Below, piece after piece: positions 1 through 34,617 of a stretch of 34,617 nt of DNA. The DNA comes from Oscillospiraceae bacterium (lineage in GTDB: Bacteria; Bacillota; Clostridia; Oscillospirales; Oscillospiraceae): assembly GCA_902778665.1 (NCBI GenBank), contig CACYYN010000029.1:1-34617 (forward strand), in the 5' to 3' direction. The notes beneath the pieces were generated by a model that had not been told where the DNA came from, ran no database searches, and worked only from the letters and a program-made list of their open reading frames with translations. Position numbers and translations under genes: made by a program. How positions within the stretch are numbered: position 1 is the stretch's first letter; each line of letters begins with the position of its first letter.

Positions 1-26
1 TTCAGGGCTGTTGCTATGGTATATGC

Positions 27-84
27 CGCAAGGGGGAGATGAGGAAACCCGGAACCTTAGTTCCGGATCTCTTTCCCTCTTGCG
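27..84 (-). promoter_or_regulatory. 5'-terminal mRNA hairpin of the leftward heat-shock gene
   Basis: Read on the minus strand, the predicted transcript start (about 83) coincides with a long bulged hairpin. The outer arms CGCAAG/CTTGCG lie at 79-84 and 27-32, and GGG/CCC and GAGAT/ATCTC pairs follow inside. A perfect 7-bp apical stem, CCGGAAC/GTTCCGG (49-55 and 60-66), has a 4-nt loop. There is no U-tract, so it is not an intrinsic terminator. No ribosome binding site is visible within it or in the remaining 26 bases, so it is unlikely to occlude one. A role as an mRNA-stabilising 5' hairpin is an inference. Confidence 0.55.
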
Positions 85-89
85 ATTAT

Positions 90-118
90 GTTATACCACA
101 ATTCTTAGCACTCGTCAA
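90..118 (-). promoter_or_regulatory. Sigma-A-type promoter of the leftward gene beyond the window edge
   Basis: On the minus strand TTGACG (113-118) is followed by a 17-bp spacer and TATAAC (90-95). The -35 box lies inside the CIRCE element, as expected for HrcA repression. Transcription would run leftward out of the window. The gene is not visible; groES-groEL or hrcA-grpE-dnaK are the usual CIRCE-controlled units. Confidence 0.75.
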
Positions 119-131
119 GAGAGAGTGCTAA
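105..131 (-). promoter_or_regulatory. CIRCE operator (HrcA binding site), perfect consensus
   Basis: TTAGCACTC (105-113), a 9-nt spacer and GAGTGCTAA (123-131) match the CIRCE consensus exactly. CIRCE is bound by the heat-shock repressor HrcA and is found upstream of groESL and dnaK operons in Firmicutes. It overlaps the -35 region of a minus-strand promoter, so it should control a chaperone or hrcA operon to the left of the window. Confidence 0.95.
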
Positions 132-186
132 TTCTTCTGTGAAGAATCTGTTAACATTCATATATAGAACATTCTACGGGTTTTTT

Positions 187-275
187 GGTGGGAGGAGTTG
201 GATTTGAAAGGTCATTATTCTTCCCCCACCATCAAAGAAACCTCTTTTGTCTACCGGGGCAAAAGAGGTTTTTAT
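187..275 (+). ncRNA. Possible small RNA or leader ending in an intrinsic terminator
   Basis: A GGTGGG...CCCACC pairing (187-192 with 225-230) is followed directly by a strong terminator, with no convincing coding sequence. A TATATA at 161-166 could be a -10 box, but I see no good -35. A 33-codon TTG-initiated frame crosses the terminator and is unlikely to be real. The acetyltransferase downstream has its own promoter, so this could be an independent small RNA or an attenuated upstream transcript. Support is weak. Confidence 0.25.
239..275 (+). terminator. Intrinsic terminator
   Basis: An 11-bp perfect stem, AACCTCTTTTG (239-249) with CAAAAGAGGTT (260-270), is followed by TTTATT. It points rightward, although no rightward gene precedes it in the window, which is the main reason to suspect a small transcript here. 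Confidence 0.75.
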
Positions 276-277
276 TG

Positions 278-306
278 TTGTACATCGGAGTCAAACATAG
301 TATAAT
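278..306 (+). promoter_or_regulatory. Promoter of the GNAT acetyltransferase gene
   Basis: TTGTAC (278-283), a 17-bp spacer and TATAAT (301-306) lie 36 bases before the ATG of the acetyltransferase gene. The promoter sits just after the terminator at 239-275, so the gene is independently transcribed. Confidence 0.7.
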
Positions 307-342
307 TATCTTAATAAATCGGTATTTGCAGGTGAGTTGATT

Positions 343-789
343 ATGGATTTTTTAGATACGGATTTTCTGGAAAGCAACGAAATCAAGCTGCTCTTGGAAC
401 GGAAAGCGGAAGCCGATCCTGTGAGAAACTGGGTTCCTGCATATCATTTTATGATTTGCGATAAGCAAGGGAACGGTATGGGGCAATGCGATTTGAGAAT
501 CGGATATAATGACGGCCTTTATTACGGAGGCCATATTGGTTACAGCATCAATGAAGAATACCGTGGTCACCATTATGCAGCAAAAGCATGTATGCTGTTG
601 TTTGAACTTGCTAAGAGGCATGGAATGGATCATCTGTATATTACTTGCGATCCGGATAACTGGCCTTCAAGGAAAACCCTTGAATATCTGAAAGGTGAAT
701 TATTGGAAATCGCAGAATTGCCTGAAGATAACGACATGAGGGTCAACGATGGCGATACCGAAAAATGTATTTTTAGGTTTGATCTATAA
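343..789 (+). CDS. GNAT family N-acetyltransferase
   Basis: A 148-residue single-domain protein of the RimJ/RimL-like GNAT type, expected to move an acetyl group from acetyl-CoA to an amine. The substrate cannot be predicted. The C-terminal half holds the GNAT core: HIGYSINEEYRGHHYAAKA covers beta-4 and the acetyl-CoA pyrophosphate loop (a Q/RxxGxG/A variant), and DPDNWPSRKTLEYL is the typical N-x-x-S helix near the C-terminus. The ATG at 343 is preferred over the in-frame TTG at 337, because AGGTGA at 330-335 is correctly spaced only for the ATG. It is monocistronic with its own promoter and is followed by paired hairpins. The family is certain; the specific role is unknown. Confidence 0.85.
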   Translation: MDFLDTDFLESNEIKLLLERKAEADPVRNWVPAYHFMICDKQGNGMGQCDLRIGYNDGLYYGGHIGYSINEEYRGHHYAAKACMLLFELAKRHGMDHLYITCDPDNWPSRKTLEYLKGELLEIAELPEDNDMRVNDGDTEKCIFRFDL

Positions 790-870
790 ATTCCCGTTTA
801 CCGGGATAACAGCGTTACGTTTGTGTGTTCTTACCTCGAAAAATGTACGTTTGTACGCTCTTACACAGAT

Positions 871-906
871 AACACGGTACGATTGATTTCATACCGTGTT
901 TTTGTT
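871..906 (+). terminator. Intrinsic terminator after the GNAT gene
   Basis: AACACGGTA (871-879) pairs with TACCGTGTT (892-900), followed by TTTGTT. It ends the rightward acetyltransferase transcript. Its arms share the ACACGG/CCGTGT core with the next hairpin. Confidence 0.75.
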
Positions 907-910
907 ATTG

Positions 911-947
911 AAACACGGCACGAAAAATACTTTTCGCACCGTGTTTT
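911..947 (-). terminator. Second convergent terminator hairpin
   Basis: AAACACGG (911-918) pairs with CCGTGTTTT (939-947). An inner CGAAAA/TTTTCG stem (921-926 and 931-936) extends it. It lies 10 bases past the stop of the leftward ABC permease gene and probably ends that operon. The T-run on the minus side is short; on the plus side it is better, so it may be bidirectional. Confidence 0.55.
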
Positions 948-956
948 CATTTTGTT

Positions 957-1757
957 TCAGAGAATATTCAGCTTCTTTTTCAGAATAATCCAGGTGAGAA
1001 GCCACATCAGCACATTCCACACCAGAAGATAGACGATGATGCCTCCGAAGAAGCCCGGCAGAATGGCCATTGCCTCCTGAACCGTGTTGACGGAGATTTC
1101 AATCGAGCCACGGGAGAAAAGGCGGACAAGGCCGATGCTGACAAAGTTCAGAATCCAGCCGATCCCTATCACTGCCGCAACCGACCAGAGCCCCCGGTGA
1201 CTTGGGAACAGGTGACCCACCGCAATGCCGGAGTAGAGGCGGAGCACCGTAAAGCAGGCGAAGAGAAGAAGCATCACGATAAACTCAAAAACCAGAAGAC
1301 CGGTTTTCGGATATTCGGCGAGAAACCTGCCGGCCTGCTGAAGAAAGCTCTGCACCTCAGAGCCATAGCCTCTGACGATAACCGCGAGGACGCTCGCCAG
1401 CACGCCTGCCAGGACACATCCGACAGTCATGATCAGCGCCGTCAGCAGTTTGCTGAAGATGTGCTCTGTGACCGTGACGGGGAGGCTGAAGGCGAGGACC
1501 CCGCCTTCTCCCAGAAGGCCGGAATAGAACCTTCGGATGATCAGCACCAGCGCCACCACAAACATGCCGAAGCTCAGACCGACAAGTGCAATCCCCGGCA
1601 GAATATGAACGATCAGATCAATCAGAAAGCCGGATACCTTCGGCTCAAAACCGGCAGTCAGGCCGGTATACAGAGCAAGCGCAAGAACCGCTCCCCAGAG
1701 CGGGAGAAAGATGCGCATGCAGCCACGCAGTTCATATTTCATCAGTTTGCCGAACAT
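957..1757 (-). CDS. ABC-2 type transporter permease
   Basis: A 266-residue polytopic membrane protein with about six hydrophobic segments. The first (residues about 17-36) follows a short basic cytoplasmic start; others lie near 45-75, 100-130, 155-175, 185-215 and 235-260. This is the ABC-2 permease layout. It is the last gene of a GntR regulator, ATPase and permease operon, 3 bp after the ATPase stop, and should form the membrane channel for that ATPase. Operons with this order (YtrA-like regulators) often export peptide antibiotics or respond to envelope stress, but the substrate here is unknown. GAGGAA lies just upstream of the ATG at 1757. Confidence 0.8.
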   Translation of the reverse strand: MFGKLMKYELRGCMRIFLPLWGAVLALALYTGLTAGFEPKVSGFLIDLIVHILPGIALVGLSFGMFVVALVLIIRRFYSGLLGEGGVLAFSLPVTVTEHIFSKLLTALIMTVGCVLAGVLASVLAVIVRGYGSEVQSFLQQAGRFLAEYPKTGLLVFEFIVMLLLFACFTVLRLYSGIAVGHLFPSHRGLWSVAAVIGIGWILNFVSIGLVRLFSRGSIEISVNTVQEAMAILPGFFGGIIVYLLVWNVLMWLLTWIILKKKLNIL

Positions 1758-1760
1758 TGT

Positions 1761-2486
1761 TTATTCCTCCCCTTTCCATACCTCGAACCGGAACATCTCC
1801 CGGAAGAGCTCGTCAATGGATTTTCCCTCGGTCTCACGGATCTCATCCGTGGACCTGTGGAGCAGCACCTGCCCCTCTTTCATAAAGATCACCTCGTCGA
1901 GAAGCTTCTCCACATCGGTGATCAGATGGGTGGAGATCAGGACGGTGCCCGCCTCATTATATCCTGCCACAATCGTGTGCAGCATAAAATCCCGGGCAGC
2001 CGGATCAATGCCCGCAAGAGGCTCATCCAGCAGATACAGCTGGGCCTGCCGGCTCATCACCAGCATCAGCTGCAGCTTCTCCTTTGTGCCCTTGGAGAGA
2101 GTGCTGATCTTGGCGTTGCGATCCAGATTCAGCGTTGTGCAGATCTCCCCTGCCTTGTCCGCATTGAAGTCCGAAAAGAAATCGGAATAGATATCAATGC
2201 TGTCCTGCACCTTCATCCAGTCCGGAAATCCCGGTCTGTCCGGAAGATAGGCCGTAATGGATTTGGTATAGACCCCGGGCTGTTCCCCGTCTATGAGTGC
2301 CTGGCCGGCAGTGGGCTGCAGAAGGCCGCAGAGAATTTTGATCAAAGTGGTCTTCCCTGCCGCATTGGGTGCCGCAAGGCCGACGATTCTCCCCCGGCCG
2401 ACGGAAAGGTCAACCCCGTCCAGCGCTTTGATTTTCCCGAAAGAGCGATGCAGATTGCTGCAGACTATGATTTCACCGCTGTTCAT
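1761..2486 (-). CDS. ABC transporter ATP-binding protein
   Basis: A 241-residue ATPase of the ABC-2 exporter class (YtrB/BcrA-like). It has a P-loop at residues 39-46, a signature motif LSKGTKE at 130-136, Walker B YLLDEP at 151-156 and the switch histidine in ISTHL at 187. The P-loop reads APNAAGKT where the family normally has GPNGAGKT or similar, so two glycines are alanine while the GKT is kept. The Q-loop region reads YLPDRPGF, as in related YtrB-like ATPases. The start ATG overlaps the stop of the upstream GntR gene by 4 bp, which implies translational coupling. It should energise the permease at 957-1757. Confidence 0.87.
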   Translation of the reverse strand: MNSGEIIVCSNLHRSFGKIKALDGVDLSVGRGRIVGLAAPNAAGKTTLIKILCGLLQPTAGQALIDGEQPGVYTKSITAYLPDRPGFPDWMKVQDSIDIYSDFFSDFNADKAGEICTTLNLDRNAKISTLSKGTKEKLQLMLVMSRQAQLYLLDEPLAGIDPAARDFMLHTIVAGYNEAGTVLISTHLITDVEKLLDEVIFMKEGQVLLHRSTDEIRETEGKSIDELFREMFRFEVWKGEE

Positions 2487-2851
2487 TTTTCTTCCTCCTG
2501 AATTTTTCCGGCATATTCAGCCGCTGATAATCGACTGAAGCCGAGCTTTTCCATATCGTCCAGATATTCCTTTACTCTTTTCTCCGCAAGAGTCTCTCTT
2601 GTGGCGCGAAGCGTCTCTTCATCTTCCGTCACATTTCTGCCGGCTGTGCGGGAGGTGACCAGCAGGCCGTATTCCTCCAGCCTTGACAGAGCCCGCTGCA
2701 TGGTATTGGGGTTTACCCCTGCCTGCAGGGCCAGATCCCGCACGGAGGGAAATCTTTCACCCGGCTTATACTCCCCCGTCACAATGCTCTCTGTCATCTG
2801 GTCCGCCAGCTGCTGCCAGATGGGCCTGGCATCCTTCAGTTTAAAATCCAT
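2483..2851 (-). CDS. GntR family transcriptional regulator, YtrA subfamily
   Basis: A 122-residue protein with an N-terminal winged helix at about residues 10-75, including FPSVRDLALQAGVNP and the recognition helix NTMQRALSRLEEYGLL. A short C-terminal helical tail replaces a ligand-binding domain, which is the YtrA subfamily layout. It heads the ABC operon and overlaps the ATPase start by 4 bp. A perfect 15-bp inverted repeat 15 bp upstream of its start covers the -10 box of its promoter, so it very likely represses its own operon. The inducer is unknown. Confidence 0.9.
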   Translation of the reverse strand: MDFKLKDARPIWQQLADQMTESIVTGEYKPGERFPSVRDLALQAGVNPNTMQRALSRLEEYGLLVTSRTAGRNVTEDEETLRATRETLAEKRVKEYLDDMEKLGFSRLSAAEYAGKIQEEEK

Positions 2852-2866
2852 CTCTCACCTCTCCCT

Positions 2867-2900
2867 GTGTTACTGTATTAAGCGATTAATACAGTAACAC
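2867..2900 (-). promoter_or_regulatory. Perfect palindromic operator for the GntR regulator
   Basis: GTGTTACTGTATTAA (2867-2881) and its exact complement (2886-2900) are separated by 4 bp, giving a 15-bp-arm inverted repeat. It covers the -10 box and start region of the minus-strand promoter at 2891-2919, the expected place for a YtrA-like autorepressor. The flanking GTGTTAC/GTAACAC ends are the likely half-sites. Confidence 0.85.
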
Positions 2901-2919
2901 ACTTTATGTCTTCTGTCAA
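2891..2919 (-). promoter_or_regulatory. Promoter of the GntR-ABC operon
   Basis: On the minus strand TTGACA (2914-2919), a 17-bp spacer and TACTGT (2891-2896). The -10 box lies inside the palindromic operator. Confidence 0.75.
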
Positions 2920-2970
2920 GTGCTTTCTGAAAAAAATTGCGAAGTAATTGACTCATTTCAAAGCTTTCTC

Positions 2971-2999
2971 TTTGCAAAATCGTCGGACTGGCTTATAAT
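2971..2999 (+). promoter_or_regulatory. Promoter of the serine dehydratase operon
   Basis: TTTGCA (2971-2976) or TTGCAA one base later, then TATAAT at 2994-2999 with 16-17 bp spacing. The leader to the ATG at 3076 is about 70 nt. The promoter is divergent from the GntR operon and separated from its operator by about 70 bp. Confidence 0.65.
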
Positions 3000-3075
3000 A
3001 GATCATTAAGTATATAAATTGACAGGTCGCCTCCGGAAGGACAGGGACAGAAACCACTCAGGCAAGGAGCAATTT

Positions 3076-4314
3076 ATGAAAAGCATAACCAGTGTATATA
3101 AAATCGGCAACGGGCCTTCCAGCTCCCACACAGTCGGGCCCTTTCATGCAGCCGAGACCTTCGGCAGCCGCTATCCGGATGCGGATGCCTATGAGGTGAC
3201 GCTGTACGGCTCTCTGGCCTTTACCGGCGAAGGACACGGCACGGGAAAGGCCATTCAGGAAGGGCTGCCCGGTGCGAAGATTCTCTTTGACCGGGAGACA
3301 AGGGAAGAGGATCTCCCCCACCCCAACACCATGCTCTTCAAAGCGTTCAAGGACGGGAAGGAGATTGCCGCCACAAGAATCTTCAGCATCGGCGGCGGGT
3401 CCATCCGGATTGAATTTGAGCCTTCGGAGGAGGACAAGGAGGTCTATCCCCAGCAGAACTTCTCGGAGATTGTGGCGCTGTGCAACCAGGAGAACATCAG
3501 CATCATCCAGCTGATCTATATTCTGGAGGGTTACACCCTGCGTGACTACCTGAAAAAGGTCTGGCGTGCCATGCAGGAGGCTGTGGAGCGTGGGCTGAAT
3601 GCGGAAGGGATTCTCCCCGGCGGTCTGAATCTGACAAGAAAGGCAAAATATCTCTACAACAAACGCTGCTATAACGAAAGTGCGGATGTGACGATGAACC
3701 GCCTGATTGCCGCCTATGCCTACGCAGTCAGCGAGGAAAACGCTGCGGAGAACGTGGTGGTGACCGCCCCCACCTGCGGCAGCTGCGGCGTGCTGCCCTC
3801 CATCCTTTATTACATGAACCGGGAGAGAGGATTTCCGGAGGAGGAGATTCTGGATGCGCTGGCTGTGGCTGGGCTTATCGGCAATGTGATACGCACCAAT
3901 GCCAGCATCTCCGGGGCAGAGTGCGGATGCCAGGCGGAAATCGGCAGTGCGTGCTCCATGGCTGCAGCAGCTGTGGCGCAGCTCTACCAGCTGAGCATTG
4001 ACCAGATTGAGTATGCTGCCGAGATCGCCATGGAGCATAACCTGGGTCTCACCTGCGACCCGGTGGGCGGGCTCGTGCAGATCCCCTGCATCGAGCGTAA
4101 CGCTGTTGCTGCCATGCGAGCTCTCAGCTCCGTCAACCTGTCCCGTTTTCTCTATGCGACGAGGAAAATATCCTTTGATGCGGTGGTAGCAACCATGTAC
4201 CGCACCGGGCTAGACCTCAACGAGAAATACCGCGAGACGTCCCACGGCGGGCTTGCCCAGATCTACCGGGAGACCCAGAAGGCACTGACGGAATCTGAGG
4301 AAAACACGAAATGA
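3076..4314 (+). CDS. sdaA: L-serine dehydratase (ammonia-lyase), iron-sulfur-dependent, single chain
   Basis: A 412-residue enzyme that converts L-serine to pyruvate and ammonia using an oxygen-labile [4Fe-4S] cluster. The short beta domain comes first, with the SSSHTVGPFHAA motif near residues 15-27. The alpha domain follows, with TAPTCGSCGVLP near 230, SGAECGCQAEIGSACS near 280-295 and CDPVGGLVQIPC near 327-338. The last two carry the family's cluster cysteines. The enzymes I recall have N and A at the first two variable positions of TAPT-x-G-x, so CGSCG adds cysteine. I chose the ATG at 3076 because AAGGAG lies 7-12 bases upstream; an in-frame TTG at 3019 lacks such a site. It is first in a rightward operon with the secreted binding protein and phosphatase. 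Confidence 0.92.
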   Translation: MKSITSVYKIGNGPSSSHTVGPFHAAETFGSRYPDADAYEVTLYGSLAFTGEGHGTGKAIQEGLPGAKILFDRETREEDLPHPNTMLFKAFKDGKEIAATRIFSIGGGSIRIEFEPSEEDKEVYPQQNFSEIVALCNQENISIIQLIYILEGYTLRDYLKKVWRAMQEAVERGLNAEGILPGGLNLTRKAKYLYNKRCYNESADVTMNRLIAAYAYAVSEENAAENVVVTAPTCGSCGVLPSILYYMNRERGFPEEEILDALAVAGLIGNVIRTNASISGAECGCQAEIGSACSMAAAAVAQLYQLSIDQIEYAAEIAMEHNLGLTCDPVGGLVQIPCIERNAVAAMRALSSVNLSRFLYATRKISFDAVVATMYRTGLDLNEKYRETSHGGLAQIYRETQKALTESEENTK

Positions 4315-4334
4315 TCAGAATAAGGAGGCACCGT

Positions 4335-6122
4335 ATGAGAAAGACCATTTTTACTTTTCGCAGGCTGCTGAGCCTGGGGTTTGCAGCCGTTCTGGCATTG
4401 GGGCTTTTGTGCCCTCCCGCCATGGCAGAGGCAGATGCTCCGGCAGCATCCGGATACTTCCTCACGGCCGAGTACAGCCGACTGTATTTTGCACCGGCTG
4501 ACGGCTCCCCGCTCCGCCTCGTGGCAGATAACGAGACCGTTGTGACCGAGCGGTGGGGAGAGTATCTCTACGCTTCCTTTGAAGACGGCAGCATCCGGCG
4601 CTATAACCTTGACGGAAGCAATGAGACTTTGCTTGCCCCGGAAAACCCAAGAGCCTATCGGAAGCTGGTCCCCTTTGAGGGCGGTGTTATCGGCATGTAC
4701 TTTTCCTTGCTTGAGGGTGAAGGCCTGGAACTTTACCGGGAAGGCAGCCTGACGCCCATCCCGCTTTTTGACGGCGAGGCGAAGCCCATGAGCACAGGCC
4801 TCACGGTGGGAAAGCATCTCTATGCCTGCCGCTATGACCGGGATGACATCAGCCGCCTGGAGGCTTTCGACCCGGAAAGCATGGAAAAGCTCTGGGAGAT
4901 TGAGGTGGATTCCACCACCGAACTGCATCGCACGAAGGAAGGGATTCTCTGCTTTCTCCCAAACCGGGGAAAGCTCTATGAGCTGGATGAGGACGCACAT
5001 GCTCTTGTACCCATTGACATTCCGCTGAAGGAGACAGACTGCGACCTTCTCTTCCGTTGCGGAGATACCTATCTCGTACAGGGCAACTGGAGTGACGATT
5101 ACCGGAACTACCTGATTCGAAACAGCATCAGAACCCAGGTAGAGGAAGGCCTGCCCGAATACTTCTCTCTTGTAGACATGAACGACGGAAAGGCTCTCCT
5201 CAAGTCCTATAAAAGCTGGGAGAGCGAAGCCGGAGAGAACGCCTGGGTTTCCGTCGAGACCTACACCCTGCTCGACACGGAAAGCGGAACCATATCCGAT
5301 TTTCCGGTGCGTGGGCAGTACGGCTCCCTCTTTGAGAGCGGAGACTTCCCTCTGATGGATTCCTCAACGGCCAGAAAGCCCGTCACCACCGAGCTCTACG
5401 CCTTCTTCTGTGAAGGCACGGGAGCAGGCGGAAAGCTGCCTCTCTGCTCCACCACCCACGGTGCCTGGCTGAACATTGCCGACCGGCAGGCGGACGTGGC
5501 CCTTCTCGCCGCCCCGACGGACGAGGAGCAGGCATATCTGGACGAACGGAGCGTGACCGTGGAGATGAAGCTCTACGGAGGTGACGGGCTTGTCTTCATC
5601 GGCAACCGTGCCTGCGGTGTGGAGAACCTGAGCCTTGATCAGCTCAGGGCCATCTATCGGGGCGAGATCACCAACTGGGCCCAGCTCGGCGGAGTGGACC
5701 ACACGATAAGAGTTTTGTATCGGGACGATCAGTCCGGCAGCCAGCGGCTTTTTGAACGGATGCTTTGGGCGGATGGGGCGGTGCCCGATTTTGAGGCACT
5801 GGGCTTTGACGTTCTGGGGGATATGAGCACCATCGTCTCTGAATGCCTGCGTGACCCCTACGCCATCGGCTACAGCATCATGACCTACCTGCATGACGTC
5901 TTCGGGAAGGAAGATCTGCTGGCATTCTCCTTAAACGGCTATGCCGCAACGCCCGAAAACGTCGCTTCCCGGAACTATCCGCTGAGCACGCAGGGTTATG
6001 TGGTGATCCGGAGCGACGAGCCGGAAAACAGCCCTGCCAGAAGGCTCTATGACTTTTTCGGCTCTCCGCTCAGTGATCTGATCCTCACCCGAAACGGCAT
6101 CACGCCCCTGCACGAGCAATAA
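4335..6122 (+). CDS. Secreted protein with N-terminal repeat-like region and C-terminal PstS-like binding domain
   Basis: A 595-residue exported protein. Residues 1-31 form a signal peptide (basic MRKTIFTFRR, hydrophobic core, AMA-EA cleavage site). Residues about 35-335 repeat short aromatic strand motifs such as YFAPADGSPLRLV and RRYNLDGSNETLL, resembling DUF5050-type beta-propeller segments. Residues about 345-590 resemble a PstS-type periplasmic binding domain: THGAWLNIADRQADVALL, DGLVFIGN, IYRGEITNWAQLGG and RDDQSGSQRLFERM, the last being a typical anion-binding loop. AGGAGG at 4323-4328 supports the ATG at 4335. It starts 20 bp after sdaA and 44 bp before a transmembrane phosphatase, so it may be that enzyme's extracellular ligand sensor. 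No pst transport genes are adjacent. Domain calls are by eye; the N-terminal fold is the least certain. Confidence 0.75.
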   Translation: MRKTIFTFRRLLSLGFAAVLALGLLCPPAMAEADAPAASGYFLTAEYSRLYFAPADGSPLRLVADNETVVTERWGEYLYASFEDGSIRRYNLDGSNETLLAPENPRAYRKLVPFEGGVIGMYFSLLEGEGLELYREGSLTPIPLFDGEAKPMSTGLTVGKHLYACRYDRDDISRLEAFDPESMEKLWEIEVDSTTELHRTKEGILCFLPNRGKLYELDEDAHALVPIDIPLKETDCDLLFRCGDTYLVQGNWSDDYRNYLIRNSIRTQVEEGLPEYFSLVDMNDGKALLKSYKSWESEAGENAWVSVETYTLLDTESGTISDFPVRGQYGSLFESGDFPLMDSSTARKPVTTELYAFFCEGTGAGGKLPLCSTTHGAWLNIADRQADVALLAAPTDEEQAYLDERSVTVEMKLYGGDGLVFIGNRACGVENLSLDQLRAIYRGEITNWAQLGGVDHTIRVLYRDDQSGSQRLFERMLWADGAVPDFEALGFDVLGDMSTIVSECLRDPYAIGYSIMTYLHDVFGKEDLLAFSLNGYAATPENVASRNYPLSTQGYVVIRSDEPENSPARRLYDFFGSPLSDLILTRNGITPLHEQ

Positions 6123-6166
6123 ACTGAATTCACGTCTCCTATTTTTATGAGAAGGCGGAGATTTTT

Positions 6167-7918
6167 ATGAAAAAGAAGAAAAACCGAAAACTCCTGTTTC
6201 AGATCGGCGTGGTGCTGGTACCGCTGTGCCTGCTGATGCTGGCACTGATGGCAGAATCACTTTACACAAGCACGGTGAATTCCTACCTGAAGTCTCAGAA
6301 GAGCCGGATGGAAAAAGAGATGGACGAAAGCTTCGGGTCTATCCTGAGTGTGGACGGAAGCTTCTACAATGAAGAAACCGATATCTGGTGCTATGATTAC
6401 TGGGACAGCCATGCATCCCTTGCCAAGGAACCGCTGACGGAAGATGAGCGTGAGGCGGTTATGAAGTATATTCGAAACGGTGAGAATATCTGGTCGGCGG
6501 AGTGGCTTAAGCAGCAGAGTGAGGAGATTCAGAACATCTGTGCGAAGCTGTGGCTTTATAACATTCAACTGACGGCCGAAGAAATACGGGAGCAGAACCG
6601 TTATGAGGATCTGTTTCTCATCGACGTGGACAAAGGCAGAGAAGGCTTTGTGTATTTCTTCTTCTCCAAGGATCACCAGGTGTATCAGACGGGTGACACC
6701 ATCCCATACCGTCTTTCAGACCATCCCGGGCTTCAGGAACTGCTGAAAGACGCCTCCGCCGGAATCACCTTTGAGCGGGCGGAAAACTTCCCCGATGCGG
6801 GCAGCTACAACTACATGTGCTATAAGCCGGTGGTTCTGGACGGGAAAATCCGTGCGGTGATGGGTGCCTCCTACGGCTGGGAAAGGCTGCGGGGCGAAAT
6901 GGCAGTTATTTTCAGGCAGGCACTCACCGTGAGTATTGCCGGGATGGTGCTGGCACTGGTGCTGGTATTGCTGTTTCTCTACCGCTGGGCCATTGCGCCG
7001 GTGGAAAAGATTCAGCACAGCATCACCCATTATATCGGGACGAGAGACACAAACGAGGTGGTGCGAGAGCTCGGCGGCATCCGGGAGCGAAACGAACTTG
7101 GCCTGCTCTCTGACAATCTCTCCGAGATGGTGACGGAGATTGACCGTTACACCCGGGAGAACATTCACCTGGCGCAGGAAAAGCAGCGGATTGAGACCGA
7201 GCTGAAGCTGGCCAGCAGCATCCAGCATGCCATGCTGCAAAGCCGCTTCCCGGAGAGCGAGGACTATTTGCTCTCTGCCTCCATGGTGCCGGCAAAGGAG
7301 GTGGGAGGCGATTTCTATGATTTCTTCCCGCTGGATGAGACGCATCTGGCACTGGTGATTGCGGATGTGTCCGGCAAGGGAATCCCTGCAGCACTCTTCA
7401 TGATGATGACGCAGAATATGATCAAAAACTATGCCCGGTCCGGCCTTTCTCCTGCCGAGGTTTTGAGCCGAACCAACCGGGATGTGCTGGAAAATGAGAA
7501 CAACACCATGTTTGTGACGGTCTGGCTCGGCTATTACGAGACCACAACCGGGCACATCCTTGCAGTGGACGCCGGGCATGAATATCCCATGATCCGAAAA
7601 AAGGACGGACTGTTTGAGCTCATCAAGGACAGGCACAGTCTGTTTGTGGGCGGAGTTGAGAATGCGGTTTACAGGGAATATGAGCTGCAGCTTTATGTGG
7701 GTGACACCCTCTTCCTCTACACCGACGGGGCCACAGAAGCCACAAACACAGACAACCGGATGCTGGGAATCGGCGGTGTTCTCTCCGCCCTGAACCGTTC
7801 TCCCGATGACTCTCCCGTGGAACTTATTAAAGGCATGGGCGAAGCGATACGTGCCTTTGTGGGAGACGCACCCCAGTTTGACGATCTGACCATGCTGGCA
7901 TTCAAACGGACCAGATAA
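6167..7918 (+). CDS. Transmembrane PP2C/SpoIIE-type phosphatase with HAMP domain (RsbU-like)
   Basis: A 583-residue membrane signalling protein. One membrane segment spans residues about 10-28, an extracellular sensor region about 30-250, and a second segment about 254-272. A HAMP-type linker (about 273-330) and coiled coil follow, then a PP2C-like SpoIIE phosphatase domain at about 350-581. Metal-binding motifs are intact: VGGDFYDF near 380, ADVSGKG near 399, YTDGATEA near 518 and FDDLTML near 571. Known relatives (RsbU, RsbP) dephosphorylate an anti-anti-sigma factor of the RsbV/STAS type. No rsbV, rsbW or sigma gene lies in this window, so the target is elsewhere. The gene follows the secreted PstS-like protein by 44 bp and is probably cotranscribed. 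Confidence 0.9.
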   Translation: MKKKKNRKLLFQIGVVLVPLCLLMLALMAESLYTSTVNSYLKSQKSRMEKEMDESFGSILSVDGSFYNEETDIWCYDYWDSHASLAKEPLTEDEREAVMKYIRNGENIWSAEWLKQQSEEIQNICAKLWLYNIQLTAEEIREQNRYEDLFLIDVDKGREGFVYFFFSKDHQVYQTGDTIPYRLSDHPGLQELLKDASAGITFERAENFPDAGSYNYMCYKPVVLDGKIRAVMGASYGWERLRGEMAVIFRQALTVSIAGMVLALVLVLLFLYRWAIAPVEKIQHSITHYIGTRDTNEVVRELGGIRERNELGLLSDNLSEMVTEIDRYTRENIHLAQEKQRIETELKLASSIQHAMLQSRFPESEDYLLSASMVPAKEVGGDFYDFFPLDETHLALVIADVSGKGIPAALFMMMTQNMIKNYARSGLSPAEVLSRTNRDVLENENNTMFVTVWLGYYETTTGHILAVDAGHEYPMIRKKDGLFELIKDRHSLFVGGVENAVYREYELQLYVGDTLFLYTDGATEATNTDNRMLGIGGVLSALNRSPDDSPVELIKGMGEAIRAFVGDAPQFDDLTMLAFKRTR

Positions 7919-7938
7919 ACTGATATTGACAAAAAACT

Positions 7939-7978
7939 GAGCCGGGACGAAGAATACGATCCGTCCGGGCTCTGTTAT
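7939..7978 (+). terminator. Probable terminator after the phosphatase gene
   Basis: GAGCCGGGACG (7939-7949) pairs with CGTCCGGGCTC (7962-7972) apart from one central G-G mismatch. A loose U-rich stretch (TGTTATCATTATT) follows. It would close the sdaA operon. The imperfect U-tract lowers confidence. Confidence 0.5.
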
Positions 7979-8006
7979 CATTATTCTGATGTTGTGATGC
8001 GAAGCA

Positions 8007-8231
8007 TCATGCGGCTGAAGGAAGAACGGAAAAATCGGCGGTGAGACCGCCGTAATCCTCGGAGAGCTTCTCTTTCAGGTAAGAGATTTCATCCGATGTC
8101 ATGCCGATTTGAAGAGGTGCCGTCACGCCCGGTCAGATCCACATAGGACGCCGGAACAAGGGACAGCACAAGCGTGAACGCAGCAGAGCCGTGAGAAGAC
8201 AGGCAAAGCTTTTCACAGTGGGACGGTTCAT
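8007..8231 (-). pseudogene. Frameshifted remnant of a small exported protein gene
   Basis: This is the only part of the 446-bp gap at 7919-8364 that looks once-coding. Read leftward from ATG 8231, behind an AAAGGAA ribosome site, the frame gives MNRPTVKSFACLLTALL and then loses protein character. A second frame continues with a signal-peptide-like stretch, FTLVLSLVPASYVDLTG. A third frame gives PLQIGMTSDEISYLKEKL and KLSEDYGGLTADFSVLPSAA before TGA at 8007-8009. Two frameshifts in about 225 bp would reconcile these into one secreted protein of about 75 residues. No family is recognised. An assembly error is possible, and so is chance. Confidence 0.4.
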
Positions 8232-8293
8232 GGGAGATTCCTTTCACAAACAGGAGAACATGTAATCATCTTTACAGCATTATAGCATTAACA

Positions 8294-8328
8294 CAAAAAA
8301 AGACAAGACCCGGATGAGGGGTCCTGTC
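8294..8328 (-). terminator. Intrinsic terminator of the cation exchanger gene
   Basis: On the minus strand GACAGGACCC (8319-8328) pairs over 10 bp (one G-T) with GGGTCTTGTC (8302-8311), followed by a run of seven T. It lies 37 bp past the exchanger stop codon. Confidence 0.85.
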
Positions 8329-8364
8329 CTGGTGAAGAAATATCCTGTGAAAGGAGGAGTGGGG

Positions 8365-9336
8365 TCAGTGGATAAACTGGAAGGCTGTGAAGCACACATA
8401 GATGCAGAGGAGCAGAATGCCCTGCCAGCGTGACAGCTTGCCTTTGATGAGAGACGGAATGGTGAGGATGGCCATGACGGCAAACATAACAGGGATGTCC
8501 ACCACGAGGGAGGCATTCATGCCGTTGATGGTCTTCTCCACCGGAATGGCAAAGGGAGAGATGGTGATGGCAGCGCCGGACACCAGCACGATATTGAAAA
8601 GGTTTGCCCCGATGATGTTTCCGAGTGAGAGGGCGCTGTGCCCTTTGATGAGAGCCGTGATGGCCGTAACCAGCTCCGGCAGAGAAGTGCCCAGGGCAAC
8701 CATGGTAAGGCCGATGACGGAGGACGGAACACCCAGTGCCTCGGCAATCAGGGTGCCGTTATTCACCAGCAGGTTTGCGCCGAAGGCAATCAGCACCGCA
8801 CCCACAGCTAGCAGGGCGATATCCTGCCAGACGGGCTTTTCCTTTTCTTCAGAAGAATTATCTGAAGCATCGGCTGCTTCCGGATTTTTCTTCATCTGGC
8901 GCACGGTGATAATGATATAGATGAGGAACATGGTGAGGAACATGATGCCCTGCCAACGTTGAAATGTGCCGGTGGTATAGGCAATGAGAGAATAGATGAA
9001 AGCCGCCAGGAAGAAGGCCGCCACCGGAAGACGAAGCGCCTTTTTATCCACCCCGGAGGGACGAATGGCAACAGTGAGAGCCGCAATCAGGCTGGTATTG
9101 CAGATGACCGAGCCGATGGCATTGCCGTAGGAGATGCCGCTGTTGTGGGCAATGGCAGCCTGGGCAGAAACCATAACCTCAGGCAGGGTGGTGCCGATGG
9201 AGACAACGGTTGCGCCGATTAAAAGCTCCGGCATGTGGAAACGGTGGGCAAGGCCGACAGCACCGTCAACAAACCAGTCACCGCCCTTGATGAGTAGCAC
9301 AAGACCGAGAATAAACAGCAAAACAGGAACAAGCAT
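8365..9336 (-). CDS. CaCA-family cation exchanger (Ca2+/Na+ exchanger type), riboswitch-controlled
   Basis: A 323-residue integral membrane protein with about ten hydrophobic segments. The two inverted alpha repeats that define the CaCA family carry the ion-binding acidic residues: GATVVSIGTTLPEVMVSA near residues 41-58 and GLTMVALGTSLPELVTA near 203-220. A charged cytoplasmic loop near residues 140-165 separates the halves. Close relatives are YrbG-like exchangers. The ATG at 9336 follows GTGAGG at good spacing; an in-frame GTG at 9360 has no ribosome site. A yybP-ykoY (Mn2+) riboswitch with its own terminator lies just upstream. That makes Mn2+, or Mn2+ and Ca2+, efflux the likely role, an inference from regulation. 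Confidence 0.88.
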   Translation of the reverse strand: MLVPVLLFILGLVLLIKGGDWFVDGAVGLAHRFHMPELLIGATVVSIGTTLPEVMVSAQAAIAHNSGISYGNAIGSVICNTSLIAALTVAIRPSGVDKKALRLPVAAFFLAAFIYSLIAYTTGTFQRWQGIMFLTMFLIYIIITVRQMKKNPEAADASDNSSEEKEKPVWQDIALLAVGAVLIAFGANLLVNNGTLIAEALGVPSSVIGLTMVALGTSLPELVTAITALIKGHSALSLGNIIGANLFNIVLVSGAAITISPFAIPVEKTINGMNASLVVDIPVMFAVMAILTIPSLIKGKLSRWQGILLLCIYVCFTAFQFIH

Positions 9337-9360
9337 TTTCAATAACCTCACTACATACAC

Positions 9361-9407
9361 AAAATAAAAGACCTTTACTGCAATTACTGGGAACTGCAGT
9401 AAAAGTC
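9361..9407 (-). terminator. Riboswitch expression-platform terminator
   Basis: On the minus strand GACTTTTACTGCA (9395-9407) pairs with TGCAGTAAAGGTC (9370-9382), followed by TTTTATTTT (9361-9369). The 5' arm overlaps the 3' strand of the riboswitch P1 helix, so the two structures are mutually exclusive. Confidence 0.85.
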
Positions 9408-9503
9408 TCGCTTCTTACAACGTGCCCCGGGGAAAAACCCGACCTGACGAAACACGCCACACACCGCATTCTCTGCGGCATGCAAGCTACTCCCTCATAC
9501 TAC
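9396..9503 (-). promoter_or_regulatory. yybP-ykoY manganese riboswitch aptamer
   Basis: On the minus strand the leader carries the family hallmarks: GGGAGTAGC directly after the 5' P1 strand and GCGAGAC before the 3' P1 strand. P1 pairs GTAGTATGAG (9494-9503) with CTTTTACTGC (9396-9405), nine of ten positions including wobbles. A hairpin (GCCGCAGAGAATGCGGTG) and a GTCAGG...CCCCGG segment lie between. This class is known to bind Mn2+ and commonly turns on Mn2+/Ca2+ exporters. The P1 3' strand is reused as the terminator 5' strand, so Mn2+ binding should prevent termination (an ON switch). Confidence 0.88.
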
Positions 9504-9552
9504 CTGATAAGTTGTAACCTTTGTCAGGAGGATCTCTCCGCATGACGGAGTT

Positions 9553-9580
9553 ATTATAACATTCCCCCGTCAAATGTCAA
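9553..9580 (-). promoter_or_regulatory. Promoter of the riboswitch-exchanger transcript
   Basis: On the minus strand TTGACA (9575-9580), a 16-bp spacer and TATAAT (9553-9558). Transcription would start near 9546, giving a leader of about 210 nt that holds the riboswitch. Confidence 0.8.
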
Positions 9581-9623
9581 GCAGGGTTTTCACGTAAAAA
9601 AGCTGTGAAGGGGCAGATACTGG

Positions 9624-9653
9624 TTGGACATCGGCAGAAAGATATGGTATGAT
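9624..9653 (+). promoter_or_regulatory. Promoter of the potassium channel gene
   Basis: TTGGAC (9624-9629), an 18-bp spacer and TATGAT (9648-9653), about 38 bp before the GTG start. It is divergent from the riboswitch promoter. Confidence 0.6.
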
Positions 9654-9691
9654 AGCGAACAGACAAAACGATGTAAGGAGTGCCGCAGACA

Positions 9692-10921
9692 GTGAAAAAG
9701 CAGCAGACGGGACAGCAGAATAAGGAGGAGCTTACCTTCCGGCAGAAGGTATTCAAGATGGTATCCGTCGGCGTGGTGGATGACCCCATCAACCAGGGAT
9801 ATGACGTCATCAGCACCGGCCTGCTGCTGATCAACCTGATCGGAGCGTTTCTCGGTACATTTGACAGCATAACCGCCCGCTACAGTGAGCTGCTTCGTCA
9901 GATAGACGCCGTAACCATCGCCTTTTTCGCCATTGACTATGTGCTTCGTCTCTACACCGCCCCCTGCCTTTACCCGGACAGAGACGTGCCCCACGCCTGC
10001 CTGAAATACGTCACCTCCGGGGCCGGCATCATCGACCTGTTCTCCTTCCTCCCCTACTACCTGCCTATGTTCTTCCCGGCGGGGGTGGTGGCCTTCCGGC
10101 TGTTCCGGGTGGCGAGAATTCTGCGGCTTTTCCGCATCAGCGCCTATTATGACTCTCTCAATGTGATCACAGACGTTATTGCCAACAAAAAGCAGCAGCT
10201 GATGTCCTCGGTATTTATCATTCTGGTGCTGATGCTGGCATCCAGCCTGGCCATGTATTCCATTGAGCACACGGCCCAGCCTACGGTATTCAAAAACGCC
10301 TTTTCCGGGCTGTGGTGGGCAGTGTCCACCCTTCTGACGGTGGGCTACGGCGATATCTACCCGGTGACGTTTCTGGGCAAGGCCTTCGGCATTGTGATAA
10401 CCTTCCTCGGGGTGGGGATGGTTGCCATACCCACCGGTATTATTTCCGCCGGCTTCGTGGAACAGTACGCAAGGCAGCAGAGGCTTTCCGACTACGCAGT
10501 GGAGGCAGATCTGCACTTTGTGAAGATTGAGCTGAATGCCCGGGACGCCTGGAACGGAAAGATGATCAGGGATCTGATGCTGCCCCAGGGAATGATTGTG
10601 GCAGTGATCTCAAGAGGCTCGGAGATTATTGTACCCCGGGGCGATGTGATCCTGAAGGCCGGAGACAGGTTGGTCTTGGCGGCGGAGGCACTGAAAAACG
10701 ACAGACCCGTGAATCTCAAGGAGGTCACGCTGAAGAAAAACCACGAGTGGAACAACACCGCCATCCGTGATCTGGACATCTCCCGCCAGACCTATATTGT
10801 GATGGTGCGGCGGGACGGGCACGCCATGGTGCCAAATGGCAGTCTGGTGCTTCTGCCGGGAGACACGGTGATACTATACACCAGGGAGCATGTTCCCTCT
10901 GAGGAACTGCTGCCCGTATAA
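9692..10921 (+). CDS. Voltage-gated-type potassium channel with two C-terminal RCK_C (TrkA_C) domains
   Basis: A 409-residue six-segment channel. S1-S3 lie at about 40-125. S4 carries five arginines at every third position (136, 139, 142, 145, 148). The pore helix is followed by the K+ filter TVGYGD at 216-221, then S6 to about 255. The cytoplasmic tail has two RCK_C-like domains in tandem: about 277-333 (IVAVISRGSEIIVPRGDVIL, then AGDRLVL) and about 340-397 (YIVMVRRDGHAMVPNGSLVL, then PGDTVILY). No nucleotide-binding RCK_N domain lies between pore and tail. AAGGAG at 9675-9680 fits the GTG at 9692; the GTG at 9680 overlaps that site. RCK_C domains in other K+ transporters can bind c-di-AMP, so such control is plausible but unproven. 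Confidence 0.9.
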   Translation: MKKQQTGQQNKEELTFRQKVFKMVSVGVVDDPINQGYDVISTGLLLINLIGAFLGTFDSITARYSELLRQIDAVTIAFFAIDYVLRLYTAPCLYPDRDVPHACLKYVTSGAGIIDLFSFLPYYLPMFFPAGVVAFRLFRVARILRLFRISAYYDSLNVITDVIANKKQQLMSSVFIILVLMLASSLAMYSIEHTAQPTVFKNAFSGLWWAVSTLLTVGYGDIYPVTFLGKAFGIVITFLGVGMVAIPTGIISAGFVEQYARQQRLSDYAVEADLHFVKIELNARDAWNGKMIRDLMLPQGMIVAVISRGSEIIVPRGDVILKAGDRLVLAAEALKNDRPVNLKEVTLKKNHEWNNTAIRDLDISRQTYIVMVRRDGHAMVPNGSLVLLPGDTVILYTREHVPSEELLPV

Positions 10922-11022
10922 ACAGACTTGCGAGAGCTTGTTTACAAATTATGCTTTTCTTTTCCGTAAAACTGTGATAGAATTCCACCCGGTATCATGA
11001 AGAAAAGGAGAAAGCTCACCGT

Positions 11023-11490
11023 ATGCCAAAGCAGCAGGGCAAAAAAGAAATAGCCGCAAACCGCAAGGCATTCCACGAATATTTTGTGCTGGAACGCTTT
11101 GAGGCTGGCATTGCCCTTGCAGGGACGGAGGTAAAATCCATCCGGGGCGGGCAGGTGAATCTGAAGGATTCCTTCTGCACCATCAAGGACGGAGAGCTTT
11201 TTGTGCGGGGCATGCATGTGAGCCCCTATGAGCACGGCAACATCTTCAACAAGGACCCTGTTCGGCCCAGAAAGCTGCTGATGCACAAACGGGAAATCAG
11301 CAAGCTCAATGCCCGGGTGATGCAGGACGGCAATGCCCTCATCCCTCTCTCCCTCTATTTTAAAGACGGCAGAGTGAAGGTGGAGCTGGGGCTGTGCAAG
11401 GGCAAAAAGCTGCACGACAAGCGTGACAGTGAAGCCGAGCGTGAATCAAAGCGTGATATTGAACGAACACTCAAAGAAAGGAACTATTAA
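11023..11490 (+). CDS. smpB: SsrA-binding protein SmpB
   Basis: A 155-residue protein, typical for the family. It binds tmRNA and delivers it to stalled ribosomes in trans-translation. Family motifs include the [20 protein letters not shown] core with [26 protein letters not shown] and the basic C-terminal tail [20 protein letters not shown] that inserts into the decoding site. AAAGGAG lies upstream of the ATG at 11023. The tmRNA gene is 600 bp downstream, with one gene (cyclophilin) between, so the trans-translation partners are clustered. Confidence 0.97.
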
Positions 11491-11494
11491 ATCC

Positions 11495-12013
11495 ATGAGC
11501 AACCCCATCGTAACATTTGAAATGGAAGACGGCGGCGTTTTCAAGGCGGAACTGTATCCGGAAGTCGCTCCCAACACGGTAAACAACTTCATCTCCCTCG
11601 TTAAGAAGGGTTTTTATGACGGTCTGATTTTCCATCGTGTCATCAGCGGTTTTATGATTCAGGGCGGTGACCCCACAGGCTCCGGTTCCGGCGGCCCCGG
11701 CTACTGCATCAAGGGTGAGTTCACCTCCAACGGCTTTCAGAATGACCTGAGCCATGAAAAGGGCGTTCTCTCCATGGCACGCACCATGGCACCCAACTCC
11801 GCCGGCAGCCAGTTTTTCGTGATGCACGAGTTCTCCCCCCATCTGGACGGCCAGTATGCAGCCTTCGGCAAGGTGATTGAGGGCATCGACGTGGTGGATA
11901 AAATTGCCAACACCCGGACTGACTTTAACGACAGACCTCGCCAGAAGCAGGCCATGAAGAGGGTTACGGTGGATACCTTCGGCGTGGATTATCCGGAGCC
12001 TGAAAAGGTCTGA
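11495..12013 (+). CDS. ppiB: Cyclophilin-type peptidyl-prolyl cis-trans isomerase
   Basis: A 172-residue cytoplasmic cyclophilin that catalyses proline isomerisation during folding. The active-site region is clear: FISLVKKGFYDGLIFHRVI near residues 26-44, FMIQGGDPTGSGSGGPGY, then MARTMAPNSAGSQFFV and a terminal VKRV-like strand. No signal peptide is present. The ATG at 11495 is 4 bp after the smpB stop and follows AAAGGAA within the end of smpB. An in-frame ATG at 11423 inside smpB would add an unlike N-terminus and is rejected. The stop codon falls in the first copy of a three-fold 14-bp repeat leading to the tmRNA gene. Confidence 0.95.
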   Translation: MSNPIVTFEMEDGGVFKAELYPEVAPNTVNNFISLVKKGFYDGLIFHRVISGFMIQGGDPTGSGSGGPGYCIKGEFTSNGFQNDLSHEKGVLSMARTMAPNSAGSQFFVMHEFSPHLDGQYAAFGKVIEGIDVVDKIANTRTDFNDRPRQKQAMKRVTVDTFGVDYPEPEKV

Positions 12014-12049
12014 CCCACAGCGTCTGACCCATAGAGTCTGACCCCTTTT
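12008..12049 (+). repeat. Three tandem 14-bp repeats between the cyclophilin gene and tmRNA
   Basis: GTCTGACCCACAGC (12008-12021), GTCTGACCCATAGA (12022-12035) and GTCTGACCCCTTTT (12036-12049) share the core GTCTGACCC in exact 14-bp register. The first copy contains the cyclophilin stop codon. The third pairs with TCAGAC at 12051-12056. The repeats may hold the tmRNA promoter: TCTGAC at 12023-12028 and TTTTAT at 12045-12050 are a weak -35/-10 candidate with 16-bp spacing. Confidence 0.8.
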
Positions 12050-12055
12050 ATCAGA

Positions 12056-12082
12056 CAATTGGCAATGCAACATTGCCAATTG
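12056..12082 (+). repeat. Perfect 12-bp-arm inverted repeat just upstream of tmRNA
   Basis: CAATTGGCAATG (12056-12067), a CAA loop and the exact complement (12071-12082) end 7 bp before the mature tmRNA 5' end. No T-run follows, so it is not a classic terminator. It may be part of the pre-tmRNA leader near the RNase P cleavage site, or a boundary element; this is an inference. Confidence 0.85.
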
Positions 12083-12089
12083 CTTATAC

Positions 12090-12438
12090 GGGGGTGTACC
12101 GGTTTCGACGGGGAGACAGAGGCAGGAATAGCGGGCAGATGTGCCTGGCATCTATAAAACGGGCATTTTTATAAATTAAAGAACAACGATAACACTGTTC
12201 TTCTCGCTGCTTAATCAGTGAGCGTTCTGCCTGAGAGTACCACGGCTCGGGACAGGGCGTCGACTAGTGGTGAACGTGCGTACGCTAAGCTTTGCGCGTG
12301 CCATGCATCATGAAGCTACCAACCCCCGGAGAGTGACGGCTCTCGCCGGGGCGAGGGAATGCAAATAACCGTCTGCGCCCGGAGAAGTTCCTGATGAAGT
12401 CTTTTCGGACAGGAGTTCGACTCTCCTCACCTCCACCA
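12090..12438 (+). ncRNA. ssrA: tmRNA (SsrA), one-piece
   Basis: A 349-nt one-piece tmRNA. The 5' GGGGGTG pairs with 3' CACCTCC to form the acceptor stem, followed by an encoded ACCA. The invariant GGTTTCGACGGGG lies at 12101-12113, and the T arm contains GGAGTTCGACTCTCC near the 3' end. The tag reading frame ends ...NNDNTVLLAA before TAA at 12212-12214, with a terminal LAA as expected for ClpXP-type degradation. The exact resume codon is not assigned; codons before AAG at 12179 lack the usual alanine. Pseudoknot-like segments follow. An intrinsic terminator begins 7 nt after the CCA. Confidence 0.97.
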
Positions 12439-12444
12439 TTTTTT

Positions 12445-12476
12445 GCTCCCAGATTTCTTCAATTTGGGAGCTTTTT
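12445..12476 (+). terminator. Intrinsic terminator of tmRNA
   Basis: GCTCCCA (12445-12451) pairs with TGGGAGC (12465-12471), with additional ATT/AAT pairs in the loop, then five T. Confidence 0.9.
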
Positions 12477-12513
12477 CTTATCATAATCATTTAATTTGAC
12501 AGGACAACATTTT

Positions 12514-12810
12514 ATGAAAATTGAGATTTCGGAAAAGGGCAGCGAAGCATTCTACCGGGAGGTAGTAAACATCTCCGCTCAATACCGCTATATTCTGAAG
12601 AACCATCACCACAAGCTGAAGGACTACTTCACACAGATTGTGAAGCTGGGGTGGGATAACATTGCTGTGGTGCGTGCTGACAGAGAATGCCTCACCTTTG
12701 TCTCGGGTGATCGCACGGGAATTGTGATCTCAGTGGCAAAACAGTACGCACGTGAGATACCCGCATGGCTTCACGAAAATCAGCCGAAGGTGGAAGTTGT
12801 CAACAATTGA
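12514..12810 (+). CDS. Conserved-looking small protein of unknown function
   Basis: A 98-residue soluble protein, not recognised. It has no signal peptide or membrane segment. The N-terminus is mixed alpha/beta, with a histidine-rich stretch KNHHHKLKDYF near residues 32-42, then TQIVKLGWDNIAVVRADREC and a hydrophobic strand GIVISVAKQYA. The ATG at 12514 is preferred to an in-frame TTG at 12496; only a weak AGGA precedes it. It stands alone between the tmRNA terminator and a weak terminator-like hairpin at 12842-12859 (AAAACC with GGTTTT). Codon usage looks protein-like, but function and regulation are unknown. Confidence 0.65.
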   Translation: MKIEISEKGSEAFYREVVNISAQYRYILKNHHHKLKDYFTQIVKLGWDNIAVVRADRECLTFVSGDRTGIVISVAKQYAREIPAWLHENQPKVEVVNN

Positions 12811-12909
12811 AGGGCATCACGCAAGGCATCTTCACTCCGCAAAAACCGTCCCCGGTTTTATGTTTTACTTAAGTCTGTATTCCGATTTATAGAGGAGGAA
12901 TAGAAAACG

Positions 12910-13548
12910 ATGCGAAAAGAGATCTTATGCTTCGGTGACTCTAACACATGGGGTTATACACCCGGCACCGGCATTCGATATGCTCCCGATGTCCGTTGGA
13001 CGGGGGTTATGGCCCGGGCTCTCGATGAAAACTATCATATCATAGAGGACGGACTAAACGGGCGTACCACCAGTTTTGATTTCCCCTGGAATGAATGCAG
13101 GAACGGACAGTCTGCGCTCCCCTATGCACTGCTGTCCCACAAGCCGCTTGACCTTCTGATCATTGCACTCGGCATTAATGATCTGACTGTTGTGGATGCC
13201 GATTTTTCGGCAAAGAGTGCCGCAGCTCTGATCCGAAGGACACGTATGCTTCAGGCAGTCCCGGATTCGGGAACTTCCGTCTTCCCGAACGGCGAGAAAA
13301 TACTGATTGCTGCACCTGCCCCGGTCCATCCGGACTATGACCGTATGTATGCCATTTCCTATTATGAGGAATCCTGCCGCTTAGCCGAAAAATACAGACT
13401 CATGGCAGAAGAAAACGGCGTATACTATCTGAATGTCGGTGACTATGCTTCGGCCTCACCGATTGACTGCATCCATTTCTCCCCGGAGTCACACAAAGCG
13501 TTGGGTTTGGCCATGGCAGAGAAGGTAAAGGAAATATTGGGGCAATAA
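12910..13548 (+). CDS. SGNH/GDSL-type hydrolase (arylesterase-like)
   Basis: A 212-residue cytoplasmic esterase of the SGNH fold. Block I is FGDSNTWGY with the nucleophile Ser11. Block III contains ALGINDL with the oxyanion Asn. Block V, IDCIHFSPESHKALG near residues 185-199, supplies the Asp and His. There is no signal peptide. Relatives act as arylesterases or acyl-hydrolases on small esters; the natural substrate cannot be inferred. A strong GAGGAGG site precedes the ATG at 12910. It appears monocistronic, followed by about 150 bp with no clear feature before the next gene. Confidence 0.88.
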   Translation: MRKEILCFGDSNTWGYTPGTGIRYAPDVRWTGVMARALDENYHIIEDGLNGRTTSFDFPWNECRNGQSALPYALLSHKPLDLLIIALGINDLTVVDADFSAKSAAALIRRTRMLQAVPDSGTSVFPNGEKILIAAPAPVHPDYDRMYAISYYEESCRLAEKYRLMAEENGVYYLNVGDYASASPIDCIHFSPESHKALGLAMAEKVKEILGQ

Positions 13549-13700
13549 TCTTTCCCTTCGAGCGTTGCTTTTTGAGGGCGGGTGTGCTATTCTATAGCGC
13601 GTCCGAATTTGGGGCGGGATGTGCACCGGTTCGGAAGAGTTTGGGGGAGCGAGGCAATAAGAGTCCTGTTGCCCCACTTTCTGAAATGCAGGTGGTTACG

Positions 13701-14393
13701 ATGTTTACCAAAAACGATCTCCGGCTGAATCGGTCAGCCGGGGCGATTTTCACCAATATGCTTCTGGCTACCATCAGCCTGTTTGCCAACGGATTCGGTG
13801 TGTATCTCACCATTCAGGCCAACATCGGCGTGGGCCCATGGGACGTGCTGAACATCGGTGCTTCCAGAACACTGGGCATCCTTTACGGCACCGCTTCCAT
13901 CACCATATCCTATGCTATCCTGGTGATCGACATTCTGATGCGGGAGCCTATCGGCATTGCCATGTTTATTGACGCATTTGTGGTCGGAAAAGCGGTGGAC
14001 TTTTTCAATCGGATCGGAGCCGTTCCCCAATGCACCTCACCGCAAACAGGCATCCCCATGATGCTTATCGGCCTTGTGGTGATTGCCTACACCCAGTTCG
14101 GTTATATGGCAGCTGCTTTGGGCTGCGGGCCGAGAGACACGTTGATGGTGGGCCTGGCAAAACGGGCAAAGAAGATCCCCATCGGGGCTGTGAGCATTGC
14201 GCTGCAGAGCCTTGTCACTTTTGTGGGTTGGCTGATGGGAGGCCCCGTGGGCATCGGCACGCTCATATTCGCATTCTGTGCCGGGCCGATTATGCAGTTT
14301 GCTTTCCAGACCGTGCACTTTGATGCCACAGAAATACGCCATCAGCATCTGGGTGAGTCTGCAAAGGTCATCTTTGCAAGAAAACACGCATAA
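13701..14393 (+). CDS. YczE/YyaS/YitT-like integral membrane protein
   Basis: A 230-residue membrane protein with about five hydrophobic segments. GFGVYLTIQANIGVGPWDVL, near residues 30-50, is the signature region of the YczE/YitT-like family. A second, similar segment, YMAAALGCGPRDTLMVGLAK, near 135-155 suggests an internal duplication. Function in the family is not established; relatives are proposed transporters. I chose the ATG at 13701 with AGGTGG upstream. Earlier in-frame starts from 13572 would add a tail with no membrane-protein character. It lies 12 bp before the rRNA methyltransferase gene and is probably cotranscribed with it. Confidence 0.8.
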   Translation: MFTKNDLRLNRSAGAIFTNMLLATISLFANGFGVYLTIQANIGVGPWDVLNIGASRTLGILYGTASITISYAILVIDILMREPIGIAMFIDAFVVGKAVDFFNRIGAVPQCTSPQTGIPMMLIGLVVIAYTQFGYMAAALGCGPRDTLMVGLAKRAKKIPIGAVSIALQSLVTFVGWLMGGPVGIGTLIFAFCAGPIMQFAFQTVHFDATEIRHQHLGESAKVIFARKHA

Positions 14394-14405
14394 AGGAATT
14401 GACGC

Positions 14406-15632
14406 ATGAAGTCTGAGAGAGTCTACCCCCGTTTTATCATCACCAGAAAAGGAACACGCTGGGCTGAAACCCACCCCTGGATCTACGAGGCCGAAGTGAT
14501 CTCCGGCGATGAGAACTGCGAGAACGGCTGTATCGTGGACGCCGTGAGTGAAAACGGGAAGTACATCGGCTCCGGGTTTTTAAGCCGCAGCAGCAAAATC
14601 AGGATTAGGCTTGTGTCACGCAATGCCAATGACCGGTTTGACAGTGCCTTCTGGGAAAGACGAATCCGCTATGCGTGGGAATACCGGAAGACTGCCATGG
14701 GCAGAGACGTCACCTGCTGCCGCCTGATCTTCGGTGAGGCAGACGGGTTTCCCGGCCTGACAGTGGACCGTTTCAACGACGTGCTGGTGACACAGGTGCT
14801 CTCCGTAGGCATGGAAAAGATTAGAGAGATGATCTATCCCCTTCTCGTGAAGGTTCTGCGGGAGGACGGACAGATCATAAAAGGCATCTATGAGCGAAAT
14901 GACGTGGCCATCCGCACGCTGGAAGGGCTTGAAACCGGTAAGAAATGGTTTGACCTGCCATTTGAGGAGCACCCGGAGAGCACGGTGACAGAGATAAATG
15001 AAAACGGCATCTCTTATACCGTGGACTTTGAGAACGGGCAGAAAACCGGCTTCTTCCTGGACCAGAAGTACAACCGCCTTGCAGTGGCAAAGCTGGCCGC
15101 AGGCAAAACCGTGTTGGACTGCTTTACACACACCGGGTCCTTCGCGCTCAACGCAGCGAAAGGCGGGGCAAAGCACGTGACGGCAGTGGATGTATCTGTC
15201 ACAGCTATTGAAATGGCAAAAGAAAACGCAGCCCGGAACGGGCTGCTGGAGAAGATGGATTTTGTCACAGCGGACGTGTTTGACCTGCTGACAGAACTGG
15301 AGAAAAAGGGCGGCCACCCCTATGATTTTATTATTCTGGATCCCCCGGCCTTCACCAAGTCACGAAGGACGGCGGACAACGCCGAAAAGGGTTACCGGGA
15401 GATCAACACCCGGGCACTGAAGCTTCTGCCGAGAGGCGGCTGGTTTGCCACCTGTTCCTGCAGCCACTTCATGCCCAGTGAGCGGTTTGAGAAAATGCTG
15501 CGGGATGCCTCCAGGGATGCAAACGTCAGCCTGATGCAGGTGGAGGCGAGGCAACAGGCCCCGGACCACCCGATTCTCTGGAATGTGCCGGAGACGGATT
15601 ATCTGAAGTTTTATCTGTTTCGCGTGGTATGA
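14406..15632 (+). CDS. Class I SAM-dependent rRNA methyltransferase, RlmI/YwbD family
   Basis: A 408-residue enzyme with an N-terminal PUA RNA-binding domain (about 1-75; THPWIYEAEV), a middle domain with FGEADGFPGLTVDRFND near 110-126, and a Rossmann methyltransferase domain from about 215. SAM-binding residues are in LDCFTHTGSFALNA near 237-250, followed by VTAVDVS. The catalytic region has ILDPPAFTKS near 309-318 and CSCSHF near 348-353, the cysteine motif of 5-methylcytosine RNA enzymes such as RlmI. The likely role is 23S rRNA cytosine methylation; the exact site is an inference. The ATG at 14406 follows a weak AAGGAATT site. It ends just before a strong bidirectional terminator. Confidence 0.88.
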   Translation: MKSERVYPRFIITRKGTRWAETHPWIYEAEVISGDENCENGCIVDAVSENGKYIGSGFLSRSSKIRIRLVSRNANDRFDSAFWERRIRYAWEYRKTAMGRDVTCCRLIFGEADGFPGLTVDRFNDVLVTQVLSVGMEKIREMIYPLLVKVLREDGQIIKGIYERNDVAIRTLEGLETGKKWFDLPFEEHPESTVTEINENGISYTVDFENGQKTGFFLDQKYNRLAVAKLAAGKTVLDCFTHTGSFALNAAKGGAKHVTAVDVSVTAIEMAKENAARNGLLEKMDFVTADVFDLLTELEKKGGHPYDFIILDPPAFTKSRRTADNAEKGYREINTRALKLLPRGGWFATCSCSHFMPSERFEKMLRDASRDANVSLMQVEARQQAPDHPILWNVPETDYLKFYLFRVV

Positions 15633-15640
15633 AAATATTG

Positions 15641-15674
15641 AAATAACCCGGCCTCCCGGCCGGGTTATTTTTTT
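15641..15674 (+). terminator. Strong bidirectional terminator between convergent genes
   Basis: A perfect 13-bp stem, AAATAACCCGGCC (15641-15653) with GGCCGGGTTATTT (15658-15670), and a 4-nt loop, flanked by a T-run rightward. It serves the methyltransferase operon and, reading leftward, the pepV operon, whose stop codon at 15674 abuts it. Confidence 0.92.
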
Positions 15675-17062
15675 CAGAAATCCACTTCCTCGAGATTCAG
15701 CAGGGAGAGAATGTAGATCTTCAGAGACTGCAGCAGCTCAGCCTTGGAGGCACCCTCTTCCGCACCGTGCATGGAGCCCACAAATGCAGGCCTCTCTCTG
15801 CCCTCATACTCCGGGCCGAAGCCGACGGCATTGGGAAAGTCACGTGCATAGGTGCCGCCGCCGATGGTGAAGGGCTCTGCCTTCTCCCCTGTCACGGTGC
15901 AGTAGGCGTCCATGCAGGCTTTGATCTCCGGGCACTCGGGAGATTTATAGAAGGGAGCTGCATCCCGTGTGCAGATGACCTCTGCAGCGCCTTCGAATCC
16001 GGAGCGGAGTTTGGAAAGAATCTCTTCGCCGGAGGTAGAGGGCACATAGCGGCTGTCAAGAGACTGCCAGATCACTCCGTCCTCCATGCCGATCATGCCG
16101 CTGACAACGGTGAGGGGGGTGAAACCCTCGGAAACGGCGGCAATCCCGGCGGCTGAACCGTCAGTTGCCTTGTGGACGAGAAGAGCGGCCTGCAGGAAGG
16201 GCTTCTCGGCCTCGGAAGGAACAGCATTGTCCAGCAGATACTGCAGCATGACGCCGATGGCATTTTTCGTGCCCTCCGGGTGGGAGGCATGGCCGGAGAT
16301 GCCGTGGGCGGTGAGATGCCAGAGTTCACCGTCGAAGCTGGCTTCCACGTCCTCGGTGCTCTGCAGGGCATTCTCCCCTGCCTTCACCACAGCCTCGCAA
16401 AGGCTGGGAACGGCGTTGGGGGCAACACCGCCGGAGATGCTGACGATGTTCTCCGCCTTCGTAAGAGCGGACATTCTGCCGTGCCAGATTCCCTTTTCGC
16501 CGCAGATCAGAGGAAAGTCGGCATCCGGGCTGAAGCAGAACAGAGGTGCCGGGTAATTGGCCAGGTAATGCTCCACATCCTTCATGCCGGTCTCTTCGTT
16601 GGCGCCGAAAAGAGCACGGATGGGATAGCGGAGAGAGATGCCCTCTTCCTTCAGGAATTTCAGAGCGTACATGCAGATAACGGACGGGCCCTTGTCATCA
16701 ATAACGCCACGGCCCAGAATATAGCCCTCCCGGTCACGCATGGTGAAGGGGTCGGCAATCCAGCCGGGACCGGCCGGCACAACGTCCACATGGGTGATGG
16801 TGGCAAGATACTTCTCACCGTCACCGCCGAGAGAGGCATAGCCGATTTTATTTTCGCAGTTGCGGGTGTCAAGCCCCAGCTCACTGCAGATGGCAAGAGC
16901 CTCATCCAGAGCCTTTTTCGGGCCCGGACCGAAGGGGGCATTTTCAGCAGGAGCCTCTTCCACGCTGTTGATTGCCACAAGGCGAGCAATATGGCGAAAG
17001 ATGGCATCACTGTTGGCTTCAATAAACTGGTCAATCCGTGATAAAACCGCTTTGTTGTTCAT
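15674..17062 (-). CDS. pepV: Dipeptidase PepV (M20 family, Sapep)
   Basis: A 462-residue zinc-dependent cytoplasmic dipeptidase that cleaves imported dipeptides. M20 metal and catalytic motifs are in order: TITHVDVVPAG (His and catalytic Asp), GRGVIDDKGP, GANEETGM (catalytic Glu and metal Glu), SPDADFPLICGEKG and, at the end, GGGTYARDFPNA and GSMHGAEEG. This is the PepV/Sapep arrangement. GGAGG lies 8 bp before ATG 17062; the upstream in-frame ATG at 17128 has no such site. It lies 77 bp after a small multidrug export family gene and may share a transcript with it and glgA. Confidence 0.93.
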   Translation of the reverse strand: MNNKAVLSRIDQFIEANSDAIFRHIARLVAINSVEEAPAENAPFGPGPKKALDEALAICSELGLDTRNCENKIGYASLGGDGEKYLATITHVDVVPAGPGWIADPFTMRDREGYILGRGVIDDKGPSVICMYALKFLKEEGISLRYPIRALFGANEETGMKDVEHYLANYPAPLFCFSPDADFPLICGEKGIWHGRMSALTKAENIVSISGGVAPNAVPSLCEAVVKAGENALQSTEDVEASFDGELWHLTAHGISGHASHPEGTKNAIGVMLQYLLDNAVPSEAEKPFLQAALLVHKATDGSAAGIAAVSEGFTPLTVVSGMIGMEDGVIWQSLDSRYVPSTSGEEILSKLRSGFEGAAEVICTRDAAPFYKSPECPEIKACMDAYCTVTGEKAEPFTIGGGTYARDFPNAVGFGPEYEGRERPAFVGSMHGAEEGASKAELLQSLKIYILSLLNLEEVDF

Positions 17063-17139
17063 ACATTCCTCCAAATGAAACTGATTTCTATATGCAATGT
17101 TTGCGATGATATTCCAATGACGCTGCATCCGGCAATCGC

Positions 17140-17610
17140 TCAGAAAAATGCAAAAATACCGAGTTTGGTGATAACCGTCATTAAAACGGCGGCAATGATA
17201 ACCCCCAGAAAAATGCAGGGCACCGCTTTTTGCAGACGCATTTTCATAAGCGCAGCCACCAGAGAGCCCGTCCAGGCACCGGTGCCGGGCAAGGGAATCG
17301 CCACAAGAAGGATCAGGCCCAGAGCACCGTATTTATCCACCGTCTCCTGCTTGCTCTCGGCCCGCTTTTCCAGAGAACCGATGAACCGGTCCATTTTGGG
17401 AAAGTGCCTTCGAAGCCAGGCAAAAATCTGCTCGATGAAGACAATGATAAACGGCACCGGCAGCATGTTGCCGAGGATGGCGGCTGTTGCAGCCATGGGC
17501 AGGCTCAGCCCGGCGAGAATCCCGTAGGGCAGGCCCCCTCGAAGCTCCACGACAGGAACCATGGAGATGAGAAACGTCATGATAAATTTGCCGAATGTGG
17601 TTGTGAGCAT
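17140..17610 (-). CDS. Small multi-drug export family membrane protein (COG2426)
   Basis: A 156-residue membrane protein. The N-terminal motif MVPVVELRGGLPYG (residues about 17-30) and LLVAIPLPGTGAWTGSL (about 100-116) define the COG2426 'small multi-drug export' family. Three or four hydrophobic segments flank a basic central loop (WLRRHFPKMDRFIGSLEKRA). Drug export has not been generally shown for this family, so the name is historical. It starts 21 bp after the glgA stop and is probably in the same operon. The ATG at 17610 overlaps the intergenic region with a modest GGGAG-like site. Confidence 0.85.
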   Translation of the reverse strand: MLTTTFGKFIMTFLISMVPVVELRGGLPYGILAGLSLPMAATAAILGNMLPVPFIIVFIEQIFAWLRRHFPKMDRFIGSLEKRAESKQETVDKYGALGLILLVAIPLPGTGAWTGSLVAALMKMRLQKAVPCIFLGVIIAAVLMTVITKLGIFAFF

Positions 17611-17631
17611 AGGCTACTCCCGGATAAAGGC

Positions 17632-19140
17632 TTATTTCTTTCTGCCGGAGGCTTTTTTCTCCAGCATGGAGATATAGAGGCGGACGTACTTTTCAGCGGA
17701 GCGTTCAAAGCTGAAATCTGCCTCCATGGCGTTGCGGACAAGTTTGTCCATAGCGGCGGGATCGGAATAAACATCCAGCACATCGTAGACGCACTCTTCC
17801 ATCTCCTGCGCATTGTAATCCCGGAAGGCAAAGCCGTTCCCCTCTCCCGTTTCACACTGCCAGGGGATGACTGTGTCCTTCAGGCCGCCGGTAACACGAA
17901 CGATTGGCAGGCAGCCGTAGCGCATGGCAATAAGCTGACTGAGGCCGCAGGGTTCAAAACGGGAGGGCATGAGCAGAAAGTCGCTCCCGGCATAGATCTG
18001 ATGGGACAGGGCGTCATCATAGCCGATGGTGACGGAAACATGGCCGTAGTAGCGCAGAGCCTTGTACAGCATAGCGGTTTCATACCGGCTGTCACCGGAG
18101 CCGAGAAGCACAAACTGGCAGTTCTCTCGCTCCAGAATGGAGTCAAGCGCTTCCAGAATCAGGTCAAAGCCCTTCTGCTCGGTCATACGGGTGACCATGG
18201 AGATGATGGGCACATCCTTTTTCTGCGGGAGACCGAGCCTCTTCTGCAGAGCCCGTTTGCACTTTGCCTTGCCCGTTGCATAGGAACGGGAGGTGTAGTG
18301 TGCAGCGATATGCTGATCCTTCGCCGGGTTGAACACCTCGGTGTCAATACCGTTGAGAATTCCGCTGAGATCGGCCGACCTGTCACTGAGAATCTGGCCG
18401 AGGCAGTCGGAATACTCGGGGGTTTTGATCTCCTCGGCATAGGTGGGGCTGACGGTGCTGATTTTATCGGCAAAGGCGATGCCGGCCTTCATAAAGTCAG
18501 CACAGCCGTAAAGCTCCAGCACCTCGGGCGTATAGTATTTCGGGTCAACCCCCAGAAGATCCTGCACGAAGGAAAAATCAAACCTGCCCTGGAAGGCAAT
18601 GTTATGGATGGTGAGGAGATATTTTATCTTCTCCTGCATGCCACCGGGGTACTGGGTTCTGGCGAGGAAGGGAATCATGGATGTGTGCCAGTCATTGCAC
18701 TGGATGATATCCGGTGCAAAATCCAGCAGGGGCAGGGCATCCAGAACGGCACGGGTGAAGAAGCAGTACTGCTCCCCTTCCGCAAGGCCGCCCCGGTAAA
18801 TACTGTCCCCGAAGAAAAACTCACTGTCAACGAGATAGACGGTAACACCGTCCACCACCAGCTTTTCCAGCCCGGCGTATTCATGCCGCCAGCCCAGATC
18901 CACATAGATATAAAACAGGTGCTCGACCTGAGAGGCATACTTCTCTTTGATGCATCTGTGATAGGGCGTGATGACCCTTGTCTCCACTCCCAGAGGCTGA
19001 AGGGCCTTGGGCAGAGCTCCAACCACATCTCCCAGACCGCCGGTTTTGGAGAGAGGGGCACACTCCGATGCTGCCAAAAGAACCTTCGGCAGATCTTTCC
19101 GATTTTTTTCTGCAAGCAGTGTTCTGAACTCTCTCTTCAT
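17632..19140 (-). CDS. glgA: Glycogen synthase (GT5)
   Basis: A 502-residue ADP-glucose-dependent glycogen synthase, the usual length. The N-terminal ADP-glucose site KTGGLGDVVG is at residues 32-41. DWHTSMIPFL and TIHNIAFQG lie in the N-terminal Rossmann domain. The C-terminal domain has TRMTEQKGFDLI, LGSGD and RFEPCGLSQLIAMRYG, with the family's E/G-rich catalytic loop and GGLKDTV. GGAGG lies 8 bp before ATG 19140; an in-frame start at 19257 would give a hydrophobic extension over the promoter and is rejected. No other glycogen genes are adjacent, though a GH13 enzyme lies 3 kb away. Confidence 0.96.
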   Translation of the reverse strand: MKREFRTLLAEKNRKDLPKVLLAASECAPLSKTGGLGDVVGALPKALQPLGVETRVITPYHRCIKEKYASQVEHLFYIYVDLGWRHEYAGLEKLVVDGVTVYLVDSEFFFGDSIYRGGLAEGEQYCFFTRAVLDALPLLDFAPDIIQCNDWHTSMIPFLARTQYPGGMQEKIKYLLTIHNIAFQGRFDFSFVQDLLGVDPKYYTPEVLELYGCADFMKAGIAFADKISTVSPTYAEEIKTPEYSDCLGQILSDRSADLSGILNGIDTEVFNPAKDQHIAAHYTSRSYATGKAKCKRALQKRLGLPQKKDVPIISMVTRMTEQKGFDLILEALDSILERENCQFVLLGSGDSRYETAMLYKALRYYGHVSVTIGYDDALSHQIYAGSDFLLMPSRFEPCGLSQLIAMRYGCLPIVRVTGGLKDTVIPWQCETGEGNGFAFRDYNAQEMEECVYDVLDVYSDPAAMDKLVRNAMEADFSFERSAEKYVRLYISMLEKKASGRKK

Positions 19141-19192
19141 CTCTGAGCCTCCGTTAATTAATCTTGTGTAACTCAACGCATTACAATCTTGT

Positions 19193-19221
19193 ATTATAAC
19201 AAGAATCATGCCAAATAACAA
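19193..19221 (-). promoter_or_regulatory. Promoter of the glgA operon
   Basis: On the minus strand TTGTTA (19216-19221), a 17-bp spacer and TATAAT (19193-19198). It lies just past the terminator of the upstream micro-lipoprotein gene. Confidence 0.75.
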
Positions 19222-19247
19222 GAAAAATCGCACTCTGTGAGTGCGAT
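19221..19247 (-). terminator. Terminator of the micro-lipoprotein gene
   Basis: Reading leftward, ATCGCACTC (19239-19247) and GAGTGCGAT (19227-19235) form a perfect 9-bp stem with a 3-nt loop, followed by TTTTTCTT. It separates this gene from the glgA promoter. Confidence 0.85.
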
Positions 19248-19266
19248 TATCAAACAAATTCTGATG

Positions 19267-19413
19267 TCAGCTTCTGGCAGGAGGGGTAGCCAGAGCAGGT
19301 GTGGCAACAGGAGCCTGTGTGGCAGCTGCTCCGCTTGTCTTGCCGGAACCGCCGCAAGCAGTCAGGCTGAAGAGCATAGCCAGCGTAAGAAACCCTACAA
19401 TAAGCTTTTTCAA
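19267..19413 (-). CDS. Micro-lipoprotein, 48 residues
   Basis: A very short lipoprotein precursor. Residues 1-17 form a signal peptide (LKKLIVGFLTLAMLFS), followed by the lipobox SLTAC and then a Gly/Ser/Ala/Thr/Pro-rich mature tail of about 29 residues (CGGSGKTSGAAATQAPV and on). AAGGAGA 10 bases upstream fits a TTG start at 19413; an in-frame ATG at 19434 would put the ribosome site inside the coding region. A dedicated terminator follows, so the gene looks real. The function is unknown. Similar tiny Ala/Thr-rich lipoproteins are common in Clostridia and usually unannotated. Confidence 0.7.
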   Translation of the reverse strand: MKKLIVGFLTLAMLFSLTACGGSGKTSGAAATQAPVATPALATPPARS

Positions 19414-19511
19414 AACCTGTAATCTCCTTTCCATTATGCCTGATTTCTCAAGCATTCTACCATTATCAATTCTGTTTTGCAACAGATTTTTACACCCAGC
19501 CCCACAGCCGG

Positions 19512-19949
19512 TCAGGGTTTATAGCGGCGGATGAGAAGATCGTACTCGTTCTTCTCGATGATACCCGCCTTGAGAAAGCCGTTGAGCTGCTTGATGTAGT
19601 GGTCAGCCTGGGTTTCCTTTTTGTCATAGGAGACGGTATCCGTTCTGTCGTGGGTGTGGACGGTGCTGCGTTTGCCCCGTTTTGCTCCAGCGACGGGAGA
19701 CGCACTCTCTCCCCTGCTGACTCTGAGACGTTTTGCGGCAACGGCCAGGCAGATAATGCCCAGCAGCGGAAAAATCAGAACCAGAAAGTCCATGGGCCGC
19801 ATGCTGAAATAACGCTGCAGATAAGAAGGCGTGGAGCCGAAGAGTACATCCAGCATATGCTCCGTTTCCGGCCAACGGGTGTAGGTCGTATAGAGCAGAA
19901 GAATGCCGAGGATGAAGGGCAGAACAGGGCTTTTCGTTTTACCGTTCAT
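19512..19949 (-). CDS. Membrane protein with C-terminal SHOCT-like segment
   Basis: A 145-residue protein with two N-terminal hydrophobic segments (about 9-25 and 54-70), a Ser/Arg-rich linker and a C-terminal helical hairpin, KQLNGFLKAGIIEKNEYDLL, at about residues 120-145. That segment resembles the SHOCT domain (short C-terminal, probably oligomerising or nucleic-acid binding). The overall family is not recognised. AAAGGAG lies upstream of ATG 19949 and the promoter at 20031-20059 is clear. It probably sits at the membrane with a cytoplasmic tail; function unknown. Confidence 0.65.
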   Translation of the reverse strand: MNGKTKSPVLPFILGILLLYTTYTRWPETEHMLDVLFGSTPSYLQRYFSMRPMDFLVLIFPLLGIICLAVAAKRLRVSRGESASPVAGAKRGKRSTVHTHDRTDTVSYDKKETQADHYIKQLNGFLKAGIIEKNEYDLLIRRYKP

Positions 19950-19986
19950 AATGAGCTCCTTTCCGAGTGATTCATCGCTTGCGAAA

Positions 19987-20017
19987 ATCTGCTGTCTGCA
20001 TATAAGACGGCAGATTA
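19987..20017 (-). promoter_or_regulatory. Hairpin in the 5' leader of the SHOCT-like gene
   Basis: AATCTGCTGTC (19987-19997) and GACGGCAGATT (20007-20017) pair fully with one wobble. It lies between the predicted start (about 20024) and the ribosome site of the leftward gene. A short TTTTCG follows on the minus strand, so it could act as an attenuator or as the upstream pcrA terminator. The choice is open. Confidence 0.5.
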
Positions 20018-20030
20018 TCTCCTGATCAGA

Positions 20031-20059
20031 ATTTTATCACGCGCCGGATCATTTGGCAA
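20031..20059 (-). promoter_or_regulatory. Promoter of the SHOCT-like gene
   Basis: On the minus strand TTGCCA (20054-20059), a 17-bp spacer and TAAAAT (20031-20036). It lies just past the pcrA stop codon. Confidence 0.6.
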
Positions 20060-20085
20060 CAGGGTTGCAGGCAAAAGATTTTTGT

Positions 20086-22500
20086 TTACACCTTCTCCAT
20101 ATATACCGAGGCCGTTCGCAGCATCAGCTTTTTGGTACCGACCGTTGGGAAGGAGATCTCCAGCAGGGCATCGTTTCCCATGGGGGTGACCTTTGCAACC
20201 GTTCCGTCCCCGAAGGCCTTGTGACGCACGGCGTCTCCCACAGCAAGAGACAGCAGAGGCTTCTGCTCTGCCTTGGGGGCTGCGGGCTTCACGGTGTGCG
20301 GATCGGTAGGAAGAATTCTCTTCTTTCTGGCATAGGGGGAGACGTAGCCGGTGCCGTAGCCGCTTTCAGACTTCTGCCGGTAACTGCTCTGCTCCTGATC
20401 CCGGTAGCCGTAGCCCTTCGGCACATTCTTATGGATGTCCTCCTCCGGAATCTCGTCCACAAAGCGGGAGACCCGGTTGGCCGTGGTTTTGCCGAAGATC
20501 ATTCTCTCCCGGGCACAGACAAGATTGAGGGTCTTCATGGCACGAGTGATGGCCACATAGCAGAGCCTGCGCTCCTCCTGCATCTCCTCACTCTCGCCGA
20601 TGGCCTGCATGCTGGGGAAGATGGTCTCCTCCATCCCCACAAGAAACACGTGGGGAAACTCCAGCCCCTTGGAGGAGTGCATGGTCATGAGCGTCACGGC
20701 ACTGGCCGAGGTGTCGTAATTGTCAAGATCGGTATAGAGCGCCACATTGGCGAGGTACCCGGTCAGGGTGCTGTCGCCGGATTCGGTCATATAGGTGATG
20801 ATGGAGGACTTCAGCTCCTGCACGTTTTCAGCTCTGGCAGTGTCTTCCAGGGTATTCTTCTCCTGCAGGGCACGGACATAGCCTGTTTTCTCCACAATCT
20901 CGTCGAAGAGCAGGTCAGGGGTGTTGACCTCAGAGAAGGCTCGAAGCTCCTCAATCAGGTTGCAGAAGGCACGCATACGCATGGCGGGCCTTGCCAGGTC
21001 CTCATAGAGGTCTGCCTGACGGATCACCTCGTAAAGGGTCTTCCCCTCCCGGGCGGCAATTTCCAGTGCGGTTTCGATGCTTCTGGCGCCGATGCCTCTG
21101 GCGGGCACATTGATGATGCGCTCCAGCCGCAGGTTATCCCCCGGGGAGGAGATGACACTCATGTAGGAGAGAATGTCTTTCACTTCTGCCCGGTCGAAGA
21201 AGCGGGTGCCGCCCACAATGCGATAAGGGATTCCGTTGCGCTTCAGGGCAAACTCCAGTGAGCTGCTCTGGGCATTTTTGCGGTAGAGCACGGCGTAATC
21301 GCGCCAGTTTTCCCCTTTGCTGTAGCCGGCAAGAATCTTGGAGGCCACATACTGGGCCTCTTCCCTCTCGTTGTCGGCGGTGAAGAGCTCGATCAGCTCT
21401 CCCGGTTTCTGATCGGTCCAGAGCTCTTTGCCCTTTCGCTCGGTATTATTGCGAATGACCGCATTGGCCGCATCCAGAATATGGCCGGTGGACCGGTAGT
21501 TCTGCTCCAGGCGGATGGTGCGGCAGCCCTTGTACTGGTCCTCAAAGGAGAGAATATTCTCAATGGTGGCGCCCCGGAACTTATAGATGCTCTGGTCGTC
21601 ATCACCCACCACGCAGATGTTTTTCCGCTTTCCGGCGATGAGGGCGGAGAGGGCGTACTGGAGCATGTTGGTATCCTGATACTCATCAATGAGCACATAG
21701 CGAAAGCGGCTCTGCCAGTAGTCCCGCACATCCTCATGCTGTTCCAGCAGGGTGACGGTATAGAGCAGGAGGTCGTCAAAATCCATGGCGTCGCTGGCAT
21801 TCAGCCGGCGCATATACTCCCGGTAGATCTCCCCCACCTGCTGCCGGTGCAGATTATTGGATGCCTTGGCATCACGGCTGTAATCCTCGGGAAGAATTCT
21901 GTCCCCCTTGGCACGGGAAATATCGGCCAGGATAGCTCTCGGCGGATAGGCCTTTTCATCCACATTGTTGTCCTTGAGGATATGGCGGATGAGAGAAAGG
22001 GAGTCAGTAGTGTCATAGATGGTGAAATCACGGGTAAAGCCCAGCCTGTCACAGTCCCGGCGCAGAATTCGCACACAGGCCGAATGGAAGGTGCAGGCCC
22101 AGATGTCTCTGGAGCTCTCCCCCAAAAGGGTCTCCAGCCTGGCCTTCAGCTCGCCGGCTGCCTTGTTGGTGAAGGTGATGGCAAGGATCTGCCAGGGCGG
22201 CACAGGGTCAAGGGCGGCATACTCGTCAGCAAGAGGCCCGTGAGAGGCCATCTCCTCAATCATCTCCTCACAGGCTCCGAAAGGGAGCCTCTCAGAATCG
22301 GAGGCATTGCCGTATTTTAAAAGGTTATAGATACGGTTGATGAGAACGGTGGTCTTGCCGCTTCCTGCCCCAGCGAGAATCAGCAGGGGCCCGTCCGTCT
22401 GGAGGACGGCCTCCTGCTGCATGGGGTTTAAGTGGGGAAAACGGCTTACAATATAGTCTCTGCGGGTATCCAGAAAGCGGGAGGTAAAATCATTTGTCAT
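20086..22500 (-). CDS. pcrA: ATP-dependent DNA helicase PcrA/UvrD (SF1A)
   Basis: An 804-residue 3'-to-5' DNA helicase for repair and removal of proteins from DNA. Q motif and Walker A (AGAGSGKTTVLI, GSGKT at about 46-50) are followed by TFTNKAAGEL, Walker B IDEYQDTN near 268, GDDDQSIYKFRGA, LEQNYRST, TMHSSKGLEF and VAITRAM. The C-terminus carries a Gly/Ser/Tyr-rich linker and a Tudor-like domain (VGDAVRHKAFGDGTVAKV, about 745-800), the PcrA hallmark that contacts RNA polymerase. It lies 40 bp downstream of the GH13 gene on the same strand. A weak AAGGAATT site precedes ATG 22500. Confidence 0.96.
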   Translation of the reverse strand: MTNDFTSRFLDTRRDYIVSRFPHLNPMQQEAVLQTDGPLLILAGAGSGKTTVLINRIYNLLKYGNASDSERLPFGACEEMIEEMASHGPLADEYAALDPVPPWQILAITFTNKAAGELKARLETLLGESSRDIWACTFHSACVRILRRDCDRLGFTRDFTIYDTTDSLSLIRHILKDNNVDEKAYPPRAILADISRAKGDRILPEDYSRDAKASNNLHRQQVGEIYREYMRRLNASDAMDFDDLLLYTVTLLEQHEDVRDYWQSRFRYVLIDEYQDTNMLQYALSALIAGKRKNICVVGDDDQSIYKFRGATIENILSFEDQYKGCRTIRLEQNYRSTGHILDAANAVIRNNTERKGKELWTDQKPGELIELFTADNEREEAQYVASKILAGYSKGENWRDYAVLYRKNAQSSSLEFALKRNGIPYRIVGGTRFFDRAEVKDILSYMSVISSPGDNLRLERIINVPARGIGARSIETALEIAAREGKTLYEVIRQADLYEDLARPAMRMRAFCNLIEELRAFSEVNTPDLLFDEIVEKTGYVRALQEKNTLEDTARAENVQELKSSIITYMTESGDSTLTGYLANVALYTDLDNYDTSASAVTLMTMHSSKGLEFPHVFLVGMEETIFPSMQAIGESEEMQEERRLCYVAITRAMKTLNLVCARERMIFGKTTANRVSRFVDEIPEEDIHKNVPKGYGYRDQEQSSYRQKSESGYGTGYVSPYARKKRILPTDPHTVKPAAPKAEQKPLLSLAVGDAVRHKAFGDGTVAKVTPMGNDALLEISFPTVGTKKLMLRTASVYMEKV

Positions 22501-22540
22501 ATCGGAATTCCTTGGTAAACTGGTAAAAAAAGCTGAAAAA

Positions 22541-24601
22541 TCAGGTGCGGAGCAGAATCATGGCGGATTTCGGCGGAAGCGTCAGGGAGAGATAGCCGCC
22601 GGAAACCCGGTCCAGCACATGGCGGGGCATGGAATAGCCGTCATTCGAGGCGATGAACGCATCGATGAAGGCGCCGCCCTCCTTTTCTCCCGCATCCCGC
22701 ACATTGATACGGACAAAGCGCTGACTGTCATTGTTGTTGACGGTGATGACGGCGCACGTCTCTCCGTCAAAACGGGCATAGGCGATCACGCCGGTCTCGG
22801 CATGAAGGGGCTTGAGAGAGCCCAGCTTCAGCACCGGGAATTCATTGCGGATGCCGACGAGGGCACGGTGCATGGCAATGAGGTCTCCGTCCTCCCTGCC
22901 CCAGGGATAGGTTCTGCGGCAGTCGGGATCGGTCCAGCCCACCTGGCCGGCCTCATCCCCGTAATAGATGGTGGGGCAGCCGGGCCACGTCATCTGGATG
23001 ACAACCGCCTCCCGGAAGACAGCTTTGGAAATTCCCTGTCCTGCCGCATCAGACCCCAGCGTACCGAGGCGACCCACCATATGGTTGGTGCGGGTGAGGA
23101 AGCGGGAATGGTCGTGGTTGGAGAGCTCATTCATGGCGCTGTAGAGAGATGTGACCTGCATGGTAGCCATTTTTCGCAGCATGGTGCGGAAAAACGCCGG
23201 GCCGTTCTGATAAAGCTCCTGGTTGAAGCTGTCGCTGTGCTTCTCCATACCGGTGAGGAAAAAGGTGACGGGCTCCATGAAGGCATCATAATTCATCACG
23301 GTGTCCCACTCATCCCCCTGCAGCCAGGTGGAGGCATCCCCGTAGTGCTCGGCAATAATCAGCAGATTGGGGTTCACGGCCTTGACCCGCCTGCGAAATT
23401 CCTTCCAGAAGGTGTGGTTGAACTCATCACTGTGGCCCAGATCGGCTGCCACATCCAGCCGCCAGCCGTCAATGCGGTAAGGGGGTGAGGCCCACTTTTC
23501 CGCAATGGAATAAATCCGGTCACAGAGCTCGGGGGAACCCTCATAATTGAGCTTGGGCAGCGTGTTGTAGCCCCACCAGCCCTCATATTCCCCATAGCGG
23601 CCGCTTCCCTTCTCACGGAAGGTGAAGAAGCTGCGGTAGGGGCTGTCCACATCCTGATAGGCCCCTGGCTCATACCCGGCCTTGCCGAGATAGATGCCCT
23701 CCCGGTCCATCCATTTGTTGAAGGAACCGCAGTGGTTGAAAACACCGTCCAGAATAATCTTCATGCCCCTGCTGTGCACCTCATCGCAGAAGTGGGCAAA
23801 ATAGGCGTCACTGGCATAGAGATTGAAAACCGAGGTCACCCGTTTGATATAACGGGGCGCATAGCCGTTGTGCTTCTCCCAGCTCTGCATGGCATGGTCC
23901 ATATCATCCTCGATCACGGCAAAATGGGGGTCAATATGGTCATAGTCCTGCACGTCATACTTGTGGCTGGAGGGCGAAATGAAGATGGGGTTGAAGTAGA
24001 TCACCTCAACACCGAGACTCTGCAGATAATCCAGCTTTTCACTTACCCCCTGCAGGTCACCCCCGTAAAAGACCCGGATGTCGGAATCCGTCACGGGATC
24101 ATCCCAGTTCCCGGCATGCTGGGCGTGGCCGATCACATAATAATACTCATTGTTCTGCACATCATTGGAGGGGTTCCCGTTGCGGAAGCGGTCCACCATG
24201 ATCTGATACTGCACGGCACCCTTTGCCCAGGACGGGGCGTGGAAACCGGGCGTGAAGGAAAAGGCAATGCTGGGGTCCGGCTTTTCACCCTCGGCCAGAA
24301 TATGGGCACCGGTCTTCTCAAAGGCGATGCCGAAACCGCAGGCCTCCACAATAAAGGAATAGGACACCTTGTTGGAAAGGCACACCAGTTCCGCCACATA
24401 GTAGTCGTAATACGTATCGGAAGAATCCTTGCGCATGAGGATAGCCATTTCCGGCTCACTGATATAGAGCAGCACACGCTGTGCCGCATCTTTTTTTACC
24501 CGCAGGCGGATTCGGACCGTATCCCCCGGATCAGGCTCGGAAGGAGAACGGAACAGATCCGTCTCGTCGCTGAAGATTGAATTCAAAAGCTCCTGAAACA
24601 T
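22541..24601 (-). CDS. GH13 alpha-glucan hydrolase (neopullulanase/cyclomaltodextrinase-like)
   Basis: A 686-residue cytoplasmic alpha-amylase-family enzyme without a signal peptide. An N-terminal beta-sandwich (about 1-135) precedes the catalytic barrel. Conserved GH13 regions are visible: DGVFNHCG (I), GWRLDVAAD near 380 (II, nucleophile Asp), IIAEHYGD near 415 (III, acid/base Glu) and LSNHDHSRF near 490 (IV). A C-terminal beta domain ends the protein. The architecture suits neopullulanase, cyclomaltodextrinase or related maltodextrin hydrolysis, which would complement glycogen synthase 3 kb away. GGAG lies 9 bp before ATG 24601; an ATG at 24625 is possible. Confidence 0.88.
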   Translation of the reverse strand: MFQELLNSIFSDETDLFRSPSEPDPGDTVRIRLRVKKDAAQRVLLYISEPEMAILMRKDSSDTYYDYYVAELVCLSNKVSYSFIVEACGFGIAFEKTGAHILAEGEKPDPSIAFSFTPGFHAPSWAKGAVQYQIMVDRFRNGNPSNDVQNNEYYYVIGHAQHAGNWDDPVTDSDIRVFYGGDLQGVSEKLDYLQSLGVEVIYFNPIFISPSSHKYDVQDYDHIDPHFAVIEDDMDHAMQSWEKHNGYAPRYIKRVTSVFNLYASDAYFAHFCDEVHSRGMKIILDGVFNHCGSFNKWMDREGIYLGKAGYEPGAYQDVDSPYRSFFTFREKGSGRYGEYEGWWGYNTLPKLNYEGSPELCDRIYSIAEKWASPPYRIDGWRLDVAADLGHSDEFNHTFWKEFRRRVKAVNPNLLIIAEHYGDASTWLQGDEWDTVMNYDAFMEPVTFFLTGMEKHSDSFNQELYQNGPAFFRTMLRKMATMQVTSLYSAMNELSNHDHSRFLTRTNHMVGRLGTLGSDAAGQGISKAVFREAVVIQMTWPGCPTIYYGDEAGQVGWTDPDCRRTYPWGREDGDLIAMHRALVGIRNEFPVLKLGSLKPLHAETGVIAYARFDGETCAVITVNNNDSQRFVRINVRDAGEKEGGAFIDAFIASNDGYSMPRHVLDRVSGGYLSLTLPPKSAMILLRT

Positions 24602-24657
24602 GCGCAGATTCTCCAAGAAATGCAAGATTCCGTTTTCCGCAAAAAAACAGTCGGGCT

Positions 24658-24686
24658 ATTATAACGGAAAAAATCTGATATTGCAA
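24658..24686 (-). promoter_or_regulatory. Promoter of the GH13-pcrA transcript
   Basis: On the minus strand TTGCAA (24681-24686), a 17-bp spacer and TATAAT (24658-24663). The rest of the 251-bp gap to 24853 is AT-rich; I see no other gene or strong hairpin in it. Confidence 0.75.
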
Positions 24687-24852
24687 GAAAAGCCGCATAA
24701 CGTATAGCGTCTTTTTTTCGTTTTATTCCGAAATTATGCGTTTTTATTCCATGTCGAAAAACCGCCGAAATGAAGCTTTCCACATTTTCAACAGGTTTTT
24801 CAACATTTATGTAAACGTCATTATGTAGGAATATGCAATCATTTTGTAACTT

Positions 24853-26211
24853 TTAATTTTTCAGACTGTGCAGCGGTGCAGGGATTCTCCCGCCCCGGGC
24901 AATGAAGGCATCGCTCTTCTCCCCGTGCACCGGCATGACAGGGGCACTGCCGAGAAGCCCGCCCAGCTCAATTCTGTCACCGGCCTGCTTTCCGGGTGCC
25001 GGCAGAAGACGGACGGCAGTGGTTTTGTTATTCACCATGCCGACAGCAGCCTCATCCGCAATGATGGCGGAAATGGTCTCTGCAGGGGTGTCTCCGGGGA
25101 CGGCGATCATATCAAGCCCCACAGAGCAGACACATGTCATCGCCTCCAGCTTGTCAATGGTCAGCGTGCCGGATTCGGCGGCGGCAATCATCCCCTCATC
25201 CTCCGAAACCGGAATAAATGCGCCGGAAAGGCCGCCGACGGAAGAAGATGCCATAATCCCGCCTTTTTTTACCGCATCATTGAGCAGGGCAAGGGCTGCC
25301 GTGGTGCCATGGGTACCGCATGTCTCAAGCCCCATCTCCTCCAGAATGCGGGCGACCGAATCGCCCACGGCGGGAGTGGGTGCCAGAGACAGGTCCACAA
25401 TGCCAAAGGGCGTGTCTAATCTTCTGGAGGCCTCTGCAGCCACCAGCTGACCCATACGCGTAATGCGAAACGCCGTCTTTTTGATGGTTTCCGCCACCAC
25501 GTCAAAGGGTTCCCCCTTCACCGCCTTCAGGGCATGGTGCACAACACCCGGCCCGGAGACACCAACATTGATCACCTTTTCCGCCTCGCCCACACCGTGA
25601 AAGGCGCCTGCCATAAAGGGGTTATCCTCCACGGCGTTGCAGAAGACCACCAGCTTTGCACAGCCGATGGCATCCCGGTCGGCAGTTTTCTCCGCCGCTT
25701 CTTTGATCACCCGCCCCAGAAGAGCAACCGCATCCATGTTGATGCCTGCCTTTGTGGAGCCCACATTCACCGAAGAACAGACCAGATCCGTCACCGAGAG
25801 AGCCTCCGGGATGGCGTGAATCAGCTTCCGGTCGGCTTCCGTCATGCCCTTTTGCACCAGGGCAGAATAGCCGCCGATAAAGTTCACACCGCATTCCTTT
25901 GCAGCTTCATCCAGAGCCCGGGCAAAAGGTACGTAATCCTCCGTGTCCGAAGCCCCCGCTACCAATGCCATAGGGGTGACGGAAATACGCTTGTTCACAA
26001 TCGGGATGCCGAACTCTGTCTCAATCTCCTCACAGGTGCTGACAAGGGAAGAGGCCATCCGGCAGATTTTATCATAAATCTTGCTGCAGGCCTTTTCCGG
26101 ATTCTCATCACAGCAGGAGAGCAGCGAGATCCCCATGGTGACGGTACGGATATCCAGATGCTGCTGGTCAATCATTTCAATGGTGGAAAGTATATCCCTC
26201 TGATTCATCAT
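24853..26211 (-). CDS. UPF0210 (DUF711, 'PFL family') protein
   Basis: A 452-residue protein of the UPF0210/DUF711 family, full length for the group. Family stretches include [17 protein letters not shown] near residues 20-36, then [27 protein letters not shown] and a C-terminal Gly-rich VAVPGDT/IIADE region. The biochemical role is unknown; 'PFL' refers to a distant pyruvate formate-lyase-like fold. It starts 11 bp after the stop of the ACT-domain gene. This pair is conserved across many Firmicutes and Archaea, suggesting a shared, possibly amino-acid-regulated task. ATG 26211 gives MMNQRDIL. Confidence 0.9.
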
Positions 26212-26222
26212 GGTCTGTCACC

Positions 26223-26492
26223 TCAGATGGTATGCATGGCGTTGAAAATCTCTTCCCGCTGGATGCGTATGGTGAGCTCCATCTCCCGCCCCAGCTCTGC
26301 CAGCGCATCGCGCACTTCTGCAAAGGAGACCGTGGCCTCTGACACATCCACTGCCATAATCATGGTGAACTTGCCCTGCATAATGGTCTGGGAGATGTCC
26401 AGCACGTTGATGTTCATCTCCGCCAGTTTGATGCAGACCGCTGCAATGATGCCTACACGGTCTTTGCCGATAACCGTCACAATTGCGTTCAT
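26223..26492 (-). CDS. ACT-domain protein UPF0237
   Basis: An 89-residue stand-alone ACT domain (UPF0237). Residues 1-20 form the beta-alpha motif AIVTVIGKDRVGIIAAV, then NINVLDISQTIMQGKF and MIMAVDVSEA. ACT domains usually bind amino acids or similar small ligands. AAGGAG fits the ATG at 26492; a GTG two codons upstream is less well spaced. It is first in a two-gene operon with UPF0210 and may be its regulatory partner; this is an inference from conserved pairing. Confidence 0.92.
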   Translation of the reverse strand: MNAIVTVIGKDRVGIIAAVCIKLAEMNINVLDISQTIMQGKFTMIMAVDVSEATVSFAEVRDALAELGREMELTIRIQREEIFNAMHTI

Positions 26493-26534
26493 TTGCACTT
26501 CTCCTTATATTCAGTCAGATTTTTCCGGGAAGCC

Positions 26535-26563
26535 ATTATAACACATCGTTTTCTATGCAACAA
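26535..26563 (-). promoter_or_regulatory. Promoter of the ACT-UPF0210 operon
   Basis: On the minus strand TTGTTG (26558-26563), a 17-bp spacer and TATAAT (26535-26540). Confidence 0.7.
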
Positions 26564-26609
26564 GAAAAAAAGAAAGACATTATGTAACCCTTTTGTATCC
26601 GGTTTTTGG

Positions 26610-26640
26610 TTGACATAAAATTATAATTATGCAATAATAT
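26610..26640 (+). promoter_or_regulatory. Promoter of the TPEP-repeat lipoprotein gene
   Basis: TTGACA (26610-26615) is followed by an AT-rich stretch. AATAAT at 26633-26638 (17-bp spacing) or TAATAT at 26635-26640 may be the -10 box. It is divergent from the ACT promoter. Confidence 0.6.
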
Positions 26641-26707
26641 CATCCACGGAAATGCCCCGTCGGGCTTCTTCCTATTCTAATTTATCACACTGCTTTGGAG
26701 GCTTCAT

Positions 26708-27376
26708 ATGAAAACGAAAAGAAAGGAAATCGCAGTTCTGCTGATTCTGGTGCTGACGCTGTCCATCCTCGGCAGCTGCAGCCTCGGCGGAACCACGCCT
26801 GCACCTACACCGGAACCGACCCCGGAGCCTACCCCTGAACCGACACCGGAACCCACACCCGAGCCGACCCCGGAACCGACCCCGGAACCGACTCCGGAAC
26901 CCACACCCGAACCCACACCTGAGCCCACACCCGAACCGACCCCGGAACCCACGCCGGAGCCTACTCCCGAACCCACGCCCGAACCGACCCCGGAACCCAC
27001 GCCGGAGCCTGAAGGCCTGCCCATCATCACCAAGAACCCTACGGATGAAATTGTCCAGGTCGGCGGTTCCTGTTACTTCCTGGCCCGCTATGAAGAGGCC
27101 ACCATCGCCGTCTGGCACATGATCTCTCCCGACGGAAGGGACATCACCTACGAAGAGGCGCAGGAGGAGTTCCCCACGGTGGAGATCTACAACGGGATGT
27201 ACAGCAACTTCCTGCTCAAGAACATTCCGCTGGAGCTGAACGGCTGGAGAGTCTACTGCCGCTACAGCAATCAGGTGGGTTATCGCGACACCGAAACCGC
27301 CCTGCTGACGGTTCTGGAGAGTGCCGAAGCCGTACAGGAAGCTCAGGCTGCTGCCCAGGCTGCAACGGAAGGCTGA
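26708..27376 (+). CDS. Lipoprotein with TPEP repeat stalk and Ig-like domain
   Basis: A 222-residue surface lipoprotein. The signal peptide ends in lipobox ILGSC with the lipidated Cys24. Residues 34-101 are 17 perfect Thr-Pro-Glu-Pro units, a rigid extended wall-spanning stalk. Residues about 102-205 resemble an immunoglobulin fold: GGSC (Cys122), VWHM (Trp136) and WRVYC (Cys184) are at the usual positions for the core disulfide and tryptophan. An Ala/Gln/Glu-rich tail follows. GGAGG precedes ATG 26708. The cell-surface placement is well supported; ligand or adhesion function is unknown. It is monocistronic, with its own promoter and terminator. Confidence 0.85.
26807..27010 (+). repeat. Seventeen 12-bp units encoding TPEP
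   Basis: Exactly 17 in-frame 12-bp units encode Thr-Pro-Glu-Pro. Third-codon positions vary between units (ACC/ACA/ACT/ACG, CCG/CCC/CCT, GAA/GAG), so the repeat is degenerate at the DNA level but uniform in protein. That argues for selection on the peptide rather than very recent slippage. Confidence 0.95.
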
Positions 27377-27410
27377 ATTCTTCTCCCGCTTCTATATCCA
27401 TAAAATGTCT

Positions 27411-27445
27411 GAATCCCTCGCCGAACGGCGAGGGATTCGTTATTT
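27411..27445 (+). terminator. Bidirectional terminator between convergent genes
   Basis: A perfect stem, GAATCCCTCGCCG (27411-27423) with its complement (27426-27438), and a 2-nt loop in the formal pairing, followed by TTATTT. It serves the lipoprotein gene; the glycosyltransferase stops 47 bp beyond. Confidence 0.85.
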
Positions 27446-27485
27446 ATCCGGGAACTGTTTATCTTTTCAGGTCACTTTCTGCCGT

Positions 27486-28808
27486 TCAGTCCAAGTCTCC
27501 GGCGGGAGAGAGATGGGAACAGATATTGCCGGAGATCACATCGCTCATATGCCGGTAGGCTTCGATCTCTTCGTCACTGAGACCGGCATAGGCGACGGAT
27601 GCATAGTCCTGCTCCATACGGAGGAGATCCTCCCGCATATCGTCAGCCCGGAAGACATAGGGTTCATTCAGCACCTTCTCCGGGAAGGAACCCTGCTGTG
27701 ATACATATCCCCGCACCAGAAGGCGGGCAAGGGATGCACCCACCGTGAGCCGTGAAAGGCCGGTTACGGATGCAAGATATTCTGCAGCGGCCGGCTCCCC
27801 CAGCTTCTCCATGATGTAGAGAAGGAGCACATCATCCCGCTCCAGCCGGTATTTTTTGGCAAGAGAATCCAGATAGAAGCGAAAGAGCTGAATGGTGAGA
27901 TAGCTGCTCTGAAGAGGCGAACGGCTCAGGGCATTGCCGGGCAGCGGTGTGACACCGGTTTCGGTGCCCAGCTTTTTCGTGCCCGGCAGGAACGGCAGGG
28001 CCAGGCTGTCTCTCCCGAGGGCAAAGAGAAAGCTGTAGATTGCCGGAAGGCGCTGTTCATATTCACCGGCATCAAACGTGCTTTTATAGAAATTATCATA
28101 ATGGCCGATGACGTTTGCCTTCATCTTCACGGTGCTGCTGAGATTGAAGCTCTGGTCAAGCAGAGAGCCCTTGGTGTATTCATAGTAATAAACCGGCGCC
28201 TTGAGAACCGCAATATGCCCGACATGCAGGAGATACTGCAGGTTGAAAATCATATCCTCACTGTAGCGGATGGATTCATCCATCCGGATGGAATAACGCT
28301 CAATGATCTCACGCCGGTAGAGCTTATTCCACAGCACGCCGTAATAGAGATCCGCCGGGCTGAACAGCATTTTATCCGCATACTCTTTGATGGTAAGAAC
28401 ATCGCTTTTTTCAATAGAGCCCTTCTGGGAGACATTCTGGTCGACCACACGGTAGAAATCACCGATGACAAGCTGAACGGGATTTGCCTCCATCTCACGG
28501 ACAAGGAGCTTGGTGGAATCCATGGGGAGCCAGTCATCCACGTCGGAAAAACGGATATACGTACCCGTGGCCTCCTCGAAGGCCCGGTTGCGGGCAGAGG
28601 ACACACCGCCGTTTTCTTTATGGATGGCTTTGACCCGGTTATCCAGCCGGGCGTACTCCTCCATGATGGACAGAGAACCGTCACGGCTGCCGTCATCCAC
28701 CAGTATCACCTCCAGATCGGGATAGTCCTGATGGAGAATGCTCTCCACACACCGGCGAAGACGGCTCTCGCCGTTATAAACCGGCACAATGATACTGACC
28801 TTTTCCAT
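27486..28808 (-). CDS. Family 2 glycosyltransferase with C-terminal MarR-like winged helix
   Basis: A 440-residue protein. Residues 1-215 are a GT-A family 2 glycosyltransferase: SIIVPVYNGESRL, VILVDDGSRDGS (Asp38/39), ENGGVSSARN and the metal-binding FSDVDDW (Asp89/91/92). A linker of about 90 residues follows. Residues about 304-435 resemble a MarR winged helix: LFRFYLDSLAKKYRL, DDVLLLYIMEKLGEPAAAEY, a helix-turn-helix ASVTGLSRLTVGASLARLLV, a wing region, and GLSDEEIEAYRHMSDVISGN, which matches the usual closing helix of MarR proteins. There is no membrane segment. A fused glycosyltransferase and DNA-binding domain is unusual. The winged helix could instead be a structural or protein-binding module. 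AAGGAG precedes ATG 28808. Confidence 0.8.
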   Translation of the reverse strand: MEKVSIIVPVYNGESRLRRCVESILHQDYPDLEVILVDDGSRDGSLSIMEEYARLDNRVKAIHKENGGVSSARNRAFEEATGTYIRFSDVDDWLPMDSTKLLVREMEANPVQLVIGDFYRVVDQNVSQKGSIEKSDVLTIKEYADKMLFSPADLYYGVLWNKLYRREIIERYSIRMDESIRYSEDMIFNLQYLLHVGHIAVLKAPVYYYEYTKGSLLDQSFNLSSTVKMKANVIGHYDNFYKSTFDAGEYEQRLPAIYSFLFALGRDSLALPFLPGTKKLGTETGVTPLPGNALSRSPLQSSYLTIQLFRFYLDSLAKKYRLERDDVLLLYIMEKLGEPAAAEYLASVTGLSRLTVGASLARLLVRGYVSQQGSFPEKVLNEPYVFRADDMREDLLRMEQDYASVAYAGLSDEEIEAYRHMSDVISGNICSHLSPAGDLD

Positions 28809-28837
28809 GATAACATCACTCCTTTTTCTGGGGAGCT

Positions 28838-28865
28838 ATTATAGCACGAATTCGGCTGTTTTCAA
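28838..28865 (-). promoter_or_regulatory. Promoter of the glycosyltransferase gene
   Basis: On the minus strand TTGAAA (28860-28865), a 16-bp spacer and TATAAT (28838-28843). Confidence 0.65.
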
Positions 28866-28904
28866 CCGCAACGCAGAAAAAGAATCTGCTGCACGGGATT
28901 ATTT

Positions 28905-28935
28905 AATTGACTTTTATCAATTGTTATGATAGAAT
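28905..28935 (+). promoter_or_regulatory. Promoter of kamA with overlapping inverted repeat
   Basis: TTGACT (28907-28912), a 17-bp spacer and TAGAAT (28930-28935). An inverted repeat, AATTGA (28905-28910) and TCAATT (28917-28922), overlaps the -35 box and could be an operator. Confidence 0.55.
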
Positions 28936-28981
28936 CATTTCAGTCGAGTGAACGATAAACTGCAGAGAAAGGAGAAGTGAA

Positions 28982-30088
28982 ATGAACTGGCAGACGTTTT
29001 TACAGAATAACCTTACCACAGCAGAGGATCTTCGCAGCCCGCTGAAGCTGACGGATGAGGAATATGAAAACATCCGGCAGGAAATTGCCTGCTACCCCAT
29101 GTCGGTGACGAAGTATTACTTCTCGCTGATTAACCCCGATGACCCCGACGACCCGATCCGCAAGCTGGCCATCCCCACCGGGAGCACCATCCTCCCCGAT
29201 GGAGAGCTTGACACCAGCGGTGAGGCAGGCAACACGATGCTGCAGGGCATGCAGCACAAATATGCCGAGACGGTGCTGATTCTCACCACGGCGGACTGTG
29301 CCATGTTCTGCAGGCACTGCTTTCGCAGACGGCTGGTGGGCAAATCGGATGAGGAAATCGCGGTGGATATTGACGCCATTGCAGAATATATCCGGGCACA
29401 CCCGTCCATCAACAATGTGCTTTTAAGCGGCGGAGATTCCTTTCTCCTGCCGACAGAGGAGATTGCCGACTGGCTCAGGAAGCTTGCAGCACTCCCTCAG
29501 CTGGATTTTATCCGCTTCGGCACCAGGACGCCTGTCACCTTCCCCCAGCGGATTCTGGGTGATTATGCGCTTCTGGAGCTGCTGGGTTCCTACCGACAGC
29601 AAAAGCAGCTGTATGTGGTGACGCACTTCAACCATCCGAGAGAGATTACACCGGAGTCACAGGCGGCTGTGCGGGCACTGCGGGGTGCGGGCATCATAGT
29701 AAAAAACCAGACGGTGCTTCTGCGAGGCATCAATGACGATCCGGAGGTGCTCGCCGAGCTGCTGCGAAAGATCACTTCCATCGGTGTGGTGCAGCACTAT
29801 ATCTTCCAGTGCAGGCCGGTGAAGGGGGTGAAGAGCCAATTCCAGGTGCCTATCGTCCAAGGGAGCGACATTGTGCACAAAGCGCTGGCAAAGCAGAACG
29901 GACTCGGCAAAAGTGCAGACTACACCATGTCCCATATAAAGGGAAAGATCCGTATCCTGGGACGGAATCAAAACGGCGAGATGATCTTCCAGTTCAGGCA
30001 GGCGAAAAATGCGGAAAACATCGGCCGTATCTTCTCCCGGAAGCTTGACGGGACGGAAACCTGGCTGCCGGATGATTTTGAAATCTGA
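28982..30088 (+). CDS. KamA-family radical SAM protein (lysine 2,3-aminomutase-like)
   Basis: A 368-residue radical SAM enzyme. The CxxxCxxC cluster motif is CAMFCRHC (Cys106, Cys110, Cys113), followed by FRRRLVG. LLSGGDSFLL, RFGTRTPVTFP, THFNHPREIT and NQTVLLRGIND are typical of KamA and EpmB relatives. The C-terminal MSHIKGKIRILG contains the lysine usually proposed to hold PLP. It is shorter than clostridial lysine 2,3-aminomutase (about 416 residues) and close in size to EpmB. Likely reaction: PLP-dependent 1,2-amino-group migration, or EF-P lysine modification; the substrate is unassigned. AAAGGAG precedes ATG 28982. A MarR gene follows. Confidence 0.88.
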   Translation: MNWQTFLQNNLTTAEDLRSPLKLTDEEYENIRQEIACYPMSVTKYYFSLINPDDPDDPIRKLAIPTGSTILPDGELDTSGEAGNTMLQGMQHKYAETVLILTTADCAMFCRHCFRRRLVGKSDEEIAVDIDAIAEYIRAHPSINNVLLSGGDSFLLPTEEIADWLRKLAALPQLDFIRFGTRTPVTFPQRILGDYALLELLGSYRQQKQLYVVTHFNHPREITPESQAAVRALRGAGIIVKNQTVLLRGINDDPEVLAELLRKITSIGVVQHYIFQCRPVKGVKSQFQVPIVQGSDIVHKALAKQNGLGKSADYTMSHIKGKIRILGRNQNGEMIFQFRQAKNAENIGRIFSRKLDGTETWLPDDFEI

Positions 30089-30114
30089 ATTTTCCGACCT
30101 GACATTCTTTTCTG

Positions 30115-30144
30115 TTGACTTCAACTGAAAAACGGTTGTATAAT
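30115..30144 (+). promoter_or_regulatory. Promoter of the marR gene with likely operator
   Basis: TTGACT (30115-30120), an 18-bp spacer and TATAAT (30139-30144). The spacer holds an inverted repeat, CAACTG...CGGTTG (30122-30138), and GTTGA/TCAAC pairing (30114-30125) covers the -35 box. These are suitable MarR-type half-sites for autorepression. Confidence 0.65.
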
Positions 30145-30175
30145 CATTCGCAGAATATTCACGGAGGCGATGGGG

Positions 30176-30616
30176 ATGGAGGCAGAAGCGGAGAGAGAGC
30201 TGGAGAGCTCCTTTCTGCCGGCGTATGCACTGGTAAGAAGCATTCTTTATTCCGACTACGGCAGAAAAAACGCACGCTACACCAAAACCCAGATTGCGGT
30301 GCTGGCTGTACTTTACTGGAAGAAGGAAATGTGCATGTCGGAACTGGCGGAGCTCATCTCTGTGCCCAGAGAACAGATGACACGTGCGGTGGTTCCTCTT
30401 GTTGATGACGTTCTGGTGGAGCGCTATTCCGACGAAATCAACCGCAAACGTGTTCACGTCTGCCTCACAGACGCAGGGCAGGAATATATTCGCACCTATC
30501 TGCACAGCCATCTGGATATTCTGCGGGAAAAACTCAGTGCGGAGGAATCCGCCCGGCTGACAGAAGCGGTGAAGACCATTGTGGATATTCTCCGTGACCT
30601 GCGAAGCCGTCAGTAA
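30176..30616 (+). CDS. MarR family transcriptional regulator
   Basis: A 146-residue winged-helix regulator. The DNA-binding core is at about residues 30-105: YTKTQIAVLAVLYWKKEM, MSELAELISVPREQMTRAV (helix-turn-helix) and a wing with DEINRKRVHVCLTDAG. Dimerisation helices flank it. The ATG at 30176 is 8 bp after GGAGG; an ATG at 30170 is too close. Inverted repeats over its own promoter suggest autorepression. It lies 82 bp after the kamA-like gene and 15 bp before a small membrane protein gene. The inducer is unknown. Confidence 0.92.
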   Translation: MEAEAERELESSFLPAYALVRSILYSDYGRKNARYTKTQIAVLAVLYWKKEMCMSELAELISVPREQMTRAVVPLVDDVLVERYSDEINRKRVHVCLTDAGQEYIRTYLHSHLDILREKLSAEESARLTEAVKTIVDILRDLRSRQ

Positions 30617-30631
30617 CAGAAAGGAAGCATC

Positions 30632-30931
30632 ATGAGAAACTCAAAGCGTAATGCAATACTCAGCTATGTCACATGGATCGGATGGATCTTCGTCTACCTG
30701 ACGCGCAACAGAAAAGATCAGCTGGTACGGCGTCATCTCAACCAGGCGCTGGTTCTGAATGTGCTGGAAACGGTGGGCGGAATATGTGCCCGCCTCGGAG
30801 GATTCCTCCGCCCGGTCGGCACGGTCATCGCCATCGGAGGATTCATTCTGCTGGTTATGGGCATTGCCCGTGCCATGAAAATGAGTGATGAACCCCTCCC
30901 CATCATCGGGAATATCAACTGGATCGAGTAA
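30632..30931 (+). CDS. Small membrane protein, DUF4870-like
   Basis: A 99-residue protein with a hydrophobic segment near residues 10-25 (ILSYVTWIGWIFVYL), a basic loop RNRKDQLVRRHLNQAL and one or two further segments near 40-80. The layout (short segment, charged RxHxNQAL loop, C-terminal segments) resembles DUF4870/Tic20-like small membrane proteins, whose function is unknown. It begins 15 bp after the MarR gene and should be cotranscribed, so it may be a MarR target. It ends before a good terminator. Confidence 0.7.
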   Translation: MRNSKRNAILSYVTWIGWIFVYLTRNRKDQLVRRHLNQALVLNVLETVGGICARLGGFLRPVGTVIAIGGFILLVMGIARAMKMSDEPLPIIGNINWIE

Positions 30932-30950
30932 AACAGGTAAGGGTATAAAA

Positions 30951-30996
30951 CGAGCGTTTCCCAGTGAGACTGATCACGGGGGAACGCTCGATTTTT
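30951..30996 (+). terminator. Terminator after the marR operon
   Basis: CGAGCGTTTCCC (30951-30962) pairs with GGGGAACGCTCG (30979-30990) through a 16-nt loop with one wobble, then TTTTT at 30992-30996. The leftward HD gene stops at 31007 just beyond. Confidence 0.8.
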
Positions 30997-31006
30997 ATTG
31001 CCGATC

Positions 31007-31486
31007 TTATTTTTTTCTGTCTCTCCTGTCCCCGCTGTTGCGGAAAACGGTTTCCTTCGCAGAGCAGACCTTATCGGCCAGGCAGAGCACCCAGCTCTCC
31101 TTATGAGAGGGCGGCCTGCCGGTCAGTGGGAACATATGGGAGGCGATCATGTCCTCCTCGGTTTTACCGATTTCAAAATCACGCCGGGCGTTGTGAAGGG
31201 CTTTCTTCGGATGGGTAAAGCCGTGCCACCGGTGGGAAGCATCCTTCTCGTGCCAGTCATAGAGAAAGTAGTCATGCAGAAGAGCACCACGCACGAGAGC
31301 ATGCTCGTCCACATGCATATGGAGCGTGTGTACAATGGCAAGGCATGTGAGAGCAACGGCAACGGAATGGGCATAAACCGAGGTGCTGCCGTGCTGGATG
31401 AACGCTTTTGACTGCTCCATGCCGGGAGATAAAAGAATATCGGAAGCGTGAAGCATCAGGTGACGGTGAAAATGATGCATAGTCAT
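31007..31486 (-). CDS. HD-domain phosphohydrolase
   Basis: A 159-residue protein with an HD metal-dependent phosphohydrolase core. His40 (VYAHSVAVA), the His71-Asp72 pair (GALLHDYFLYDWH) and a late Asp (LADKVCSAKE, near 138) are the H...HD...D set. HD proteins hydrolyse nucleotides or cyclic nucleotides; the substrate is unknown. It is the last gene of a leftward cluster, 4 bp after the TIGR00300-like gene, which implies cotranslation. A ribosome site is weak. Confidence 0.87.
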   Translation of the reverse strand: MTMHHFHRHLMLHASDILLSPGMEQSKAFIQHGSTSVYAHSVAVALTCLAIVHTLHMHVDEHALVRGALLHDYFLYDWHEKDASHRWHGFTHPKKALHNARRDFEIGKTEEDMIASHMFPLTGRPPSHKESWVLCLADKVCSAKETVFRNSGDRRDRKK

Positions 31487-31490
31487 CTTT

Positions 31491-32579
31491 TTAAAGGCCC
31501 AGGCCTTTGCTGAGTGTCACGATAAAGTCCTGCACGTTTGTGACGATTCCCTTAGCCGAAAGGCTGCCTCGGTCACTGAGTTTGTTCGCCGTGAACTCTG
31601 AAATATCCACACAGTAGAAATAGACCTCCCGCACGGTGCCATCCGGCAGGACGCGATAGGACGGTGTCATGTTGCCCACGGCGATGGAATGGAGCATGGT
31701 GGCAAGGCAGAGAACCGTTGTGGCATTTTTCACCTCTCTGCGCATCCGGTCCTGCGCTTCATAGACGTTACCGAACACCTCCGGCAGGGGACCGTCATCC
31801 CGGATAGAGCCGGCCAGCACAAGCGGAATATGGCGATTGATGCAGTGGAAGACAATCCCGTTATCAATATGCTCCGCCTCGAGAAAGGCCGGTATTCCGC
31901 CACACTGTTTCACTCGGTTGATGGTGTCAAGATGATTGTAATGCCCGTTTGCCTGTAGCTGCTGGGTATAGATATTCTGCCCGAGGGCAGTATTCAGATA
32001 GGCAGCCTCAAGATCATGGGTGGCAAGGGCATTGCCGGCAAGAAGGGCGTCCACATAGCCGTTATCGATCAGTTTGCAGAAGGCGTTTCTAGCATCGTAG
32101 TCAAAGGCAAAAGCCGGGCCCATCACCCAGACGATCTTCCCATGGTCCCGATCATGACGGAGGATCTCGTAGAGCTCGTCATAGTCACGGGAAAAAGCAG
32201 TTTCCCGGGAACGGTTCTGACGAAAGGCAAAAAGGTCCGCCTGCCGTTCCTCATTCTGAAAACCGGAAGCGTAAACATAGATCCCCTCGCTGCCGTCTTC
32301 CGTACGTCCGAGAAGAACTGAGTCTCCCTGCTTCAGATTGCGAAATTCACGAACGGCAATACGGCCATTTTCCAGAACAGGGACGCAATCCATCCTGCTC
32401 TCCTCTGCAAGAAGCCAGGTACCCTGCACCTTGAAGTATTCCGGGAAAATGCTCATCGCGTGAAAACCTGCGGGCGCCACGGCATCGGCCGGTGCAGGGC
32501 AGATTGCAGCATCCGGTGCGGCAAGAAAACGCGGTTCGCTGAAATCCGGTTTCCGATATTGTCTCAGGGTAAAAGCCAT
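31491..32579 (-). CDS. TIGR00300-family protein (LOR/SDH bifunctional domain; ornithine-cyclodeaminase-like)
   Basis: A 362-residue protein. The C-terminal half has the strongly conserved block of the TIGR00300 family: ALLAGNALATHDLEAAYLNT, GHYNHLDTINRVK, VLAGSIRDDGPLPEVFGNVY, CLATMLHSIAVGNMTPS, CVDIS and KLSDRGS. The family includes the C-terminal part of cyanobacterial ArgZ/AgrE, which converts ornithine to proline and ammonia, and archaeal ornithine cyclodeaminases. The N-terminal domain (about 1-150) lacks an arginine-dihydrolase core. GGGAGG lies 11 bp before ATG 32579; an ATG at 32600 overlaps this site. The precise reaction is inferred from relatives. Confidence 0.85.
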   Translation of the reverse strand: MAFTLRQYRKPDFSEPRFLAAPDAAICPAPADAVAPAGFHAMSIFPEYFKVQGTWLLAEESRMDCVPVLENGRIAVREFRNLKQGDSVLLGRTEDGSEGIYVYASGFQNEERQADLFAFRQNRSRETAFSRDYDELYEILRHDRDHGKIVWVMGPAFAFDYDARNAFCKLIDNGYVDALLAGNALATHDLEAAYLNTALGQNIYTQQLQANGHYNHLDTINRVKQCGGIPAFLEAEHIDNGIVFHCINRHIPLVLAGSIRDDGPLPEVFGNVYEAQDRMRREVKNATTVLCLATMLHSIAVGNMTPSYRVLPDGTVREVYFYCVDISEFTANKLSDRGSLSAKGIVTNVQDFIVTLSKGLGL

Positions 32580-32624
32580 TTCTCTATGTCCTCCCTTCAT
32601 TAGATTATTTCCCGCGTTCTGCGT

Positions 32625-33242
32625 CTATTCTTTTGCAGCATCATACCGCAGCCGATAATCACAGCACTCTGCACCTTCCGACACCGCTGTATGTCGTTCA
32701 TAACGGATATGATGAAAGCCCTGCATATATGCTTTGTCCATCTTGCAGATACAGAGCACTGCTTTTTCATATCCCAGTATCTTTGCCATTTTGTGATACG
32801 GGCAAGAAAGGATATCCACACCGAACATTTCCGGTGGCTCGCTGACAATTACTCTCTCATACCCGAAATCCGGCTTGGACATGAAATGCATGATTCCGTC
32901 AACATTTTTCCAGATCAGCTTGTCCACTCCGGGGATCGATGTAATCTTATGCACGATTCGGGCGAACTTTTCACCCATTTTTGTGCCAAACTCGCAGAGA
33001 ATCTGCTCTGCATCATATCCGGCCTCTTCCAGCACCTTGTAGATAGCCACCGCAGGAATGACTTCACACCCGACCTTGTCTTCTATGCCCGGATAACGTT
33101 CCAGCAGGTTTGCCAACTCGTCCCCTGCTTTTGCCCAGATATCGCAGCCTTTTACAATTCCAAGCTTTTCCACAATCAGTTTTTTACAAGGTGTGTAAAA
33201 CGCATGTTTGTCCAGCGGATTCTTTTTTATATCTTTGTTCAT
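32625..33242 (-). CDS. L-2-amino-thiazoline-4-carboxylic acid (ATC) hydrolase family protein
   Basis: A 205-residue soluble protein resembling the ATC hydrolase family. It ends with the characteristic C-terminal segment ERHTAVSEGAECCDYRLRYD and contains FGVDILSCPYHKMAKILG, including a conserved Cys, near residues 140-160. ATC hydrolases open a cyclic cysteine derivative to N-carbamoyl-cysteine; many members have only this annotation by similarity. It sits between an HD gene (19 bp upstream) and the TIGR00300-like gene (45 bp downstream). A ribosome site AAAGGA is loosely spaced from ATG 33242. Confidence 0.75.
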   Translation of the reverse strand: MNKDIKKNPLDKHAFYTPCKKLIVEKLGIVKGCDIWAKAGDELANLLERYPGIEDKVGCEVIPAVAIYKVLEEAGYDAEQILCEFGTKMGEKFARIVHKITSIPGVDKLIWKNVDGIMHFMSKPDFGYERVIVSEPPEMFGVDILSCPYHKMAKILGYEKAVLCICKMDKAYMQGFHHIRYERHTAVSEGAECCDYRLRYDAAKE

Positions 33243-33261
33243 TATTGCACGATGTCCTTTC

Positions 33262-33888
33262 TTACAGTCTGCACTGATACTCTGAATACAGCTCTTCTGC
33301 GAAATCTACCAGTTCACGTGCTGTGCCGCCCCCCAAATGGGCAGGATCAAGATCCCCGAGGCGGACGCGGTCTAAACGGTCGGCACTGTTCAGAAGTGTA
33401 GATAAGGTGAGGAAGCGAGGAACCTGGAGCTCTTTGACACCAAACATCTTTAGCATTTTGGGCTGTTCCGTAGTGTAGATACAGTGAGACGCAACTGCAG
33501 CATAAATGACTGGACGATATTTTGCAGGGATATCAAGAGAATCTCCCAGCAGGCCGATGGCCTCCATTCTCCGCGCAGAGCGCAGGCCGTGTTCTCTGTC
33601 TACCCCATCGTCAATTCTCCCGATATCATGGTAAGCACATGCAGCAAGCAGCATGGATGTCTCAAGATCCGGAAGTGATTCCTTCCAAGCGAGAACACCT
33701 CCCAGGAGAATCACTCGTTCGATGTGCCCTTGACCGTGAAGAGAGCTCTGATACAGCTCCTCAGTCCGGAGCTTTCCGTATAGATTTAATACCTTCTGAC
33801 AGTATGAAGTAGTGCGAAACTCACGCATGATCCCTGCAGAGTCTTCCCAGGTGCTCTCCAGTATGTCCGGCAATATTATTCTGCTCAT
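33262..33888 (-). CDS. HD-domain protein
   Basis: A 208-residue protein with a second HD-type phosphohydrolase signature: SSLHGQGHIERVI (His51/His55), AYHDIGR (His87-Asp88) and a downstream Asp region LLNSADRLDRVRLGDLD near 170-185. It differs from the HD protein at 31007 in length and motif spacing, so it is not a simple copy. GAGGGGG lies before ATG 33888. The substrate is unknown. It lies 43 bp after the pcp stop and 19 bp before the ATC hydrolase-like gene. Confidence 0.85.
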   Translation of the reverse strand: MSRIILPDILESTWEDSAGIMREFRTTSYCQKVLNLYGKLRTEELYQSSLHGQGHIERVILLGGVLAWKESLPDLETSMLLAACAYHDIGRIDDGVDREHGLRSARRMEAIGLLGDSLDIPAKYRPVIYAAVASHCIYTTEQPKMLKMFGVKELQVPRFLTLSTLLNSADRLDRVRLGDLDPAHLGGGTARELVDFAEELYSEYQCRL

Positions 33889-33931
33889 TTTTCTGCCCCC
33901 TCAAGTGTTTATTTCTTTCAGGTCGGCTATA

Positions 33932-34561
33932 TTAAAAACCGAAGTCTATATGATCAGTATTCTGAACGATGGCTCCGATAGCGGCGGCGAGGCCGGTGGT
34001 GATATCCCCAAGAGAAAGGCACGGCGTGTTGGGCTTGTTCAGAACCTGAGACGGCAGGTAGGGCACATGCATAAACCCCGCAGGGAACTGCTGACCGGTT
34101 TCAGAGAGATAGGAAAGCACGCCGTACATCAGATGGTTGCAGACAAAAGTGCCGGCCGTGTTGGAGACGGAGGCGGGGATGCCCTTTTCGCGAATGGCCG
34201 AGACCATGGCCTTGATGGGCAGTGTGGAAAAATAAGCCGGTGCTCCGCCCGGAATGACGGGACGATCGATTGGCTGATTGCCCTCCTCGTCCGGGATGCG
34301 GGCGTCGTCCATATTAATGGCCACTCGCTCCGGCGTCAGCTCAAAGCGACCGCCGGCTTGACCGATGCAGAGGACGGCATCCGGCTTTTCCCTTCTGATG
34401 GCAGCCGTCACAACTTCGACTGATTTACCGAAGACCACCGGCACAGGAACACAGACAAGCTCGGCACCTGCAACACGATCCCCGAGGAGTGCTGCAGCTT
34501 CCATGGCAGGGTTTACCCTTTCGCCGGCGAAGGGCTCAAACGCAGTCAGCAGAATTTTCAT
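33932..34561 (-). CDS. pcp: Pyroglutamyl-peptidase I (peptidase C15)
   Basis: A 209-residue cysteine peptidase that removes N-terminal pyroglutamate from peptides. The catalytic triad is visible: Glu78 (ELTPERV), Cys141 ([14 protein letters not shown]) and His165 (GFMHVPYLP). The family opening [18 protein letters not shown] is intact, as is the glycine-rich GQAGGR loop. AAGGAA lies 10 bases before ATG 34561; an in-frame ATG at 34615 would add an unlike extension. It is the first visible gene of a leftward cluster; the promoter is not clearly in view before the window end. Confidence 0.95.
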
Positions 34562-34617
34562 AACAATACGGTTCCTTCCGAGAAATTTACATGGATACAG
34601 ATTAACAGAATTCACAG

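Follow-up and report, generated by a model that had tools for sequence, protein, structure and literature searches.

A single gene in the 34,617-nucleotide stretch of Oscillospiraceae DNA that we analyzed (the window) has been proposed to join a family 2 glycosyltransferase (GT) to a MarR-like winged helix. We asked whether this pairing is real and what a regulator fold might be doing behind a sugar-transferring enzyme.

Reading frame and domain architecture

The gene occupies positions 27486-28808, exactly as given in the first-pass annotation, which had left the strand unstated; it lies on the minus strand, with an ATG at 28808 and a stop at 27486, and encodes 440 amino acids (aa) with no internal stop. 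A promoter-like site that matches 11 of 12 consensus bases and has a TG before its -10 element lies 29 bases ahead of the start codon. The features of the gene, all on the minus strand, are as follows:

27486..28808, minus strand: GT2-MarR fusion gene, 440 aa (uninterrupted frame; full-length homologues in the genus)
28838..28865, minus strand: promoter-like site TTGAAA-16-TATAAT (consensus scan only)
28293..28796, minus strand: family 2 GT domain PF00535, residues 5-172 (Pfam; conserved residues; structure neighbors)
28020..28292, minus strand: remaining conserved GT portion, residues 173-263 (model; alignment; short forms)
27936..28016, minus strand: poorly conserved linker, residues 265-291 (alignment; pLDDT under 50)
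27510..27917, minus strand: predicted complete MarR-fold domain, residues 298-433 (full model; tail-only model; structure lists)
27714..27752, minus strand: predicted recognition helix, residues 353-365 (model; residue comparison)
27645..27713, minus strand: wing region, residues 366-388, in which the Asp-x(0,1)-Arg motif is absent

A search for relatives with the same domain order, which the first-pass annotation had suggested, found full-length fusions in many separately assembled genomes; after duplicate removal from 56 full-length rows, 43 distinct sequences remained. These sequences bear on whether the frame could be an artifact, either an assembly frameshift or two mis-joined genes. In one genome of the same genus, the fusion copy is indeed broken into two open frames (L021, 5341-6626, and L079), but L053 is an intact near-copy of this split gene, and the 43 full-length fusions come from many assemblies. 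With so many intact copies, an artifact is ruled out, and we regard it as vanishingly improbable. The pairing of the two domains in one protein is borne out by the intact frame, the homologues, and the structure models.

Within the GT half, PF00535 matches residues 5-172 with an E value of 1.4e-39 (136.2 bits against a cut-off of 23.3; profile positions 1-167 of 168), the strongest of 10 PF00535 matches in this genome. The GT core had been placed at residues 1-215; we found that GT sequence conservation continues to about residue 262, and in the model this portion closes with two helices (residues 223-244 and 247-263). Conserved acidic residues of family 2 GTs have nucleotide/metal and catalytic roles. 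All 43 fusions have identical residues at D39, D89, D91, D92, W160, N161, K162, E184, and D185, while position 38 holds Asp in 35 of them and Asn in the other 8; since the active-site residues are intact, the enzyme looks active. The structure neighbors of the whole model are GT-A enzymes, the first being 5hea, TarS, and TarP. Hydropathy gives no evident transmembrane stretch for the window protein, whose highest 19-residue mean is 1.28 (the maximum among the fusions is 1.92).

The tail is predicted to adopt a MarR fold at residues 298-433, close to the residues of about 304-435 originally read as MarR-like, with helices at 298-320, 324-336, 342-349, and 353-365, then the wing, and then helices at 389-406 and 412-433. 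When the tail was modeled alone, the pLDDT was 91.4, and MarR structures top both lists of structural matches. A purely helical bundle was considered and rejected, as the models place two strands and a wing between the helices, in MarR order. By sequence, the MarR_2 match in the window protein is weak and under the Pfam cut-off (residues 328-372, 16.7 bits against a cut-off of 27; E of 0.0083 in the whole protein and 0.0016 when the last 140 residues were scanned alone), and MarR_2 matches 18 of 23 fusion-family members at E values up to 1, the best being 5.4e-9. The copy in Oliverpabstia intestinalis (L080) scores 36.5 bits against the same cut-off, and a profile built from 23 tails retrieves MarR chains from the PDB by sequence (3nrv, E of 3.3e-7). 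We also built a MarR profile from the MarR-type genes of relatives, with no fusions included, and scored it on the 43 fusions. E values were 0.02 or lower for 38 of them, including the window copy (0.003), and 0.021 to 1.2 for the other five. In a reversed-tail control, the best E value was 0.26, and L068, L069, and L082 did no better than this. Judged by these profile comparisons, the MarR likeness of the tail family is not due to chance. No single Pfam or NCBIfam model spans both halves among the best 25 of 42 and the best 25 of 55 families, respectively. Thus, on sequence and model, the fusion is an apparently soluble and active family 2 glycosyltransferase of GT-A fold that ends in a complete predicted winged helix of the MarR type.

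Distribution, ancestry, and gene neighborhood

Of the 36 further genomes of this genus, four carry a full-length fusion at 57 to 62% identity, and a fifth carries the copy in two frames. Searching 400 genomes of the family with the tail (E of 0.001) gave matches in 23 of them: in 17 the match lies in an open frame of 437 aa or more, in two it is cut by a contig end, and in four it lies in a stand-alone MarR-like gene (149 to 197 aa). For wider breadth, we used a profile at an E value of 1e-70 and scored at most four candidates per genome; besides the window, 391 genomes of the class gave one fusion-length match (G729, a 475-aa frame) and four in shorter frames, and 398 genomes of the phylum gave one match, in a 327-aa frame. 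The best 80 loci of a scan of named genomes include full-length copies in metagenome-assembled genomes (MAGs) labeled Ruminococcaceae, Oscillospiraceae, Lachnospiraceae, and Erysipelotrichaceae, in MAGs labeled Solobacterium, Christensenella, Acetatifactor, and Spirochaetales, and in the isolate O. intestinalis.

A quick tree sorts the 43 fusions into the window's clade (20 members), an Erysipelotrichaceae-type clade (8), an Oliverpabstia/Acetatifactor clade (14; hereafter the Oliverpabstia clade) whose genomes are mostly of the window's own family, and one sequence from a spirochaete MAG. We also built a tree of the GT part from 80 rows by a quick method, with SH-aLRT support only, a midpoint root, and several weak deep forks; 28 of 108 rows had been dropped (five fragments, three near-duplicates, and 20 mostly long-branched outgroup rows), and L044 was treated as a fusion. 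In this tree, the 42 fusions require two changes of state. Eight short forms of about 270 to 295 aa (L085-L092), which end near the onset of the linker and are natural relatives without the MarR tail, are nested in a branch with 15 fusions (SH-aLRT of 98). The simplest reading is one gain of the fusion and one later loss of the tail. The fusion is real and old, with an ancestry common to its relatives.

The genes beside the fusion point to a candidate partner. A gtrA-like frame lies directly upstream of 24 of the 28 fusions in two clades, the window's (16/20) and the Erysipelotrichaceae-type (8/8), separated from the fusion start by at most about 30 bases or overlapping it slightly; these counts include the frames beside L005, L025, and L054, which are cut short. 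Two GtrA proteins, one from each gtrA-linked clade, were scanned, and both score above the PF04138 cut-off. No gtrA lies beside the fusion in the 14 members of the Oliverpabstia clade (12 of them covered to about 830 upstream bases) or in the spirochaete MAG, nor beside L060, L067, L077, or the window gene itself, although the window's genome holds two PF04138 genes elsewhere.

The window's fusion gene stands by itself, flanked by a lipoprotein gene on one side and by a divergent radical SAM gene on the other. The lipoprotein-like gene (26708-27376, plus strand, 222 aa) has a Pro-Glu-Pro-Thr repeat in its middle part (26788-27006, a 12-base unit in 18.3 copies), followed by a nonrepeated C-terminal part. 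Nearby, an ACT-domain protein gene (26223-26498, minus strand) adjoins one for a DUF711 protein (24853-26211, minus strand). In O. intestinalis, lepA and a hemW-like gene directly flank the fusion (L080, 8169-12534), and we noticed no glycan gene among its six neighbors. Over the sequence covered at the 43 fusion loci, which is about 830 upstream bases for 12 of the 14 Oliverpabstia-clade loci, lepA lies beside no other fusion and a hemW-like gene only beside L033 and L035. The first-pass annotation was also right that a true MarR gene lies about 1.4 kb away (30170-30616, plus strand; PF01047, 25.6 bits against 24.6; 1.36 kb from the fusion start). When the immediate gene neighbors at 10 further fusion loci were viewed by eye, no MarR gene was noticed, and we found nothing in support of a tie between the two genes.

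DNA contact and the proposed role of the tail

Important DNA contacts in MarR proteins are made by a Ser or Thr of the recognition helix and by an Asp-x-Arg of the wing. We compared these features between the 43 fusions and 33 stand-alone MarR controls, which comprise 27 relatives' proteins selected on MarR_2 score, five retrieved with the tail of the fusion, and the MarR of the window itself; L136, L151, and L155, with frames over 240 aa, had been dropped from 36 candidates. The controls lean towards canonical MarRs because 27 of the 33 were drawn by that score, and the counts are not independent events, since rows within a clade are kin. Of the 33 controls, 32 have Ser or Thr at position 357, where the window protein has Gly. 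In the window's clade, 14 of the 20 members carry Ile, Val, or Leu there; 7 of the 8 Erysipelotrichaceae-type members carry Ala or Leu, and Ser or Thr occurs in 9 of 14 members of the Oliverpabstia clade. The loose wing motif D-x(0,1)-R is found in 25 of 33 controls and in 7 of 43 fusions, four of the seven being in the Oliverpabstia clade. In that clade, position 353 is Arg or Lys in 12 of 14 members and wings are often basic, and the O. intestinalis tail has a net charge of +6 and a DRR wing.

Two further positions of the recognition helix are more hydrophobic in the fusions. At position 364, the hydrophobic fraction is 1.00 in the window's clade and 0.75 in the Erysipelotrichaceae-type clade, compared to 0.21 in the Oliverpabstia clade and 0.27 in controls. 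At position 358, the fractions are 0.80, 1.00, 0.71, and 0.24, respectively, so this position cannot alone separate the clades. Basic residues are fewer in fusions than in controls (6.88 versus 8.36, P = 0.002). However, we found no difference in mean net charge, either over the helix-turn-helix plus wing (1.79 versus 1.42, P = 0.55) or over the recognition helix (1.86 versus 1.18, P = 0.11), and this failure of net charge to separate fusions from stand-alone MarRs counts against a docking role. Thus, as judged from these residues, the window's and Erysipelotrichaceae-type clades have mostly lost the typical DNA-contact residues, and the Oliverpabstia clade retains more DNA-binding-like features.

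We also asked how strongly the tail is conserved. At 25 to 80% pairwise identity, relative conservation of the helix-turn-helix is higher for controls (ratio of 1.26) than for fusions (0.93). In 51 close pairs drawn from 15 sequences, nearly all of the window's clade, median dN/dS is 0.16 for the whole tail and 0.08 for the GT, with values of 0.11 for the helix-turn-helix plus wing and 0.22 for helices 389-433. That the tail evolves faster than the GT part, and that the nested short-form clade has lost it, could mean that it is a decaying, now functionless remnant of an old fusion; we consider this very improbable, given a median dN/dS of this size, the retention of the tail across several bacterial groups, and its high-confidence model. 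Since the helix-turn-helix and wing are better kept than helices 389-433, this surface still does something, and DNA binding could be it. Together with the shift of its chemistry towards hydrophobic residues, this favors a protein partner in the window's clade.

In an operator search, we scanned 29 loci for exact palindromes with arms of at least 6 and a spacer no longer than 8, over a maximum of 200 bases ahead of the fusion or of the aligned gtrA start, and compared each locus to 200 first-order random sequences; the Oliverpabstia clade was represented by L078 and L080. No palindrome common to the 29 upstream stretches was seen. For L050, L058, L063, L067, L074, and L077, no more than 2 of the 200 random sequences equaled the best repeat, and the remaining loci with a repeat were not unusual by this measure. 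The six unusual repeats differ from one another, save that of L067, which resembles that of L077; the L058 repeat is followed by a T-rich stretch and is terminator-like. The L067 and L077 repeats are long (arms of 14 and 12, GGCAGAAAGA ... TCTTTCTGCC, 0 of 200 random sequences) and sit between an iron-sulfur protein gene and the fusion gene, as candidate terminators or control sites. In the window, AATTGA-N6-TCAATT (28905-28922) lies over the -35 element of a promoter-like site for the divergent radical SAM gene (28982-30088) and is at chance level (matched by 63 of 200 random sequences). A perfect inverted repeat, GTTGA-CT-TCAAC (30114-30125), occurs once in the window (0.02 expected) and overlaps the -35 element of a promoter-like site (30115-30144) just ahead of the true MarR gene at 30170; it is a candidate autoregulatory site of that MarR.

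These results bear on a trigger-enzyme reading, in which the MarR domain sits on an operator and a sugar nucleotide or acceptor in the GT site sets repression of envelope-glycan genes, its own included. The predicted MarR fold is complete with dimer helices, the helix-turn-helix is well preserved in close pairs, the Oliverpabstia clade keeps the residues at 353 and 357 described above, and GmaR of Listeria, according to excerpts of one article, combines a GT and a transcription function in one chain (PMC9638930). Against these points stand the loss of most DNA-contact residues in the other two large clades and the outcome of the palindrome search, which says little on the Oliverpabstia clade because only 2 of its 14 members were included. 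On balance, we consider the trigger enzyme rather doubtful. A version limited by clade, in which the Oliverpabstia MarR domain binds DNA under control of the enzyme's substrate or product and the window's clade later turned to docking, is likewise a minority prospect. The link from surface-glycan synthesis to transcription that the first-pass annotation offered as one option is not supported in the window's clade, where the contact residues of recognition helix and wing are mostly lost, and keeps more of its footing in the Oliverpabstia clade; the residues of the window's clade agree better with the other option, a non-DNA role for the winged helix.

For the window's clade, we propose that the tail is probably no longer a DNA reader and would now serve as a protein-protein module. 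The MarR dimer helices (298-320 and 389-433) would pair two enzyme chains, and the re-surfaced hydrophobic recognition helix would dock a protein partner, which in most window-clade and Erysipelotrichaceae-type relatives is probably the small GtrA-family membrane protein encoded upstream. As a whole, this proposal, an active GT with a non-DNA-reading MarR-fold tail that dimerizes and docks a partner, mostly GtrA in the relatives, could equally well prove right or wrong; the lack of a gtrA neighbor at the window gene itself counts against it. With a partner encoded by gtrA, the product of the enzyme would be a sugar donor or glycan, made at the inner membrane face and then exported to decorate the cell envelope, and envelope glycosylation by a GT-A enzyme with a GtrA-type protein is the most likely type of pathway.

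The fusion is a conserved architecture in which an envelope-sugar enzyme and a regulator fold share one chain; both domains are known, and we did not find their pairing named. Its relatives form a natural series, from a tail-less short form through a DNA-binding-like tail to a tail with a re-surfaced helix, in which an enzyme would have recruited a DNA-binding fold. If DNA binding is kept in Oliverpabstia, glycan synthesis would be linked directly to transcription, and if the regulator reading holds there, envelope-sugar supply would be read directly by the enzyme. The question of function is testable, since one member occurs in a cultured gut isolate.

Comparison with known systems

In its GT part, the fusion shares catalytic domain, motifs, and fold with family 2 GT-A enzymes (PF00535), of which the nearest solved are 5hea (GalT1/CgT), TarS, and TarP. 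The best sequence match of 5hea covers the fusion's GT part (residues 2-214), behind which the fusion adds a MarR fold. Compared to MarR regulators (PF12802 and PF01047), the predicted fold is the same, the DNA-binding half and dimer helices included, but the domain is fused behind an enzyme, and the recognition-helix Ser/Thr and the wing Asp-Arg are mostly lost in the window's clade. We found no description of a GT2-MarR fusion in the portions of the open-access PMC literature that we searched.

The GT-first layout is like that of GmaR of Listeria monocytogenes, whose N-terminal GT is followed, in the excerpted account, by a C-terminal part that acts on transcription and consists of TPR, linker, and anti-repressor domains binding the repressor MogR (PMC9638930). 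The fusion's tail differs in being a predicted MarR fold, not a TPR/anti-repressor region.

RiPP recognition elements (RREs) are also winged helices in enzymes, bind protein rather than DNA, and, in the accessible part of one report, include fusions to PF00535 GTs (PMC12710340). They suggest that the tail could bind a peptide or protein acceptor and present it to the GT, and a hydrophobic recognition helix would suit such a ligand. The same source defines RREs by a strand-strand-strand-helix-helix-helix order (PMC12710340), whereas the modeled tail follows the MarR order with two long C-terminal helices, and no RiPP-like gene was noticed in the fusion neighborhoods viewed by eye. We therefore think acceptor recognition unlikely.

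The docking proposal finds a likeness in envelope glycosylation systems of the three-component Und-P-sugar type, which, in the excerpted text of one article, combine a GT-A enzyme, a GtrA-type flippase, and a GT-C enzyme (PMC8035078). The available sections do not mention a MarR-like tail for CsbB/GtcA/YfhO or GacI-GacJ (PMC8035078), and, compared to transmembrane glycosylation systems, the window GT has no transmembrane helix evident by hydropathy. In the GacI/GacJ variant, however, the GT and the small membrane protein are separate proteins, and a soluble GT with a separate membrane protein is also described among such systems in that text (PMC8035078). As would be the case for the gtrA-linked fusions, CsbB/GtcA/YfhO and GacI-GacJ pair a GT-A enzyme with a small membrane protein, as far as the excerpts describe them (PMC8035078).
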